A stretch of 58,586 nucleotides of DNA from Bacilli bacterium. Lineage in GTDB: Bacteria > Bacillota_I > Bacilli_A > RF39 > UBA660. The notes under the pieces are model-generated. The model was not told where the DNA came from. It ran no database searches and was given only the letters and a program-made list of their open reading frames with translations. Position numbers and translations under genes: made by a program. The stretch covers positions 1-58,586 of the forward strand of contig CAADWX010000023.1 in the NCBI GenBank assembly GCA_900752905.1. Direction: 5' to 3'. Position 1 is the stretch's first letter. The number at the start of each line of letters is the position of its first letter. Shown here in pieces: positions 1-58,586 of the stretch.

Positions 1-269
1 AAGGACCAACTGGTCCAACCGGTCCTCAAGGTGAAGCCGGAGCCCAAGGAATTCAAGGTTTACAAGGACCAACTGGTCCAACCGGTCCTCAAGGTGAGGC
101 AGGTGCTCAAGGTGCCGCAGGCGAGACTCCAACTTTATCAATTGGAACTGTATCTAGTGGAGAAAGTGCCTCAGCAACTATTACTGGTGCCGCACCAAAT
201 TATGTTTTAAATTTAGTATTACCAATTGGGCCAACTGGTCCAACCGGACCAACCGGAGCAACTGGTTAA
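1..269 (+). CDS. Collagen-like surface protein, 3' end (partial)
   Basis: The reading frame enters from the left edge (first full codon at 3) and stops at 267-269. It encodes Gly-X-Y triplets of the [16 protein letters not shown] type, then a non-collagenous segment of about 35 residues ([21 protein letters not shown], ending LNLVLPI), then a short closing GPTGPT tract. This arrangement is familiar from BclA-like or exosporium/surface collagen-like proteins of Bacillota. A repeat unit of about 57 bases is seen twice at the start. The N-terminus, and therefore any secretion or anchoring signal, lies outside the window. A rho-independent terminator follows directly. The GC content of this repeat coding is well above the neighbours because Gly and Pro codons dominate. 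Confidence 0.85.
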
Positions 270-275
270 TATACG

Positions 276-305
276 AGCAAGCCTCTAAATTGGGCTTGCT
301 TTTTA
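276..305 (+). terminator. Rho-independent terminator after the collagen-like gene
   Basis: AGCAAGCC (276-283) pairs with GGCTTGCT (293-300) around a nine-base loop and is followed by a run of T. It starts seven bases after the stop codon at 267-269. Confidence 0.85.
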
Positions 306-330
306 TTATGTTCCTATCCCAGAACTTAAT

Positions 331-368
331 TAAAAAGATTGTCACCTGTAAATTACAGATGACAATCT
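331..368 (-). terminator. Rho-independent terminator for the minus-strand membrane protein gene
   Basis: A 15-bp stem (336-350 with 354-368, one wobble pair) has a three-base loop. Read on the minus strand it is followed by TTTTA. It lies about 60 bases past the stop of the 429-1472 gene. Confidence 0.75.
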
Positions 369-428
369 AATTATTAGAAACTATTTATAAAATGTCTAAC
401 TTTTGAAGTTCAGTTTATTTAGGCTCTT

Positions 429-1472
429 TTATTTATTGTTTTGGCTAAGAATACGTTCATGTCCATTATCTGTTGTATTACCAGTAACAGAATTTTGTAA
501 TTCGGCATTAAACTGTTCTTCAACATTAGGAATGTGTTCGCTGACTGCTGGAATATCATAAACGTATGGAGACTGCTCTACAGCTTTCGATGTACCTTTT
601 ATAACACATAAATAACCATCATTGTATCTACGCATTTTATTAATCTCCATGTTTCGTTTAATTTTTGCTTCCAATTCGTTAAGTCTACCATAAAAGTCTT
701 TACTGCCAGATAATTTTAATGCGATTTTACTAGTTAAGTTTGCTTCTTGTTCTTTTGCCATATTTTCTACATATTCATTTGCTAAATCACGAAGGGCATT
801 AAGCTCATCTTCACAATTAGGATATGGATAAGCGATAATGCTTTTCATATCTTTACCAATAAGCTTAACAAATGCTGATGCAGGTTCTTCATTTTGCCTT
901 TTTATAATTTCTGCGTCTTGGTTTGAACCTTTTTTAACTAGCTCTTCGTCTACATAATCAGCAAGTGATTGTTTAACTTCTGTTTTTTTGCTTGCTTTTC
1001 TAGAAAATAAGGATAATAACCTGTCTTTAAGGCTTGTTTTACGATTAGGATCAATAGCTTTTCCTAAATTTCTTTGTAATTGATCAATATCATTTTCATA
1101 TACTAATTTATTAATGAACTTTGATACTGCAACATTAAAACCAATAAATATTGCTCCTGATGATATTATGCTCATTGCCCCTATACCTAAAATATCTTCT
1201 AACGTACTACTAATAATAGGTAAACCGATTAATAATGTTAGTACAAATATAAATACTTTTACAACGGATATTTCATAATCGTAAAGTGCATCTTTATTGA
1301 TCTTGTAATGCCACTTTTTATTTTCGTTGATGTTTTTATAACAGATTTCGATATCCTTTTTGTTATAAAGATTGCCATAACATAATAAGTTTTTTACTGT
1401 TTTCCATTCTGCATCAGTGGCATTATTGCCAACTCTATTTTTTTCTAAATACTTTTCATTAAACTTTTCCAT
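429..1472 (-). CDS. Hypothetical two-helix membrane protein
   Basis: The 347-residue protein is not recognised. It has a charged N-terminal segment of about 65 residues, then two hydrophobic stretches (about residues 70-88 and 95-118) that look like transmembrane helices, then a long charged, probably cytoplasmic, helical C-terminal part rich in Lys, Glu and Asn. A good ribosome binding site (AGGGAG) sits seven bases before the ATG on the minus strand. The base composition is clearly less AT-rich than that of the following genes, with more C- and G-ending codons, so it may have come from another replicon. It is transcribed alone and convergently with the collagen-like gene. No function can be assigned. 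Confidence 0.8.
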   Translation of the reverse strand: MEKFNEKYLEKNRVGNNATDAEWKTVKNLLCYGNLYNKKDIEICYKNINENKKWHYKINKDALYDYEISVVKVFIFVLTLLIGLPIISSTLEDILGIGAMSIISSGAIFIGFNVAVSKFINKLVYENDIDQLQRNLGKAIDPNRKTSLKDRLLSLFSRKASKKTEVKQSLADYVDEELVKKGSNQDAEIIKRQNEEPASAFVKLIGKDMKSIIAYPYPNCEDELNALRDLANEYVENMAKEQEANLTSKIALKLSGSKDFYGRLNELEAKIKRNMEINKMRRYNDGYLCVIKGTSKAVEQSPYVYDIPAVSEHIPNVEEQFNAELQNSVTGNTTDNGHERILSQNNK

Positions 1473-1617
1473 TGAATACTCCCTCTTTCAATTCGTGATG
1501 GTTATGCTTGCATATTGAATAATGTTTGTCAATGGTAAATTTGTGGCTGGCTAAATTAAAACTAGACATTTAAATGAAATGTATATTTACTTATTATTAT
1601 TCTTAAATTAATTGTGA

Positions 1618-1749
1618 CAATTTGTAGTAGAGGAAACAGTAATTATTAGTAAAGACTCTATTGAAATAGAAAGAATCTTAGAATCTTTCCGAATATATAA
1701 CATAAAACAATTTAAGTATGAGTATCAAAAACTGATACCTATAAATTAG
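1618..1749 (+). pseudogene. Possible coding remnant without a start
   Basis: The 353 bases between 1473 and 1825 hold no intact gene. One frame from a TGA to a TAG at 1747-1749 reads like ordinary protein (EETVIISKDSIEIERILESF, then an Ile/Lys/Tyr-rich tail) but has no start codon. It may be the 3' end of a lost gene. I do not recognise it. The rest of the gap shows no convincing promoter or RNA structure. Confidence 0.3.
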
Positions 1750-1825
1750 GAGTAAATTTGTCTGTAGTAAGTGGATGGCACAATAGATATTCATTATAAG
1801 TTTACCAACCTTTATAAGTAATACT

Positions 1826-2296
1826 TTGTGCCACTTTGATATATGTGCTACTGGGCCTACAGGTCCAGCAGGTACAGGTTCAGTTGCAGTATTTGGACGT
1901 AAATATGATAACTCAACAAATACTATTAATCTTGAAGCAAATATAAGTCAAGAAATACCACTAGGTAGTACTGGACCATCATCAGGTATAACTACAGATA
2001 CTCAAAATGCATTAACTATAACTGAAAATGGAACATACAAAGTTGATTATTATTTTTCTGGTTCTACTAATACTAATGCTAATGTGACTGTAGAAATAAA
2101 ACAAAATACAACACCAATTGATAGTAGCACTATTATTAAAAATACTACTGCTAATGAAGAAGTTGATTTTATAGGTAGTTCAATAAATTCATTTGCTATT
2201 GGAGATAAGATTGGTTTAAGTATCGAATCAACTAGCCAAATAACAGTATCACCATCTTCTGGTACTAATGCTTATTTAAATATATATAAATTATAA
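1826..2296 (+). pseudogene. Truncated BclA/collagen-like protein, C-terminal domain
   Basis: The frame encodes a very short collagen tract (GPTGPAG) followed by about 135 residues of Thr/Ser/Asn-rich beta-type sequence (AVFGRKYDN, then ISQEIPLG, ENGTYKVDYYFSG, ending AYLNIYKL). This resembles the trimeric jelly-roll C-terminal domain of BclA-like proteins. The only in-frame start is a TTG at 1826 with no visible ribosome binding site, and there is no signal or leader sequence. I therefore read it as the surviving 3' end of a larger collagen-like gene whose N-terminal and repeat regions are deleted. It could still be expressed as a 156-residue protein. A strong terminator at 2392-2418 is about 95 bases downstream. 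Confidence 0.6.
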
Positions 2297-2391
2297 TATA
2301 AAATAATATAAAAAAATGAAATTGAAAAAATAGAGTTTTAAAAATCATAAAAGGTAAATATACACTAAATAAATATTCACTCAAATTAATT

Positions 2392-2418
2392 AAAAAGCAT
2401 CTTAATTGATGCTTTTTT
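2392..2418. terminator. Rho-independent terminator
   Basis: AAAAGCATC (2393-2401) pairs with GATGCTTTT (2408-2416), with loop TTAATT and a T run to 2418. The A run on the other side could let it act in both directions. Confidence 0.8.
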
Positions 2419-2465
2419 CTATAACTAGTAAAAACGATAGACTTTTATATTTTAATAATTAATGT

Positions 2466-2471
2466 TATAAT
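2466..2471 (+). promoter_or_regulatory. Probable -10 element
   Basis: A perfect TATAAT lies 20 bases before the chosen ATG of the DUF3419-like gene and after a terminator. The -35 region is not clear. Confidence 0.45.
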
Positions 2472-2490
2472 ACACATAGGAGTGAAGTAT

Positions 2491-3315
2491 ATGGATGCCA
2501 TAACAAATGCATTAAAAACATTAAATAATAGTGGTAATAATATTAAAAAAGATTTTTTTCACGAAGAGTCATTTATTTATATGAAAACAAACGAAATGAT
2601 ACAAGAATATGTTCAATATTTATTACATAAAAAAAACATATTATCGGTTATTGGTTCGGGTGATCAAATAATAAATAGTTTAATAACTAAACCAGAATAT
2701 ATAGATTGTTTCGATATAAGTATATATCCAGAATATTTTTTAAATTTAAAACTTGCAGCAATAAAAACGTTATCTAAAGAAGAATATTTAAGCTTATTTT
2801 TTGAATGTGCACTTACATCAAAAGATGAATATTATGATGATTTATATTTTGAAAAAATAAGAAATGAATTAGCTGATAAATATAGAGATTTTTGGGATGC
2901 ATTATTTAATCATACGGATTGGTATGAAATAACAAATTCAAGTTTATTTTCAAGTGAAGTGGTTTCAAAGGAATATGCAATAAAACAAAATTTATATTTA
3001 AATGATAATATATATTATCATCTAAAGAATAATATATCATCAGTAAAATTTAATTTTTTTACATGTAATATATTAGATTCATTTAGTGAGTTTAATAAAA
3101 AATATGATTTAGTTTTTTTATCAAATATATCAGCATACGTAAATAAAGAAAAATATAGACAAATGTTAAAACAATTTAAATTAAGCAAAGATGGATATAT
3201 AATAACTTATTTATTTGGTAAATTAGAAGAAAATGAGAAATTTTTTAAAAATCCTAAAGTAAAAATTAAGAAGTTTAATGACTCTGATAATGGAATTATG
3301 CTACATAGAAATTAA
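2491..3315 (+). CDS. DUF3419/BtaA-like SAM-dependent aminocarboxypropyl transferase
   Basis: The 274-residue protein resembles the DUF3419 (BtaA) family, which uses S-adenosylmethionine as an aminocarboxypropyl donor in betaine-lipid synthesis. Visible family features are an early segment with SFIYMKTNEM, the motif VIGSGDQI near residues 52-59 (family GSGDN), an acidic strand (YIDCFDISIYPEY) that would bind the ribose, and LKLAAIKTLSKEEYLSLFF. A second strand (KYDLVFLSNISAYV) is typical of a class I methyltransferase fold. An in-frame GTG exists at 2482, but AGGAG at 2478-2482 overlaps it and is well spaced from ATG 2491, so I use the latter. The acceptor substrate cannot be told from sequence. 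It is a stand-alone gene in the accessory region. Confidence 0.6.
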   Translation: MDAITNALKTLNNSGNNIKKDFFHEESFIYMKTNEMIQEYVQYLLHKKNILSVIGSGDQIINSLITKPEYIDCFDISIYPEYFLNLKLAAIKTLSKEEYLSLFFECALTSKDEYYDDLYFEKIRNELADKYRDFWDALFNHTDWYEITNSSLFSSEVVSKEYAIKQNLYLNDNIYYHLKNNISSVKFNFFTCNILDSFSEFNKKYDLVFLSNISAYVNKEKYRQMLKQFKLSKDGYIITYLFGKLEENEKFFKNPKVKIKKFNDSDNGIMLHRN

Positions 3316-3360
3316 AAAAATAATAAATATAACTATATTTTGATAAAGAAGGTAAATTTT

Positions 3361-3939
3361 ATGAAAAAAGAAGAATTAGAATTATTAAGAGAAGAGTATA
3401 AATCATTAATTAGGCAAAAAGAGGAAATAATAAAGTTAGAAAGAAAAATTAAATTATTGGAAAAATTACCTGAAGTTAAAGAATATATAGAGACAATTAA
3501 TTTATATAATGAGAAAACTTATAAGAAAAATAATATGAAAAAAAAAGACAATTCTTATTTTATTAATAGAATTATTAATACACATAAAATAACCCCAACA
3601 AACGATATTTATGTTTATATTGGAACTTATAAATATTCTGATGAAATTGACATCGTACATTGTTCAAATGACATATTAGTTGATAGAAATAATAATAAAG
3701 CTGATTATTGTGTTTACTACAATTTAGAAGTTGGTACATATAATATAAATTCAAGTGTTGAAATTCCTTATATAAAAGCAGACGAATTTGAAAAAAAGCA
3801 TAACATTATATTTCCAAATAATGTTTTAAGAAGAAAAGAATATTTTTATGATTTACAAAATGAATATTTTGAAACTGCTATATTAGAATCAGAAGAAAAG
3901 GCATTAGAAAAAATCAAAAAGTTATTTAAAAAATTTTGA
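3361..3939 (+). CDS. Hypothetical protein with N-terminal coiled coil
   Basis: The 192-residue protein begins with a charged helix (about residues 2-50, EELELLREEYKSLIRQ and following) that looks like a coiled coil. A Lys/Asn-rich linker follows, then a mixed alpha/beta region from about 75 with Tyr-rich strands (NDIYVYIGTYKY, ADYCVYYNLEVGTY), and a basic C-terminal helix. AGAAGG eight bases before ATG 3361 decides the start; a TTG 21 bases earlier has no such site. The family and function are not recognised. It sits 45 bases after the DUF3419-like gene and may be co-transcribed with it. Confidence 0.7.
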   Translation: MKKEELELLREEYKSLIRQKEEIIKLERKIKLLEKLPEVKEYIETINLYNEKTYKKNNMKKKDNSYFINRIINTHKITPTNDIYVYIGTYKYSDEIDIVHCSNDILVDRNNNKADYCVYYNLEVGTYNINSSVEIPYIKADEFEKKHNIIFPNNVLRRKEYFYDLQNEYFETAILESEEKALEKIKKLFKKF

Positions 3940-4087
3940 TATTTATATAATGAGATTCTATAAGAATTGCTATTGATAAATTAAAAAAATAATTTGAAAA
4001 AATTTTTAAAAGTAATATAAAGTAGCAATTATTATTAAAGTAATTCTATAATAATTTGATCTGCATGAAAGATTGTGAGAAATAGAC

Positions 4088-4552
4088 ATGAAAATATATA
4101 ATTTAAAAGATAAAATAGAATATTTAGATGAGGTAGCAAAACTAGAGTATGAAGAATGGGCAGATAACAGTGAAGAAAATAAGCAATTAAGAATAGCTAC
4201 AAAAAAAGAAAAAATAAGAAGTATGTTTGAACATAAAAGTTTTTGTAAATTAATCTTAATTGATAATCATAAATTGGTAGGATTTATATCGCTTTTTCTG
4301 AATGATTGCCCAGAAGAGAAAAATTTAACCCCATGGTATGCAACTATGTACGTAAGAGAGAAATATAGAAATAAAGGATGTTCAAAAATATTGAATAAAG
4401 CCATACTAGAGGAAGCAAAAACGAGAGGCTTTTCAACATTGTATTTAAAGACAACTCTAAAAAATTATTACGAGAAATTTGGTGCAATATTTGGTGCAAT
4501 ATATATAAAAAGCTTAAAATCAGGAGAATATCTATATAAATTTGAAATTTAA
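4088..4552 (+). CDS. GNAT-family N-acetyltransferase
   Basis: The 154-residue protein has the GNAT layout: a central strand (LILIDNHKLVGFISLF), then WYATMYVREKYRNKGCSKIL, which is the acetyl-CoA-binding motif A (R/Q-x-x-G-x-G/A type, here RNKGCS), and a C-terminal LYLKTTLKNYYEKFGA segment that matches the usual end motif. The substrate is unknown; free-standing GNATs of this size often modify small molecules, peptides or antibiotics. Position 4478-4501 contains a 12-base tandem duplication that repeats Phe-Gly-Ala-Ile just after the conserved YEKFG motif, so the last strand carries a four-residue insertion. The ribosome binding site is weak (GTGAG). Confidence 0.75.
   Translation: MKIYNLKDKIEYLDEVAKLEYEEWADNSEENKQLRIATKKEKIRSMFEHKSFCKLILIDNHKLVGFISLFLNDCPEEKNLTPWYATMYVREKYRNKGCSKILNKAILEEAKTRGFSTLYLKTTLKNYYEKFGAIFGAIYIKSLKSGEYLYKFEI
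4478..4501 (+). repeat. 12-bp perfect tandem duplication inside the GNAT gene
   Basis: TTTGGTGCAATA occurs at 4478-4489 and again at 4490-4501. It stays in frame and duplicates FGAI near the C-terminus of the acetyltransferase. Confidence 0.9.
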
Positions 4553-4664
4553 TAAAAGGCAGCATTAAGTATTGCATTTAGATGCAAAGAAAATTCCAAA
4601 TAACAAATGTACAGTACATTATAATTTGTAACAATATGCTATTAATAATAAAGGAGACACAATT

Positions 4665-5375
4665 ATGTATGATAAAATATTTAGTAAAATTTATGATGAA
4701 TATGGCTGGGATTATTTTAGTTTAACAATGGGTAAGTCAATTTTAGATTATTTTAAAGTAAATAATATTATTATCAAAAATAATTTAGATTTGTGTTGTG
4801 GAACTGGAGTATTATGCGATTATTTTTATAAAAATAATATCAAAACAAAAGGAATTGATATTTCAAAATATATGTTGCAAATTGCAAAAAGTAAAAATAA
4901 TAATATAGAATTTAAAAATGAAAATGTTTTATTTTATAAAGACAATAAAAAATATGATTTAGTTACTATGACATGTGATGCAATAAATCATCTCATTGGA
5001 GATGGTGATTTAGAATGTTTACTAAAAAATGTAAACAAATTATTAAATAAAAATGGATATTTTATATTTGATGTTATAAATAAAGATAAAATTGATTTTA
5101 ATAAGGAAATAGTTAGTAATAGGGATAATGGAATAAAAGTATATTATTACATAACTGTTAAGGATAGTTTAATAAATACTAACATAATGGTAAAAGAAAA
5201 TGATAATTTTATTTATAAAACAAATATAATTGAGAGAATTTATGATTTAAATTATATAAATAACAAACTAGAAAAAAATGGCTTTATTTTAATGCAAGCA
5301 AAAGATAAAATATTAAATGAAGAACAAAGATTTAAAGATAAATTATATTTTATATGTAAAAAATGTAATAATTAA
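4665..5375 (+). CDS. Class I SAM-dependent methyltransferase
   Basis: The 236-residue protein has a clear Rossmann methyltransferase core: motif I LDLCCGTGVL (about residues 41-50), the acidic end of strand 2 (TKGIDISKYML), motif II-like KYDLVTMTCDAINHL, and a post-core strand GYFIFDVINKDK. The order is that of small-molecule methyltransferases (UbiE/Methyltransf_25 type). A very good ribosome binding site (AAAGGAGAC) precedes the ATG. The substrate cannot be inferred. It stands alone in the accessory region between the GNAT gene and the mobile-element remnants. Confidence 0.8.
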   Translation: MYDKIFSKIYDEYGWDYFSLTMGKSILDYFKVNNIIIKNNLDLCCGTGVLCDYFYKNNIKTKGIDISKYMLQIAKSKNNNIEFKNENVLFYKDNKKYDLVTMTCDAINHLIGDGDLECLLKNVNKLLNKNGYFIFDVINKDKIDFNKEIVSNRDNGIKVYYYITVKDSLINTNIMVKENDNFIYKTNIIERIYDLNYINNKLEKNGFILMQAKDKILNEEQRFKDKLYFICKKCNN

Positions 5376-5396
5376 TTTATGGTATGAAGATTTAAC

Positions 5397-5442
5397 GGAC
5401 ATGCATCAAAAAAGAAAAAAATAAAATCTCTTTTTACATTTA
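5397..5442 (+). repeat. Possible decayed fourth rbgA-5'/element-left-end scar
   Basis: Bases 5397-5415 match the start of rbgA (GGATATGTATCAAAAAAGA) at 17 of 19 positions. Bases 5430-5442 (CTTTTTACATTTA) match 13 bases of the block conserved in both cassette left ends at 12209 and 14008. The two pieces are in the same order as in the intact scars but closer together, as if an internal deletion of more than 100 bases had happened. In such AT-rich DNA chance similarity is not excluded. Confidence 0.4.
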
Positions 5443-5518
5443 AAACATATTTTTTGTTGAAAAATGTTAAAAAAATAAATGTGTAGGAGTTATGAAAAAC
5501 TTTTACTAAATTGCACAA

Positions 5519-5547
5519 TTAACTTATTAACCATATTCCTATATAAT
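5519..5547 (+). promoter_or_regulatory. Probable promoter of the 48-residue ORF
   Basis: TTAACT (5519-5524) and a perfect TATAAT (5542-5547) are separated by 17 bases, about 30 bases before the ATG at 5579. Confidence 0.5.
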
Positions 5548-5578
5548 ATAGATAAGAAACAGAGAAAGTGTGGTTATA

Positions 5579-5725
5579 ATGAAAAAAATAAAACTACCTA
5601 TTAAGAATATAGAAACTAACATAATTTTAAATGCCTTAATACAATTTAAAAATGATAAATTAAAACAGGATATATATACAGAACCTATTGATGAACTAAT
5701 TTTAAAATTAAATAAAATTTATTAA
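5579..5725 (+). CDS. Small hypothetical protein, 48 residues
   Basis: This is an ATG-initiated frame of 48 codons, Lys/Ile/Leu-rich, containing KLPIKNIETNIILNALIQF and ending DELILKLNKIY. It has its own promoter-like sequence and a strong terminator nine bases after the stop, which supports real expression. Short proteins with a similar amphipathic pattern (an N-terminal strand, then helix LNALIQFKND and helix PIDELILKL) are common in integrative elements, but I cannot name the family. The ribosome binding site is weak (AGAAAG). It lies just inside the proposed left end of a mobile-element remnant. Confidence 0.5.
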   Translation: MKKIKLPIKNIETNIILNALIQFKNDKLKQDIYTEPIDELILKLNKIY

Positions 5726-5733
5726 ACATATTT

Positions 5734-5764
5734 GAACTGATTAAAAATGGTCAGTTCTTTTTTT
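5734..5764 (+). terminator. Rho-independent terminator
   Basis: GAACTGA (5734-5740) pairs with TCAGTTC (5751-5757) and is followed by seven T. Confidence 0.85.
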
Positions 5765-5811
5765 ATGCCAGAAATGGAATACATAGCCATCTTATTAAAT
5801 TAAGGTGGCTA

Positions 5812-6000
5812 AATTAAAAGAAAGGAGGAGTTAGTAAAACAACAACAACCTTTAATCTTGGTGTAGCATTGGCTAAACAAGGAAAAAGAGTGTTAGTTGT
5901 AGATGTTGATCTTCAGAGTAATTTAACTACTTTAAGGCTGAGTAAGTATGCTAATTGCAATTTTAAAATTAAGTATAGAAATACTAATTCTATATACTAA
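5812..6000 (+). pseudogene. ParA/Soj-family ATPase fragment
   Basis: The frame reads [11 protein letters not shown] then [26 protein letters not shown] and stops at 5998-6000 after about 60 codons. This is the deviant Walker A box and switch I region of ParA ATPases (family KGGVGKTT, with D-x-D-x-Q). A TAA stop (5815-5817) interrupts the frame just before the Walker box and there is no start. The conserved glycine before the catalytic lysine is Ser, and everything after switch I is replaced by unrelated sequence. ParA genes are typical of plasmids and integrative elements, so this is a mobile-element relic. Confidence 0.85.
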
Positions 6001-6007
6001 AATAAAA

Positions 6008-6038
6008 AAGGTTATTTCTAAAATAAAGAAATAGCCTT
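6008..6038. terminator. Hairpin, possible terminator on the minus strand
   Basis: AAGGTTATTTCT (6008-6019) pairs with AGAAATAGCCTT (6027-6038) with one wobble. No T run follows on the plus strand, but on the minus strand the stem is followed by TTTTTTATT. No minus-strand gene remains upstream. Confidence 0.45.
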
Positions 6039-6055
6039 GATACATAATTAAATTA

Positions 6056-6097
6056 TATTACAAAATTGTAATATTGAGTAATATTAGAATGACGACT
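6056..6097 (+). promoter_or_regulatory. BceR-type operator upstream of the transglycosylase gene
   Basis: TTACA-AAAT-TGTAA at 6058-6071 fits exactly the TNACA-N4-TGTAA inverted repeat bound by BceR-like regulators in Bacillus. The whole 42-base block is repeated at 8653-8694 with 39 of 42 identical bases, there upstream of the ABC transporter genes. The conserved right part (TTAGAAT-ACGACT) probably includes the -35 region. Confidence 0.75.
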
Positions 6098-6164
6098 TAT
6101 ATGATAAAAAATGATAATATTATTGCAATAAATTACTTTTTAGTAAAGAAGGGATTAGCATTAT

Positions 6165-6854
6165 ATGAAATTAGTTAAAAAGATTACAATAACAGTTTTA
6201 TTAATATTTATTTGTATAGGAAGTTATTTTATTTGTAGTGGTTATCAAATGTATAAGAATGCCATAAATAAAATGCCATTAAAGGATAAAATTACAACAA
6301 TTAGGCAAAAAGAAGATTATACAAAAATTGATGATATGCCTCAAATATATTTAAAAGCAGTTGTATCAGTTGAAGATCATAGATTTTACAAACATTTTGG
6401 GATAGATGTCATTTCTATTGGAAGAGCATTTGTAAATGATATAAAAAAAATGAAATTTGTAGAGGGAGGAAGCACAATTACCCAACAACTAGCCAAGAAT
6501 ATCTATTTTACACAAGATAAGAAAATAGTAAGGAAAGTTGCAGAAATTTTTATGGCATTTAGCATAGAAAGTAACTATAATAAGGATGAAATATTAGAAT
6601 TATATTTGAATACTTCATATTTTGGCAATGGATTTTATTCTGTTAAGTCAGCAAGTTTAGGTTATTTTAATAAATTACCAAAAGATATGAACGATAGTGA
6701 ATCAATTATGCTAGCAGGAATCCCAAATGCTCCGTCTTTATATAATCCAATTCAAAATAAAAATTTAGCAATTGAAAGACAGAGGCAAGTTATAAATAAA
6801 ATGATTAAATATGGTAACCTAGATAAAGTTGAAGCAGAAAAAATTATAAAATAA
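6165..6854 (+). CDS. Monofunctional peptidoglycan transglycosylase (GT51)
   Basis: The 229-residue protein has one N-terminal membrane anchor (about residues 7-25) and a GT51 glycosyltransferase domain, which polymerises lipid II into glycan strands outside the membrane. Family motifs are visible: VSVEDHRFYKHFG with the catalytic Glu70, GGSTITQQLAKN (101-112), EILELYLNTSYFGNG, and LAGIPNAPSLYNP. There is no transpeptidase domain, so it is an MtgA/SgtB-like enzyme. A BceR-type operator lies 68 bases upstream, the same as before the ABC transporter, so it is probably induced together with the detoxification pump by lipid II-targeting antibiotics. The ribosome binding site is AAGAAGGG-like. Confidence 0.9.
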   Translation: MKLVKKITITVLLIFICIGSYFICSGYQMYKNAINKMPLKDKITTIRQKEDYTKIDDMPQIYLKAVVSVEDHRFYKHFGIDVISIGRAFVNDIKKMKFVEGGSTITQQLAKNIYFTQDKKIVRKVAEIFMAFSIESNYNKDEILELYLNTSYFGNGFYSVKSASLGYFNKLPKDMNDSESIMLAGIPNAPSLYNPIQNKNLAIERQRQVINKMIKYGNLDKVEAEKIIK

Positions 6855-6945
6855 TTATATTTAATTTTCTGAATTATTATAATTTATAAAATTAAAGTGA
6901 TATAATATGAATGATTAAAAAGCAAATTATGAAAGGAGACAAACT

Positions 6946-7608
6946 ATGAAAAAAATATTAATTATAGAAGATGAAAAAATCATCAGAAATGAGTTAAAAT
7001 CTTTGTTAGAAAATTCAGGGTATGAAGTATTAATTATAGAAAAGTTTGATAATGTTAAAGAAAATATAAAAAATATGAAATTTGATTTAATTTTAATGGA
7101 TATTAATTTACCTAATAAAAATGGTGAAATTTTATTAAAAGAAATTAGAAAAGAATCTAATGTTCCTATTATTATGGTTACGAGCAGAGTAGGAGAAGTA
7201 GATGAAGTTTTATCTATATCTTATGGTGCAGACGATTATATTACTAAGCCATATAATCCAACAATCTTATTATTGAGAATACAAAATATATTTAAACGAA
7301 TGGATAATAATATGGACGACTTATTTTATGATAATATTAGTGTTAATCCACAAAAAGGAATATTGAAACAAGGTGAAAAGGTATTAGAACTAACTAAAAA
7401 TGAAATGATTATCTTTACATATCTTTTAAGTAATCGTGGTAGAATAGTAACTCGTGATGATTTAATGACTGATTTATGGAATAATAATGAATTTATAAAT
7501 GACAACGCTCTAACAGTAAATATTAGTAGATTAAGAAATAAATTACAAAATTTTGGACTTGAAAATAGAATTGAAACAAGAAAAGGACAAGGGTATAAAT
7601 TATTATGA
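6946..7608 (+). CDS. BceR-like response regulator (OmpR family)
   Basis: The 220-residue protein has a receiver domain (1 to about 115) with acidic pair E8/D9, phospho-acceptor Asp52 in LILMDINLPN, switch Thr79 in MVTS and Lys101 in DYITKPYNP. A winged-helix DNA-binding domain follows (about 125-218; ELTKNEMIIFTYLLSNRGR, VNISRLRNKL). The lack of a spacer and the order with kinase, ATPase and permease match BceRSAB systems. It has a separate -10 (TATAAT at 6901-6906) and a strong ribosome binding site (GAAAGGAG). The natural targets in this window would be the two repeated operators at 6056 and 8653. Confidence 0.9.
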   Translation: MKKILIIEDEKIIRNELKSLLENSGYEVLIIEKFDNVKENIKNMKFDLILMDINLPNKNGEILLKEIRKESNVPIIMVTSRVGEVDEVLSISYGADDYITKPYNPTILLLRIQNIFKRMDNNMDDLFYDNISVNPQKGILKQGEKVLELTKNEMIIFTYLLSNRGRIVTRDDLMTDLWNNNEFINDNALTVNISRLRNKLQNFGLENRIETRKGQGYKLL

Positions 7609-8621
7609 GTTTTAAAAAATATTTATTAGATAAAACAGTACAGATAACTGTGTCAATTGTTGGATTCATAATTGCTATTCTTATGTTAAACGCATTTAAA
7701 GTGGAAAATGATTTGAAAATAACATTGACAATATTATTTTTTTTAGTTGCAACATTTAATATTATTTTTGATTATTTCAGGAAATACAAATTTTACAAAA
7801 AAATATTAAATACGCTTGATAAGTTAGATAAAAAATATTTAATTTTAGAAATATTAAATAAGCCAAACTTTTATGATGGCGAAATTTTTTATCAAATTCT
7901 TTATGATATAAACAAGTCAATGATTGAAAATGTAAAAGAATATAATTTAAGTATTACCGATTTCAAGGAATATGTAGAAATGTGGATTCATGAAGTAAAG
8001 ATTCCAGTAGCAAGTTTAACTTTATTAATTCATAACAACAAAAATATGTTTGATAAGAGATATATAGAACAAATTAGAAAGTTAGATAACTATATAGATC
8101 AAATTTTATATTTTGTTCGAAGTGAAAATGCCGAGAAAGATTATCTTATCAAAGAAATTGAATTGCAGAAGATTATCAAAGATGTTGCTTTAAAAAATAA
8201 AGATGACTTATTAGAAAACGAAGTTAATCTTGAAGTTGATATTCATAATGAAAAAGTTTTAACGGATTCAAAATGGTTAGAGTTCGTATTAAATCAGATT
8301 ATAAACAATAGTATTAAATATAAAAAAAATAATAACGAGCCAATAATAAAAATCAGTGTAAAAGATGAAAAAGATAAAGTATATCTAACTATTTGGGATA
8401 ATGGAATAGGAATACCTAAAAATGATATAAAAAGAGTATTTGATAAATCTTTCACTGGTGAAAACGGTAGAATAATGGCAAAATCAACAGGTATGGGACT
8501 TTATATTGTCAAGAAATTATGCGATAAATTAGGACATAAGATAATTATTGAATCTGAAATACATAAATATACAAAAATTACAATTATCTTTTATAAAAAT
8601 GATTTTTATAAAGTTGATTAA
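7605..8621 (+). CDS. BceS-like intramembrane-sensing histidine kinase
   Basis: The 338-residue kinase has two closely spaced membrane helices (about residues 12-30 and 38-58) with almost no extracellular loop, the hallmark of intramembrane-sensing BceS kinases, which read the transport activity of their partner pump rather than a ligand. The H box is WIHEVKIP with His129, the N box NQIINNSIKY, the G boxes WDNGIGIP and STGMGLYIV. The start overlaps the regulator stop by four bases (ATGA), so the two are translationally coupled. Confidence 0.9.
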   Translation: MSFKKYLLDKTVQITVSIVGFIIAILMLNAFKVENDLKITLTILFFLVATFNIIFDYFRKYKFYKKILNTLDKLDKKYLILEILNKPNFYDGEIFYQILYDINKSMIENVKEYNLSITDFKEYVEMWIHEVKIPVASLTLLIHNNKNMFDKRYIEQIRKLDNYIDQILYFVRSENAEKDYLIKEIELQKIIKDVALKNKDDLLENEVNLEVDIHNEKVLTDSKWLEFVLNQIINNSIKYKKNNNEPIIKISVKDEKDKVYLTIWDNGIGIPKNDIKRVFDKSFTGENGRIMAKSTGMGLYIVKKLCDKLGHKIIIESEIHKYTKITIIFYKNDFYKVD

Positions 8622-8652
8622 AGTTTATGCAGATTTGGATACTAAAAATAAA

Positions 8653-8694
8653 TATTACAAAATTGTAATATTCTGTAATATTAGAATAACGACT
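8653..8694 (+). promoter_or_regulatory. BceR-type operator upstream of the ABC transporter
   Basis: TTACA-AAAT-TGTAA lies at 8655-8668 within a 42-base block that is 39/42 identical to 6056-6097. The block ends 45 bases before the ATPase start. Confidence 0.8.
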
Positions 8695-8710
8695 AATCCT
8701 ATCTTTTATA

Positions 8711-8723
8711 TTACAATGTAATC
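8711..8723 (+). promoter_or_regulatory. Secondary palindrome, possible second regulator site
   Basis: TTACAATGTAAT is a compressed version of the same inverted repeat (TTACA and TGTAA with a shorter middle), close to the likely -10 (TATATT at 8707-8712). It is absent from the first operator region. Confidence 0.35.
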
Positions 8724-8739
8724 AGAAAGGAGAAAGATT

Positions 8740-9507
8740 ATGGAAAATATCTTAAAAATTGATAAAATTGAAAAATATTATGGCAATAAATCTAGTCTTA
8801 CAAAAGCAATTGATAACCTATCATTTGATGTTGAAAAGGGAGAATTTGTTGCAATAATGGGAGCAAGTGGCTCTGGAAAGACTACTCTTTTAAATTGTAT
8901 ATCTACAATTGATAAAGTTACATCTGGACATATTTATGTAGCAGGTAATGATATCACAAAATTAAGAGGAAATAGTCTAAATAAGTTTAGAAGGGAAGAG
9001 TTAGGTTTTATATTTCAAGATTTTAATTTACTTGATACTTTAACTGCTTATGAAAATATTGCTTTGGCACTTTCTATTCAAAATGTGAATTCAAGAGAAA
9101 TTGATACAAGAATTAAAAAAGTTGCAAAAGAACTTGATATTGTTAATGTACTTAATAAATATCCATATCAAATGAGTGGAGGTCAAAAGCAAAGAGTCGC
9201 TAGTGCAAGAGCAATAATTACTAATCCAAAGTTAATTCTTGCAGATGAACCAACAGGTGCATTGGATTCAAAGTCAGCTAAAATGCTTTTAGAAAAATTT
9301 GATTATTTGAATAAAGAATTACAAGCAACAATTCTTATGGTGACACATGATGCGTTTACTGCAAGTTATTCTTCAAGAGTCATATTTATCAAAGATGGCA
9401 AAATTTTTAATGAAATAATTAAAGGAACAAATTCTAGAAAAGAATTTTTTGATAAAATAATAGATGTTGTAACATTACTTGGTGGTGACTTAAACGATGC
9501 TCTTTAA
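8740..9507 (+). CDS. BceA-like ABC transporter ATPase
   Basis: The 255-residue protein is an MacB/LolD-type ATPase with Walker A GASGSGKTT (about 42-50), Q loop FIFQDFNLLD, signature MSGGQKQRVASARAI, Walker B LILADEPTGALDS and H loop MVTHDA. It powers the BceB permease, which releases lipid II or undecaprenyl-pyrophosphate from peptide antibiotics such as bacitracin. The ribosome binding site is AAAGGAGAAAG. The gene overlaps the permease gene by 11 bases. Divergence of function inside the family (bacitracin, nisin or other peptides) cannot be decided from sequence. Confidence 0.93.
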   Translation: MENILKIDKIEKYYGNKSSLTKAIDNLSFDVEKGEFVAIMGASGSGKTTLLNCISTIDKVTSGHIYVAGNDITKLRGNSLNKFRREELGFIFQDFNLLDTLTAYENIALALSIQNVNSREIDTRIKKVAKELDIVNVLNKYPYQMSGGQKQRVASARAIITNPKLILADEPTGALDSKSAKMLLEKFDYLNKELQATILMVTHDAFTASYSSRVIFIKDGKIFNEIIKGTNSRKEFFDKIIDVVTLLGGDLNDAL

Positions 9508-11527
9508 GTTATCATTAAAAAATATTAGTAAGAGTATAAAGGATTATGCCATCTATTTCTTTACTCTGATACTAGGTATTGCAACTTTTTATGTGTTCAA
9601 TGCAATAGATGATCAGTCAGTTATGATGAAGGTATCATTAACAACAGCAGAAATAATAAAACTTATGACCAATGTTCTTTCTGGTGTTAGCGTGTTTGTA
9701 TCTATAATATTAGCGTTTTTAATTGTTTATGCAAGTAGATTCTTAATAAAAAGAAGAAATAAAGAATTTGGAGTTTATTTAACGCTTGGAATGAGCAAAA
9801 AGAAAATATCCTTAATATTATTTATTGAAACATTAATAATAGGTATAGTTTCATTGGTAGTTGGTTTAGGAATAGGTTTTTTATTATCACAATTGATGAG
9901 TATTTTGGTTGCTAATATGTTTGAAGCAGATTTAACTAGATTTCAATTCATATTTTCAACAAATGCTTGTATTAAAACTTTGATTTATTTTAGTATTATG
10001 TATTTTGTAGTTATGATATTTAATACTATAAATATTAGTAAATGTAAATTGATAGATTTAATGCATTCTAATAAAAAATCTGAAAAAATAAAATTAAAAA
10101 ATCCATTGTTCTGTACAATAGTGTTTATTATTTCTTGCATAGCACTAGGATTTGCTTATTATCAGGTTACTGGTGGCATTGAGAAAATGACTAATGTAAA
10201 TAGTATTTTTGTTCCTATAGGAATAGGTGCTGTTTCAACTTTCTTTGTGTTTTGGTCTTTATCGGGATTGCTTTTAAAAATATTTATAAGTATGAAGAAT
10301 ACTTATTATAAAGGGTTAAATAGTTTCACCCTTAGACAGTTTTCAAGTAAAATAAATACTATGACTTTTTCTATGACAATAATATGTTTGATGTTATTTA
10401 TAACGATTTGTGTACTATCAAGTGCTTTGTCAATGAAGAATTCTTTAAATAAAAATGTGGTAGAATTTTCTCCAAGGGATATAGAAATTTCAAAACCTGC
10501 AAATGTTGATTTAGAAGATAGTGATTTTACTGATAAACAAATAGAAAATTATAAATTAAGTTTTGAAGAAATTTTTACAAAGAATGGATTTGATTTTAAA
10601 AAATTTAAAAATATAGTTTATTTTTCTTTGTATGCTGATGATTATGTTACTTTAAAGTCTACATTAGGAACTTATTATAAAACTGCAAAGAAAAATTATC
10701 CTTTTTTAAGATATGATGACTATATTGTTTTAATGAAAAATAGTGACTATAATAACTTAGCTAATAATTTTAATTTAGAAAAAATCAATTTAAATAGTGA
10801 TCAATATGCTGTTGTTGGGAACTATAAAAAAATGATTGATATTAAGAATGAAGCTTTAAAAAGAAATACAGAGATTATAGTTAATCAAAGAATATATTTA
10901 CCAAAATATAAAAAAGCAATTAATGGTTTTTATGAAATGGGTAGTCAAGAGTCAGAGATTGGGTTTATTGTTTTACCAGATGATGCTTTAAATGAAAATC
11001 AAAAGATATCTAACAAAATGGTTGCTGATTATAATGGGAATCAAGATGATATAGAGAAAGATGTTACTTCATTTTTAAATAATACTAGTAAATACATCAT
11101 AACATTTAATACTAAGAAAGATATAAGAGATGCAAGTGTTGGACTTGGTGCTATTGTTACATTTTTAGGCTTGTATCTTGGAATTATATTTTTGATATCG
11201 TGTGCTGCTATTTTAGCTTTAAAAGAATTATCAGAGTCAAGTGACAATGTAGAAAAATTTGTTGTGTTAAGAAAAATTGGTGTAGATGAACAAGAATTAA
11301 ATAAAGCTCTTTTTAAACAAATTGGAATATTTTTTATGTTTCCACTTATACTAGCTATAATTCATTCAATATTTGGTGTTATGTTTTGTAATAATATTTT
11401 AAAAACAATGGGTGTTAGTTTTAATTTAAAATCAGTTATAATAACATCTTTATTTATAATATTTATATATGGAGGTTATTTCTTTATAACTTATATATGT
11501 AGTAAAAATATAATTAAGGAAAAATAA
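9497..11527 (+). CDS. BceB-like ABC transporter permease
   Basis: The 676-residue FtsX-superfamily permease has about ten hydrophobic helices. Four occur in the first 180 residues (for example YFFTLILGIATFYVF and VFVSIILAFLIVYAS), and the later ones include IGIGAVSTFFVFWSL, MTIICLMLFITICVL and, at the end, FLGLYLGIIFLISCAAILAL and FFMFPLILAIIHSI. A soluble region of roughly 200 residues (about 325-545) lies before the last three helices; in BceB this extracellular domain recognises the antibiotic and controls the kinase. NKEFGVYLTLGMSKKKI is the typical cytoplasmic coupling motif. The start lies inside the ATPase gene with GGTGGTGA as ribosome binding site. Confidence 0.92.
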   Translation: MLFKLSLKNISKSIKDYAIYFFTLILGIATFYVFNAIDDQSVMMKVSLTTAEIIKLMTNVLSGVSVFVSIILAFLIVYASRFLIKRRNKEFGVYLTLGMSKKKISLILFIETLIIGIVSLVVGLGIGFLLSQLMSILVANMFEADLTRFQFIFSTNACIKTLIYFSIMYFVVMIFNTINISKCKLIDLMHSNKKSEKIKLKNPLFCTIVFIISCIALGFAYYQVTGGIEKMTNVNSIFVPIGIGAVSTFFVFWSLSGLLLKIFISMKNTYYKGLNSFTLRQFSSKINTMTFSMTIICLMLFITICVLSSALSMKNSLNKNVVEFSPRDIEISKPANVDLEDSDFTDKQIENYKLSFEEIFTKNGFDFKKFKNIVYFSLYADDYVTLKSTLGTYYKTAKKNYPFLRYDDYIVLMKNSDYNNLANNFNLEKINLNSDQYAVVGNYKKMIDIKNEALKRNTEIIVNQRIYLPKYKKAINGFYEMGSQESEIGFIVLPDDALNENQKISNKMVADYNGNQDDIEKDVTSFLNNTSKYIITFNTKKDIRDASVGLGAIVTFLGLYLGIIFLISCAAILALKELSESSDNVEKFVVLRKIGVDEQELNKALFKQIGIFFMFPLILAIIHSIFGVMFCNNILKTMGVSFNLKSVIITSLFIIFIYGGYFFITYICSKNIIKEK

Positions 11528-11543
11528 TATATCTTATAAAACG

Positions 11544-11575
11544 ATAAAAGAGGCTATTACAAGCCTCTTATTTTA
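11544..11575. terminator. Bidirectional rho-independent terminator
   Basis: AAGAGGC and GCCTCTT form the stem around an eight-base loop. The flanks are A-rich on one side and TTATTTT on the other, so it can serve the Bce operon and the opposing HTH fragment. Confidence 0.7.
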
Positions 11576-11824
11576 ATACTCCAATTTCTCCATATCAAAT
11601 AATGGAGAGTCATAAAAATCTTTAAGTTCTATTTTTAAAGTTTTACGTATTTTAAAGATAATTGTAGAACTTGGATTATCTACATTGTTTGCCAGTAATG
11701 CTCTTAATGTTGATGGTGCAATAGCAGATAATTCAGCAAGTTTATTTGGAGTGTAATTATATTTGTTACATAATTCAAGTATTGTTTTAATTATTTTGTG
11801 TATAATTTCTAATTTGTATTCAAA
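11573..11824 (-). pseudogene. XRE-type HTH regulator, 5'-truncated
   Basis: On the minus strand about 80 residues match a Cro/CI-type helix-turn-helix domain: IIKTILELCNKYNYTPNKLA, then AELSAIAPSTLRALLANN, then FKIRKTLKIELKDFYDSPLF. The likely N-terminal Met is missing: upstream of about 11818 the frame runs antisense through the recombinase fragment, and the only start is a TTG at 11923 without a ribosome binding site. The gene has lost its 5' end at the junction with that fragment. Regulators of this kind commonly control excision genes of integrative elements. Confidence 0.65.
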
Positions 11825-11996
11825 AAAGGAAGAAAAAATAAATGAACTAAATAGATTATTGATAGATGAGTTAATTGAAGATATTGTTGTTAGTGAAGAT
11901 GGTAATATAAAAGTAATATTCAAATATGAAGATAAATATTTTGAGGCTCTTGACTTTATAAATAAACAAAAATATGATATAATATTTTCAAGTTAA
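11820..11996 (+). pseudogene. 3' end of a large serine recombinase-like gene
   Basis: About 58 codons (KKEEKINELNRLLIDELIED, then IVVSEDGNIKVIFKYEDKYF and a Lys/Asp-rich tail) look like the extreme C-terminus of large serine recombinases of the TndX/TnpX type, where LI-x-x-I-x-V ... I-x-I-x-F-x-(F/Y) followed by an acidic helix is usual. Everything upstream, including the catalytic domain, is absent; the frame begins at the junction with the truncated HTH gene. It ends 46 bases before the first partial rbgA copy, which is where the recombinase gene of an integrated element is expected, next to an attachment site. The assignment rests on a short stretch. Confidence 0.5.
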
Positions 11997-12003
11997 AAAC
12001 GAA

Positions 12004-12029
12004 AAACAAATACTTTTAAGTATTTTTTT
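12004..12029 (+). terminator. Probable terminator after the recombinase fragment
   Basis: AAATACT pairs with AGTATTT around a short T-rich loop and runs into seven T, directly after the stop at 11994-11996. Confidence 0.6.
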
Positions 12030-12042
12030 AAATGATAGAATA

Positions 12043-12147
12043 GAAAGAAGTGATTAAAATGGATATGTACCAAAAAAGAGAAATGAGAAAAAATAAAAAA
12101 ATGAACGAAGATACAAAAAGTTTACCATCAACGAGTATCAACTGGTA
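12043..12147 (+). repeat. rbgA 5'-end repeat, copy 1 (attachment scar)
   Basis: A ribosome binding site (GAAGTGAT) and the first 89 bases of rbgA (ATG at 12059) are present up to the core ACTGGTA at 12141-12147, with two base changes from the functional copy at 15321-15425. After ACTGGTA the sequence switches to TAAACCGA, unlike rbgA. Confidence 0.95.
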
Positions 12148-12190
12148 TAAACCGAATTATGGAAAACTTCCTATGAAGTCTTATAAATAA
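12059..12190 (+). pseudogene. rbgA 5' fragment fused to cassette left end (43 codons)
   Basis: The rbgA start codon, ribosome binding site and codons 1-30 (ending STSINWY) are intact. The frame then continues into cassette sequence as KPNYGKLPMKSYK and stops at 12188-12190. It could still be translated as a basic 43-residue peptide. A small hairpin (AAGACT/AGTCTT) follows the stop. The same type of chimera occurs at 13858-13974. Confidence 0.85.
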
Positions 12191-12222
12191 AGACTTTTAG
12201 TCTTATTCCTTTTTACATTTTA
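12148..12222 (+). repeat. Cassette left end, copy 1
   Basis: Three blocks are shared in order with 13947-14021: TAAACCGA-TTATGGAAAA just after the core, CTTATAAATAAAGA (12180-12193) and CTTTTTACATTTTA (12209-12222). The intervening bases differ, so these are related but diverged element ends. Confidence 0.75.
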
Positions 12223-12313
12223 TAACTGGAAAATGATAGTTATTTTAAATCAAATAGATGTAATAACGACTTATGGAAACCTTTTATATGAAGCAATAAA
12301 TAAGGAGGTAGTA

Positions 12314-13125
12314 ATGAAGAAAATCGGAGATAGATATACTAATAATATTTTTGAAAATATTAAACATATAGATGAATATGGAAATGAATATTGGTATGCA
12401 CGCGAATTACAAAAAGTTTTAGAATATAAAGACTGGAGAAACTTCTTAAAGGTTTTAAATAAAGCAAAAGATGCTTGTAAAAATTCTGGGTTTAATATAG
12501 ATGAACAATTTGTTGAGGTCAACAGGTTGTCAAAAAGAAATAATAATGCCACTGCTAATATACAAGATTATAAACTTTCAAGATATATATGTTATTTAAT
12601 AGTACAAAATGCGGATTCAAGCAAAGAAGTTGTTGCTTTAGGACAAACCTATTTTGCTATTCAAACAAGAAAACAAGAAATAACAGAACAGGAATATGAT
12701 TCATTATCAGATGACGAAAAAAGATTTTATCAAAGCAAGGTAATTATACTTCGCAAAGAGTTGCCTCTGCAGCAGGTGTTAAAAATATGGCTGAGTTTCA
12801 TAATGCAGGGTATAAAGGTTTATATAATGTTGAAACAGTTGATGATATTTTTAAAAGAAAAAAATTACGCTATAGAGAAGATATTTTAGATAATATGAAT
12901 GAAGATGAATTAGTTGCTAATTTATTTAGAATAAATCAAACAAAACAAAAACTTTTAAAAGACAATGTACAAGGTGAGAAAGAAGCAAAAGATGTACATT
13001 ATGAGGTAGGTAAAAAAGTTAGGAAAGCAATTGCAGATATTGGTGGAATGATGCCTGAAGAAATACCAACACCTAAAAAGAGTTTGAAAGAACTTGAAAG
13101 ACAAAAGAAACAAATAGAAAATTAA
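12314..13125 (+). pseudogene. dinD: DinD (damage-inducible protein D), frameshifted copy
   Basis: The gene starts at ATG 12314 behind AAGGAGGT and matches the intact DinD copy at 14112 along its whole length (YWYARELQKVLEYKDWRNF, LSRYICYLIVQNAD, GQTYFAIQTRKQE, KRKKLRYREDILDNMNEDEL, GGMMPEE). Between 12735 and 12736 a 13-base stretch present in the other copy is missing, which shifts the frame; the remainder continues in frame from about 12787 to 13125. The product is therefore split into a protein of about 145 native residues with an aberrant tail and a 112-residue piece. In the segment around residues 50-85 it is closer to E. coli DinD (KAKDACKNSGFNIDEQF) than the intact copy is. Confidence 0.88.
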
Positions 13126-13204
13126 AGATAAAAAGAAACTAGAAAAAATGAAATGAAAAATTTTTAAATGCAATTATTGTAAAAAATAAAAGGAGGTATT
13201 TATT

Positions 13205-13837
13205 ATGAATAATAATAATTTAATGGAAATATTTTATTTAGAAACGCCATCTTTAGAACGTAAGAAAGAAATAATAAATTATATAAATGAATTTGTAGAA
13301 TATAAATCAGACATTAATGGAACTGGATCGTTGGATAAAATATTAGAAGGATATACTTTTGAACAGGCTTTAGAAAGATGTTTGAATATGGAAAACAGAG
13401 AATATGCAGAAAAAAATGGAAGATGCCAGGGAAAGACTTTTTTACTTATTAGAAAAAATGATAACAAAATTGTGGGTACAATCAACATTAGGTGGAATTT
13501 GACAGAAGAAATGAAACGATTTGGTGGAAATATTGGTTATGGAATAAGACCTACTGAAAGAAGAAGAGGATATAATAAGATAAATTTATATCTTGGATTG
13601 ATTGAAGCAAAAAAGATTGGACTGGATAAAGTGATGTTAGATTGTGACGTGGAAAATTTAGGTTCAAGTAAAACCATGGAAGCGTTAGGCGGAAAGCTAG
13701 AAAGAACTGAAATTGATCCATATGATGGAATACTAACAAGTGTATATTGGATTAATGTAGACGAATCGCTTGAAAAATATAAAGATGAGTATGTTAATTT
13801 TATTGATAAAAGTTATGGAAATAAGTTTATGAAATAA
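13205..13837 (+). CDS. GNAT-family N-acetyltransferase (cassette cargo)
   Basis: The 210-residue protein has an N-terminal helical region with a conserved-looking YTFEQALERCLNMENREYA, then strands KTFLLIRKNDNKIVGTINIRW, the acetyl-CoA motif GYGIRPTERRRGYNKINLYL, and the C-terminal VMLDCDVENLGSSKTMEALGG segment followed by YWINV. This is the layout of GNAT enzymes of the AAC/RimJ-like class with a long N-terminal extension. The substrate is unknown; it could be a resistance or toxin-type cargo gene. A near-perfect AAAAGGAGGT ribosome binding site precedes it. The gene is 80 bases after the broken dinD and ends just before the second rbgA-5' scar, so it is the cargo of the first cassette. Confidence 0.82.
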   Translation: MNNNNLMEIFYLETPSLERKKEIINYINEFVEYKSDINGTGSLDKILEGYTFEQALERCLNMENREYAEKNGRCQGKTFLLIRKNDNKIVGTINIRWNLTEEMKRFGGNIGYGIRPTERRRGYNKINLYLGLIEAKKIGLDKVMLDCDVENLGSSKTMEALGGKLERTEIDPYDGILTSVYWINVDESLEKYKDEYVNFIDKSYGNKFMK

Positions 13838-13841
13838 TTAA

Positions 13842-13946
13842 AAGGAAGTGATAAATAATGGATATGTATCAAAAAAGAGAAATGAGAAAAAATAAAAAAA
13901 TGAACGCGGATACAAAAAGTTTACCATCAACGAGTATCAACTGGTA
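13842..13946 (+). repeat. rbgA 5'-end repeat, copy 2 (attachment scar)
   Basis: AAGGAAGTGAT plus the first 89 bases of rbgA (ATG at 13858) end at the same core ACTGGTA as the other copies. It differs from the functional copy by three bases in the coding part, two of them changing Glu17 to Ala. Confidence 0.95.
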
Positions 13947-13974
13947 TAAACCGACTTATGGAAAATCCTATTAA
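13858..13974 (+). pseudogene. rbgA 5' fragment fused to cassette left end (38 codons)
   Basis: Codons 1-30 of rbgA are followed by KPTYGKSY and a stop at 13972-13974. The ribosome binding site is intact. It is parallel to the chimera at 12059. Confidence 0.85.
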
Positions 13975-14021
13975 ATCCCTTATAAATAAAGAAAAAGATA
14001 TTTAATACTTTTTACATTTTA
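13947..14021 (+). repeat. Cassette left end, copy 2
   Basis: TAAACCGACTTATGGAAAA follows the core, then CTTATAAATAAAGA (13979-13992) and CTTTTTACATTTTA (14008-14021), in the same order as at 12148-12222. Confidence 0.75.
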
Positions 14022-14111
14022 TCGCTTCTTTTTAGAAAAAAAATATAAAAAAGTTGAGGTAATGGGGACATAAGGAAAACTTTAATATAATTAATAGAAA
14101 TGGAGGTAGCA

Positions 14112-14966
14112 ATGAAGATAATTGAAAATAAATATTCTAACAATACTTTTGAAAATATAAAACATATTGATGATTATGGAAATGAATATTGGTATGCACG
14201 TGAATTACAAAAAGTATTGGAATACAAGGATTGGAGAAATTTTCAAAAAGTAATAGATAAAGCAGTTTTATCAGCAAATAATAGTGTTTCAAATGAAGAA
14301 GATTGGGTTGTTGAAGTCAACAATCCAATAAAAACTGGTAAAGGTAAAGAAGAATTTATTAAAGACTATAAACTTTCAAGATATATATGTTATTTAATAG
14401 TGCAAAATGCTGATCCAAGCAAAGAAGTTGTTGCTTTAGGACAAACATATTTTGCTATTCAAACAAGAAAACAAGAAATAACAGAACAAGAATATGATTC
14501 TTTATCAGATGATGAAAAAAGATTTTATCAAAGAAAATTAACAAAACAAGGTAATTATACGTTACAAAAAGTTGCTTCATCTGCTGGTGTTAAAAATATG
14601 GCTGAATTTCATAATGCAGGATATAAAGGATTATATAATGGAGAAACTGCTGATGATATTTTTAAAAGAAAAAAATTAAGATATAGAGAAGATATTTTAG
14701 ATAATATGAATGAAGATGAATTAGTTGCTAATTTATTTAGAATAAATCAAACTAAGCAAAAACTTTTAAAAGATAATGTGCAAGGTGAAAAAGAAGCCAA
14801 AGACATACATTATGAGGTTGGTAAAAAAGTTAGAAAAGCAATTGCAGATATTGGTGGGATGATGCCTGAAGAAATGCCAACACCTAAAAAGAGTTTAAAA
14901 GAACTTGAAAGAGAAAGGAAAAAATTAGAAATAAAAGAGCAAAAGAAACTTGAGGAAATAAAATAG
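14112..14966 (+). CDS. dinD: DinD, damage-inducible protein D
   Basis: The 284-residue protein is a full-length DinD, which in E. coli is SOS-induced and inhibits RecA filament activities. Matches to the family run throughout: GNEYWYARELQKVLEYKDW near the start (the BRO-N-like part), LSRYICYLIVQNADPSKEVV, GQTYFAIQTRKQEI, DDEKRFYQR, FHNAGYKGLYNGETADDIF, LVANLFRINQTKQKLLKDN and KVRKAIADIGGMMPEEMPTP, followed by a charged coiled tail. An ATG 12 bases earlier overlaps the GGAGGT ribosome binding site (14102-14107), so I use ATG 14112. No LexA-type palindrome is visible upstream, unlike E. coli dinD. It is the first gene of the second cassette. Confidence 0.92.
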   Translation: MKIIENKYSNNTFENIKHIDDYGNEYWYARELQKVLEYKDWRNFQKVIDKAVLSANNSVSNEEDWVVEVNNPIKTGKGKEEFIKDYKLSRYICYLIVQNADPSKEVVALGQTYFAIQTRKQEITEQEYDSLSDDEKRFYQRKLTKQGNYTLQKVASSAGVKNMAEFHNAGYKGLYNGETADDIFKRKKLRYREDILDNMNEDELVANLFRINQTKQKLLKDNVQGEKEAKDIHYEVGKKVRKAIADIGGMMPEEMPTPKKSLKELERERKKLEIKEQKKLEEIK

Positions 14967-14989
14967 TAATTTGGATGGAGGATTACAAA

Positions 14990-15298
14990 ATGAAAATAAT
15001 AACACTATGTGGAAGTTTAAAATTTCAAAAAGAGATGATGACAGTTGCTGAAACGATGGCATTAGAAGGATATTGTATTCTTACACCAGTATATCCAGTA
15101 TTAGAAAATAGGAAGGCAACAGAAGAGCAATTAATAAAATTGAAAGAGGCACATTTTAAAAGAATAGAATTATCAGATACTATATTGGTAGTAAATATAA
15201 ATAATTATATTGGAGAAAGTACAAATTTAGAAATAGATTATGCAAAAAAATTAGGTAAAGAAATTATATATTATACCGATTTAATCGAAAATAAGTAG
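14990..15298 (+). CDS. Nucleoside 2-deoxyribosyltransferase-like protein
   Basis: The 102-residue protein has the short Rossmann-like fold of the nucleoside deoxyribosyltransferase/DUF4406 superfamily: N-terminal MKIITLCGSLKF, a central helix EMMTVAETMALEGYCILTP, LSDTILVVNI and a C-terminal GESTNLEIDYAKKLGKEIIYY, in which the Glu of the GESTNLEI segment is at the usual catalytic position. Small versions of this fold are frequent in phages and mobile elements and may act on nucleotides or nucleotide-derived signals. GGAGG at 14977-14981 fits ATG 14990 rather than the ATG at 14975. It is the cargo gene of the second cassette, just behind dinD. Confidence 0.75.
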   Translation: MKIITLCGSLKFQKEMMTVAETMALEGYCILTPVYPVLENRKATEEQLIKLKEAHFKRIELSDTILVVNINNYIGESTNLEIDYAKKLGKEIIYYTDLIENK

Positions 15299-15302
15299 AG
15301 CA

Positions 15303-15318
15303 ACAACTTACAAGTTGT
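15303..15318. other. Small inverted repeat between cassette cargo and rbgA
   Basis: ACAACTT and AAGTTGT flank two bases. It lacks a T run and sits directly before the third rbgA-5' repeat. It could be a weak terminator or a protein-binding site at the cassette right end. Confidence 0.35.
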
Positions 15319-15320
15319 AA

Positions 15321-15425
15321 AAAGGAAGTGATTTAAATGGATATGTATCAAAAAAGAGAAATGAGAAAGAATAAAAAAATGAACGAAGATACAAAAAGTT
15401 TACCATCAACGAGTATCAACTGGTA
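15321..15425 (+). repeat. rbgA 5'-end repeat, copy 3 (functional)
   Basis: AAAGGAAGTGAT and the first 89 bases of rbgA are the same 105-base unit as at 12043 and 13842. Here the core ACTGGTA continues as CCCAGGTCACATGG into the intact gene. Confidence 0.95.
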
Positions 15426-16251
15426 CCCAGGTCACATGGCTAAAACTAAAAGACTAATAGAAGAAAAAATTAATTTAATAGATGTTGTATATGAAGTAAT
15501 AGATGCTCGTATGCCGTATTCTTCAAAGATAGTTGATATTGATAAATATATTAAAAATAAACCTAGAATTTTAGTTTTTACTAAAATGGACTTATGTGAT
15601 AGTATTGAAACAAATAAATGGATAGAATATTATGAAAGTAAAGGCTACAATGTTTTAGGATTTGATTTAAATAATGATAATATAAGTAAACTTACTGATT
15701 ATACTCTTAATATTATGCAAGATACTATGGATAAAAGAAAACAAAAAGGTATGAATGAAAGAAAGATAAGGGTTTTAATTGTTGGAATACCTAATGTAGG
15801 AAAATCTACTTTGATAAATAGATTAGTTGGTAAAAAAGCTGCTACTACGGGAAATAAACCCGGTGTTACAAAGAGTCTTGAATGGGTAAAAATAAATGAT
15901 TCTTTGGAATTGTTAGATTCTCCAGGAATTTTATGGCCAAAATTTGAAAATGAGACAGTAGCGTTTAATTTAGCAAGCCTAACTGCTATAAAAGAAGAAG
16001 TTCTTCCAATAGATGAGGTTATAATGTATATTTTACGCACATTAAAAACTTATTATCCAAAAATATTAAAAGAAAGATACAATCTTGATGAGGTTGAAGA
16101 CTATTTTGAATGTATGGAAGTAATAGGAAGAAAAAGAGGATGTCTACAAAAAGGTGGTATTGTAGATGATGAAAAAGTTTATAGTGTAATACTTAAAGAT
16201 ATAAAAGATGGTGTTATTAAGGGAATTACTTTTGATAGGTTTGGTGAATAA
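15337..16251 (+). CDS. rbgA: Ribosome biogenesis GTPase RbgA (YlqF)
   Basis: The 304-residue protein is a circularly permuted GTPase needed for late 50S subunit assembly. Motifs occur in permuted order: DAR (56-58, G5), TKMD (82-85, G4), GIPNVGKST (150-158, G1), a Thr-containing G2 in GNKPGVTKS and DSPG (194-197, G3), followed by the helical C-terminal domain. The conserved RbgA body begins with INWYPGHMAK at residue 27; in Bacillus the protein starts about there, so residues 1-26 are a basic extension. This extension, the start codon and the ribosome binding site are exactly the part that is repeated upstream. It is the first gene of a tight operon with mrnC and rlmB. Confidence 0.96.
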   Translation: MDMYQKREMRKNKKMNEDTKSLPSTSINWYPGHMAKTKRLIEEKINLIDVVYEVIDARMPYSSKIVDIDKYIKNKPRILVFTKMDLCDSIETNKWIEYYESKGYNVLGFDLNNDNISKLTDYTLNIMQDTMDKRKQKGMNERKIRVLIVGIPNVGKSTLINRLVGKKAATTGNKPGVTKSLEWVKINDSLELLDSPGILWPKFENETVAFNLASLTAIKEEVLPIDEVIMYILRTLKTYYPKILKERYNLDEVEDYFECMEVIGRKRGCLQKGGIVDDEKVYSVILKDIKDGVIKGITFDRFGE

Positions 16252-16253
16252 GT

Positions 16254-16625
16254 ATGGATATAAATGTTTTAGCACTTGCATATATGGGTGATGCTATATA
16301 TGAAGTATACATAAGAAAATATTTAATAAAAAATAATATTGTTAAAGTTAATGAATTGCAAAAAAATTCAATTAAATATGTTAGTGCTCCAAATCAAGCA
16401 GAAATACTTAAAAATTTAATTGATAAGAACTTTTTTAATAGTGATGAATTAGATATTATAAAAAGAGCAAGAAATCATAAATGTAATCATAAACCTAAAA
16501 ATACAGATATGATAACATATAAAAATGCAACTGGAATAGAAGCTTTAATAGGGTACTTGTATTTTCAAAATAAAAAAGATAGAATAGATGATATAATGTT
16601 TAAAGTTTTAGAAATGGGGAAATAG
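16254..16625 (+). CDS. mrnC: Mini-ribonuclease III (MrnC)
   Basis: The 123-residue protein consists of an RNase III catalytic domain without the double-stranded RNA-binding domain, as in MrnC of Bacillus, which trims 23S rRNA ends. LALAYMGDAIYEVYIRKYLI carries the catalytic Asp near residue 13, RARNHKCNHKPKNTDMITYKNATGIEALIGYLYF carries the second acidic cluster (Glu in ATGIEALIGYL). It starts two bases after the rbgA stop and is followed with one base spacing by rlmB, the usual neighbour in Bacillota. Confidence 0.95.
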   Translation: MDINVLALAYMGDAIYEVYIRKYLIKNNIVKVNELQKNSIKYVSAPNQAEILKNLIDKNFFNSDELDIIKRARNHKCNHKPKNTDMITYKNATGIEALIGYLYFQNKKDRIDDIMFKVLEMGK

Positions 16626-16626
16626 T

Positions 16627-17322
16627 ATGTATGTGTTTGGAAAGAATGTAGCACATGAAATGATTAATTCAAATAAAAAAATAAATAAGGCTTTTATATT
16701 TAAAAACTTAAAAGATAGAGATATTATTGATGAATTAAAAATAAATAATATAAAGATTGAATTTTGTGATAAAGATATTTTGAATAAAATGAGTAAGGAT
16801 GGCGTTCATCAAGGTATTATTTTAGATATAGAAAACTTTAAGTATTCTTCTATTGATGAATTGAATAAAGATAATTCAATAGTAGTAATTCTAGATCATA
16901 TAGAGGATCCTCATAACTTTGGAGCAATAATACGTACATGTGAAGCCGCTGGAGTAAATGGAATTATAATTCCAAAAGACAGAAGTGTAGAAGTTAATTC
17001 GACTGTTGTAAAGGTAAGTACTGGTACTTGTGATAAAGTTAATATTGTACAAGTTACTAATTTAAATAATACTATTAAATATTTAAAAGATAATGGTTTT
17101 TGGATAGTTGGAACTGATATGATAGGTGAAGATTATAGGAAAATAGATTATAATGGTAAAATAGGAATTGTGATAGGAAATGAAGGAAAAGGAATGAGTA
17201 GAATTGTAAGAGAAGCTTGTGATTTTATTGCTACAATTCCTATGAAGGGAACAGTAAACAGTTTAAATGCATCAGTTGCAGCTGGAATAGTTATATTTGA
17301 AGCGAGTTTATCAAGAAAGTAG
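16627..17322 (+). CDS. rlmB: 23S rRNA 2'-O-ribose methyltransferase RlmB (TrmH/SpoU family)
   Basis: The 231-residue protein has the N-terminal L30e-like substrate-binding domain (YVFGKNVAHEMIN, HQGIILDIENF) and a SPOUT knotted methyltransferase domain: motif 1 DHIEDPHNFGAIIRTCEAAG, motif 2 IGIVIGNEGKGMSRIVREAC and motif 3 IPMKGTVNSLNASVAAGIVIFE. RlmB methylates G2251 of 23S rRNA in E. coli. The mrnC-rlmB-sigH order resembles the conserved Bacillus arrangement, though the yacP (rae1) gene usually between rlmB and sigH is missing here. Confidence 0.92.
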   Translation: MYVFGKNVAHEMINSNKKINKAFIFKNLKDRDIIDELKINNIKIEFCDKDILNKMSKDGVHQGIILDIENFKYSSIDELNKDNSIVVILDHIEDPHNFGAIIRTCEAAGVNGIIIPKDRSVEVNSTVVKVSTGTCDKVNIVQVTNLNNTIKYLKDNGFWIVGTDMIGEDYRKIDYNGKIGIVIGNEGKGMSRIVREACDFIATIPMKGTVNSLNASVAAGIVIFEASLSRK

Positions 17323-17329
17323 GGATAAT

Positions 17330-17947
17330 TTGAATTATAAAGATTTTAATGATCAAGAAATTCTTGATTACATAAGTGAAAATCAAGAATATGAAGATAT
17401 TTTATTTAAAAAATACGAACCTATAATAAAAAATTACGCCAAAAAATATTATTCGTATATAAAAAATAGTGGTATAGAAATGTCTGATTTAATTCAAGAA
17501 GGAATGCTTGCTTTAAGCAATGCGATAAGACAATTTAATGCTACAAAAAATACAACATTTTATACTTTTGCATGCAATTGTATCGAAAGAAGAATAATTA
17601 ATGTTGTAGCAAACTCAAAAAGATTAAAACATAAGGCATTAAATGAATCTGTATCATTTGAATTATCTTCTAGTGATGATGATTCATTCAGTTTAGAAAA
17701 TTTATTTTTTGATGAATCAGAAAATCCAGAATTTATGCTTACATTTAAAGAACAGGAAGAAGAATTAATAGAACAAATTAAACAGTCATTAACAGATTTT
17801 GAAAATCAAGTATTTGATTTAAAATATAATGGATTTGAATACAAAGAAATTGCTAGTATTCTTGATAAGAATATAAAAGCAATAGATAACGCACTTCAAC
17901 GCATTAAGACAAAAATAAAAAAAATAATTCAAAATTTTCAAAAATAG
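17330..17947 (+). CDS. sigH: SigH-like sigma-70 family factor
   Basis: The 205-residue protein has sigma region 2 (ILFKKYEPIIKNYAKKYYSY, then GIEMSDLIQEGMLALSNAI, the region 2.2 core-binding signature, then NTTFYTFACNCIERRI for promoter melting) and region 4 (LTDFENQVFDLKYNGFEYKE, IASILDKNIKAIDNALQRIKTK helix-turn-helix). No region 1.1 or 3 is seen, so it is of the SigH/RpoH-like short type. A longer frame starts with TTG at 17297 inside rlmB, but AGGGA at 17321-17325 favours TTG 17330. Position after mrnC-rlmB supports the sigH name. Its role (transition state, competence or sporulation) in this organism is unknown. Confidence 0.85.
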   Translation: MNYKDFNDQEILDYISENQEYEDILFKKYEPIIKNYAKKYYSYIKNSGIEMSDLIQEGMLALSNAIRQFNATKNTTFYTFACNCIERRIINVVANSKRLKHKALNESVSFELSSSDDDSFSLENLFFDESENPEFMLTFKEQEEELIEQIKQSLTDFENQVFDLKYNGFEYKEIASILDKNIKAIDNALQRIKTKIKKIIQNFQK

Positions 17948-17970
17948 AAAAAAACATTTGTTTTTTTTTT
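17948..17970 (+). terminator. Terminator after sigH
   Basis: A stem of A-run plus CA pairs with TG plus a T-run of eleven immediately after the stop; it is short and AT-rich. Confidence 0.55.
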
Positions 17971-17985
17971 ATAATATGGTATACT
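17958..17985 (+). promoter_or_regulatory. Probable promoter of the coiled-coil gene pair
   Basis: TTGTTT (17958-17963) and TATACT (17980-17985) have a 16-base spacer, 51 bases before the ATG at 18037. A second TATAAT lies at 17986-17991. Confidence 0.45.
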
Positions 17986-18036
17986 TATAATGATAAAAAA
18001 ATAGGGGAACAAAAGAATAAAAAGGAGAGATTTTTT

Positions 18037-19281
18037 ATGATGGAAAATATTGAACAAAACTTAAATAATTCTGCAAATGAAATTTTTGCAAACTCTTATT
18101 CTAATTTAAAGGATGATTTCTTTTATGATACAAAAGATGATGATTTTATTGATGCTGATGAAGGAACTGATAACAAAAATTCATTTTCAGAAAAAGAAGT
18201 TAATAAAGTAGGGCTTTCTTCTTCTGATGATATAATAAATACATTACAGACTAGAGTAGAAGATGCAATAAATGATCAAAATATACATTCAGGTGATACA
18301 AACAGTATTTCTTTAAGTGAACCTTTTAATCCTTCAGATGATCAAATTCAACCACTTCCTTTTGATGATGATAATATAGAATTAGCAGCACAAGATAGTG
18401 AAAAAACAGAAGATTTAAATGAGGACAAAAAAAATATAGAAAATAATGGATTAGAAAAAGAAGTTAAAGTTTCAAGCTTAAATGATAGTTCAGATGAAAT
18501 TATTAACTCCGATATTAATGAAATAGAGAATTTAAAAAATACTGCTGATGAAGATGAAATGGAATTACCAAGTATTAATATAGAACATAATTCTGAAGAA
18601 AATTCAACAAATAAATTAGATGATAGCTATGTTTTATCAAATTTTGATGTATTGTTTGATAGTTTATATAGTGATGTAACAGGTGCAAATAATTTTATAT
18701 CAAATTTGATTGAACAAAAAAGAAATGTTAATGTAAATGAAGCAAATCTAGCTGAATCTATATCTAAATTTGAAAGAGAAAAAGAAGAATTTAACAAATA
18801 TATGGATGCTCAAAAACAGGCAATTGAAAATGAAAAAAAACAATGTAATGAATATATTAGAACTCAAAAGCAAAGATTGCAAAATGAAGAAACTCAATTT
18901 AATTCAGATTGTGAATCAACTCGTGCTGAACTTAATTTAGCAGAACAAACATTGAAAGTTGCAAATGAAAAATTAAACGATGAAAGAGAACAATTTGAAA
19001 AGAATAAAAATTTAGAAGAAGAAAAATTAAAATCTGATAGACAAAAATTAGATGTTGAAAGAGAACAATTTGAAAAAGAAAAGGCAATAGCATTAGAAAA
19101 AATAAAGAATGGTCAAAAAGAACTTCAATTACAAAAAGAACAATTCGCTAAATCTAAAGAATTAGAAGAAAAAAAATTAGAATTGGAAAGCAAAAATTTA
19201 TCTCAAAGTTGTGCAAGATTCAAAGAATTAGTAACTCAATTTAACTCTGGATTTCAACAATTACCTGATAATAAGGAATAA
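18037..19281 (+). CDS. Acidic coiled-coil protein A
   Basis: The 414-residue protein is not recognised. Residues 1 to about 195 are low-complexity and strongly acidic (Asp, Glu, Asn, Ser). A short conserved-looking helical segment (about 205-245, SNFDVLFDSLYSDVTGANNF) follows, then a continuous heptad-rich coiled coil (about 245-390) with repeats of the type EREQFEKEK, and a C-terminal SCARFKELVTQFNSGFQQL helix. There is no signal peptide or membrane segment, so it is expected in the cytoplasm. Its neighbour at 19287 has the same plan and related segments (FKELVTQF against FNELVSDF). AAAGGAGAG precedes two adjacent ATG codons. Confidence 0.75.
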   Translation: MMENIEQNLNNSANEIFANSYSNLKDDFFYDTKDDDFIDADEGTDNKNSFSEKEVNKVGLSSSDDIINTLQTRVEDAINDQNIHSGDTNSISLSEPFNPSDDQIQPLPFDDDNIELAAQDSEKTEDLNEDKKNIENNGLEKEVKVSSLNDSSDEIINSDINEIENLKNTADEDEMELPSINIEHNSEENSTNKLDDSYVLSNFDVLFDSLYSDVTGANNFISNLIEQKRNVNVNEANLAESISKFEREKEEFNKYMDAQKQAIENEKKQCNEYIRTQKQRLQNEETQFNSDCESTRAELNLAEQTLKVANEKLNDEREQFEKNKNLEEEKLKSDRQKLDVEREQFEKEKAIALEKIKNGQKELQLQKEQFAKSKELEEKKLELESKNLSQSCARFKELVTQFNSGFQQLPDNKE

Positions 19282-19286
19282 ATATA

Positions 19287-20201
19287 ATGAAGAAAAATAA
19301 GAAACAAATACAATCTAAAGGTTTTGATTTGTTACAAAATGATAGTAATCAAATAGAAAATCTGTATACAGAAAAAGAAGAGTTAAATTTTGATAAAGAG
19401 TTAAGGGATAACCAAACAAATGAGAATATTACTCAAAATGAAAAATCAATTACTGATGATTTAGATGCAGAAAATGATTTTGAAATAGAAACTGATAAAT
19501 TAGAACAGGTAAGTGAAGAAAAAAATAAACCAGAAAAAAATGAACCTGAATTAGATGAATCTTATTTTAAACCAGAAGAAAAAATAGAAAATGGCGTTCC
19601 AAATATAGAAATCAATAATACAATTAGTAAAGATGTTTTATCATCTACTGATATTAGTAGTATATTTGAACAAGCAAATAATAATGTTCTTTCTGCAAAA
19701 AATATTTTTAATCAAAATATAGAAATGAAAAAGAAACTTGATGCCAAATTTGTAGAATTGAATCAATTAAAAGAACAACATGAAATAAGAAAAAAAGAAG
19801 ATTATCAAAAAATAAAAAAATACAAAGATGAAGTATACGAAAAACTTCAAAATAAAAAAGAAGAAGTAGAAGAAAAAATAGAAAAATTAAAAGAAGTCCA
19901 AAACTCAATAAATGAAGAAAAAACTAAATTTGAAAATTACAAAAATCAAGAAATAGAAAAATTAAGAGAGATTAAAAGAAAACAAAAAAATGAATTAGAT
20001 GAACAAAGAAGTGAACTTGAAGCAATGGAAAATGAATTTAAAGTTAAATCAGATTTATTAGAAGAAGAGAAAAGACAATTGGAACTTGATAGAATTAAAT
20101 ATACAGCTGATAAAAATGAATTAGCTAATAATTTGTTAAAGTTTAATGAATTAGTTAGTGATTTTTCTATTAATATTGATAAATTTAATGATAAAGAATA
20201 A
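19287..20201 (+). CDS. Acidic coiled-coil protein B, paralogue of protein A
   Basis: The 304-residue protein starts five bases after the previous stop. It has a Lys-rich start, an acidic disordered region (about 20-115), the segment DVLSSTDISSIFEQANNNVL and NIFNQNIEMKKKLDAKFVEL that parallels protein A, then a long coiled coil (about 150-280) and the closing LLKFNELVSDFSINIDKF. It looks like a diverged duplicate and probably forms homo- or hetero-oligomers with protein A. No homologue or function is recognised. The location between sigH and topA suggests a housekeeping or structural role rather than mobile cargo, but that is inference. Confidence 0.75.
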   Translation: MKKNKKQIQSKGFDLLQNDSNQIENLYTEKEELNFDKELRDNQTNENITQNEKSITDDLDAENDFEIETDKLEQVSEEKNKPEKNEPELDESYFKPEEKIENGVPNIEINNTISKDVLSSTDISSIFEQANNNVLSAKNIFNQNIEMKKKLDAKFVELNQLKEQHEIRKKEDYQKIKKYKDEVYEKLQNKKEEVEEKIEKLKEVQNSINEEKTKFENYKNQEIEKLREIKRKQKNELDEQRSELEAMENEFKVKSDLLEEEKRQLELDRIKYTADKNELANNLLKFNELVSDFSINIDKFNDKE

Positions 20202-20229
20202 TCAATTGATATTTTTTATCATTTTTTTA
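20187..20229 (+). terminator. Probable terminator
   Basis: AATGATAA (20187-20194, inside the 3' end of the coding region) pairs with TTATCATT (20216-20223), with an inner ATCAATTGAT palindrome and a T run after it. Confidence 0.5.
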
Positions 20230-20323
20230 TATAGTATAGAATTTATTGTAGTTCTTAAATCGTTTAAAATGAATTATATTTATTAAATGGATATAATAGT
20301 TTATATCAATGTATATATTTGAA

Positions 20324-20352
20324 TTGACAATGTTGATTTAATAGTGTATAAA
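20324..20352 (+). promoter_or_regulatory. Sigma-A-type promoter of topA
   Basis: A perfect TTGACA (20324-20329) and TATAAA (20347-20352) have a 17-base spacer, 27 bases before the topA start. The other bases of the 177-base gap show nothing further. Confidence 0.85.
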
Positions 20353-20378
20353 ATATATTTAGAAAAAGGAGAGAAAAT

Positions 20379-22397
20379 ATGTCAAAGAATTTAGTTATAG
20401 TCGAGTCGCCAGCAAAAGTTAAAACAATTTCAAAATATTTAGGAGATGATTTTGAAGTAACATCATCTAAAGGACATATTAGAGATCTATCTACAAAGGG
20501 AAAGTATGGACTTGGAGTGGATATTGAAAATAATTTTAAACCAAATTATGTTACAATTAAGGGAAAAAGTAAAATTGTAAGTGAATTAAAAAAAAGTGTT
20601 AAAAATTCTTCATTTGTTTATTTAGCAACAGACCCTGACCGTGAAGGTGAAGCTATAAGTTATCATTTATATGAGGTTTTAGGATTAAATGATAATAATT
20701 ATAATCGTATTGTTTTTAATGAAATAACAAAAAAAGCAATAACAGAATCATTTGAACATCCAAGAAAAATTGACATAAATCTTGTTCAATCACAAGAAAC
20801 AAGAAGAATTTTAGATAGAATTATAGGTTTTAGATTGTCAAAATTGATTCAGTCAAAAACAGATGGGTCGTCTGCGGGTAGAGTTCAAAGTGTAGCTCTT
20901 AAATTAATTGTAGATAGAGAAGAAGAAATTAATGCTTTTAAAAGTGAAGAATACTATACAATAAAGGCAATATTTAGTGATTTTGAAGCCGAACTAATTA
21001 AATTTAAAAATAAAAAAATTGATATTAATTCAGAAGAATCTGCTAATAATATTTTAAATAGTTTATCAGATTCGTTTAAAATAGAAAATGTAGAAAAAAA
21101 GGAAAAGTTAAAAAAATCACCATTACCATTTATAACAAGTACTTTACAACAGGCTGCAGGTAACAAGCTTGGAATGAGTGCTAAGAAAACAATGAGTATA
21201 GCGCAAAAGTTATATGAAGGAATTGATATTGGTGAAGAAACAGTTGGTTTGATAACTTACATGCGTACAGATTCAACTCGTTTATCATATGATTTTATAA
21301 AGGAAACTGAAAATTATATAGAATCTAAGTATGGTAAAGAATATAAGGGCGTTGCACATCAAAAGAATAGTGAATTTTCTCAAGATGCGCATGAAGCCAT
21401 AAGACCAACTAGTATAAAAAGAGATCCTTTAAGTATGAAACAATATTTAACTCAAGATGAATTTAAATTATACAGAATTATATATTATAGAACTTTAGCA
21501 TCCCTAATGGCAAATGCTAAAACATCAAATACAAGTATTATATTAAACAATAATGATTATATGTTTAAAGCAAATGCTCAATCTTTGGTTTTTAAAGGTT
21601 ATCTAGAAGTATATGGTGATTATGAAAGTGTAACACAGACAACACTGCCTTTATTGGAACAAAATAGTAAAGTAAAATCAAATAATATAGAAAAAGAGCA
21701 ACATTTTACAGAACCACCAAGTAGATATACAGAACCAAAACTTGTTGCAGCTATGGAAGAACTTGGTATAGGACGTCCAAGTACATATGCGCAAATTGTG
21801 GATAATATTAAAACAAGAGGATATGTAGATGTTAAAGATAAAAAATTTATACCAACTGAAATAGGCGTTGAAGTAACTAAAAAACTACAAGAGTTTTTTA
21901 GTCATATAATTAATGTTGAGTATACAGCAAAGATGGAAAATGATTTGGATGAAATTGCTGAAGGAAAAGAAATTTGGTATGAAGTATTAAATAAATTTTA
22001 TAAAGATTTTGAACCTTCTGTTAAAGAGGCTTTTGATAAAATGGAAAAAAAAGAAGCAGAAAAAACTGGTGAAAAATGTCCTGAATGTGGAAGTGATCTT
22101 GTAATAAGAAAAGGAAGATATGGATCTTTTGTAGCTTGTAGCAATTTTCCAACATGTAAATATGTTAAGAATTCAACAGAAAACGTAGAAATTTGTAATT
22201 GCCCTAAATGTGATGGAAAAATAATAGAAAAGAAAACAAGAAAAGGTAAATTGTTTTATGGATGCAATAATTACCCAACTTGTAAAGAGGCATATTGGGA
22301 TAAACCTACTGGTGAATTATGCCCAAAATGTAACTCTATGTTAGTTGATCATAAAGGTACAGTAAAATGTTCAGCATGTGATTATACGAAAGATTGA
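20379..22397 (+). CDS. topA: DNA topoisomerase I (type IA)
   Basis: The 672-residue enzyme relaxes negative supercoils. The TOPRIM domain (1 to about 115) has NLVIVESPAKVKTI with the catalytic Glu and TDPDREGEAISYHL with the acidic triad. The active-site Tyr is residue 294 in LITYMRTDSTRLS. SAGRVQSVALKLI and EELGIGRPSTYAQIVDNI are other family blocks. Three C-terminal zinc ribbons are visible from about residue 565 (CPECGSDLVIRKGRYGSF, CPKCDGKIIEKKTRKGK, CPKCNSMLVDHKG). The ribosome binding site is AAAGGAGAG. Confidence 0.97.
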   Translation: MSKNLVIVESPAKVKTISKYLGDDFEVTSSKGHIRDLSTKGKYGLGVDIENNFKPNYVTIKGKSKIVSELKKSVKNSSFVYLATDPDREGEAISYHLYEVLGLNDNNYNRIVFNEITKKAITESFEHPRKIDINLVQSQETRRILDRIIGFRLSKLIQSKTDGSSAGRVQSVALKLIVDREEEINAFKSEEYYTIKAIFSDFEAELIKFKNKKIDINSEESANNILNSLSDSFKIENVEKKEKLKKSPLPFITSTLQQAAGNKLGMSAKKTMSIAQKLYEGIDIGEETVGLITYMRTDSTRLSYDFIKETENYIESKYGKEYKGVAHQKNSEFSQDAHEAIRPTSIKRDPLSMKQYLTQDEFKLYRIIYYRTLASLMANAKTSNTSIILNNNDYMFKANAQSLVFKGYLEVYGDYESVTQTTLPLLEQNSKVKSNNIEKEQHFTEPPSRYTEPKLVAAMEELGIGRPSTYAQIVDNIKTRGYVDVKDKKFIPTEIGVEVTKKLQEFFSHIINVEYTAKMENDLDEIAEGKEIWYEVLNKFYKDFEPSVKEAFDKMEKKEAEKTGEKCPECGSDLVIRKGRYGSFVACSNFPTCKYVKNSTENVEICNCPKCDGKIIEKKTRKGKLFYGCNNYPTCKEAYWDKPTGELCPKCNSMLVDHKGTVKCSACDYTKD

Positions 22398-22443
22398 AAT
22401 AGGATAAATAATAAGGTATAATAATATTATTGGTGATGCGTAT

Positions 22444-23427
22444 ATGAAAAATTCAAATTATAAAATTGTATTAAGAAATATAAAAAAAGATGAAGTAGAA
22501 TTTTATGATTATGATTTAATAGATAAAGATCATCCATTAATGCAATTAGATGAATTACTATCCAAATATTCCACGAAAGAGCAATTTATAAGAGAATATT
22601 TAAAAAAAGAAAATATAGAAGATTATGATATATATATAATTTATAAAACAAATAGTAAAGAAAATAATCAATTTAAATTTTTAGATTGTCATTTTGGACT
22701 TAATATTTCAAATAATAATATGAAACAAAAAATGATAAATAATATAGTTGATAAAGGGCTTAAAAATTATGAGTTTATCAATTTTATACGTGAAAACGAT
22801 AGAGGATTATACAAAAAATTTGATCATTATGAAAAAAAAATCTTTATGTATAATAAAATAAAGAAGAGATTTGATTCTATAAAAAATGGTGATTTTGAGT
22901 CTGCTAATATATATACTAAAAAAATAAAAATATTGTTGAATAATGATTATTTAACATTAAGAAAATTAGTTGATTTATCATATAGATTTACGCATAAAAT
23001 ATCTCAATATGGTAAATATGATTATGATAGAAAATGTTTTTCATACAAATTTACTAATGAAAGAAATAATTCGGTTGTACCTGGTCAAATTAGTTTTGAT
23101 ATAGAAAATTTAAATAACCAGAATAATAAAAGTGATATAAAAGAACAAACAACACATGATTTGGATGTAACAAGTGTATATTTTGAATTATTAAATTCTG
23201 ATGTTAATTTTTACGATTCATATTTAAAAAATTCAAATTTATCTGAAAAATTACTTAATTACACAAATAGATATATAAATGCAATATGCATTAGCTTAGA
23301 AGATGAATTAGAGTCTAATAAAAATAGACAAATTATAATACATGAACTTGAAAAAGGTAAAAATATGAAAGAAATTATTGAAGTAATTAAATTGTATTAT
23401 GATGATAACAAAAAACATATCAAATAA
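22444..23427 (+). CDS. Hypothetical protein, 327 residues
   Basis: This cytoplasmic-looking protein is not recognised. It is Lys/Asn/Asp-rich with an N-terminal part of mixed strands (YKIVLRNIKKDEVEFYDYDL) and a largely helical rest; no membrane segment, catalytic motif or repeat stands out. It is 46 bases after topA, preceded by a GGTGATG ribosome binding site, and followed by a strong terminator, so it may be the last gene of a topA transcript. Confidence 0.75.
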   Translation: MKNSNYKIVLRNIKKDEVEFYDYDLIDKDHPLMQLDELLSKYSTKEQFIREYLKKENIEDYDIYIIYKTNSKENNQFKFLDCHFGLNISNNNMKQKMINNIVDKGLKNYEFINFIRENDRGLYKKFDHYEKKIFMYNKIKKRFDSIKNGDFESANIYTKKIKILLNNDYLTLRKLVDLSYRFTHKISQYGKYDYDRKCFSYKFTNERNNSVVPGQISFDIENLNNQNNKSDIKEQTTHDLDVTSVYFELLNSDVNFYDSYLKNSNLSEKLLNYTNRYINAICISLEDELESNKNRQIIIHELEKGKNMKEIIEVIKLYYDDNKKHIK

Positions 23428-23444
23428 CTATGATATGTTTTTTT
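23411..23444 (+). terminator. Rho-independent terminator
   Basis: AAAAACATATCA (23411-23422) pairs with TGATATGTTTTT (23431-23442) and continues in T. The left arm overlaps the last codons of the preceding gene. Confidence 0.85.
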
Positions 23445-23464
23445 GGTAATATTTTAGAAGAAAT

Positions 23465-23492
23465 TTGACCTTTTTAATAAATGTTATATAAT
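23465..23492 (+). promoter_or_regulatory. Promoter of the hydrolase-cls operon
   Basis: TTGACC (23465-23470) and TATAAT (23487-23492) have a 16-base spacer. Transcription would start near 23499, which excludes the ATG at 23497 as translation start. Confidence 0.8.
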
Positions 23493-23511
23493 ATATATGG
23501 ATGTGATAAAA

Positions 23512-24216
23512 ATGAAAAAAGCTGTTTTATTAATACATGGATTTGCTGGAGGTACATATGATTTAGAAAATTTAACCAAAAATTTACAAGCAAATAATTT
23601 TGATACTTTTGCATTTACATTACCAGGTCATGATTATAAAAAAAGAGTAACAAAAGAAGAATGGATTAGTTCATGTGAGAACAATTTAAAATTTATAATA
23701 GATTCTGGATATAAACAAATATATGTTATTGGTCATAGTATGGGTGGAGTATTAGCTGCATATCTTGCATCAAAATATAAAGAGGTAAAAAAGGTTGTTC
23801 TAGCTGCTGCTGCATTTAAACATATACTATCTAATTATAAAACAATCGATTTAATAAAAAAATATCAGGAAATTATAAAATCATATTCTTTAAGTGTTGT
23901 TATCGACAGAATAAATAAATTACATCCATCTTGTTTGAAAGAGTTTTTGAATTTAGTTAAAGAAAAACAATCAGTCTTAAAAGATGTTAAATGCCCTATA
24001 ATGATAATACAAGGAATGGATGATGAATTAGTACCTGTTTCTACAGCTTTTATGATTTTTAATAATGTAAATTCGAAGGTAAAGAGATTAGTTCTATGTG
24101 ATAATTGCAATCATCATGTATTCAAATGTAAAAATAATGAAATTATTATAAAAAATATAGAAAAATTTTTAAATACTAAAGTTTATATTAAAAAAACGGA
24201 ATTTATAAATTTATAA
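23512..24216 (+). CDS. Alpha/beta hydrolase (carboxylesterase/monoacylglycerol lipase-like)
   Basis: The 234-residue protein has the oxyanion-hole motif VLLIHGFAGG at its N-terminus, the nucleophile elbow GHSMGG with Ser76, the acid in MIIQGMDDELVP and the catalytic His in CNHHVFKC. This small single-domain form resembles Est30-type carboxylesterases and monoacylglycerol lipases. The start at ATG 23512 is chosen because the promoter overlaps the earlier ATG. It is followed after 12 bases by cardiolipin synthase, so a role in lipid turnover is plausible. A Lys-rich tail of about 15 residues follows the last helix. Confidence 0.88.
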   Translation: MKKAVLLIHGFAGGTYDLENLTKNLQANNFDTFAFTLPGHDYKKRVTKEEWISSCENNLKFIIDSGYKQIYVIGHSMGGVLAAYLASKYKEVKKVVLAAAAFKHILSNYKTIDLIKKYQEIIKSYSLSVVIDRINKLHPSCLKEFLNLVKEKQSVLKDVKCPIMIIQGMDDELVPVSTAFMIFNNVNSKVKRLVLCDNCNHHVFKCKNNEIIIKNIEKFLNTKVYIKKTEFINL

Positions 24217-24228
24217 GGAGTATGATGT

Positions 24229-25722
24229 ATGAAAAAAGTGTTAAACTCAATTTTTGACAGAACCTTTATGACGGTTTTACTAATGATATTACAGATTGTT
24301 GTTTTAATATTTATTATTTTACAATTATGTAATTATTTCTATTTGTTTTATATTTTATTTATAATTATTAGTATTGTTATAGCTATCTCAATATTAGCAA
24401 ATGATGATACACCAGATTTTAAATACCCATGGGTTATTATTATATCTGTATTTCCTATATTTGGAGGTATATTTTATTTAATATATGGAAGATATAGAAA
24501 TAAAAAGAAAAAATATGTTGTTAAAAAAACAAAGTATTTAGTGCAAAATGAAAATATATTAAAAAAATTAAAGAAAGATTTAGATGTATATAGTCAGGTT
24601 AATTATCTTTCCTCTAAAAATAATATGCCTATTTACACGAATACTAAAGTATCTTATTTTCCTACAGGCGAAAAGGCTTATAAAAGAATGCTTTTAGAAT
24701 TAAAAAATGCAAAAAAATTTATATTTATTGAGTATTTTATAATAAAAAAGGGTATTATGTGGAATTCTATTCTTGATATTTTAAAAGAAAAAGCAAAAGA
24801 TAAAGTAGATATAAGAATAATTTATGATGATATTGGATGTAGTAAGTCACTTCCTACTAATTATTTTAAAGAATTAGAAAAATATGGAATAAAATGTATA
24901 AGTTTTAATAAATTTTCAGCAATATATAATTTAAATTATAATAATAGAGATCATAGAAAAATAATGAATATAGATAATAGAGTATGTTTTACTGGTGGTA
25001 TAAATTTAGCTGATGAATATATAAATGAAATATCTAGATTAGGATATTGGAAAGATAATTGCATAATGCTTGAGGGAGAAGCGGTTAAAAGTTTTACATA
25101 CATATTTTTAAAAACATGGAATTTTGAAAAAAATTTTGATAAGAGTTTTAATAAGTTTTTTATAGAAAATAAAATGAATAAATATAAAGATTTTGTACAA
25201 CCTTACTGGAGTAATCCATTTAATAAAGAACTCGTAGCATATACTGTATATATGAATTTAATTAATTCAGCAAATAAATATGTATATATAATGACACCAT
25301 ATTTATCAGTTGGATATGATATGATAAATGCACTTTGTATGGCAGCAAAACGTGGAGTAGATGTTAGAATAATAACTCCTTACATATATGATAAAAAAAT
25401 AGTTGAAAAAATTACCAAATCGAATTATAATTTACTTATAGCTGCTGGTGTTAAGATATATGAATTTAGACCAGGGTTTATTCACTCTAAAACAATAATT
25501 TCTGATGATAGAATTGGTGTAGTTGGGACGATTAATTTTGATTATAGAAGTTTAAGACATAATTATGAGTGTGCTGTATTAATAGCTTCACCAAAAACTA
25601 TAAAAGTTATAAAAAAGGATTTCATTAATACATTTAATGAATCATATAGAATAGAAAAGAGTAGAAAAGAAAAGAATAAATGGATAATGGGAATTTTAAG
25701 ATTTATAGGTCCATTAGTATAG
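24229..25722 (+). CDS. cls: Cardiolipin synthase (PLD superfamily)
   Basis: The 497-residue membrane enzyme condenses two phosphatidylglycerols to cardiolipin. Two N-terminal helices (about residues 13-35 and 37-57) and a short PLDc_N segment (YPWVIIISVFPIFGGIFYL) precede two phospholipase D domains with HKD motifs: DHRKIMNIDNRVCFTGG and IHSKTIISDDRIGVVGTINFD. Length and layout are standard for bacterial Cls. It has an AAGGAG ribosome binding site and is ten bases from the next gene, a DUF308 membrane protein. Confidence 0.94.
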   Translation: MKKVLNSIFDRTFMTVLLMILQIVVLIFIILQLCNYFYLFYILFIIISIVIAISILANDDTPDFKYPWVIIISVFPIFGGIFYLIYGRYRNKKKKYVVKKTKYLVQNENILKKLKKDLDVYSQVNYLSSKNNMPIYTNTKVSYFPTGEKAYKRMLLELKNAKKFIFIEYFIIKKGIMWNSILDILKEKAKDKVDIRIIYDDIGCSKSLPTNYFKELEKYGIKCISFNKFSAIYNLNYNNRDHRKIMNIDNRVCFTGGINLADEYINEISRLGYWKDNCIMLEGEAVKSFTYIFLKTWNFEKNFDKSFNKFFIENKMNKYKDFVQPYWSNPFNKELVAYTVYMNLINSANKYVYIMTPYLSVGYDMINALCMAAKRGVDVRIITPYIYDKKIVEKITKSNYNLLIAAGVKIYEFRPGFIHSKTIISDDRIGVVGTINFDYRSLRHNYECAVLIASPKTIKVIKKDFINTFNESYRIEKSRKEKNKWIMGILRFIGPLV

Positions 25723-25731
25723 GAGAAAAAT

Positions 25732-26343
25732 ATGAAAAAAAATAAGAAAAATCAAAATAATTTAAAGAATATAATAAATAAAAATTTTAATGCAACTATA
25801 ATATCTAGTTTTGTAACTTGCTTTTTAGGAATCCTTTTATTTTTTAAAGCCGAAAATACATTAAAAACAATTTCTTATATTATAGGTATATTTTTACTTG
25901 TTACAGGTGTAGCGACAATTGTAAAAGTTATTATTGTTGATAAAAATGAAAGAATGTATTTTAATACAAGTTTTATGATAGGAATATTTTCTTCAATAAT
26001 AGGTTTTGTTTTATTGATTAATCCAACTTTATTAACCTCTATTTTACCATTTTGTATAGGGGTTTGGATGATAATAAGTGGTGCTATGAAAATTCAAACT
26101 TCTTTAGTATTAAAAGAGTCAGATGATAAAGCATGGTGGAAAATAATGATATATGCTGTAGTTGTACTTGTTTTAGGACTATTATTAATTATAAATCCAT
26201 TTGGAAGTGCTGTAATAGTTACAAAAATAATAGGTATAAGTTTAGTAATATATTCAATAGCTGATATTGTAGGTACATTTATGTTAAAAAAAGAAGTAAA
26301 AGATACTGTAAAAATAATAGATGCTGAAGTAGAAGAAAATTAA
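25732..26343 (+). CDS. DUF308 (HdeD-like) membrane protein
   Basis: The 203-residue protein has a Lys/Asn-rich start and six predicted membrane helices in three pairs: SFVTCFLGILLFFKA, ISYIIGIFLLVTGVATIV, FMIGIFSSIIGFVLLI, TSILPFCIGVWMIISG, IYAVVVLVLGLLLII and IIGISLVIYSIADIVG. The repeated pattern of a helix pair ending in Gly-Ile-(W/I)-x-I-x-x-G is typical of DUF308. The family includes HdeD of E. coli (acid resistance), but the biochemical role is unknown. It is co-transcribed with cls. Confidence 0.82.
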   Translation: MKKNKKNQNNLKNIINKNFNATIISSFVTCFLGILLFFKAENTLKTISYIIGIFLLVTGVATIVKVIIVDKNERMYFNTSFMIGIFSSIIGFVLLINPTLLTSILPFCIGVWMIISGAMKIQTSLVLKESDDKAWWKIMIYAVVVLVLGLLLIINPFGSAVIVTKIIGISLVIYSIADIVGTFMLKKEVKDTVKIIDAEVEEN

Positions 26344-26355
26344 TTCTACTTTTTT
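26327..26355 (+). terminator. Rho-independent terminator
   Basis: AAGTAGAA (26327-26334) pairs with TTCTACTT (26344-26351) around the stop codon and is followed by T. Confidence 0.8.
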
Positions 26356-26435
26356 AATTTAACTTTTTTGTTAATTTTTATTTTATAATGCATTATTAAA
26401 ATGATATAATAAATATATGAAAAGAGGATGATAAT

Positions 26436-27959
26436 ATGAAAAAACCAGTTGTTTTATGTATTTTAGATGGATGTGGAATTAGAGAAGAAAGTGATGGTAA
26501 TGCATTTAAAAATGCTAAAAAACCAACTTTTGATATGTTATTAAACGAATATCCTCATTCTATATTACAAGCAAGCGGCCCATCAGTTGGACTTCCAGTT
26601 GGGCAAATGGGGACTAGCGAAGTAGGACACATGAATTTGGGATCAGGTAGGATAGCTCTTCAACCTTTACAAGCAATTAACCAATCTATAGATAATAAAG
26701 AAATTTATAAAAATAAAAATATACTAGATGTTATAGAACATGTTAAAAATAATAACTCAAATTTACACATTATGGGATTATTAAGTGATGGTGGAATTCA
26801 CTCTCATATTAACCATTTGTTAGCTATTTTAGATATTTGTAAGGAAAATAATTTGAAAAATATTTATATAGATGTATTTACTGATGGTAGAGATACATAT
26901 GAGAAAAGTGCTTTAAAATATTTAAATGTTCTAAATAAAAAATTAGCGCAAGTTGGTGGAAAAATTTCTACTATAAGTGGAAGATATTATGCAATGGATA
27001 GAGATAATAATTTTGATAGGTTAAAGTTAGCATATGATGCAATATGTTATGGAGTTGGTAAAAAATATAATAGTTATGAAGAGTTAATTAATGAAAGTTA
27101 TGAAAATGGAAAAACTGACGAATTTATTATTCCTGCAATTTTAAATATTGCTCCATTAAGTGATAACGATGGAGTAATAACATTTAATTTTAGAAAAGAC
27201 AGATTAAGAGAATTGTTTACCGTATTATCTAATCCTACAAGATATGAATCTTTGGCATTAGAAAAAAATATGATAATTAAAAAGATTGATAATTTAAAAA
27301 CACTTACTATGTTTCCTGTTACAGAAACTGTTTTGTCAAGGCATGCTTTTAATGATTTAGATTTAAAAAATATACTTGGAGAATATTTGCACAATAAAGG
27401 ATTAAGCCAGTTGAGAATAGCTGAAACAGAAAAATATCCACATGTAACATTTTTCTTTGATGGTGGTAAAGAAGTTGAATACTGTGATATGAAAAAAGTT
27501 TTAATACCATCTCCAAAAGTTGCAACATATGATTTAAAACCTGAAATGAGTGTTTATGAAGTTACAGATAATTTCTTAAAAGAGGTTGGAAATTATGATG
27601 TTACAATAATGAATTTAGCAAACGGTGATATGGTTGGACATACAGGAAATTATGATGCAGCAGTGCAAGCGGTAGAACATATGGATAAATGCATTGATAA
27701 AATTTATAAAAAAACAGTAGAAGAGTTAGATGGCATCCTTATAATAATTGCAGATCATGGAAATTGTGATATGATGTGGGATTCATCTCATAAACCTGTA
27801 ACAAGTCATACAACAAATCCTGTACCATGTATAGTTACAAAAAAAGGTATTAAATTATCAGATGGTAAATTAGCTGATATCGCACCAACTATGCTTGAAT
27901 TAATAGGATTACCAATACCAAAAGAGATGACGGGAAGAAGTTTAATTATTAATAACTAA
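26436..27959 (+). CDS. gpmI: 2,3-bisphosphoglycerate-independent phosphoglycerate mutase
   Basis: The 507-residue metalloenzyme interconverts 3- and 2-phosphoglycerate in glycolysis. The N-terminal LCILDGCGIRE carries the first metal ligand, GTSEVGHMNLGSGR the catalytic Ser61, RYYAMDRDNNFDRL the substrate loop, FTDGRDTYEKSA and, near the end, IIIADHGNCDMMWD and SHTTNPVPCIV the second metal site. Length is standard. Here it is a single gene, not in a gapA-pgk-tpiA-eno operon as in Bacillus. TATAAT at 26405-26410 is a possible -10. Confidence 0.97.
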   Translation: MKKPVVLCILDGCGIREESDGNAFKNAKKPTFDMLLNEYPHSILQASGPSVGLPVGQMGTSEVGHMNLGSGRIALQPLQAINQSIDNKEIYKNKNILDVIEHVKNNNSNLHIMGLLSDGGIHSHINHLLAILDICKENNLKNIYIDVFTDGRDTYEKSALKYLNVLNKKLAQVGGKISTISGRYYAMDRDNNFDRLKLAYDAICYGVGKKYNSYEELINESYENGKTDEFIIPAILNIAPLSDNDGVITFNFRKDRLRELFTVLSNPTRYESLALEKNMIIKKIDNLKTLTMFPVTETVLSRHAFNDLDLKNILGEYLHNKGLSQLRIAETEKYPHVTFFFDGGKEVEYCDMKKVLIPSPKVATYDLKPEMSVYEVTDNFLKEVGNYDVTIMNLANGDMVGHTGNYDAAVQAVEHMDKCIDKIYKKTVEELDGILIIIADHGNCDMMWDSSHKPVTSHTTNPVPCIVTKKGIKLSDGKLADIAPTMLELIGLPIPKEMTGRSLIINN

Positions 27960-27962
27960 AAT

Positions 27963-27991
27963 TTGAATTTATAAATAAAAAATGTTATAAT
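27963..27991 (+). promoter_or_regulatory. Promoter of queH
   Basis: TTGAAT (27963-27968) and TATAAT (27986-27991) have a 17-base spacer, 21 bases before the ATG. Confidence 0.75.
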
Positions 27992-28012
27992 ACGTTTCAA
28001 AGAAGGTGTATG

Positions 28013-28636
28013 ATGAATATAAATTATGATAGTAAAATTGAAGAAATTCTTAAAAATAATATAGGAAAAAATATTCTATTACATAGTTGTTGTGCACCTT
28101 GTAGTAGCTATGTTATAACATATTTATCTAGATTTGTTAACATAACTGTTTTATATTATAATCCGAATATTTATCCTAAAATAGAATATGATAAAAGAAA
28201 AAAAGAACAGATAAAATTTATAAATTCTATAAAAAGCAATTATAAAATTAATTATATGGATTGTGATTATGATAATGATCTATATGAGCAAATGATAAAA
28301 GGTTTAGAAAATGAGCCAGAAAGAGGTAGCAGATGTACTAAATGCTTTTATTTAAGGTTATCTAAAACAGCAGAAGAAGCAAAGAAAAACAATTTTGATT
28401 TTTTCTGTACAACATTGACATTAAGTCCATATAAGAATGCTAAATTAATTAATAAAATAGGATTTGAACTACAAAATTTATATAATATTGAATATTTGGC
28501 AAGTGATTTTAAAAAGAGAGATGGATATAAAAAATCTATTGAGTTATCAAAAGAATATAGTTTGTATAGACAAAATTATTGTGGATGTAAGTATTCGAGA
28601 AGAAAGGAAGATAAAAATGAAGAATGTGAGATGTAA
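28013..28636 (+). CDS. queH: Epoxyqueuosine reductase QueH
   Basis: The 207-residue protein is of the DUF208/QueH family, which performs the last step of queuosine synthesis in tRNA. The Cys-rich signature is present: LLHSCCAPCSSY with Cys26, Cys27 and Cys30, then YYNPNIYP, GSRCTKCFYLRLSKTAEEA and, at the end, YCGCKYS, which together hold the iron-sulfur and metal centres. AGAAGG suits the second of two adjacent ATG codons, so I use 28013. No other queuosine genes or a preQ1 riboswitch are seen nearby, so the cell may salvage precursors. The last 20 bases overlap the lipoprotein gene. Confidence 0.93.
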   Translation: MNINYDSKIEEILKNNIGKNILLHSCCAPCSSYVITYLSRFVNITVLYYNPNIYPKIEYDKRKKEQIKFINSIKSNYKINYMDCDYDNDLYEQMIKGLENEPERGSRCTKCFYLRLSKTAEEAKKNNFDFFCTTLTLSPYKNAKLINKIGFELQNLYNIEYLASDFKKRDGYKKSIELSKEYSLYRQNYCGCKYSRRKEDKNEECEM

Positions 28637-29489
28637 TTACAAAAAAATAATTACTTTGTTAACGGCTTCAATTGTTTTAACAACAGGATGTAGTAATAAA
28701 TCAAATTTACAAGAGAAAAATGAAATTGAAAGTAGTACAACTATAGAAAACGATGAAATAAATGATGAAACAAGAGCTAATTTAGATGAAGAAACGACTA
28801 CTGAGAAAGAAAATAATGTAGAAATTAGTAATGAAGTAACTACAGAAGAAGTAACTACAACTATTGGTGAATTACCAACCGAACCTGAAGAGATATCTTC
28901 AATTGAAAACAGTGAACAAGAAAGTGAATCTCAAGAATTATTAGAAATATATGAACCAAATAAAAATTTAGGAAATGAAGAAGAAGTTATAAGTTTTTTA
29001 GAAAATGTAAGTGATATGTCGGATGATTGGATTTCATCTGATAAACTAGAAACGGTAAAAGAAAATGTTACTACAGGAGTTGCTACATTCATATTATTTA
29101 TGTCTGGAGATTCTACAATAGGAGGATATACTTTCTCATCACTTACAGATGCAGGAAAACAAAAAGTAGAAATATTGTTTATGAAGATGGACAATAAATT
29201 AGAAAGCAAATTTCCTGGGTATAAAGAAAAAATAGGTGAAAAATGGACAATAGTTAAAAATTTTACCACTCAGAAATTCGAAGTAATTAAAAATAAGGTT
29301 AAAAATTATATTATAGATAAAGTAGGAGAAGAAAATTATAATGAAGCTCTAAATAATTTTTCTGCAGGATTTAATGATATGAAGAATTCATTTTCTAATA
29401 CATTTGAATTTATTGGTGATAAAGCCGGAGATGCTAAGGATAAAATGGTAGATTGGGCAAAAGAAAAAATAAAAACAAAAGAAAAATAA
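28617..29489 (+). CDS. Putative lipoprotein, Glu/Thr-rich
   Basis: The 290-residue protein has a lipoprotein signal: basic NYKK, hydrophobic IITLLTASIVL and lipobox LTTGC, so Cys25 would be lipidated after export. A low-complexity Thr/Glu/Asn linker (about 30-115) leads to a helical domain (about 120-280) with amphipathic helices such as KMDNKLESKFPGYKEKIG and GDAKDKMVDWAKEKIKTK. No known family is recognised. The start overlaps the end of queH and has AAAGGAAG as ribosome binding site; an earlier in-frame ATG lies deep inside queH and is not used. A perfect hairpin terminator follows. Confidence 0.8.
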   Translation: MKNVRCNYKKIITLLTASIVLTTGCSNKSNLQEKNEIESSTTIENDEINDETRANLDEETTTEKENNVEISNEVTTEEVTTTIGELPTEPEEISSIENSEQESESQELLEIYEPNKNLGNEEEVISFLENVSDMSDDWISSDKLETVKENVTTGVATFILFMSGDSTIGGYTFSSLTDAGKQKVEILFMKMDNKLESKFPGYKEKIGEKWTIVKNFTTQKFEVIKNKVKNYIIDKVGEENYNEALNNFSAGFNDMKNSFSNTFEFIGDKAGDAKDKMVDWAKEKIKTKEK

Positions 29490-29515
29490 CAGTTCAATTT
29501 GAACTGTTATATTTT
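29486..29515. terminator. Bidirectional terminator between lipoprotein gene and lexA
   Basis: ATAACAGTTCAA and TTGAACTGTTAT form an almost perfect palindrome, with ATTTTT on the plus strand and TATTTTTC on the minus strand side. Confidence 0.85.
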
Positions 29516-30124
29516 TCTATATAATCCTATAGCTTTACCTAAAATTGTTACATTTTTAAGAATTATGGGATCCATTGTATCATTTTCAGGTTGTAATCTA
29601 AAATAACCATCTTCTTTATAGAATGTTTTTAATGTAACCTCATTTTCATCTGTCATTGCAACAACAATTTCACCATTTCTAGCAATATTTTGTTTTTCAA
29701 CAATTACTATGTCTCCATCAAGAATACCAGCATTTATCATACTACATCCACTAACATTTAACGTGAACACTTCTTTATTTTTGGGAATTAAGTATGCAGG
29801 TAAGGAAAAATACTCATCAGGTTTTTCTATTGCTTCAATAGGATTACCAGCAGTAATTTTACCTAAAAGTGGTACTTCAACAGTATTATTAGATGTATCG
29901 ATAAATTCATTTTTAACAAGTAATTCAATAGCTCTATTCTTAGAACCTTGCTTCCTTATAACACCTTTTTTTTCAAGATTACTTAAATGTGCATGGATTG
30001 TAGCAGGTGATGATATACCTAAATCAGCGCCTATTTCTCTTATAGTAGGTGGATAACCATGTTGTACAATATATTCTTTTATATAATTAAGTATTTCATT
30101 TTGCCTTTTTGTTAAATTTTCCAT
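29507..30124 (-). CDS. lexA: LexA, SOS repressor
   Basis: The 205-residue protein has an N-terminal winged helix (TKRQNEILNYIKEYIVQHG, PPTIREIGADLGISSPATIH) and a C-terminal S24 self-cleavage domain. The scissile bond is Ala92-Gly93 in GKITAGNP, the catalytic dyad Ser128 in GCSM and Lys166 in VTLKTF. When RecA filaments form on single-stranded DNA, LexA cuts itself and its targets are expressed. AGGAGG on the minus strand points to ATG at 30124; an upstream in-frame start is ignored. It is divergent from a small membrane protein gene, as lexA is from yneA or sosA in Bacillus and Staphylococcus. Confidence 0.97.
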   Translation of the reverse strand: MENLTKRQNEILNYIKEYIVQHGYPPTIREIGADLGISSPATIHAHLSNLEKKGVIRKQGSKNRAIELLVKNEFIDTSNNTVEVPLLGKITAGNPIEAIEKPDEYFSLPAYLIPKNKEVFTLNVSGCSMINAGILDGDIVIVEKQNIARNGEIVVAMTDENEVTLKTFYKEDGYFRLQPENDTMDPIILKNVTILGKAIGLYRKI

Positions 30125-30149
30125 AAAATTCCTCCTAACAATCATCTAT

Positions 30150-30178
30150 ATATTAACACAATTGTATATTTATGTCAA
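30150..30178 (-). promoter_or_regulatory. Promoter of lexA
   Basis: On the minus strand TTGACA (30178-30173) and TAATAT (30155-30150) are separated by 17 bases. Confidence 0.8.
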
Positions 30179-30189
30179 ATGTTTGTTCG
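30176..30189. promoter_or_regulatory. Degenerate LexA-box-like site at the lexA promoter
   Basis: On the minus strand CGAAC-AAAC-ATTTG has one perfect half site of the Bacillus box (CGAAC-N4-GTTCG) and a second half with two mismatches. It overlaps the lexA -35 element and could give autoregulation. Confidence 0.45.
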
Positions 30190-30204
30190 CCTCTAAAAAA
30201 AACG

Positions 30205-30233
30205 TTGACACGAATAAATGTTCGTGATACAAT
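30205..30233 (+). promoter_or_regulatory. Promoter with LexA box in its spacer
   Basis: A perfect TTGACA (30205-30210) and TACAAT (30228-30233) have a 17-base spacer. The palindrome CGAAT-AAAT-GTTCG (30211-30224), one base from the Bacillus LexA consensus, starts directly after the -35 box. LexA binding would block the promoter. Confidence 0.85.
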
Positions 30234-30258
30234 TTATTTAGTTAAGGGAGGAATAAAA

Positions 30259-30417
30259 ATGAAAACAATGTTGAAAAATAAAGGAATAGTAAGTTTTATG
30301 ATATTTATGATAAGTGTATCTTATTTTTATTCGGTAAGTTTAAAAAATAATAACAATGTAGAAATGATATCGAGTGAGGTTATTACAACTCAAGATGCAA
30401 ACATAAAAAATATATAA
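30259..30417 (+). CDS. Small SOS-controlled membrane protein (SosA/YneA-like by context)
   Basis: The 52-residue protein has a basic N-terminus (MKTMLKNKG), one hydrophobic helix (about residues 9-27, IVSFMIFMISVSYFY) and a short polar, probably extracellular tail (Asn-rich, then VEMISSEVITTQDAN). AAGGGAGG eight bases before the ATG is an excellent ribosome binding site; an in-frame ATG at 30172 lies upstream of the promoter and cannot be used. The gene is divergent from lexA and has a LexA box in its promoter. This is the genetic setting of YneA (Bacillus) and SosA (Staphylococcus), SOS-induced inhibitors of cell division with one membrane helix. There is no LysM domain as in YneA. Function is inferred from context only. 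Confidence 0.7.
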   Translation: MKTMLKNKGIVSFMIFMISVSYFYSVSLKNNNNVEMISSEVITTQDANIKNI

Positions 30418-30479
30418 ATAAGAAAAAAAGCTGTTTATAATTTCTTTTTTTTGGTAAAATAAGTATAGAGTTGATAAAT

Positions 30480-31877
30480 ATGAAAAAAGTTACAAGTGTT
30501 TCATTAATAATTTTTATAGAAATTATGTTAGCAATATATTTATTGTTTTTTTATAAAACATTACATATTAAACTAATAGGCAATAATTCTCAAACTATAA
30601 GCGTTAATTCTAATTATAAGGATGAGGGAGTAGCAAGTTGCTATGGAACAGCTTTTAAATGTAAATATATTAAACCTATTATTAAATCTAATATTAATAG
30701 TGATAAAATTGGAAACTATGAAATTAGTTATACTGTAAGTGTTAAAAATAATAAAAAAACAGTAAAGAGAAAAATTAAAGTGATTGATACTATTAAACCA
30801 GTAATTAATTTTAAAAGTATCCCAAAGGTTTGTAAAAATGGATATATATCAGAAGAAAATTATGATGTCTATGATAATTATGATAAGAATGTAAAGATTG
30901 ATAAAAAAATTGAAAATGAAAAAATTATATATACTGTGACTGATAGTTCTCAAAATAAAATAATAAAAGAAATAGCTGCAGAAATAATTGATGATAAAAT
31001 TTCACCAGTAATTACTTTGAAAGGTAATTTGTATGAATATGTACAAGTTGGAAGTGAATATAAAGAACCCGGTTATACAGCTTATGATAATTGTATGGGT
31101 GATGTGACTGACAAAGTTGTTATTGATGGAAGTGTTGATACTAGCAAAAGTGGAATATATGTTATTTCATATTCTGTAAAAGATGATAGTGGAAATAAAA
31201 CTACAATAAAAAGATATGTTAAAGTATATAAAAAATATAAAGGTGAAACTATAACACCTGCTGGTAAAACAATATATTTAACATTCGATGATGGTCCAAG
31301 TAGTTATACAAATGAGATATTAAATATATTAAAAGAGTATGATATAAAAGCAACATTCTTTGTTGTTAATACGGGAAATGATTCTATTTTAAAAAGAGAA
31401 GTTAATGAAGGTCATACTGTTGCACTACACAGTTATACTCATAATTATAGAACTGTTTATTCAAGTACTGATGCATATTTCTTAGATTTAGAGTTAATAA
31501 GAAATAAGGTTAAAAGTGTAACAGGAGTTGATACAAATATAATCAGATTTCCTGGTGGAAGTTCAAATACAGTAAGTAAATCATATTGCCCTAAAATAAT
31601 GAGTTCATTAGTTAATGATGTGCAAAATAGAGGATATAAATATGTTGATTGGAATATTGATAGTGGTGATGTGACAGCAACGTCTTCAGCACAAATAATT
31701 AACAATATAAAAAAATCATTAAAAGGTAATGCGACAAATGTTATTCTTATGCATGACACAAAAATATATACTAAAAATGCATTAAGAGAAATAATTGATT
31801 ATGGAATATCAAATGGTTATAATTTTTTACCTATAACTGAATCTACTCCAGATGTTCATCATGGTGTAAATAATTAG
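30480..31877 (+). CDS. Polysaccharide (peptidoglycan) deacetylase with Ig-like repeats
   Basis: The 465-residue protein has an N-terminal signal anchor (about 6-24), two or three DUF5011/Ig-like domains of about 75 residues (motifs EGVASCYGTAF, then IKPVINFKS, then SPVITLKGN with GYTAYDNCMGDVTDKV and GIYVISYSVKDDSGN), and a NodB deacetylase domain (about 260-450). The NodB motifs are complete: TFDDGPS, HSYTH (metal ligands), RFPGGSSN, VDWNIDSGD and ILMHD. It should remove acetyl groups from wall glycans outside the cell, a modification that reduces lysozyme attack. ATG 30480 is used rather than the TTG at 30471. It is followed by a terminator. Confidence 0.92.
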   Translation: MKKVTSVSLIIFIEIMLAIYLLFFYKTLHIKLIGNNSQTISVNSNYKDEGVASCYGTAFKCKYIKPIIKSNINSDKIGNYEISYTVSVKNNKKTVKRKIKVIDTIKPVINFKSIPKVCKNGYISEENYDVYDNYDKNVKIDKKIENEKIIYTVTDSSQNKIIKEIAAEIIDDKISPVITLKGNLYEYVQVGSEYKEPGYTAYDNCMGDVTDKVVIDGSVDTSKSGIYVISYSVKDDSGNKTTIKRYVKVYKKYKGETITPAGKTIYLTFDDGPSSYTNEILNILKEYDIKATFFVVNTGNDSILKREVNEGHTVALHSYTHNYRTVYSSTDAYFLDLELIRNKVKSVTGVDTNIIRFPGGSSNTVSKSYCPKIMSSLVNDVQNRGYKYVDWNIDSGDVTATSSAQIINNIKKSLKGNATNVILMHDTKIYTKNALREIIDYGISNGYNFLPITESTPDVHHGVNN

Positions 31878-31890
31878 TTTTTTAAACTTA

Positions 31891-31921
31891 AAACTATTTA
31901 TTGAATAAATAGTTTTTTTTT
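31891..31921 (+). terminator. Rho-independent terminator
   Basis: AAACTATTTA (31891-31900) pairs with TAAATAGTTT (31906-31915), followed by T. Confidence 0.85.
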
Positions 31922-31953
31922 GTTATAATTAAAACGCGAAAAGAGGAATAAAT

Positions 31954-33612
31954 ATGACAAATAAAGATTTAGCAAATATAATATTTCCAGATATCGATAA
32001 ATCAATAGAATATTATGAAAATTTATATCCAAAGAGGAATTTAGATGAAGGTTGTGCTGTAACACGATTCGCACCATCTCCAACAGGATTTATGCATATT
32101 GGTAATTTTCAATCTGCTGTAATAGATTATGTTTTAGCAAGAAATACAAACGGTGTTTTTTATCTTAGAAATGAGGATACTGACAGCAAGCGTGAAATTG
32201 AAGGGGCTATGAATGTAATTTTTGATACGCTTAAAAATTATGATATGGTACCAGATGAATATGAGTTTAATGGAAAAGTAGTAGGTAATTATGGCCCTTA
32301 TATTCAAAGTGAAAGAAAAGTAATTTATCACACTTTTATTAAACATTTAATTGAAATTGGACGAGCATATCCATGCTTTTGTACAAAAGAAGAACTTGAT
32401 GAGATGAGAAAGGTTCAAGAAAGCAGTAAAAGAAGAATTGGCTATTATGGAAGATATGCTGTATGTAGAAGACTTAATATTGATGAAGCAATAGAAAAAA
32501 TTAAAAGTGGTATTCCATATGTAATAAGATTTAAATCAGAAGGAGATTTTGATAACAAGATTCATTTTGAAGATGAGGTTAGAGGAAGAATTTCTATTCC
32601 AGAAAATGATCAAGATATTGTAATTATGAAATCATCAAATAAACTTCCAACATACCATTTCGCACATTTTGTTGATGATTACCTTATGAGGACAACTCAT
32701 GTTGTAAGAGGTGAGGAATGGTTACCTTCTGTACCGATTCATTTGGAATTATTTAAAACATTCAATGCAGTACCTCCTAAATATATACATACACCACTTA
32801 TACTAAAAAAAGATGGAGATACTATTAGAAAAATAAGTAAGAGAAAAGATCCAGAAGCATCAATGTCTTATTACAAGGAAAAAGGGTATCCAAAAGAAGC
32901 TTTAATAGAATCATTAATGACAATAATAAATTCAAATTATGAACAATGGCACACAGCTAATCCTGAAAAATCATACTTAGATTTTGAATTCAGCGCTAAA
33001 AAAATGTCATCAACTGGTGGAGCTCTTTATGATATAGAAAAATTAAATAATATCTCTAAAAATTATATAAGTAAACTAAAAGCAATTGATGTATATAATG
33101 GAGTTTTGGAATGGTCAAAAGAATATGATTTAGAATTTTATAATATATTAAGTAATAATAAAGATTATAGTATAAGTATATTTAACATTGAAAGAGAACA
33201 AAAAAAACCGAGAAAAGATTACGAAAATTATTCATCAATAAAAGGTCAAATTTGGTATATGTTTGATGAATTATGGAATAAAGAAACTAAAGAATATGAT
33301 TTAAAAACAATTACTGATTTAAATGAAATTAAAAATATTTTAAATAAATATATTGAAATTTATGAAGAACACGATGATAAAGAAACTTGGTTTAATAAAA
33401 TTAAAAGTTTATGTGATGAATTAGGTTATGCATCTGATATGAAAGCTTATAAATTGAATCCAGAAAATTATAAGGGAAATGTAGCTGATGTATCAACTGT
33501 TTTAAGAGTATGTTTAACTACAAAATCAATGACTCCTGATTTATATGATATTATGAAAATTTTAGGAAAAGAAAGAATGAAAAAAAGATATAATTATTTT
33601 ATTGAAAGATGA
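31954..33612 (+). CDS. gltX: Glutamyl-tRNA synthetase
   Basis: The 552-residue class I synthetase attaches Glu to tRNA-Glu (and in many Bacillota also to tRNA-Gln, for later amidation). It has TRFAPSPTGFMHIGNF with the HIGH motif at 48-51, a Rossmann fold through HFVDDYLMRTTHVVRGEEW, and the KISKR (KMSKS) loop at 293-297. The C-terminal part is the helical anticodon-binding region of bacterial GluRS, ending KSMTPDLYDIMKILG. It is somewhat longer than the usual 480-500 residues, with the extra sequence in the C-terminal half. A tRNA-Glu gene lies 1.6 kb downstream. Confidence 0.94.
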   Translation: MTNKDLANIIFPDIDKSIEYYENLYPKRNLDEGCAVTRFAPSPTGFMHIGNFQSAVIDYVLARNTNGVFYLRNEDTDSKREIEGAMNVIFDTLKNYDMVPDEYEFNGKVVGNYGPYIQSERKVIYHTFIKHLIEIGRAYPCFCTKEELDEMRKVQESSKRRIGYYGRYAVCRRLNIDEAIEKIKSGIPYVIRFKSEGDFDNKIHFEDEVRGRISIPENDQDIVIMKSSNKLPTYHFAHFVDDYLMRTTHVVRGEEWLPSVPIHLELFKTFNAVPPKYIHTPLILKKDGDTIRKISKRKDPEASMSYYKEKGYPKEALIESLMTIINSNYEQWHTANPEKSYLDFEFSAKKMSSTGGALYDIEKLNNISKNYISKLKAIDVYNGVLEWSKEYDLEFYNILSNNKDYSISIFNIEREQKKPRKDYENYSSIKGQIWYMFDELWNKETKEYDLKTITDLNEIKNILNKYIEIYEEHDDKETWFNKIKSLCDELGYASDMKAYKLNPENYKGNVADVSTVLRVCLTTKSMTPDLYDIMKILGKERMKKRYNYFIER

Positions 33613-33628
33613 TTACATCTTTCTTTTT
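33604..33628 (+). terminator. Rho-independent terminator overlapping the gltX stop
   Basis: GAAAGATG (33604-33611) pairs with CATCTTTC (33616-33623), with loop ATTA and five T. Confidence 0.85.
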
Positions 33629-33659
33629 ATTTAGTATATTATTTAATTAGGGTGATTAT

Positions 33660-35153
33660 ATGATAGAAAAAGAATTTAGTATGATAAAGAAAAAAATAAA
33701 CAAAATATTTGCAAAAAAAGAAATATCTAAAAAAGATTATGATGATGCATTAAAGTTAATATATAACATTAAAAATTATGATTCTTTATTATTTGAATAT
33801 AATATGGGAAAACTAAATTTTATGAATAATAGGTATTCTTTAGCTAAAGAACACTTAAATAATGCTATTAAAATTAATAATGAGTTTGATGCAGCATATT
33901 TCTATTTATACAAAATAAATGTTGCTAATGAAAAATTTTATGACGCATATAATAATTTATTAAAATATAAAGACTTAAATATTGATGCTGATGTGGAATT
34001 ATTTTTAAGTATCCTTAAACAAATATTAGATTTAAAAAATAACAAATTTAATGAATATAAAGTTAATAAAACGTCAAAATTTGGAAGAAATGAAATAACC
34101 GAACCAATAATATATTTTTCATATGAAAAAATAATTGATTATTATAATAAAAAGCAATTTTTCAAAATGAAAGAAGAACTTAATAAGTTAAATAAAATTA
34201 TAATAGAATATACATATCCAATTGAAATAGATACTTTAAGTAAAATGTTAAATCAGTTAATAGAACTATACCAGGCAAATATTAATAATCTTGTAGATGA
34301 AAATAGTACGGTAGATGAAATTAAAAGTATAATTAATTCAAATGACATAAATATAGAATATATGTATCCAATGCTAGAAAAAATGGTAGATAAAGATTAC
34401 AAAAAATTTATAACTTTAATAGATAAAATTAATATACCAGAATCATATGAATTTATTTTTTTAAAAAATAAAGCTTTTGAATATAAAATATATGATAAAT
34501 ATGGCAAAAATTTAAAAGAAAAATATGATAATTTTGTATCATTAGGATCTAGTTTATGTCAAAAAAAGGAGTATGATAAAGCTTTAAATGTATATATGAG
34601 CGCATATAAAGAATTGAAAAACAAAATTTTTCTATATTATATAGGTAAAGTATATTATAAACTTTCAAATTATCAATTAGCTTTAAAATATTTAAATCAA
34701 TATATAGAAGAAAAAGGCGCTATACAATTAGAGAAAACTTTAATGTATATTTTTAATTCATATAAAAGAATTGGTGAGTATAAAAAATCAAAAATAACTT
34801 TCAAAAAATTAGAAAAAATAAATATATCTTTTAAAAGAAAGATGAAAGTATACAATAATACAAAAAGATATGATAATGGAAATGATTTTTATACTATAAG
34901 AAATACTAATTCAGAAAAAATAAATAATGATGAATTTAATTTTGAAGAATATGATGAGCTATTAGATTTAAAAAAATTTGAAGAATATAACTTTAGACAA
35001 AAATTACAGCTTATTAAATATTTATACCAAAAAGGCAATATTAAAACAGCGCAATTATATTTAAAAAAAATAAATGCATCTAATGATTTAGAAAAAGAAG
35101 AATTGAATCAATTTAATAAAAATAAAATTTTATATAAAAATAAACATAGATAA
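33660..35153 (+). CDS. Tetratricopeptide-repeat-like protein
   Basis: The 497-residue protein has no signal or membrane segment. Pairs of helices of TPR type are visible near residues 40-97 (FEYNMGKLNFMNNRYSLAKE, then AAYFYLYKINVANEKFYDAY), near 300-357 (GSSLCQKKEYDKALNVYMSA, then YYIGKVYYKLSNYQLALKYL) and at the end (IKYLYQKGNIKTAQLYLKK). The middle part is helical but less regular. TPR proteins mediate protein-protein contacts; no partner can be proposed. GGTGAT precedes the ATG. It lies between gltX and tRNA-Glu and reads in the same direction. Confidence 0.72.
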   Translation: MIEKEFSMIKKKINKIFAKKEISKKDYDDALKLIYNIKNYDSLLFEYNMGKLNFMNNRYSLAKEHLNNAIKINNEFDAAYFYLYKINVANEKFYDAYNNLLKYKDLNIDADVELFLSILKQILDLKNNKFNEYKVNKTSKFGRNEITEPIIYFSYEKIIDYYNKKQFFKMKEELNKLNKIIIEYTYPIEIDTLSKMLNQLIELYQANINNLVDENSTVDEIKSIINSNDINIEYMYPMLEKMVDKDYKKFITLIDKINIPESYEFIFLKNKAFEYKIYDKYGKNLKEKYDNFVSLGSSLCQKKEYDKALNVYMSAYKELKNKIFLYYIGKVYYKLSNYQLALKYLNQYIEEKGAIQLEKTLMYIFNSYKRIGEYKKSKITFKKLEKINISFKRKMKVYNNTKRYDNGNDFYTIRNTNSEKINNDEFNFEEYDELLDLKKFEEYNFRQKLQLIKYLYQKGNIKTAQLYLKKINASNDLEKEELNQFNKNKILYKNKHR

Positions 35154-35213
35154 AATATATATTGATTAAAATTAATCTTTATGGTATTATTGAATAGTCA
35201 AAAGATTATTCAT

Positions 35214-35290
35214 GGTCTGTTGGTGAAGTGGCTTAACACACCACCCTCTCAAGGTGGCATTCACGGGTTCGAAACCCGTACAGACTACCA
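35214..35290 (+). tRNA. tRNA-Glu (anticodon CUC)
   Basis: The 77-base cloverleaf includes a genome-encoded CCA end (35288-35290). The acceptor stem GGTCTGT pairs with ACAGACT, with a G-U pair at position 1-72. The anticodon stem CCACC/GGTGG encloses loop CTCTCAA, giving anticodon CTC, which reads GAG. The T arm is CGGGTTCGAAACCCG. A tRNA with anticodon UUC for GAA, the common Glu codon here, must be elsewhere. Confidence 0.95.
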
Positions 35291-35299
35291 TATGAAATT

Positions 35300-35325
35300 A
35301 ACTAGGAGTATTCCTAGTTTTTGTT
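35300..35325 (+). terminator. Terminator after tRNA-Glu
   Basis: AACTAGGA (35300-35307) pairs with TCCTAGTT (35312-35319), followed by a T-rich stretch. Confidence 0.8.
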
Positions 35326-35385
35326 TTATTAAGTTAAAAATATGGTATAATTATTAAAATAGATAATATAAAAGGGAGTGATTAT

Positions 35386-36249
35386 ATGAAATGTTTTAAA
35401 ATTATTTTGTCATATATTTTAGGAATTATCTTGTTTTTAACACTTAACTTAATGGGAGTTTTATTAATAATTAAAAATACATTTAATGAAACAACTTTGA
35501 CAAATATAGTAGATAATATTAATATATATGATATTGTTATTGGAAAACTTGAAAGTTTAGGTGATTATGATTCAAATTCAACAATAGATGATATTTTTAA
35601 AAAAATAGGTAATGAATCTAATATTAGCTCTAATGTTGTTGAATCAGTTATGGAAGATAAAAATGTAAAAAGTACTTTAAATGATAGTACAAAAGATATT
35701 TTGCTTAATAGTTATAAAAATGTAGAGCAAAAAATTAATTCGGATAAAATACAAAATTCTGTAAATCAAGCATTTGTAAAATATGAAGAAAAAACAGGTA
35801 CTAATATAGAAAACGATTTAAAAGAAAAATTTAATCAAAAAATAAATACATATATAACTAAAGTAGAAAATAAATTGAAGAATATAAATGCTAATACATT
35901 ACTAGGTAATAAATTATATATAAATGAATCAAATGTTAATAAAGCAATATTAATTTTATCTATAATATCATTTATAAATATAATATTAATTATATTTATA
36001 AATAAAAACAAAGTAACTCTTTTAAATATATCTATACCACTACTTGGAACATCAGCAATAGGACTTTTTATTAGTTTAGTAAGATTTATTGTCTTAAAGA
36101 AATTAACTTTAAATAGTGGTATGATACAGGGAATTATTTACTCTATATTTAAATATTCATTTAATTATATATTTAACTTTAGTATTTGTATATTAATTAT
36201 ATCTATAATTTTAACAGTTATATATTATATTGTAAAAAATAAAGATTAG
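35386..36249 (+). CDS. Hypothetical membrane protein with large external domain
   Basis: The 287-residue protein has an N-terminal helix (about 6-29, ILSYILGIILFLTLNLMGVL), a polar helical segment of about 150 residues that is probably extracytoplasmic (Asn/Lys/Asp-rich, with NDSTKDILLNSYKNVEQKIN), and three C-terminal membrane helices (VNKAILILSIISFINIILII, LLNISIPLLGTSAIGLFISL, FNFSICILIISIILTVIYYI). The topology and length recall unassigned membrane proteins of gut Bacilli; I do not recognise the family. The ribosome binding site is AAAGGGAG. The stop lies inside a terminator hairpin. Confidence 0.75.
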   Translation: MKCFKIILSYILGIILFLTLNLMGVLLIIKNTFNETTLTNIVDNINIYDIVIGKLESLGDYDSNSTIDDIFKKIGNESNISSNVVESVMEDKNVKSTLNDSTKDILLNSYKNVEQKINSDKIQNSVNQAFVKYEEKTGTNIENDLKEKFNQKINTYITKVENKLKNINANTLLGNKLYINESNVNKAILILSIISFINIILIIFINKNKVTLLNISIPLLGTSAIGLFISLVRFIVLKKLTLNSGMIQGIIYSIFKYSFNYIFNFSICILIISIILTVIYYIVKNKD

Positions 36250-36275
36250 TTGTTTTTACTAGTCTTTTTTTTATT
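36241..36275 (+). terminator. Rho-independent terminator
   Basis: AAAGATTAGT (36241-36250) pairs with ACTAGTCTTT (36258-36267), with loop TGTTTTT and T run. Confidence 0.85.
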
Positions 36276-36307
36276 TTTTTGATAAAATATATATACAAGG
36301 TGATAGT

Positions 36308-38851
36308 ATGTTACGTAGTGAAGTAGATATAAATAAAATATCTCCTATGATGAGACAATATATGGAGATAAAAAAAGCAAATGAAGATAAAGTTATCTTT
36401 TTTAGATTAGGTGATTTTTATGAAATGTTTTTTGAAGATGCTATAAATATTTCAAGAGAATTAGAATTGACATTAACTGGTAAGAATGCTGGGTTAGATG
36501 AAAAAATACCAATGTGTGGTATACCACATCATGCAGCAAATATTTATATAGATAAATTGGTTGAAAAGGGATACAAAATAGCAATTGTAGAACAAATGGA
36601 AGATCCTGCTAAAGCAAAAGGTTTAGTAAAAAGAGATATTGTAAGAGTTGTATCTAAAGGTACAGTTATAGATGATGAATCGCTTGTTTATTTTGAAAAT
36701 AATTATATAGGAAATATAGTTGATTTTAATCATTCTTATGGTATTTCTTATTTAGATTTATCTACAGGTGAGATATATGCTACGATGATTGAGCATAGCA
36801 ATACACAATTAGTAAGCGAAGTAGTAAGTAAGGGAATAAAAGAAATAATTATGAAGGATAATGTAGATAAAGCAATATTATCTATATTAAAAAATCAATT
36901 TAAGATTACTGTTTCAGTTTATAACAATGTAGAAGAGTTAAGTCAATATAATTATGTATATGAAGGTGTAAATGATATAAGATATATAGAACTTGTAAAA
37001 CATCTATTAACTTATATAAATGATACTCAAAAAAGAGATTTATCACATTTACAACCATTAGTTATAAAAGAAAATAAAAATTATTTAAAAATGGATATAC
37101 ATACTAAAAGAAATCTTGAACTTACTGAAACTTTAAGACTTAAGCAAAGAAATTATTCTCTAATTTGGTTACTTGATAAAACTAAAACAGCAATGGGATC
37201 TCGTATGTTAAAACAAATGATAGAAAATCCACTTATAGATATAAATGAAATCAATAGAAGATATGATGTTGTAGAAACACTTTTAAAAGAATTTATATTA
37301 AAGGATGATTTACAAAAAGCTTTATTTGAAGTATATGATTTGGAAAGATTAAGTGGTAGAATAGCATTTGGTAATGCAAATGCTAGAGATTTGCTTCAAT
37401 TAAAAACATCTTTAAAAGTTTTACCAAGTATAAAAGAAATATTAACTAAAATTAATTTTGATAAAAATATAGAAACTTTGGATAGTTTATATGAACTACT
37501 AGAAAGAAGTATTTATGAAAATCCACCAGTAACAATAAAAGAAGGCTATTTAATAAAAGAGGGTTATAATTCTTCTTTAGATGAACTTAAAAGTTTAAGA
37601 AGTAATGGAAAAGACTTTGTAGCTAATTTTGAAAGAGAAGAAAGAGAAAAAACTGGAATTAAAACTTTAAAGGTTGGATATAATAGAGTGTTTGGTTATT
37701 ATATAGAAGTATCAAAAGGTATGACTAATCTTGTTAAAGATGAATATGGATATGAAAGAAAACAAACCTTAAGTAATTGTGAAAGATATATAAGCCCAAT
37801 ATTAAAAGAAAAAGAAGCTTTAATTTTAAATGCTGAAGAAAAAATAATTGAAATGGAATATGATTTATTTATTGAAATTAGGGATAAAATAAAAGGATAT
37901 ATACCTAGAATTCAAAAAATATCAAAAATAATTAGTGAAATAGATGTACTTCAAAGTTTCGCAACAGTTACTGAAGAGAATAATTATATAAGACCTATTC
38001 TAAATAATGATAATATAGTTAAAATAGAAAATGATAGACATCCAGTAGTTGAAAAAGTATTAAGTACAGAGTATGTAGCAAATGATATAATAATGGATGA
38101 AAATACAAATGTATTATTAATAACAGGACCAAATATGGCTGGTAAATCTACATATATGAGACAAATGGCTATAACTGTAATAATGGCTCAAATAGGGTGT
38201 TTTGTACCTGCTTCATATGCTACAATACCTGTATTTGATGCAATATTTACACGTATTGGTGCAAGTGATGACTTAGTAAGTGGTGAATCAACATTTATGG
38301 TTGAGATGAATGAAGCAAACAGAGCAATAGAAAGTGCTACAAATCATAGCTTGATATTATTTGATGAACTTGGACGTGGTACTGCAACATTCGATGGTAT
38401 GGCTCTAGCTCAATCAATTATTGAATATATACACAATAATATAAAAGCAAAGACATTATTTTCAACTCATTATCACGAATTAACAGATTTGGATAAAACT
38501 TTAAAAAATTTGAAAAATATACATGTAAGTGCAGTAGAAGAAAATGGAAATATTACGTTCTTACACAAAATTAAAAATGGTAGTATAGATAAGAGTTATG
38601 GTATTCATGTAGCAAAATTAGCTAATTTACCTGATTCTTTAATTAAAAGAGCAGATCAAATATTAAAAATATATGAAAATAAAGAAAAATCAAGAGATAT
38701 AAAAGTACAAGAAGCTTTACCTATAGAAGAAGTTACTATAAAAGAATCTCCTATAGAAAAGGAATTAGGAAAGTTAAATATAGAAACAATAACGCCGATA
38801 GAAGCTTTAAATACTTTATATAAATTAAAAGAAATGTTAAAGGAGAAATAA
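36308..38851 (+). CDS. mutS: DNA mismatch repair protein MutS
   Basis: The 847-residue mismatch sensor has all MutS1 domains: N-terminal mismatch-binding domain with FFRLGDFYEMFFEDA (the Phe-x-Glu intercalating motif), connector, lever and clamp domains, and the C-terminal ABC-type ATPase with Walker A GPNMAGKST (near residue 607), GESTFMVEMNE, Walker B LILFDELGRGTATFDG and STHYHEL. The extreme C-terminus is the usual short helical tail. mutL, commonly next to mutS, is not in this window. A nucleotidyltransferase gene follows one base after the stop. Confidence 0.97.
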   Translation: MLRSEVDINKISPMMRQYMEIKKANEDKVIFFRLGDFYEMFFEDAINISRELELTLTGKNAGLDEKIPMCGIPHHAANIYIDKLVEKGYKIAIVEQMEDPAKAKGLVKRDIVRVVSKGTVIDDESLVYFENNYIGNIVDFNHSYGISYLDLSTGEIYATMIEHSNTQLVSEVVSKGIKEIIMKDNVDKAILSILKNQFKITVSVYNNVEELSQYNYVYEGVNDIRYIELVKHLLTYINDTQKRDLSHLQPLVIKENKNYLKMDIHTKRNLELTETLRLKQRNYSLIWLLDKTKTAMGSRMLKQMIENPLIDINEINRRYDVVETLLKEFILKDDLQKALFEVYDLERLSGRIAFGNANARDLLQLKTSLKVLPSIKEILTKINFDKNIETLDSLYELLERSIYENPPVTIKEGYLIKEGYNSSLDELKSLRSNGKDFVANFEREEREKTGIKTLKVGYNRVFGYYIEVSKGMTNLVKDEYGYERKQTLSNCERYISPILKEKEALILNAEEKIIEMEYDLFIEIRDKIKGYIPRIQKISKIISEIDVLQSFATVTEENNYIRPILNNDNIVKIENDRHPVVEKVLSTEYVANDIIMDENTNVLLITGPNMAGKSTYMRQMAITVIMAQIGCFVPASYATIPVFDAIFTRIGASDDLVSGESTFMVEMNEANRAIESATNHSLILFDELGRGTATFDGMALAQSIIEYIHNNIKAKTLFSTHYHELTDLDKTLKNLKNIHVSAVEENGNITFLHKIKNGSIDKSYGIHVAKLANLPDSLIKRADQILKIYENKEKSRDIKVQEALPIEEVTIKESPIEKELGKLNIETITPIEALNTLYKLKEMLKEK

Positions 38852-38852
38852 A

Positions 38853-39737
38853 ATGGAAAAAGAAAAAACAACTCTTGTAATAATGGCAGCAGGACTTGGT
38901 AGTAGATATGGATGCGGTATTAAGCAATTAGAACCAATAGGTCCAAATGGGGAAATAATAATGGATTATTCAATTCATGATGCTGCAGAAGCTGGATTTG
39001 ATGATTTTGTAATAATTATAAGAAAAGATATAGAAGAAGATTTTAAAGAAATTATTGGAAATAGAATAGGAAAATATGTAAATGTTAAATATTGTTTTCA
39101 AGATATAAATGATATACCAGAATGTTACTCTGTAAATGGTAGAACAAAACCTTGGGGAACAGGACATGCAATTTTATCTGTAAAAGATTTAGTAAAAAAT
39201 AAATTTGCAGTAATAAATGCAGATGATTATTATGGAAAAGAAGCTTTTGTAAAAATGCATGATTATTTATTGGATTCAAAAGATAATGAATTTTGTATGG
39301 CAGGGTTTATACTTAAAAATACTTTAAGTGAAAATGGTGGAGTATCAAGAGGAATTTGCAAGATAGATGAAAAAAATAATTTGCTTGAAGTAATAGAAAC
39401 TCATAACATTACGCGTGATACAGATATAGATTTAAATTCATATGTATCTATGAATATGTGGGGATTTTCTCCAAAAATGTTTGATTATTTAGAAAGAGAA
39501 TTTATAAATTTCTTAGATAATTTGGAAGAAGGAGATTTAAAAAGTGAATTTTTACTTCCAATAATTATTGATAAATTAATTCATACTGAAGATGTAAAAG
39601 TTAAATTATTAAGCACAAATGATAAATGGTTTGGTGTTACTTATGTAACAGATAAAGACTATGTAATTGAGTCAATGAAAGATTTAATTGATTCAGGTTA
39701 TTATGCAAAAAAATTAACTTATAAAAAAACTCTTTAA
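38853..39737 (+). CDS. NDP-sugar-type nucleotidyltransferase
   Basis: The 294-residue protein belongs to the NTP_transferase superfamily. The N-terminal VIMAAGLGSRYGCGIKQLEPIGPNGEIIMDYSI is the nucleotide-binding signature (G-x-G-x-R ... K in modified form), AVINADDYYGKEAF contains the metal-binding Asp, and SMNMWGFSPKMFDYL and TNDKWFGVTYVTD are typical later blocks. Such enzymes activate sugar phosphates to nucleotide sugars for wall or surface glycans; the sugar cannot be told. The ribosome binding site AAAGGAG lies in the mutS 3' end, so translation is probably coupled. Confidence 0.85.
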   Translation: MEKEKTTLVIMAAGLGSRYGCGIKQLEPIGPNGEIIMDYSIHDAAEAGFDDFVIIIRKDIEEDFKEIIGNRIGKYVNVKYCFQDINDIPECYSVNGRTKPWGTGHAILSVKDLVKNKFAVINADDYYGKEAFVKMHDYLLDSKDNEFCMAGFILKNTLSENGGVSRGICKIDEKNNLLEVIETHNITRDTDIDLNSYVSMNMWGFSPKMFDYLEREFINFLDNLEEGDLKSEFLLPIIIDKLIHTEDVKVKLLSTNDKWFGVTYVTDKDYVIESMKDLIDSGYYAKKLTYKKTL

Positions 39738-39780
39738 AAAAAAATATATATGTGATAAAATTATTTAGTAGGTGATACTT

Positions 39781-40662
39781 ATGACTATAGAGAAAAATTT
39801 TGAATCATTAAATAGTAATTCTAATACTTCTGAAGAAAAAAAAGTTACTTTAACAGATATTTTTGAATCATTGAATAATAATTCTAATATCACTTTAGAG
39901 GGAAAAGAAGCGATAGAAACACTATTATTGAAAATAACAAATGCATATCCAGATATTGATTTAAATAATTTAAACTCTAAAATTTCAACTCTTGAATTTG
40001 TTGAAGAAGGAGGAAAATATTTATTTAATGGTGTGATTAATTATAATCCAAATGCAAATAAAATAAGTTTTAGTGAAAAAAATATAGAGCAATACGATCA
40101 AAAAAATTTACTTACTAATGTTTTAATTAAATTATGTTTTTCAAATCAAAAAAACTTTAAAGAAAACGAAGAAAATTATGAAGCTTTGTATGAAGGAACG
40201 ATTGCTCAAATGGCAAATATGTTAGTTGGAAATGACAAAGAAAAAGTTTTTAATCAAGAAGAATTGTATGAATCAAATTTAATTTCGGCTATAGTCGGTT
40301 TTGATGCAGTAGAGCATGCTTTTAAAACAAAAGATTATTCAGAATTATCTAAAATAATGGGAATTAAATTTATTTGTGATAAAATGGCTTATGGTTATAA
40401 ATATAAAAATAGTGGTTATGGAACTAATTTTAAGGAAGTTGAGCAAAATTTAATAGACTTACTTTTCTCTGAAAAAAGAGATTCTTCACAAATTTCATTT
40501 TTTGAGATGAATTTAGTAGACAATAAAAATTATATGAATAATCCTGAGTACTATACAGACTTAGATGATTTACATGAATTTTATTTTAATAAAAAAAATA
40601 TGTATATTCAGAAATTTTATCCTCAAGAATTTGGGATAAATGAACAAGCAAAAGTTAAATAA
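39781..40662 (+). CDS. Hypothetical protein with duplicated N-terminal motif
   Basis: The 293-residue cytoplasmic-looking protein is not recognised. Its first 45 residues contain a near-duplicate: NFESLNSNSNTSEE and IFESLNNNSNITLE. The rest is helical and acidic with segments such as EGTIAQMANMLVGNDKEKVF, SAIVGFDAVEHAFKTKDYSE and YMNNPEYYTDLDDLHEFYF. The start at ATG 39781 follows GGTGAT; an in-frame GTG at 39772 overlaps that site. It lies alone between the nucleotidyltransferase gene and mraY with a terminator at its end. Confidence 0.72.
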   Translation: MTIEKNFESLNSNSNTSEEKKVTLTDIFESLNNNSNITLEGKEAIETLLLKITNAYPDIDLNNLNSKISTLEFVEEGGKYLFNGVINYNPNANKISFSEKNIEQYDQKNLLTNVLIKLCFSNQKNFKENEENYEALYEGTIAQMANMLVGNDKEKVFNQEELYESNLISAIVGFDAVEHAFKTKDYSELSKIMGIKFICDKMAYGYKYKNSGYGTNFKEVEQNLIDLLFSEKRDSSQISFFEMNLVDNKNYMNNPEYYTDLDDLHEFYFNKKNMYIQKFYPQEFGINEQAKVK

Positions 40663-40677
40663 CTTTTGTTTTTTTTG
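40650..40677 (+). terminator. Probable terminator
   Basis: AAAAGT pairs with ACTTTT across the stop codon and is followed by a T-rich run. Confidence 0.6.
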
Positions 40678-40733
40678 TATACAAATGTATATAAAAAATG
40701 TTATACTTATATCAATGTTAGGAGATGATAAGT

Positions 40734-41726
40734 ATGCTAGTACTAGCTAAGGCTATGCTTGCAATGATGATTGGTTTTGTACTTTCAATTATATGTGGAT
40801 TAATATTAATCCCTTTATTTAAGAAAAATAATACAAGACAATCTGTAAGTAAATTTTTAACTAAGACACACTTAAAAAAAGAAGGTACACCTACAATGGG
40901 TGGTTTTATATTTATAATTCCAACACTGATAACGGTTTTTATTCTTTTATTAACAAAAAAAATAGAATATACAGATAATTTATTTATAATATTATTTGTA
41001 TTTATTGGATATGCTTTAATAGGATTTATAGATGATTTTTTAATAATAAAGAAACACAATAATAAAGGATTATCTGAGTTACAAAAACTAATGTTACAAT
41101 TGGTAATAGCACTCGTATTCTTCTTTATATTCTTGAAAAGTGGTCATAATCCAGAACTTTATATACATACACTTGGTATAAGAATAAATATGAAATGGTT
41201 TTATGGAATATTTATATTATTTGTCCTTGTTGCCTCATCAAATGCGGTAAATATTACTGATGGTTTAGATGGACTTGCAGGAGGACTTTCTCTAATTGTA
41301 TTTTTAGCTCTTGGCCTTGTTGCATGGAATTCATTTTGGGTTAATGGATATCAAGATATAGCAATATTTTGTTTTATATTAGTGGGTTGCTTGATGGGAT
41401 TTTTATTTTATAATGTTTATCCTGCAAAAATATTTATGGGTGATACAGGTTCACTTTCACTTGGCGCAACTATGTCTTCTATAGCTATTTTAACTAATCA
41501 TGAAATAACTTTTGTTATAATTGCTTTAGTATTTGTAATAGAAACATTAACAGTAATAATTCAAACCTTATCTCTTATGATTTATGGAAAAAAAGTTTTC
41601 TTGATGGCACCACTTCATCATCATTTTGAAAAATTAGGATGGGAAGAAAGAGATATTGTAAAAGGCTTTTGGGTAGTTGGAATATTACTAGCTATGGGTG
41701 GAGTAATATTTGCAGTTTGGATTTAG
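40734..41726 (+). CDS. mraY: Phospho-N-acetylmuramoyl-pentapeptide transferase MraY
   Basis: The 330-residue, ten-helix membrane enzyme transfers phospho-MurNAc-pentapeptide to undecaprenyl phosphate, giving lipid I. Family blocks are KEGTPTMGGFIF, IGFIDDFLIIKK (Asp-rich catalytic site), SSNAVNITDGLDGLAGGLS, FMGDTGSLSLGA and the loop MAPLHHHFEKLGWEE. GGAGATG suits ATG 40734; a frame starting at 40725 overlaps that site. It sits with fhs and murG, not with mraZ-rsmH-ftsL-pbp where many Bacillota have it. Confidence 0.97.
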   Translation: MLVLAKAMLAMMIGFVLSIICGLILIPLFKKNNTRQSVSKFLTKTHLKKEGTPTMGGFIFIIPTLITVFILLLTKKIEYTDNLFIILFVFIGYALIGFIDDFLIIKKHNNKGLSELQKLMLQLVIALVFFFIFLKSGHNPELYIHTLGIRINMKWFYGIFILFVLVASSNAVNITDGLDGLAGGLSLIVFLALGLVAWNSFWVNGYQDIAIFCFILVGCLMGFLFYNVYPAKIFMGDTGSLSLGATMSSIAILTNHEITFVIIALVFVIETLTVIIQTLSLMIYGKKVFLMAPLHHHFEKLGWEERDIVKGFWVVGILLAMGGVIFAVWI

Positions 41727-41749
41727 AGATACTTATGTATCTCTTTTTA
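41725..41749 (+). terminator. Rho-independent terminator at the mraY stop
   Basis: AGAGATAC (41725-41732) pairs with GTATCTCT (41737-41744), with loop TTAT and T run. Confidence 0.8.
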
Positions 41750-41768
41750 TAAGAAAAAAGGTGAAAAA

Positions 41769-43409
41769 ATGACGGATTTACAGATAGAAAATAGTATTAA
41801 AAAAAATGATATAAAAGATGTGGCAAGTAAGATTGGATTGAATGAATCAGATATAGAAAAGTATGGAAATGATAAAGCAAAAATAAATTTAAAAAAATAT
41901 TCAAATAAGTGTGGAAAATTGATTTTAGTAACGTCAATTAATCCTACACCTTATGGAGAAGGTAAAACAACACTTAGTATTGGAATAAATGATGCATTAA
42001 ATAGATTGAATAAAAAAAGTATTGTAGTTCTTAGAGAGCCATCATTAGGACCAGTATTTGGTATAAAAGGTGGTGCAACAGGAGGTGGATATTCACAAAT
42101 TATTCCTTCAATAGATATTAATCTCCATTTTACAGGTGATATTCACGCTGTTGAATCAGCAAATAATTTATTATGTGCTGCAATTGATAATCATATATAT
42201 TTTGGAAATAGATTAAAATTTAAAAATATTTTGTTTAAGAGATGTATGGATATGAATGATAGAGCTCTTAGAAATATAATAATTAATAATAATTTAAAGA
42301 AAGTAGAACCAAGAGATGAAAGCTTTCAAATTACTACAGCATCTGAAATTATGGCAATACTATGTTTATGTACTGATATTAATGATTTAAAAAGAAGAAT
42401 AGGAAATATCTTAATTGGCATTGATATAAACAATAAACCAATATATGCATCGAGTCTTAATATACAAGATGCAATGACAATTTTATTAAAAGACGCAATA
42501 AAACCTAATTTAGTTCAAACTCTTGAAAATAACCCTGCTATAGTACATGGTGGACCTTTTGCTAATGTAGCTCATGGCTGTAATTCTGTTATAGCAACAA
42601 AATTAGCTTTAAATTTAGGAGATTATGTTGTAACTGAAGCAGGATTTGGCTCTGATTTAGGATGTGAAAAGTTTTTTGATATAAAATGTAAAGATAATAA
42701 TTTAAACCCTGATTTGGTGATTTTAAATGTAACTATAAGAGGTTTAAAACATAATGGTTTATGTCCAAAAGAAGAATTAACTAAATATAATTTAGAATAT
42801 TTAAAAAAAGGAATTTCCAATTTAAATGCACATATAAATATTATAAAAAAATTTAGTAATAATATAATGGTTGTTTTGAATAAATTTAATGATGATATTT
42901 ATGAAGAAATAAAATATATAAAAGATTATTGTTTTAAAACAAATATTCCATTTGAAATAAGTGAAGCATATATGTATGGAAGTGAGGGTGCTCTTTCTGT
43001 TGCTAAAACTGCATTAGAAGTTTTGAATAATAAAAATAAGGTTAATTTTATGTATAATAACCAAGATTCTATAAAAGACAAAATTTATTCTTTAGCTACA
43101 AATGTATATAATGCTAATGAAATTAAATACAGTGATAAAGCTTTAGAAAAAATTAAATTTATTGAAAATATAGGTTATAGTGATTTACCAATATGTGTTG
43201 CTAAAACTCAATACTCAATCTCAGATGATCCTAATAAATTAGGGTATCCAAGTAATTATAAAATAAATATAACTGATTTACATCTTTGTACGGGATCACA
43301 ATTTATTATTGTATATATGAACAATATAATAACAATGCCAGGATTATCAAGTAATCCTAATTATGAGAATATGTATATAGATAATAATTTAATAAAAGGT
43401 ATAATATAA
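41769..43409 (+). CDS. fhs: Formate-tetrahydrofolate ligase
   Basis: The 546-residue enzyme makes 10-formyl-tetrahydrofolate from formate, ATP and tetrahydrofolate. Conserved blocks are TSINPTPYGEGKTTLSIGIN (P-loop), REPSLGPVFGIKGGATGGGY, NLHFTGDIHAVESANNLL, GGPFANVAHGCNS, EAGFGSDLGCEKFFDIKC and, near the end, LCTGSQFIIVYMNNIITMPGL. Length is normal for the family. It interrupts the wall genes mraY and murG without a shared pathway. The ribosome binding site is AAAGGTG. Confidence 0.96.
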   Translation: MTDLQIENSIKKNDIKDVASKIGLNESDIEKYGNDKAKINLKKYSNKCGKLILVTSINPTPYGEGKTTLSIGINDALNRLNKKSIVVLREPSLGPVFGIKGGATGGGYSQIIPSIDINLHFTGDIHAVESANNLLCAAIDNHIYFGNRLKFKNILFKRCMDMNDRALRNIIINNNLKKVEPRDESFQITTASEIMAILCLCTDINDLKRRIGNILIGIDINNKPIYASSLNIQDAMTILLKDAIKPNLVQTLENNPAIVHGGPFANVAHGCNSVIATKLALNLGDYVVTEAGFGSDLGCEKFFDIKCKDNNLNPDLVILNVTIRGLKHNGLCPKEELTKYNLEYLKKGISNLNAHINIIKKFSNNIMVVLNKFNDDIYEEIKYIKDYCFKTNIPFEISEAYMYGSEGALSVAKTALEVLNNKNKVNFMYNNQDSIKDKIYSLATNVYNANEIKYSDKALEKIKFIENIGYSDLPICVAKTQYSISDDPNKLGYPSNYKINITDLHLCTGSQFIIVYMNNIITMPGLSSNPNYENMYIDNNLIKGII

Positions 43410-43486
43410 TATATTTGTATACCATTGTTCTAACGTCCTTTAAAATTTCGTATAATTATGGTATACTAAATAAAGTAGGTGATGAT

Positions 43487-44575
43487 ATGAGAGTTATAAT
43501 AAGTGCTGGAGGTACAGGTGGGCATATTTATCCTGCACTTTCGATAATAAATAGAATTAAAAAGGTTTATCCAAATAGTGAGTTTTTATATATAGGAACA
43601 CATAATAGAATGGAAAAAGATATAATACCAGCTCATAATATTCCTTTTAAATCAATTGAAATATATGGCTTTAATCGAAAAAAAATAATGAAAAATTTTA
43701 AAACAATAAAATGTTTATTTGAAGCAAATAAAAAATGCAAAAAAATAATAAAAGATTTTAATCCTGATATTGTAATTGGTGTTGGTGGGTATGTAACTGT
43801 TCCAGTTATAAAAGCGGCACATAAACTTGGTTATAAAACTTTTATACATGAACAAAACAGTGTAGCGGGTAAGGCTAATCTATATTTAAGTAAAATTGTA
43901 GATGGTATAGGAATTTCTTTTGAATCATCAAAGAAAGAATTTCCAACATATAAAACATATTTCACAGGTAATCCATGCAGTGAAGAAGCTATATTAAAAG
44001 ATCCTCTTGATAAATCATATTATCATTTATCTAAAAATAAAAAATTAGTATTATTTGTAATGGGATCATTGGGTTCATCAAAAGTAAATAACATTTTAAA
44101 AGGAACGATGAAAAAATTTGAAAATAAAAATTATGAAATTCTATTTGTAACGGGTTCTAATGATTATGAAAAAATAAGAAAAGAAAGGTTTCCTAGTAAT
44201 GTTTTTGTTGAACCATATATAGAAGATATGTCTAGATTATTAAAAAATACAGATATTATTGTATCAAGAGCAGGAGCTTCAACATTATCAGAGATAATTG
44301 CTTTAAATGTACCATCAATTTTAATTCCAAGTCCATATGTTCCTAATAATCATCAGTATAAAAATGCTATGGATTTAGTAGAAAAAAATGCTGCTATTTT
44401 GATAAATGAGAAAGATTTAACTGAAAATAAAATAGTAAAAGAAATTGATGATTTAATAAATGATGAAAATAAAATAAAACAAATTAAATTGAATTTAAGT
44501 AAGATGAGTATAAAGGATTCAGCAACAAAAATAGTTGATATTATCGGAAAAATTGTAGGAGATAAGAATGAATAA
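43487..44575 (+). CDS. murG: UDP-GlcNAc:lipid I N-acetylglucosaminyltransferase MurG
   Basis: The 362-residue GT28 enzyme adds GlcNAc to lipid I to form lipid II at the inner membrane face. It has the N-terminal glycine-rich loop ISAGGTGGHIYPALSII, VIGVGGYVTVPVI, HEQNSVAGKANLYL, then the UDP-GlcNAc site VMGSLGSSKVNNIL, SRAGASTLSEIIALNVPSIL and NNHQYKNAMDL. AGGTGAT before ATG 43487 decides the start; the longer frame from 43415 crosses the probable promoter (TATAAT at 43451-43456). murB overlaps its end by eight bases. Confidence 0.97.
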   Translation: MRVIISAGGTGGHIYPALSIINRIKKVYPNSEFLYIGTHNRMEKDIIPAHNIPFKSIEIYGFNRKKIMKNFKTIKCLFEANKKCKKIIKDFNPDIVIGVGGYVTVPVIKAAHKLGYKTFIHEQNSVAGKANLYLSKIVDGIGISFESSKKEFPTYKTYFTGNPCSEEAILKDPLDKSYYHLSKNKKLVLFVMGSLGSSKVNNILKGTMKKFENKNYEILFVTGSNDYEKIRKERFPSNVFVEPYIEDMSRLLKNTDIIVSRAGASTLSEIIALNVPSILIPSPYVPNNHQYKNAMDLVEKNAAILINEKDLTENKIVKEIDDLINDENKIKQIKLNLSKMSIKDSATKIVDIIGKIVGDKNE

Positions 44576-45458
44576 AAATGTATTAAATAAAATAAAATGT
44601 AAGAAAAATTTTAATTTTGATATGGAGAAATTTAATTCATACAGATTAAAATTCTATACAGAATGCATAATGTATCCTGAAAATATTCAACAATTAAAGG
44701 ATATTATAATAATATGTAAGAAAAATTCTATTAAATATCGAGTTATAGGAGAATGCTCAAATTTGATTTTTTTAGGTGATTATGAAGGTATTTTAATAAG
44801 ATTAGATAAGATGAATAATATAGAATTCAATGGAGAAATAGTTTATGTAGAAGCTGGATGCAATCTTAAAAAAATAGCTCTTAAAACTATTCATATGGGA
44901 TTAACAGGTTTAGAGTTTGCGTGTGGAATACCAGGACATATAGGATCCGCTATATATAATAATTCTGGTGCTTATAAAAGTGATATGGGATATATAATAG
45001 ATTCTGTAGAAGTTTTAACTCCAGATTTAGAAATAAAAAAGATGAACAATAATGAGTTAAATTACCATTATAGAGATTCTTTTTTTAAACATAATAAGGG
45101 GTATATTTGTTTAAATGCAACTTTGAAATTAAAAAATGGCAATTCAAATGAAAGTTTAAGACTTGTAGAAGATAGGAAAAGAAGAAGATTGGAATCTCAA
45201 CCACTAGAATATCCTAGTGCAGGATCAGTATTTAGAAATCCAACTGGAATGTATGCTGGAGAGTTAATAGAAAAATTGGGATATAAAGGTTATTCAATAA
45301 ATGGTGCAATGGTAAGTCTTAAACATGCAAATTTTATAATAAACAATTGTAATGCAAGTGGAAATGATATAATTAAATTAATAAATGAAATAAAAGAAAA
45401 TGTAAGAAAAGAATATAACGTTGATTTAGTATTAGAACAAGAAGTTGTAAATGAGTAA
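44568..45458 (+). CDS. murB: UDP-N-acetylenolpyruvoylglucosamine reductase MurB
   Basis: The 296-residue FAD enzyme reduces UDP-GlcNAc-enolpyruvate to UDP-MurNAc. Visible are the FAD-binding segment RVIGECSNLIFLGDYEG, GLEFACGIPGHIGSAIYNNSG, YHYRDSFFK, the catalytic Ser in PSAGSVFRNPTG and SLKHANFIINNCNASGNDI with the C-terminal Glu in VLEQEV. The usual Gly-x-Gly-(S/T)-N-x-L reads GECSNLIF here, so the first glycine pair is changed but the position is clear. It is coupled to murG and overlaps ftsQ by eight bases. Confidence 0.95.
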   Translation: MNKNVLNKIKCKKNFNFDMEKFNSYRLKFYTECIMYPENIQQLKDIIIICKKNSIKYRVIGECSNLIFLGDYEGILIRLDKMNNIEFNGEIVYVEAGCNLKKIALKTIHMGLTGLEFACGIPGHIGSAIYNNSGAYKSDMGYIIDSVEVLTPDLEIKKMNNNELNYHYRDSFFKHNKGYICLNATLKLKNGNSNESLRLVEDRKRRRLESQPLEYPSAGSVFRNPTGMYAGELIEKLGYKGYSINGAMVSLKHANFIINNCNASGNDIIKLINEIKENVRKEYNVDLVLEQEVVNE

Positions 45459-46140
45459 AAAAATAAAAAAGGTAAGAAAAATTAGATATGGTCGTATATT
45501 CTTAATACTGATTATTTTATTTTTAATATTCTATTTATTATTTAATTTTATAGATTTCCCTATAAAAAATATATATGTAAAAAACAACACAATATTAAGT
45601 GATCAAAAAATTATAGAACTTGCTCATTTGGAAAACTATCCATCTATATTTAAATATACAGAACATGAAATAGAAAAAAAATTAAATAAAAATATATATA
45701 TTAAATCATCTAAAGTAAAAAAAGTTGCACTAAGTAAAATTTATATTGAAGTAGAGGAAAATTATCCAGTATTTTATTATCAATCTGAAAATTTAACTTA
45801 TTTAAGTAACGGAACTACTGTTAAAGAAATACTTAATGTACCTGAAGTTATAAATTATATTCCAGATACAATTTTTGAAAAGTTTAAGAAAAATATTCTT
45901 TCAATTGATAGAAATATTATAGGAAAAATTTCACAAATAGAATATAAACCAAATGAAGTTGATAGTGAAAGATTTATATTTTATATGAGAGATGGTAATT
46001 ATGTTTATTTAAATTTTAAATCATTTGATAGTATAAATAATTATCCAACAATTCTTATACAAATAATTAATAAATATGGAAACAAAAATGGCATTCTATA
46101 TTTAGATGAAGGAGATTATTTTGAAATTTTAAAAAATTAG
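45451..46140 (+). CDS. ftsQ: Cell division protein FtsQ/DivIB
   Basis: The 229-residue protein has a basic cytoplasmic start, one membrane helix (about 13-33, GRIFLILIILFLIFYLLF), a POTRA domain (FPIKNIYVKNNTILSDQKII through VEENYPVFYY) and a beta domain typical of FtsQ/DivIB. It is part of the divisome subcomplex with FtsL and DivIC. In this genome ftsQ follows murG-murB, a common Bacillota order. Confidence 0.88.
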   Translation: MSKKIKKVRKIRYGRIFLILIILFLIFYLLFNFIDFPIKNIYVKNNTILSDQKIIELAHLENYPSIFKYTEHEIEKKLNKNIYIKSSKVKKVALSKIYIEVEENYPVFYYQSENLTYLSNGTTVKEILNVPEVINYIPDTIFEKFKKNILSIDRNIIGKISQIEYKPNEVDSERFIFYMRDGNYVYLNFKSFDSINNYPTILIQIINKYGNKNGILYLDEGDYFEILKN

Positions 46141-46161
46141 TATATACATACTAATTTTTTT
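46134..46161 (+). terminator. Rho-independent terminator after ftsQ
   Basis: ATTAGTAT (46136-46143) pairs with ATACTAAT (46148-46155), with loop ATAC and a T run. Confidence 0.85.
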
Positions 46162-46218
46162 CTTTTCTTTTCTGTAAATTTATTGTATAATTAATTTAAG
46201 ACTATAGAAGGTGATTGG

Positions 46219-47448
46219 ATGAGACATATATATACTAGTATAGATATTGGCTCTGACACTATTAAAGTGGCAGTGTGTGAGTTATTTAATAATAAACTAA
46301 ATTTGCTCGCAGCTTGTTCAACAAAGTCTAATGGAATAAAAAAGGGATTAATTACAGATGTATATGAAGCTGGTGAAAGCGTAAAAAAAGCGATTAGCGA
46401 GATAGAGGAGATGCTTGGCATTAATATAAAAAAGGTTATTACAACAGTACCTAGCTATTTTGCAACATTTAATTTACGTGAAGAAATTATTAGCTTTGAG
46501 GATCAAAAAACAATTGATGGGTCTGACATATCACAGTTATTAGATATCGTCTCAACTAAAAAAAGTTCGAATGAAAAGGAAATTGTAACTATTTTGCCTA
46601 TTGATTTTGAGGCTAATGGTGAAAAAGTTATTGACCCTAAGGGGAAAATATCTAAATATTTAAAAATTAGAGCAGTAGTTGTTGAAACACCAAAAAAGAA
46701 TATATATTCTGTAGTTAGTTTGCTAGAAAATATTGGCTTGGAAGTGGTTGATATTTCTCTTGGAAGTATAGGAGATATGAATTCGTATAGAACAAAAGAT
46801 TTATGTTCAAAAATAGGCGCAATAATAAATGTTGGATATGAAACAACTACAATATCACTTTATAATAAGGCAATTCTTGTTAGAAGTTCAACTATTGCTA
46901 TGGGTGGTAAAAATATAGATAATGATATATCTTATATTTATAAAACATCATTAGATGAGGCAAGAAAAATAAAAGAAAAGTTTGCTCTTGCTCATAAGAA
47001 GTTTGCTGATATAAATGAAATATATGATGCAACTGATAAGAATGGTGATATTGTAAAAATTAATCAATTTGAAGTGTCAGAAATTGCTATGTCAAGAATA
47101 GAAGAAATATTAGTTTTAGCAAGAAAAGAAATAAATCTTTTGACAAAAAGAAATGTTGATTATATAATAATAACTGGTGGAACTAGTAGTATGAATAATT
47201 TTTCTATAATATCTCAAGATATCTTAGGTGATATTTCAAGTGTAGGAAAAATAAGAATGTTAGGGGTTAGGAATAATAAATATTCATCAGTAATAGGAAA
47301 TATTGTTTATTTTATAAATAAACTAAAATTAAAAGGTAAAGAGTATACTATGATTGATGAAGAAGATGAACAACAATTAATTATTAGCAAATCGACAGCT
47401 AATGAATCAATGTTAAGTAAAGTATTTGGATACTTTTTTAACGAATAG
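46219..47448 (+). CDS. ftsA: Cell division protein FtsA
   Basis: The 409-residue actin-like protein tethers FtsZ to the membrane. It has the phosphate-1 motif [15 protein letters not shown], the 1C domain from about residue 85 ([15 protein letters not shown]), the ATPase core segments [18 protein letters not shown] and [15 protein letters not shown], and [13 protein letters not shown]. The C-terminal [13 protein letters not shown] is an amphipathic membrane-targeting helix. GAAGGTGATTGG precedes the ATG. ftsZ starts 13 bases downstream. Confidence 0.96.
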
Positions 47449-47461
47449 GGAGGATTACAAT

Positions 47462-48538
47462 ATGTTTGGATTAGAAATGGATCAATTAGCAAAAATTAAA
47501 GTTATCGGAGTTGGTGGAGCTGGAAATAATGCTGTAAACCGTATGATTGAATCAGGTGTTAAAGGTGTAGACTTTATTGTTGCTAATACTGACTTACAAG
47601 TTTTAAATAATTCAAAAGCAACTAATAAAATACAAATTGGAATAAATCTTACAAATGGTCTTGGAGCTGGAGCTAATCCAGAAATTGGAAAAGAAGCTGC
47701 AATAGAGAGCAAGGATGAATTAGAGGCTGCTCTACAAGGAGCTGATATGGTATTTATTACTTGTGGAATGGGTGGTGGAACAGGTACAGGTGCTGCTCCT
47801 GTTATTGCTGATATTGCTCAAAATTTAGGAGCATTAACAGTTGGTATTGTAACAAAGCCATTTTCATTTGAAGGTAAGAAAAGGATGGATCATGCTCTTG
47901 CTGGTATAAAAGAATTAAAACAACATGTAGATACTTTAATAGTTATTCCTAATGATAGATTAAGAGATATTATTGATAAATCTACACCTCTTGTAGAATC
48001 ATTTAAAGAAGTAGATAATGTGCTTAGACGTGGTGTTCAATCAATTTCAGATTTAATCGCTGTTGCAGGACTTATTAATCTAGATTTTGCAGATGTAAAA
48101 GCAGTTATGGAAAAACGTGGTAATGCATTAATCGGTATTGGTATGGGAGTTGGAGAAAATAGGGCAACAGAAGCTGCTAAACAAGCTGTAACAAGCCCAC
48201 TTCTAGAAGCAAGTATAGATGGTGCAACAGATGCAATTATAAATGTTACTGGTGGAGCTAATCTAACTTTATTTGAAGTAGAAGAAGCTGCTGAAGTTAT
48301 TCGTGAATCTGCTAAAACTGATATAAATACAATATTTGGTGCAGTAATAAATGAGAATTTAAAAGATGAATTAATAGTAACTGTAATAGCTACTGGATTT
48401 GATAAAAAATCAGAAGAACAAGAAAAGAAAGAAAAAGTTGAAGAACCAGAAAGAAGATTCCAAACTATTGATGAAGAAGATAATAGTGAAGATGATGGTG
48501 ATATTCCAACATTTTTAAGAAGAAAAAGAGTATTTTAA
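47462..48538 (+). CDS. ftsZ: Cell division protein FtsZ
   Basis: The 358-residue tubulin-like GTPase forms the division ring. [18 protein letters not shown], the tubulin signature [10 protein letters not shown], the T7 loop [11 protein letters not shown] and [14 protein letters not shown] are all present. A short acidic linker (about 315-345) leads to the C-terminal peptide [14 protein letters not shown] that binds FtsA. GGGAGG fits ATG 47462; the longer frame starting at 47426 inside ftsA is not used. Confidence 0.98.
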
Positions 48539-48554
48539 AAAATTATTTATATAA

Positions 48555-48588
48555 AAAAACTTAAGGTGTAAATCTTAAGTTTTTTTTA
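48555..48588 (+). terminator. Rho-independent terminator after ftsZ
   Basis: AAAAACTTAAG (48555-48565) pairs with CTTAAGTTTTT (48574-48584), followed by T. Confidence 0.88.
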
Positions 48589-48605
48589 TAAATAACTTTA
48601 CTTTA

Positions 48606-48611
48606 TATAAT
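48606..48611 (+). promoter_or_regulatory. Probable -10 of the mraZ operon
   Basis: A perfect TATAAT lies 23 bases before the MraZ repeats; the -35 is within the upstream terminator T-run and unclear. Confidence 0.4.
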
Positions 48612-48633
48612 AAAAATAGTAAAATAATGGTAT

Positions 48634-48660
48634 AAAGTGGTTGAAAGTGGAACAAGGTGG
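48634..48660 (+). promoter_or_regulatory. MraZ operator, three 10-nt-spaced repeats
   Basis: AAAGTGG (48634-48640), AAAGTGG (48644-48650) and AAGGTGG (48654-48660) repeat with a period of exactly ten bases. This matches the AAAGTG(T/G)N3 repeats described as MraZ boxes in Mollicutes. The third repeat overlaps the ribosome binding site of mraZ, so MraZ could control its own operon. Confidence 0.85.
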
Positions 48661-48668
48661 TGATTATT

Positions 48669-49100
48669 ATGTTCATGGGAGAATTTCATCATACATTAGA
48701 TGAAAAAGGAAGAATAATTTTACCTTCAAAAATAAGATTTGAATTGGGAGAAAATTTTATTGTTACAAGAGGGTTAGACAATTGCCTTTATGTTTATTCT
48801 GAAGATGGATGGAATAATATCATAAACAAATATAAAGAATTACCAAATACAAAAGATGCCAGAAATTTCATGAGATTTTTTCTATCAGGAGCTACTCAAA
48901 ATAATACTGATAAGCAAGGAAGACTCAATATATCTCAATCACTTATTAAATATGCTTCTTTAAACAAGGAATGTATCATAATTGGTGTTAATGATCATTT
49001 AGAAATATGGAGTGAAGAAAACTGGAATAGGTTTATGGAAGAAAATGAAGAAAGTTTTACTGACATAGCTGATAATTTGTTTTCGAGTAATATAATATGA
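48669..49100 (+). CDS. mraZ: Transcriptional regulator MraZ
   Basis: The 143-residue protein has two SpoVT/AbrB-like halves: [20 protein letters not shown] near the start and [20 protein letters not shown] in the middle, each with the DxxGR motif. MraZ represses or activates the dcw operon by binding upstream repeats as a ring oligomer. The usual protein start MFMGE fixes ATG 48669; GTG codons at 48657 and 48660 belong to the operator and ribosome binding site. The stop overlaps the rsmH start (ATGA). Confidence 0.96.
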
Positions 49101-50020
49101 AACATATAAGCGTACTATTGAATGAATCAATAGAAAATTTAAATCTAAAAGATGATAGTGTTGTTGTTGATTGTACTTTAGGTAGGGCAGGACATAGTAG
49201 TGAAATACTTAAAAGAATACCTAATGGACTATTAATAGCATTTGATCAAGATGAAGAAGCAATAAAAGAATCAGATGAAAGATTAAAGAAAATAAATAGT
49301 AATTATAAATTGATAAAAAGTAATTTTGTAAATATAAAAAATGAATTAAAAAAAATAAATATAGAACATGTTGATGCAATACTATTTGATTTAGGTGTAT
49401 CAAGTCCACAATTAGATGATCAAGAAAGAGGATTTAGTTTTCACAAAGATGCAAGATTGGACATGAGAATGGATAAATCAAGTAATCTTGATGCTTATAA
49501 AGTCGTAAATGAATATAGTATAGATTCATTAATAAATATATTTTTTAAGTACGGTGAAGAAAAATATTCACGTGCTATAGCAAAAAAAATAGTTGATGCA
49601 AGAGCTATTAAACCAATAGTAACAACTCTTGAACTTTCTGAAATAATTAAATCAAGTGTTCCAGAAAAGTATAGAAGAGAACATCATCCGGCAAGAAAGG
49701 TTTTTCAAGCTATAAGAATAGAAGTAAATAATGAATTAAATAATTTTGAACAAGCCCTTAAAGACAGTTTATATTTATTAAATAAAAATGGAAGAATTTG
49801 TGTTATAACATTTCATTCATTGGAAGATAAAATATGTAAAAATCTTTTTAAAGAAGTAAGTGAAATTGATTCAAATTTAAAAAAATTACCAATTATACCA
49901 AAAGAATATCAACCTAAATTTAAGATTATTGGAACTATAAAACCATCTAAAGATGAAATAGAATTCAATAATAGATCAAGAAGTTCAAAATTAAGAGTAA
50001 TTGAAAGAATAGAGGGATAA
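49097..50020 (+). CDS. rsmH: 16S rRNA (cytosine-1402-N4)-methyltransferase RsmH (MraW)
   Basis: The 307-residue methyltransferase has the starting block [15 protein letters not shown], the SAM site [84 protein letters not shown] and [13 protein letters not shown]. It methylates C1402 in the decoding centre. As in most bacteria it follows mraZ, here with a four-base overlap. Confidence 0.97.
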
Positions 50021-50021
50021 A

Positions 50022-50318
50022 ATGAAAAAGAAAAGAATAAAAAGAGTAAGATTGTCTAAGGGTGAAAAATTGCTATATACATCGGGTATATTGTGCCTTG
50101 TTTTATCTCTTTCATTTAAAGTTTTCTTTGGAGCTTCTGTTTCAAATTTAAGTATGAGTATAGAAAAAACAAAATCTGAAATTTCTACTCAACAAAAAAC
50201 TAATGAAAGTTTGATGATGCAAGTTAATGAACTTACTAGCTATGAAAATGTAAAAAACGTGGTTAACGATAATGGACTAGCGTATAATAATCAAAATATA
50301 TTAGTTATTAAAGATTAG
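50022..50318 (+). CDS. ftsL: Cell division protein FtsL
   Basis: The 98-residue protein has a basic N-terminus (KKKRIKRVRLSKGEK), one membrane helix (about 17-37, LYTSGILCLVLSLSFKVFFG) and a short coiled segment (NLSMSIEKTKSEISTQQKTN) ending in VKNVVNDNGLAYNNQNI, the usual FtsL/DivIC architecture. Sequence conservation of FtsL is low; position between rsmH and the class B PBP supports the name. Confidence 0.85.
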   Translation: MKKKRIKRVRLSKGEKLLYTSGILCLVLSLSFKVFFGASVSNLSMSIEKTKSEISTQQKTNESLMMQVNELTSYENVKNVVNDNGLAYNNQNILVIKD

Positions 50319-50330
50319 GGAGGAAAGAAT

Positions 50331-52493
50331 ATGAAAAAAGTAAATCTTGTTAAATGGAATGCACCAAAGACTACTTTTTTTGTATTCTTATTTTTATTTT
50401 TTATACTATTTTTACAGTTTTTGTATTTATCATTAGGAAATAAAATATATGGTAAAAATATGGAAGAATTTGCAGCAAAAAGAAGTACTGTAAATAAAGT
50501 AATTACGGCGAACCGTGGTTCAATTTATGATAAAGATGGTTCAGCACTAGCAATAAATGTAAGTTCTTATACATTGATTGCTTATTTAAATACAAATAGA
50601 AAAGATATTAATGGTAATCCTGATTATGTCGAAAATATTGATGGTACAGCAAATGAACTCGCACAGGTATTAAACTGTGACTCAAGCATATTAAAAAAAA
50701 CTCTAGAAAATGGAAAAAATTCTAACAAATATCAAGTTGAATTTGGAAGTGTTGGTAAAGGAATTACTGAACTTACAAAAACCACAATAGAAGAATTAAA
50801 TTTACAAGGTATAGATTTTGTAGAAAGTCAGAAAAGATTTTATCCAAATGGAGATTTTGCTTCATATATAATTGGTTATGCTAAAAACAGTAATTCAGAT
50901 GATTCTAATAGTGATATAAAAGGCGAACTTGGTATAGAATTGGAATATAATGATATTTTAAAAGGAAAAGATGGATATTTAAAATATCAACAAGATAGAT
51001 ATGGATATAAAATAGTAGGGACAAATGAGGAAAAAAAAGATGCTGAAAATGGATATGATATTTATCTTACCTTGAATTCAACTATACAAAGGTTTATAGA
51101 AAGCGCAATAGATAAAACAGAAGAATCATATAATCCTGAATGGATGACTATTACTGTAATGAATGCAAAAACTGGAGATATTCTAGGATCGGGGTCATCA
51201 CCTTCGTATGATCCTAATCAAAGAAATTTAACTAGTTATGAAAATCCACTTATAAGTTATGTATATGAACCAGGATCAACTATGAAAATATATACTTATA
51301 TGTGTGCTATGGAGAACAATAAGTATGATGGAAATAAAACTTTTCAATCAGGTTCAATTACTATATATGATAAAACAGTAAATGATTGGATTCCAGAAGG
51401 ATGGGGAATGATATCATTTGATAAAGGATTTGAGTATTCTAGTAATGTAGGTGTTGCAAATTTAATATTAAATAATAATATTAGTAATGCAGAATTAAAA
51501 AAATGTCTTTCTGATTATGGATTTGGTAAGAAAACAAATGTTGAATTATCTAGAGAATTATCTGGAAATTTAGACTTTAATTATAAAATAGAACTTGTAA
51601 ATGCTGGATTTGGGCAAGGTATTACTACGACAGCTATACAGCAACTTCAAGCAGCATCTATTATAGCTAACGATGGAAAATATGTTAAACCACATATTGT
51701 TGATAAAATAGTAAATCCTAATAATGGTAATATTTATTATGAAAGTAAAACTGAATTAAGTGAACAAAAAGTGAAAAAATCTACAGTTAATAAAATGAAA
51801 GAATTAATGTACAATGCTATTCATGGAACAGATCCTGGTACTGCAGCTCATTCTTATAATATAGATGGATTTGATTTGATAGGTAAGACAGGTACAGCAC
51901 AAATATATAATTCTCAGACTGGAAGTTATTCTAAAGGTGAAAATAATTACATATTTTCATTTATAGGAATGTATCCTAAAGATGAACCAGAAATTATAAT
52001 ATATGGTTCTATGAAAAGACCTACAAGTATGGCATCGAGAGGACTTCGTCTTGCAATAACAGAAGTACTAAAAAATACAGAACAATATTTAGATATATAT
52101 GGAAATTATAAAAAAGATGATAAATTAACAACATATACTATTGAATCATATAAAAACAAAAAAACAGATATTATAAAACAAAAATTAGATGAAAATAATT
52201 TAAAATACACAGTTATAGGAAATGGAGATAAAATTATAAACCAATATCCAATAATTGGACAAAATGTTACATCTTCTGATAAAATAATATTAGTAACAAA
52301 TGGCAATGAGTATAATATGCCTAATATATCTGGATGGAGTAAGAATGATATAATTGAATTTTGTAAGCTATTAGATATAAAATATACTATAAATGGATAT
52401 GGTTATGCTACAACGCAAAATATCGCACCAAATACAAAAATAGAAGAGAATATGACATTAGAAGTTAATTTATCTTCTGGATTGGAGAACTAA
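50331..52493 (+). CDS. Class B penicillin-binding protein with PASTA domains (PBP2x/SpoVD-like)
   Basis: The 720-residue transpeptidase has a membrane anchor (about 17-37), a dimerisation domain with ANRGSIYDKDGSALAINVSS, and the transpeptidase domain with SxxK (Ser316 in PGSTMK), SSN (370-372) and KTG (519-521). Two PASTA repeats follow from about residue 600: KTDIIKQKLDENNLKYTVIG and NMPNISGWSKNDIIEFCKLL. This is the septal PBP2x/PbpB/SpoVD type; by position it is the division transpeptidase. The ribosome binding site is GGGAGG. A pseudopilin gene follows one base after the stop. Confidence 0.94.
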   Translation: MKKVNLVKWNAPKTTFFVFLFLFFILFLQFLYLSLGNKIYGKNMEEFAAKRSTVNKVITANRGSIYDKDGSALAINVSSYTLIAYLNTNRKDINGNPDYVENIDGTANELAQVLNCDSSILKKTLENGKNSNKYQVEFGSVGKGITELTKTTIEELNLQGIDFVESQKRFYPNGDFASYIIGYAKNSNSDDSNSDIKGELGIELEYNDILKGKDGYLKYQQDRYGYKIVGTNEEKKDAENGYDIYLTLNSTIQRFIESAIDKTEESYNPEWMTITVMNAKTGDILGSGSSPSYDPNQRNLTSYENPLISYVYEPGSTMKIYTYMCAMENNKYDGNKTFQSGSITIYDKTVNDWIPEGWGMISFDKGFEYSSNVGVANLILNNNISNAELKKCLSDYGFGKKTNVELSRELSGNLDFNYKIELVNAGFGQGITTTAIQQLQAASIIANDGKYVKPHIVDKIVNPNNGNIYYESKTELSEQKVKKSTVNKMKELMYNAIHGTDPGTAAHSYNIDGFDLIGKTGTAQIYNSQTGSYSKGENNYIFSFIGMYPKDEPEIIIYGSMKRPTSMASRGLRLAITEVLKNTEQYLDIYGNYKKDDKLTTYTIESYKNKKTDIIKQKLDENNLKYTVIGNGDKIINQYPIIGQNVTSSDKIILVTNGNEYNMPNISGWSKNDIIEFCKLLDIKYTINGYGYATTQNIAPNTKIEENMTLEVNLSSGLEN

Positions 52494-52494
52494 A

Positions 52495-53586
52495 ATGAAA
52501 AGAAAAGGATTTACATTAATAGAACTTTTAGCAGTAATTGCAGTACTTGCAATAATAAGTACTATTGCTACAACTATTGTTATTAAATATATAGATTCAT
52601 CAAAGTCTAATTTATTACAAGTACAAAAAAATGAAATAGTTCAAGCAGCTAAAGATTGGTCTTTAAAAAATACAAATAAATTAGATAAGTATCATTTAAA
52701 CAATACATATATTTCAATAGATACATTGAAAGAAACTGGTTTTTTAGAAAATAAAAAAATTATAAATCCAGTTACAAAAAAAGAAATGGAAGGTTGTATT
52801 ATAGCCGAATATGATACAAATAATAAAAGTTATATATTCTCTTTTAGTGAGGATAATTGTAGTAAATTAGAAGATGAAAATCCTACTAAAAAACCAGCTT
52901 TATCATATATTTTAGATAAAGAAAATAGTAATGAAAATAGCTCTTTAGTAGAAGAAAATGATTATTATGTATATAAAGGAATTAATCCAAATAATTATAT
53001 GAAGATAGATAATAATATGTGGAGAATAGTTAGTATTGATAAAGAAACTTTGAATTTAAAAGTAGTTTTAACAACATATAATAACCAAAAGGAGTGGAAT
53101 AGCTCTACAAGTCAAGATTTGGATTTAAGTTTTATGAAATCATCCTTAATGTTGGACATGAATAATTCTAATGTTCTAACAGAAAATGTAGCTGTAAATT
53201 TAGAAAAAAATAGTACATGGTACATAGGTAATGTAACCGATTCACAAGATCACTCGTTCACAGCTTTAAAATCACTTGAAAAACAAAATAAAATACAATC
53301 GGATATAGGACTTTTATCTGCGGGAGAGTATATTGAAGCATCTAAAGATTCTAATTGTAAAATAGATTATATAAATAATTGTTTAAATAATAACTATTTG
53401 AATTTCAATAAAAATTATTGGTTGATAAATAGTTCAGAAAAATCATTAACAAAAATAGAAAATGGTAATATAACATCAGAAAAAAACAATTTAAATGTTC
53501 TTTCTGTTTATCCTGTTGTTTATTTGAATTATGGTATTCAAATAAAGGGTAGTGGTACATCAGATGATCCTTATACAACGATGTAG
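52495..53586 (+). CDS. Type II/IV pseudopilin-like protein
   Basis: The 363-residue protein starts with a class III prepilin signal: MKRKG/FTLIELLAVIAVLA, with cleavage expected after Gly5, Glu at mature position 5 and a hydrophobic helix to about residue 30. A helical pilin shoulder (KSNLLQVQKNEIVQAAKDWS) follows, then a linker with ENPTKKPAL and a C-terminal domain of about 200 residues with MKIDNNMWRIVSIDKETLNL and, at the end, SVYPVVYLNYGIQIKGSGTS. Domains with this WRIV ... VYPVVYL pattern occur in surface proteins of gut Bacilli. No prepilin peptidase or assembly ATPase is in the window. It lies one base after the septal PBP gene and eight before a DUF4015 gene. Confidence 0.85.
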   Translation: MKRKGFTLIELLAVIAVLAIISTIATTIVIKYIDSSKSNLLQVQKNEIVQAAKDWSLKNTNKLDKYHLNNTYISIDTLKETGFLENKKIINPVTKKEMEGCIIAEYDTNNKSYIFSFSEDNCSKLEDENPTKKPALSYILDKENSNENSSLVEENDYYVYKGINPNNYMKIDNNMWRIVSIDKETLNLKVVLTTYNNQKEWNSSTSQDLDLSFMKSSLMLDMNNSNVLTENVAVNLEKNSTWYIGNVTDSQDHSFTALKSLEKQNKIQSDIGLLSAGEYIEASKDSNCKIDYINNCLNNNYLNFNKNYWLINSSEKSLTKIENGNITSEKNNLNVLSVYPVVYLNYGIQIKGSGTSDDPYTTM

Positions 53587-53594
53587 GTGATAAG

Positions 53595-55253
53595 ATGAAA
53601 AAAGTGGTAATTTGTTTAACAGCTTTATTTGCTATATTATTAGCTTTATTTACATTTAAATATTTAAAAAAAGAAAAAGAGATATTTAATATTTCTTTTT
53701 TGAGTTCAAATACAGTATCTGTAGATATATATAATAAAGAATTTAAAGAAGAATTTAAAAAAGTACGAGGTACAAAAGTAAAGAGCAGTATTAAAGAATA
53801 TGAAAATAATAATATAGTTTATAAAAAAATTATTTTAGATAATAATGAATATTATGTTAATAAAGAAAATCTTGTAAGTGAAAAAGAAAAAATTATACAA
53901 GAAAAAGAATTATATATAAGAACTTCTACAATTATATATAAAGAGCCTAATAAACAATTTATAACATCTTCAATTAAAAAGGGAGAAAAAGTAGATATAA
54001 TAGGATATGATACTTTAAATGAAGATGGAAGTGTACTTTATTATAAAATAAAATATAATGATTTAGTAGGATATATATATTCTAAATACTTAGTTAGTAG
54101 TTTAGATGAAGCTTTAAAAAATTATGATGAAGAAAATACATATAAAATACATGAAGCAAGAGGTAATAAGTATGGTGGAGGTAGCGCTAGTACATTAGAC
54201 TATTATCCAAATAAAAAACCAAGTTTTGAAAATAATATAATGCCTGATGAAACAAGATGTTTATATTTAAATATGCTTGTTATAAATAGTGTAGATAGTT
54301 ATATTGAATTTGCTAAAACATCAAATATAAATTGTTTTGTAGTTGATTTAAAAGATGAGACTTTAGCGTATAAATCACCAATAGCCAAAACATATTCAAA
54401 TACAAGTTATGAAAATGCTTATAATGATTTAGAAAGCTTTAAAACAAATATAAAAAAATTAAAAGATAATAACTTTTATATAATAGGAAGAATTACAACA
54501 TTTAAAGATAATTATTATGCTATAGATCATCCATTATCTTCAATTAAAGATAATAGAACGAATACTAGTTATAAAGCATCCTCATCATATTGGCCAAGTG
54601 CCTATAAAAGAGATGTATGGGAATATAATGTTTCTCTTGCTCTTGAAGCAGTAGAGCTATTTTCATTTAATGAAATTCAATTTGATTATGTAAGATTTCC
54701 AGATAATACATATTCTTATGAAAGGTTAGGTTATATTGATTTTCAAAATGAGTATAATGAAACAAAGGCTGAAGCTATACAACAATTCATTCAATATGCA
54801 ACAGATAATCTACATAGAGTAAATGCATATATATCTGTTGATGTGTTTGGAGAAGCTGCTCATGATTATGTTACAGCATATGGACAATATTGGCCAGCTA
54901 TATCAAATATAGTAGATGTAATAAGTGCTATGCCATACCCAGACCATTTTACAGCTCATTATTATGGAATAAATGAAATAGTATGGACTGTTCCATATAA
55001 ATTATTAAAAACATGGGGAAGTTATGCAAAAGAAAGGCAATCAGAAATTAGTACTCCAGCTAAGGTTAGAGCTTGGGTACAAGCATATAACACAATAAAA
55101 GAACCATATGTAGTATATGACTCTACTAAAGTATCAGATCAAATAAGAGGATTATATGAAAATGGACTAAATAATGGGTATATTACTTGGAATTCAGCTT
55201 CAAGTTTAGCTAAGTATAAATCATTATCTGACACTTTTTTACAAAAATTTTAA
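53595..55253 (+). CDS. DUF4015 putative glycoside hydrolase with SH3b domain
   Basis: The 552-residue protein has a signal anchor (about 2-23), a region with short beta strands, an SH3b-like domain (about 103-168, IRTSTIIYKEPNKQFITSSI to VGYIYSKYLV) and a C-terminal (beta/alpha)8-type domain (about 210-550) of the DUF4015 family: LYLNMLVINSVDSYIEFAKT, CFVVDLKDETLAY, YIIGRITTFKDNY, FNEIQFDYVRFPDN with acidic residues expected in the active site, YISVDVFGEAAHDY and VRAWVQAYNT. A role in wall or exopolysaccharide cleavage is likely but not proved for the family. It is co-transcribed with the dcw genes. Confidence 0.85.
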   Translation: MKKVVICLTALFAILLALFTFKYLKKEKEIFNISFLSSNTVSVDIYNKEFKEEFKKVRGTKVKSSIKEYENNNIVYKKIILDNNEYYVNKENLVSEKEKIIQEKELYIRTSTIIYKEPNKQFITSSIKKGEKVDIIGYDTLNEDGSVLYYKIKYNDLVGYIYSKYLVSSLDEALKNYDEENTYKIHEARGNKYGGGSASTLDYYPNKKPSFENNIMPDETRCLYLNMLVINSVDSYIEFAKTSNINCFVVDLKDETLAYKSPIAKTYSNTSYENAYNDLESFKTNIKKLKDNNFYIIGRITTFKDNYYAIDHPLSSIKDNRTNTSYKASSSYWPSAYKRDVWEYNVSLALEAVELFSFNEIQFDYVRFPDNTYSYERLGYIDFQNEYNETKAEAIQQFIQYATDNLHRVNAYISVDVFGEAAHDYVTAYGQYWPAISNIVDVISAMPYPDHFTAHYYGINEIVWTVPYKLLKTWGSYAKERQSEISTPAKVRAWVQAYNTIKEPYVVYDSTKVSDQIRGLYENGLNNGYITWNSASSLAKYKSLSDTFLQKF

Positions 55254-55337
55254 AAAAGTATTTACAAGAGTATAAATATATGCTATATTATATATGCATT
55301 CTAGTAATTTTGCTTACGACTATAATGCACTATATAT

Positions 55338-55360
55338 GCACACTTCGGTGTGCTTTTTTT
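55338..55360 (+). terminator. Terminator with TTCG tetraloop
   Basis: GCACAC (55338-55343) and GTGTGC (55348-55353) close a TTCG loop and are followed by seven T. It ends the mraZ-to-DUF4015 transcription unit. Confidence 0.92.
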
Positions 55361-55393
55361 GTTATATATGGTATAATTATGTTAGGTGATAAT

Positions 55394-55918
55394 ATGAAAT
55401 GTCCAAATTGTAATAAAGAAATGAAAAATAATTATTGCATGGTTTGTGGATATATGCAAAATGGTAACTTTGTGGGAGAATGTATAAATGAAAAGAATAA
55501 TGATATAAAAATATATCAAAAAAACTTTGATATTATGAATCAAAATGAAAATAAAATATTAACTATGTTACTGGGCCCAATATATATTAGTTATAAAGGA
55601 TATCTTGTATTAGGGGTTATTTTATCTATCCTAGATATATTTTTTATGTATTTAACTATTTATATATTTTCTTTAATACCATTTACTATTTCTTTATCGT
55701 TTTTAGGATTTATTTTATATTTACTTATAAGTAGAATAATATTTATGTCATTTTTTAATTCAATTTGTCTTTATATAGATAATATAAAAATTAAAAGAAT
55801 AGTAAAAAAATATAAAAATAGCTATAAAAATAAACTATATAAACATAATAATAAAATTATATTTATGATATTAAATATATTAATTTACATAATAGTGATA
55901 ATATTAGTTAACATTTAA
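55394..55918 (+). CDS. Zinc-ribbon membrane protein
   Basis: The 174-residue protein starts with a zinc ribbon (MKCPNCNKEMKNNYCMVCGY, two Cys pairs at 3/6 and 15/18), a polar linker and three or four membrane helices (LGVILSILDIFFMYLTIYIF, LIPFTISLSFLGFILYLLIS, then IIFMILNILIYIIVIILVNI at the end). A longer frame from 55280 passes through a terminator, and AGGTGAT precedes ATG 55394, with TATAAT at 55372-55377 as -10. Proteins with an N-terminal zinc ribbon and C-terminal membrane helices are common in this group but have no assigned role. alr follows directly. Confidence 0.82.
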   Translation: MKCPNCNKEMKNNYCMVCGYMQNGNFVGECINEKNNDIKIYQKNFDIMNQNENKILTMLLGPIYISYKGYLVLGVILSILDIFFMYLTIYIFSLIPFTISLSFLGFILYLLISRIIFMSFFNSICLYIDNIKIKRIVKKYKNSYKNKLYKHNNKIIFMILNILIYIIVIILVNI

Positions 55919-55930
55919 ATGGAGGTATTT

Positions 55931-57076
55931 ATGTATAGAAAATTAAAAATAGAAATAAATAAAGAAAATATTCAAAATAATATAAAAAATTTAATTAATG
56001 AATTAAATTATAAATACTATATAGGCGTTGTAAAAGGAAATTTTTATGGACATGGAACTGGTCTTACTAAAACAATGGAAAAAAGTGGTATAAATTATTT
56101 TGCTGTATCTAATTTAGATGAAGCAATAGCTTTAAGAGGTGAAACTAAATTACCTATACTTATACTTGAGCCAATAGATTATAAGTATTTTGATATAGCT
56201 TGTAAAAATAATATAACTTTAACAATAAATTCAAAAGAATATTATGATTTAATAAAAGAATATAAAGAAAAAATAAAAGTACATTTAAAAATAGATAGTG
56301 GATTAAATAGATTGGGAATAAAAAATAAAGATGATGTAGATTATATTGTATCTGATATAAAAAATACTAATCTTTATTTAGAAGGTATTTATACTCATTT
56401 TGCTACATCAGGTATTTTAGATAAACAATATGATATACAGTTATCTAGATTTAAAGAATTAACAAGTAATATAGATTTAAATAATATTGATATAGTACAT
56501 ATAGATAGAAGCGCAACTGCTTTAGCGCATGAAAAAAACTCTATTACAAATGGTGTAAGACTTGGAATTTCTATGTATGGATTTAATCCAATTCCTTATA
56601 TTCCAAATACTTTTATGAATAGACTTAGAAATATAAAGAGAAATTATATAAAGAAAAAATTAAATATTAGTGAAACAAATGAATATAAAAATTTAAATTT
56701 AAAAGAAGCTTTTACTTTAAAAACAGGTATATTAGAGATAAAAGATGTAAAAGCAGGTGAACATATAGGATATGGTACAAAAGTTATAGCAAATGAAAAT
56801 ATAAAAGTAGCTATTATAGATGTTGGATATATGGATGGCATTTCAAAAAAAAGAAGTAATTCAAAAGTTGAAATTAATAATAAGTTATATGATTTTATTG
56901 GTGATATTGGTATGACTATGAGTATTATAAAAATAGATGATAGCGTAAAAATAAATGATGAAGTAATTTTAATTGGAGATAAAGTTTCTATTAAGTATGT
57001 AGCAAACATTTTAAATACATCTGTTTATGAAGTAACAAATATGCTAGATAGTAGTATATTAAAAGAATATAGGTAA
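55931..57076 (+). CDS. alr: Alanine racemase
   Basis: The 381-residue PLP enzyme supplies D-alanine for peptidoglycan. The PLP-binding Lys35 lies in YYIGVVKGNFYGHGTG, with later family blocks HLKIDSGLNRLGIK, LEGIYTHFATSG, NGVRLGISMYGFNP and, in the C-terminal beta domain, GYGTKVIANENIKVAIIDVGYMDG. An insertion of about 30 basic residues (RNIKRNYIKKKLNISETNEY) lies between the two domains. GGAGGT fits ATG 55931; the earlier ATG at 55919 overlaps this site. It is coupled to murE with five bases between the genes. Confidence 0.94.
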   Translation: MYRKLKIEINKENIQNNIKNLINELNYKYYIGVVKGNFYGHGTGLTKTMEKSGINYFAVSNLDEAIALRGETKLPILILEPIDYKYFDIACKNNITLTINSKEYYDLIKEYKEKIKVHLKIDSGLNRLGIKNKDDVDYIVSDIKNTNLYLEGIYTHFATSGILDKQYDIQLSRFKELTSNIDLNNIDIVHIDRSATALAHEKNSITNGVRLGISMYGFNPIPYIPNTFMNRLRNIKRNYIKKKLNISETNEYKNLNLKEAFTLKTGILEIKDVKAGEHIGYGTKVIANENIKVAIIDVGYMDGISKKRSNSKVEINNKLYDFIGDIGMTMSIIKIDDSVKINDEVILIGDKVSIKYVANILNTSVYEVTNMLDSSILKEYR

Positions 57077-57081
57077 AATAT

Positions 57082-58431
57082 ATGTTTAATATAAAAACAG
57101 ATTCTAGAAAGGTAAAAGCAGGCGATATATTTGTCGCACTTAAAACACCACTTTCTAGTGGAGAAAAATATATAGAAGATGCTATAAAAGCTGGAGCAAC
57201 AACAATAGTAGCGCAATCAGGTTCATACAGTGTTAATACTATTATAGTTGATGATACAAGAGAATATTTAGAAAATTATTTAAAATTAAATTATAATAAA
57301 TATATAGAAAAAATGAAAATAGTTGGTATAACAGGAACAAATGGAAAAACAACTATCGCATATCTTATAAATCAAGCATTAAATTTAAATAATATAAAAT
57401 CAGCTTATCTTGGGACAGTTGGATTTTATATGAATGACTATATCGAAGAGACTAATAATTCAACTCCAGATATATGTGATTTGTATGAATATCTAATGAA
57501 GGCCTATGAAAATAATATTGAGTACTTTATAATGGAAGTAAGTAGTCATGCCCTTGCTTTAAGAAGAGTAGAAACAATAACATTTGATACATGTATATTT
57601 ACTAATTTAACTCAAGATCATTTAGATTTTCATGGTACAATGGAAAATTACATGAAAGCAAAACAAAAACTATTTTTTAAATTAAAGGAAAATGGTTTAG
57701 CCATAGTAAATAAAGATGATAAATACTCTAAAAATTTTATATTATCCTTTAATAATAATATTCTATATAGTATAAAAGATATAAAAGAATATAAGATAGA
57801 AAAAGATAGTATGACTTTTGAATTAAATATAAATAATAAATATTATAATTTTAAAACAAATCTAATAGGTAAATTTAATTTATATAATTTAAATGCTGTA
57901 ATTAAATTTTTAAGTTATATAAATATTGATATAAATAGAATAATAAATACAATAGAAAATCTTATCCCACCAAAAGGTAGAGTAGATATAATAAATTTTA
58001 ATACAAATAAAATAATAATTGACTATGCACATACTCCAGATGCTATAGAAAAAATAATTGATGTAGCTAATGATTTAAAATATAAAAATCTTTATATTGT
58101 ATTTGGATGTACAGGATGTAGAGATAAATCCAAAAGACCTATTATGGGACATATTGTAAGTGAAAACGCAACTAGATTTATTATAACTAATGATGATGTT
58201 TATACAGAAAATCCTATAGATATAGTAAAAGATATAGAAAAAGGTATAAAATATAATAATTATTCAGTTATACTAAATAGATATGAAGCAATAAAAGAAG
58301 GAATTTCATATCTAAAAAGAAATGATATATTAATGATTTTAGGAAAAGGTCATGAAAATGTAATGAAACTAAATAACAAAAGAATTCATTTTAATGATAA
58401 AGAATGTGTTTTAGAAATTATAAAAAAATAG
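57082..58431 (+). CDS. murE: UDP-N-acetylmuramyl tripeptide synthetase MurE
   Basis: The 449-residue Mur ligase adds the third amino acid to the peptidoglycan stem. It has FNIKTDSRKVKAGDIFVAL, Walker A GITGTNGKTTIAYL, FIMEVSSHALALRRV, FTNLTQDHLDFHGTMENYMKAK with the carbamylated Lys, and DYAHTPDAIEKII. The substrate-selecting motif is D-D-V-Y at residues 371-374 where meso-diaminopimelate enzymes have D-N-P-R. The Arg that holds the distal carboxylate of diaminopimelate is therefore missing, so Lys or another diamino acid at position 3 is more likely; this is inference. Length is a little below the usual 480-500 residues. Confidence 0.94.
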   Translation: MFNIKTDSRKVKAGDIFVALKTPLSSGEKYIEDAIKAGATTIVAQSGSYSVNTIIVDDTREYLENYLKLNYNKYIEKMKIVGITGTNGKTTIAYLINQALNLNNIKSAYLGTVGFYMNDYIEETNNSTPDICDLYEYLMKAYENNIEYFIMEVSSHALALRRVETITFDTCIFTNLTQDHLDFHGTMENYMKAKQKLFFKLKENGLAIVNKDDKYSKNFILSFNNNILYSIKDIKEYKIEKDSMTFELNINNKYYNFKTNLIGKFNLYNLNAVIKFLSYINIDINRIINTIENLIPPKGRVDIINFNTNKIIIDYAHTPDAIEKIIDVANDLKYKNLYIVFGCTGCRDKSKRPIMGHIVSENATRFIITNDDVYTENPIDIVKDIEKGIKYNNYSVILNRYEAIKEGISYLKRNDILMILGKGHENVMKLNNKRIHFNDKECVLEIIKK

Positions 58432-58447
58432 AAAAGAGGGATGTCAC

Positions 58448-58586
58448 ATGATAGGAGAATATACTTTAGAAATGTTATGTAATAAATATAACTTATCCAA
58501 GGACAAATTAATAAAGAAAAATAGAAATATTTTAGACTATGGAGAATATAAAGAAATTGATGAAACTTTAAATTATCTTATTAATA
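58448..58586 (+). CDS. Unidentified protein, 5' part (cut by the window edge)
   Basis: An ATG at 58448 behind AGAGGG opens a frame to the end of the window (46 codons): MIGEYTLEMLCNKYNLSKDK and a charged remainder ending NYLIN. A nearer ATG at 58441 reaches a stop after 13 codons. It follows murE by 16 bases and is probably in the same operon. Too little is visible to name it. Confidence 0.6.
   Translation, partial: MIGEYTLEMLCNKYNLSKDKLIKKNRNILDYGEYKEIDETLNYLIN

Follow-up and report, generated by a model that had tools for sequence, protein, structure and literature searches.

Integron-like cassette arrays at the 5' end of rbgA in gut Bacilli, most likely inserted by serine recombinases

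Integrons are the textbook ordered collection of small genes and are tied to tyrosine recombinases: they comprise a tyrosine integrase (IntI), an attI site, and attC cassettes. The 5' end of rbgA is used by streptococcal ICEs with tyrosine integrases (PMC4701971, PMC6079316, PMC8571831), and the attB of Tn5253 is given as the opening 20 nt of the coding sequence together with the 63 nt that precede them (PMC6079316). In other accounts, serine-integrase IMEs and ICEs with one or three large serine recombinases (LSRs) lie at rumA, mutT, and hsdM (PMC4701971, PMC5704250), and serine-recombinase IMEs are reviewed as disrupting dispensable genes. The literature searched, which left most subscription journals and all of bioRxiv outside its reach, yielded no serine-recombinase cassette array. 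A sequence-only reading of the DNA described here had known of no description of rbgA as an integration site of this type, which has to be qualified in view of the streptococcal elements.

A direct-repeat search of the window (the whole 58,586-nucleotide stretch of Bacilli DNA analyzed) found three copies of 109 nt each, at 12058, 13857, and 15336, with spacings of 1799 and 1479; copies 2 and 3 are 96% and 86% identical to copy 1. These are the three rbgA 5' ends, with two cassettes between them, that the sequence-only reading had described. The rbgA start codons lie at 12059, 13858, and 15337, and the Trp29 codon (TGG) lies at 12143, 13942, and 15421. All three 5' ends break in the Trp29 codon, and the first two run, as that reading had also noticed, into a related non-rbgA end, which proved to be one type of site of ~80 bp. 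When a profile built from 27 sites, both window sites among them, was run over the whole window at a threshold of 0.01, it matched solely 12130-12225 (E 1.2e-15) and 13929-14024 (E 1.4e-15). The features, all on the + strand, are as follows.

11823..11996, +, LSR C-terminus remnant (protein match to the LSR beside rbgA in the relative G217; LSR profile)
12059..12145, +, rbgA 5' unit copy 1, start codon to Trp29, severed from the gene (sequence reading, repeat search)
12130..12225, +, element end site 1 (attL type), with TG core, CTTATAAATAAAG block, and TTTTTACA block (profile E 1.2e-15, in training alignment)
12145..13943, +, cassette 1, about 1.8 kb (limits are the two core TGs)
12233..13125, +, dinD-like (Bro-N) gene of cassette 1, frame broken into two ORFs, 12233-12889 and 12787-13125 (ORFs, domain search)
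13205..13837, +, GNAT acetyltransferase, cassette 1 cargo (PF13302, 8.4e-8; relative in cassette L156c0)
13858..13944, +, rbgA 5' unit copy 2 (sequence reading, repeat search)
13929..14024, +, element end site 2 (profile E 1.4e-15, in training alignment)
13944..15422, +, cassette 2, about 1.5 kb (limits are core TGs, site profile)
14100..14966, +, dinD-like (Bro-N) gene of cassette 2, intact (PF02498, 7e-9)
14975..15298, +, DUF4406/nucleoside deoxyribosyltransferase-like protein, cassette 2 cargo (Pfam weak, below cut-offs)
15337..15423, +, rbgA 5' unit copy 3, in use (sequence reading, repeat search)
15337..16251, +, rbgA, intact target gene, with putative attB in codon 29 (ORF, domain and protein comparison)

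The fragment before copy 1 that had been called serine-recombinase-like is real. Residues 21-70 of ORF 11823..11996 are 50% identical over 50 aa to the rbgA-adjacent LSR of G217 (E 1.6e-13 in a 32-sequence set), the match stops 3 aa short of the C-terminus of that LSR, and the LSR profile gives an E value of 1.7e-11; Pfam alone is weak (DUF4368, 0.039). The fragment probably marks where an older element, now decayed, had its right end, and the best explanation of the window is the order LSR-element remnant, unit 1, cassette 1, unit 2, cassette 2, and unit 3 with rbgA.

In relatives (one genome per species), rbgA arrays are, as judged by sequence, a widespread site-specific system. A search of genomes for partial rbgA starts followed by the end site had been proposed, and at E<=1e-6 the model from the 27 training sites finds matches in 56 of 196 genomes, with sites in rows of up to 7; in a shuffled control of 782,512 bases, the two best matches had E values of 0.14 and 0.38. 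The array contigs of one genome (G104) are unlinked to its rbgA and are possibly misbinned. A strict IUPAC pattern of the site gave 1 match in 195 genomes, and the site model was used instead; a 136-nt DNA query matched 88 of 292 genomes, nearly all through short AT-rich matches. In a viral collection, dinD was found at 0 loci and the site pattern had 0 matches, and the one relative of the array LSR (36%) and 29 RhuM loci contained the site at E<=0.01 in 0 of 30 cases.

Element end points are fixed across the arrays of relatives. The junction triplet of the 77 sites with E<1e-6 is TGG (56), TGC (7), TGA (6), TGT (5), or another (3), and TG is the sole identity at the junction common to cassette ends and rbgA. 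Because 74 of 77 sites retain TG while the third base varies, the break lies inside codon 29 and not at codon 29/30, where it had been placed; the claim of one fixed break stands, and the proposed core ACTGGTA is too long. The Tn5253 attB presumably ends about 2 nt beyond the corresponding Trp codon of the S. pneumoniae N-terminus. The conserved site of ~80 bp, with blocks near +40 and +70, is longer than a serine-integrase half-site, which counts against integration by LSRs. TATAAT-like hexamers lie 20 nt past its third conserved block in 13 of 75 sites, and other spacings recur too. No consensus fold was found, with no pairs in 27 sites, and we therefore reject a folded site, whether as RNA or of the attC kind. 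The third block itself, from its sequence, may be a cassette promoter, and phased A-runs would fit equally well.

We consider it very probable that the rbgA 5' end is the attachment site of LSR-using integrative elements in gut Bacilli, with arrays that accrete toward rbgA. Repeated site-specific integration by elements that each bring a fresh rbgA 5' end, as the first reading had supposed, is supported by comparison of the relatives, which reveals fixed ends, arrays, empty sites, common 5' units, and LSRs adjacent to rbgA; we infer that the LSRs perform the recombination. Exchange would take place at TG, within the codon for the Trp of the INWYPGH motif. The right end of an element would consist of a ribosome binding site and roughly the opening 8-32 codons of rbgA, and integration would sever the resident 5' end and at once supply a replacement, so that rbgA, an essential gene, would remain intact. 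Because each insertion would rebuild the target, new elements would enter after the last 5' unit of the row, ahead of the rbgA body, and the tandem array would grow toward rbgA. Its members would be whole conjugative elements (with a DUF6870-LSR-LSR right end), small one-LSR cassettes, and cargo-only cassettes of about 0.5-2.5 kb.

In many loci, an LSR immediately precedes an rbgA 5' unit. Of the 12 sequences that match the array LSR most closely, itself counted, 11 sit no more than about 1 kb ahead of an rbgA 5' unit, and G104:C32 is without a visible unit. A recombinase scan of 28 genomes, selected for their arrays or LSRs, found PF07508 recombinases <=5 kb upstream of rbgA in 13 of them. 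PF07508 at E<=1e-8 detected none in the array genomes G056 (4-5 sites) and G035 (1 site), and the PF07508 recombinases of G047, G065, G073, and G060 are not near rbgA; such MAGs may be incomplete. The rbgA-adjacent LSRs form three groups, separate from 10 of 11 other LSRs; they include a single type of ~410 aa and a pair of 564 and 527 aa. Resolvase, Recombinase, and zinc-ribbon domains occur in 6/6 scanned array or rbgA-adjacent LSRs; this domain set is known from the relatives, and the window keeps only the C-terminal remnant. A regex scan of 67 loci was insensitive, as it missed most LSRs later found by phmmer, and gave one tyrosine candidate. LSR1 of L112 was rejected as the array recombinase; it is located in an insertion within a rhuM gene. 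DUF6870 directly precedes the LSR pair in 8/8 pair loci (some near-copies of each other), and the protein could be a directionality factor.

On a single contig, G217:C10, a 38-kb conjugative element starts at a site and ends in a DUF6870-LSR-LSR module that abuts rbgA. The genes between site and rbgA encode a relaxase (PF03432, 1e-5), a T4SS coupling protein, a VirB4-like ATPase, ParB, and the LSR pair, which identifies it as a related element with recombination genes and predicted transfer genes on the same putative att sites. ICE-like stretches in L189, L197, and L199 also have their left ends at sites.

Most of the 67 bounded cassettes encode no recombinase. The arrays may be a serine-recombinase counterpart of the integron, a reading we put forward tentatively: the Trp codon would be the platform, the LSRs of visiting conjugative elements would capture and reshuffle recombinase-less cassettes in trans, and each cassette would bring a replacement N-terminus, and would therefore be kept as the start of an essential gene. 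It is possible, though we are doubtful, that the small cassettes are instead relics of successive ICEs or IMEs that decayed by deletion to short cis-mobilizable elements, with no capture in trans; this concerns only the origin of the small cassettes and is compatible with accretion by LSRs. Accretion and decay to CIMEs is a described route (PMC5704250), the left element of the window is a remnant, and the first dinD is broken; moreover, DUF6870, the neighbor of the LSR pairs, is found as 12 ORFs inside cassettes, and no LSR was detected in two genomes with arrays, G056 and G035. Decay fits less well with cassettes that are compact (median 1425 bp, 29 of 67 with a single forward ORF) and exact at both ends, with the recurrence of near-complete cassettes in different neighborhoods (L103c3/L195, 84% nt identity over 84%; L123c4/L208, 75% over 83%), and with a 2.5-kb cassette in G102 that bears its own LSR.

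We think it improbable that recombination at the site is the work of a Tn5253-like tyrosine integrase whose gene lies elsewhere and that the LSRs are bystanders. Tn5253 does enter the rbgA 5' end by such an enzyme (PMC6079316), and all 28 scanned genomes, including the two without a detected LSR, have tyrosine recombinases somewhere, housekeeping Xer included. However, a PF00589 tyrosine recombinase was found within 8 kb upstream of rbgA in 0/28 genomes (the nearest is at 8.7 kb, in G214), whereas LSRs abut rbgA in many loci, and cassette ends and rbgA agree at the junction in TG only.

The sequence-only reading had suggested looking for empty sites in relatives, and 3 of the 20 loci where lepB or rplS was found are empty, with rbgA directly after lepB and the Trp codon 27-112 bp past the lepB match (L142, L146, L154). 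Seven have detected sites and gaps of 1.5-12.3 kb, and in 10 lepB or rplS lies 1.4-6.4 kb ahead of rbgA with no site detected. In L005, the left 5' end is unrelated in sequence and the right one is of the window type; its site plus dinD is 86.5% identical to the window over 1062 nt, and the rbgA proteins of the two contigs are 53% identical. The 45-nt 5' units are identical in five pairs (L001/L002, L106/L124, L106/L127, L124/L127, and window/L004) whose rbgA bodies are 63-72% identical (mean of 300 random pairs, 69%). L001, L002, and L006 come from one metagenome, with contigs that start at the unit, and L124 begins 50 nt before the core, so their identical 5' ends may have arisen in assembly. 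A simple tandem duplication of the 5' end of rbgA, followed by divergence, would suit the 86-96% identity of the window copies and would have been favored by variable end points or a lack of empty counterparts; it is rejected as extremely unlikely, because the ends are fixed, empty loci exist, the left unit of L005 differs from its right unit, and in other arrays the 5' units differ among themselves and the intervening cassettes are mostly unrelated.

The cassettes were most likely inserted by a serine recombinase, in an array that is integron-like and appears to be built from different parts. If this is true, serine recombinases would provide a second route to an architecture of the integron kind. 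The arrays are frequent in the sampled, little-studied gut Bacilli, and they are easily lost from short-read assemblies because repeats break contigs; contigs end <=300 nt from rbgA on the 5' side in 24/86 cases and on the 3' side in 1/85 (Fisher 2.8e-7). Their cargo (acetyltransferases, nucleotide-pool enzymes, and candidate defense genes) is tied to the beginning of an essential gene for ribosome assembly. The arrays also offer LSRs whose putative attB lies in a conserved gene.

Tn5253 and the streptococcal rbgA ICEs have in common with the arrays the target gene and end, the restoration of rbgA by target duplication, and conjugative elements; they differ in their tyrosine integrase and Xis and in having no cassette array in the descriptions consulted, and no tyrosine integrase was found at the element end in the 28 scanned genomes. 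Serine-integrase IMEs and ICEs likewise encode LSRs, with tandem LSR genes, but at other targets and with no replaced 5' end of an essential gene; in the reviewed serine-recombinase IMEs dispensable genes are disrupted, whereas here an essential gene is struck and rebuilt. As in CIME accretion and ICE tandem arrays, elements with att sites at their ends follow one another at a single target, and CIMEs also keep att sites without a recombinase and stack beside a functional element; here, up to 7 sites lie in a row, mostly in units of 0.5-2.5 kb. The integron is similar in its ordered, small, often one-gene cassettes at one site, its very mixed cargo, and a newest cassette that presumably lies beside the platform. 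It differs in the IntI-type tyrosine integrase beside its arrays, in place of which we find LSRs (PF00589, 28 genomes), and in its folded attC sites, for which the 27 sites have no conserved counterpart; and, unlike those of the integron, each cassette here ends in the coding 5' end of a host gene.

Direct reading and a repeat search of the window confirmed three copies of the rbgA 5' end (starts 12059, 13858 and 15337), each breaking in codon Trp29. In the ORF translation, copy 3 reads MDMYQKREMRKNKKMNEDTKSLPSTSINW and then continues into rbgA (YPGHMAK), whereas copies 1 and 2 leave rbgA, as the sequence-only reading had described, and read Y-K-P-(N/T)-Y-G-K through to a stop. That reading had also placed a serine-recombinase-like fragment before copy 1, and this was borne out: the final ~57 codons of an ORF there match the C terminus of a large serine recombinase (LSR) of relative G217 (50% over 50 aa), in which this LSR abuts rbgA. 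The intervals bounded by two cores (the TG of the Trp codon), which we call cassettes, and the ORF near the remnant are as follows.

11573-11923, minus strand: ORF with a Cro/C1-type helix-turn-helix, in overlap with the region of the LSR remnant
12145-13943: cassette 1, with a frame-disrupted Bro-N/DinD-like gene and a GNAT acetyltransferase
13944-15422: cassette 2, with an intact DinD-like gene and a small protein that has weak similarity to DUF4406/nucleoside deoxyribosyltransferase

The helix-turn-helix ORF and the LSR remnant possibly belong to one decayed element.

We found rbgA in 213 of 245 genomes and fetched 60 rbgA regions and later 20 array regions. A simple scan of the rbgA regions revealed tandem partial 5' units, each followed by a common end (the site). 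Alignment of 27 such ends, two of them from the window, showed three shared parts at near-constant spacing: the TG of the junction, a CCCTTATAAATAAAGG-like block whose centre lies ~40 nt further on, and a third block near +70 (TCTTGCA or TTTTTACA); no conserved fold was found in these ends. At loci L123, L189, L197 and others, an AT-rich tract past the third conserved block has, by eye, A-runs ~10-11 nt apart, which suggests that the DNA may be bent there. Of 196 genomes, 74 have a match to a model of this site at E ≤ 1e-3 and 56 still do at E ≤ 1e-6 (a count by eye that includes training genomes), with strong matches in rows on contigs G025:C5 (7), G047:C8 (7) and G086:C14 (6); the latter two were used in training and G025 was not. 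At E < 1e-4 the 80 loci and the window contained 81 sites, distributed over 38 of the 81 stretches, and a crude control in which the 80 loci were shuffled two bases at a time gave only two matches (E 0.14 and 0.38). The core could be read at 64 rbgA loci: 23 of them have a site or LSR within the stretch, and the rest have neither (19 with 3 kb or more upstream, 22 with less); L005, to which the site search of this comparison did not extend, carries a site.

Empty-site counterparts, expected from the sequence-only reading, do exist: at L142, L146 and L154 the signal-peptidase gene, which adjoins the ribosomal protein L19 gene, is immediately followed by rbgA. A gap before rbgA with no detected site was seen at 10 of 20 loci. 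Ten pairs among 63 loci agree in at least 90% of the 45 nt that precede the core, and five pairs that are identical there show 63-72% identity over the following 300 nt, no more than random pairs (69%); window/L004 and L106/L127 are left once contig-end cases are set aside. Of 86 rbgA matches for which the 5' distance could be measured, 24 have a contig end within 300 nt on that side; for the 3' side the count is 1 of 85 (Fisher 2.8e-7; 112 of the 213 rbgA matches covered), as expected if the 5' stretch is repeated. The codons before Trp number 9-32 in loci with a site or LSR versus 4-28 in loci with neither and at least 3 kb upstream (Mann-Whitney p 0.004). These comparisons indicate that the rbgA 5' end moves.

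A scan of named genomes for rbgA gave seven loci. L005 (MAG RUG14259, titled Erysipelotrichaceae) begins with a 5' end of different sequence up to ACTGG, followed by TATAAACCGACTTATGGAAAA, dinD, a membrane-protein-like ORF and rbgA with a 5' end of the window type; its site and dinD are 86.5% identical to the window in DNA, and its rbgA protein is 53% identical to that of the window. The contigs of L001, L002 and L006 begin 17-38 nt ahead of the rbgA start codon and, by eye, have one 5' unit in common, which may be an assembly effect at a repeat because all three come from one metagenome.

An LSR immediately precedes rbgA or a 5' unit at L100, L106, L109, L127, L135, L191, L198, L203, L233 and L235-L238 and lies within ~1 kb of one at L102, L112, L239 and L241; at L189 a broken LSR lies 1.7 kb from the next 5' unit. 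The three LSR domains were present in all six LSRs scanned. Of the best 12 matches to an array LSR in 147 genomes (E ≤ 4.3e-76, query included), 11 were placed in this way (within ~1 kb before an rbgA 5' unit), and among the other matches listed with a known rbgA contig, only three first members of LSR pairs were near rbgA by eye. In a tree of 32 LSRs, the rbgA-adjacent single, second and first LSRs form three groups (86/89, 99/100 and 100/98), with one of nine "single" rows (G104:C32) lacking a visible unit and LSR1 on a very long branch; ten LSRs from elsewhere fall outside these groups. A DUF6870 protein immediately precedes the LSR pair at all eight pair loci (L100, L106, L127, L135, L191, L233, L237 and L238, some of them near-copies of each other) and the LSR at none of ten other loci (the L109 contig begins at the LSR), making it a candidate directionality factor. 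In 28 genomes picked for arrays or LSRs, a PF07508 recombinase lay within 5 kb upstream of rbgA in 13 and a PF00589 recombinase in none. Two of the 28, G056 and G035, had no PF07508 match anywhere, and for this reason our confidence in an LSR-driven process, while still high, was lowered slightly.

Very probably, then, LSRs integrate elements at the TG of the rbgA Trp codon, and the elements accrete, each bringing a new 5' end. The element circle would carry the junction 5' unit-TG-end site and would recombine with rbgA at the TG; the resident 5' end would stay behind, joined to the element's end site, the element's own 5' unit would become the new start of rbgA, and the next element would integrate in like manner. 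The rbgA product is described as essential in excerpts of PMC6079316. Because the element restores the 5' end of a target coding for an essential protein, we infer that integration spares the host and keeps attB available.

Conjugative elements also occupy the site. Contig G217:C10 has the site at 9422 and, beyond it, ParB, a VirB4-like ATPase, a relaxase, a T4SS coupling protein, an Eco57I-type restriction gene, DUF6870, an LSR pair and rbgA at 47,554, an element of ~38 kb from site to rbgA on one contig. A second LSR pair with its 5' unit adjoins it on the left, and the elements are thus stacked. In G025, one contig has an ICE with a relaxase and coupling protein that begins at a site, and the contig with rbgA opens with an LSR triple; we infer that these are one element. 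The ICE encodes an EF-G-like protein (L210 4085-6007; PF00009 and EFG domains); on visual comparison it resembles ribosomal-protection tetracycline-resistance proteins. At L190 7628 (G217:C3), a second site precedes another ICE-like stretch on a 160,882-base contig without the rbgA found in G217, reflecting either a strain mixture or a secondary site.

Cassettes are mostly small. The 67 intervals with both ends, from 32 loci, span 528-9481 bp (median 1425), and the long ones may conceal undetected sites. They contain one (29 intervals), two (15), three (14) or four (6) forward ORFs, and one interval each has six, nine and zero. Among the 140 forward ORFs are RhuM (17 in 12 loci), DUF6870-like (12 in 8), Bro-N (10 in 8), DinD (5 in 4), GNAT (5 in 5, largest cluster) and LSR (5 in 4) proteins and 66 singletons. 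Pfam and PADLOC were run on 61 of 77 cluster representatives, and the matches listed, for the 25 commonest families, include acetyltransferases, deaminases, dUTPase, queuosine salvage, histidine phosphatase, a PDDEXK nuclease, several PADLOC PDC families, a type I specificity subunit and a DRT-type reverse transcriptase. Nearly complete copies of cassettes also appear in other arrays. A 2.5-kb cassette of G102 (L241 4772-7300, flipped orientation) consists of a site, a single LSR, a KilA-N protein and an rbgA 5' unit, and may represent a self-sufficient element of this kind at a very small size. At L112 (788-10102), an insertion with LSR1 (558 aa) splits an array rhuM gene, so a different serine-recombinase element seems to target rhuM itself; on visual inspection two ORFs of the insertion resemble Rep and FtsK, but neither has a Pfam match at 1e-4.

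The sequence-only reading knew of no such integration at rbgA, and this stands in part. We found no description of a serine-recombinase array of small cassettes in the literature searched, and if capture in trans were shown, the cassette system would merit its own name. That ICEs, IMEs and CIMEs accrete is already established, according to excerpts of PMC5704250. The rbgA 5' end itself is on record as an ICE site in streptococci, with tyrosine integrases (excerpts of PMC4701971), and Tn5253 is reported there in passages of PMC6079316 and PMC8571831. As far as these passages go, the two systems share the rbgA 5' end, but the streptococcal ICEs use tyrosine integrases, whereas in the gut Bacilli LSRs lie beside rbgA at many loci.
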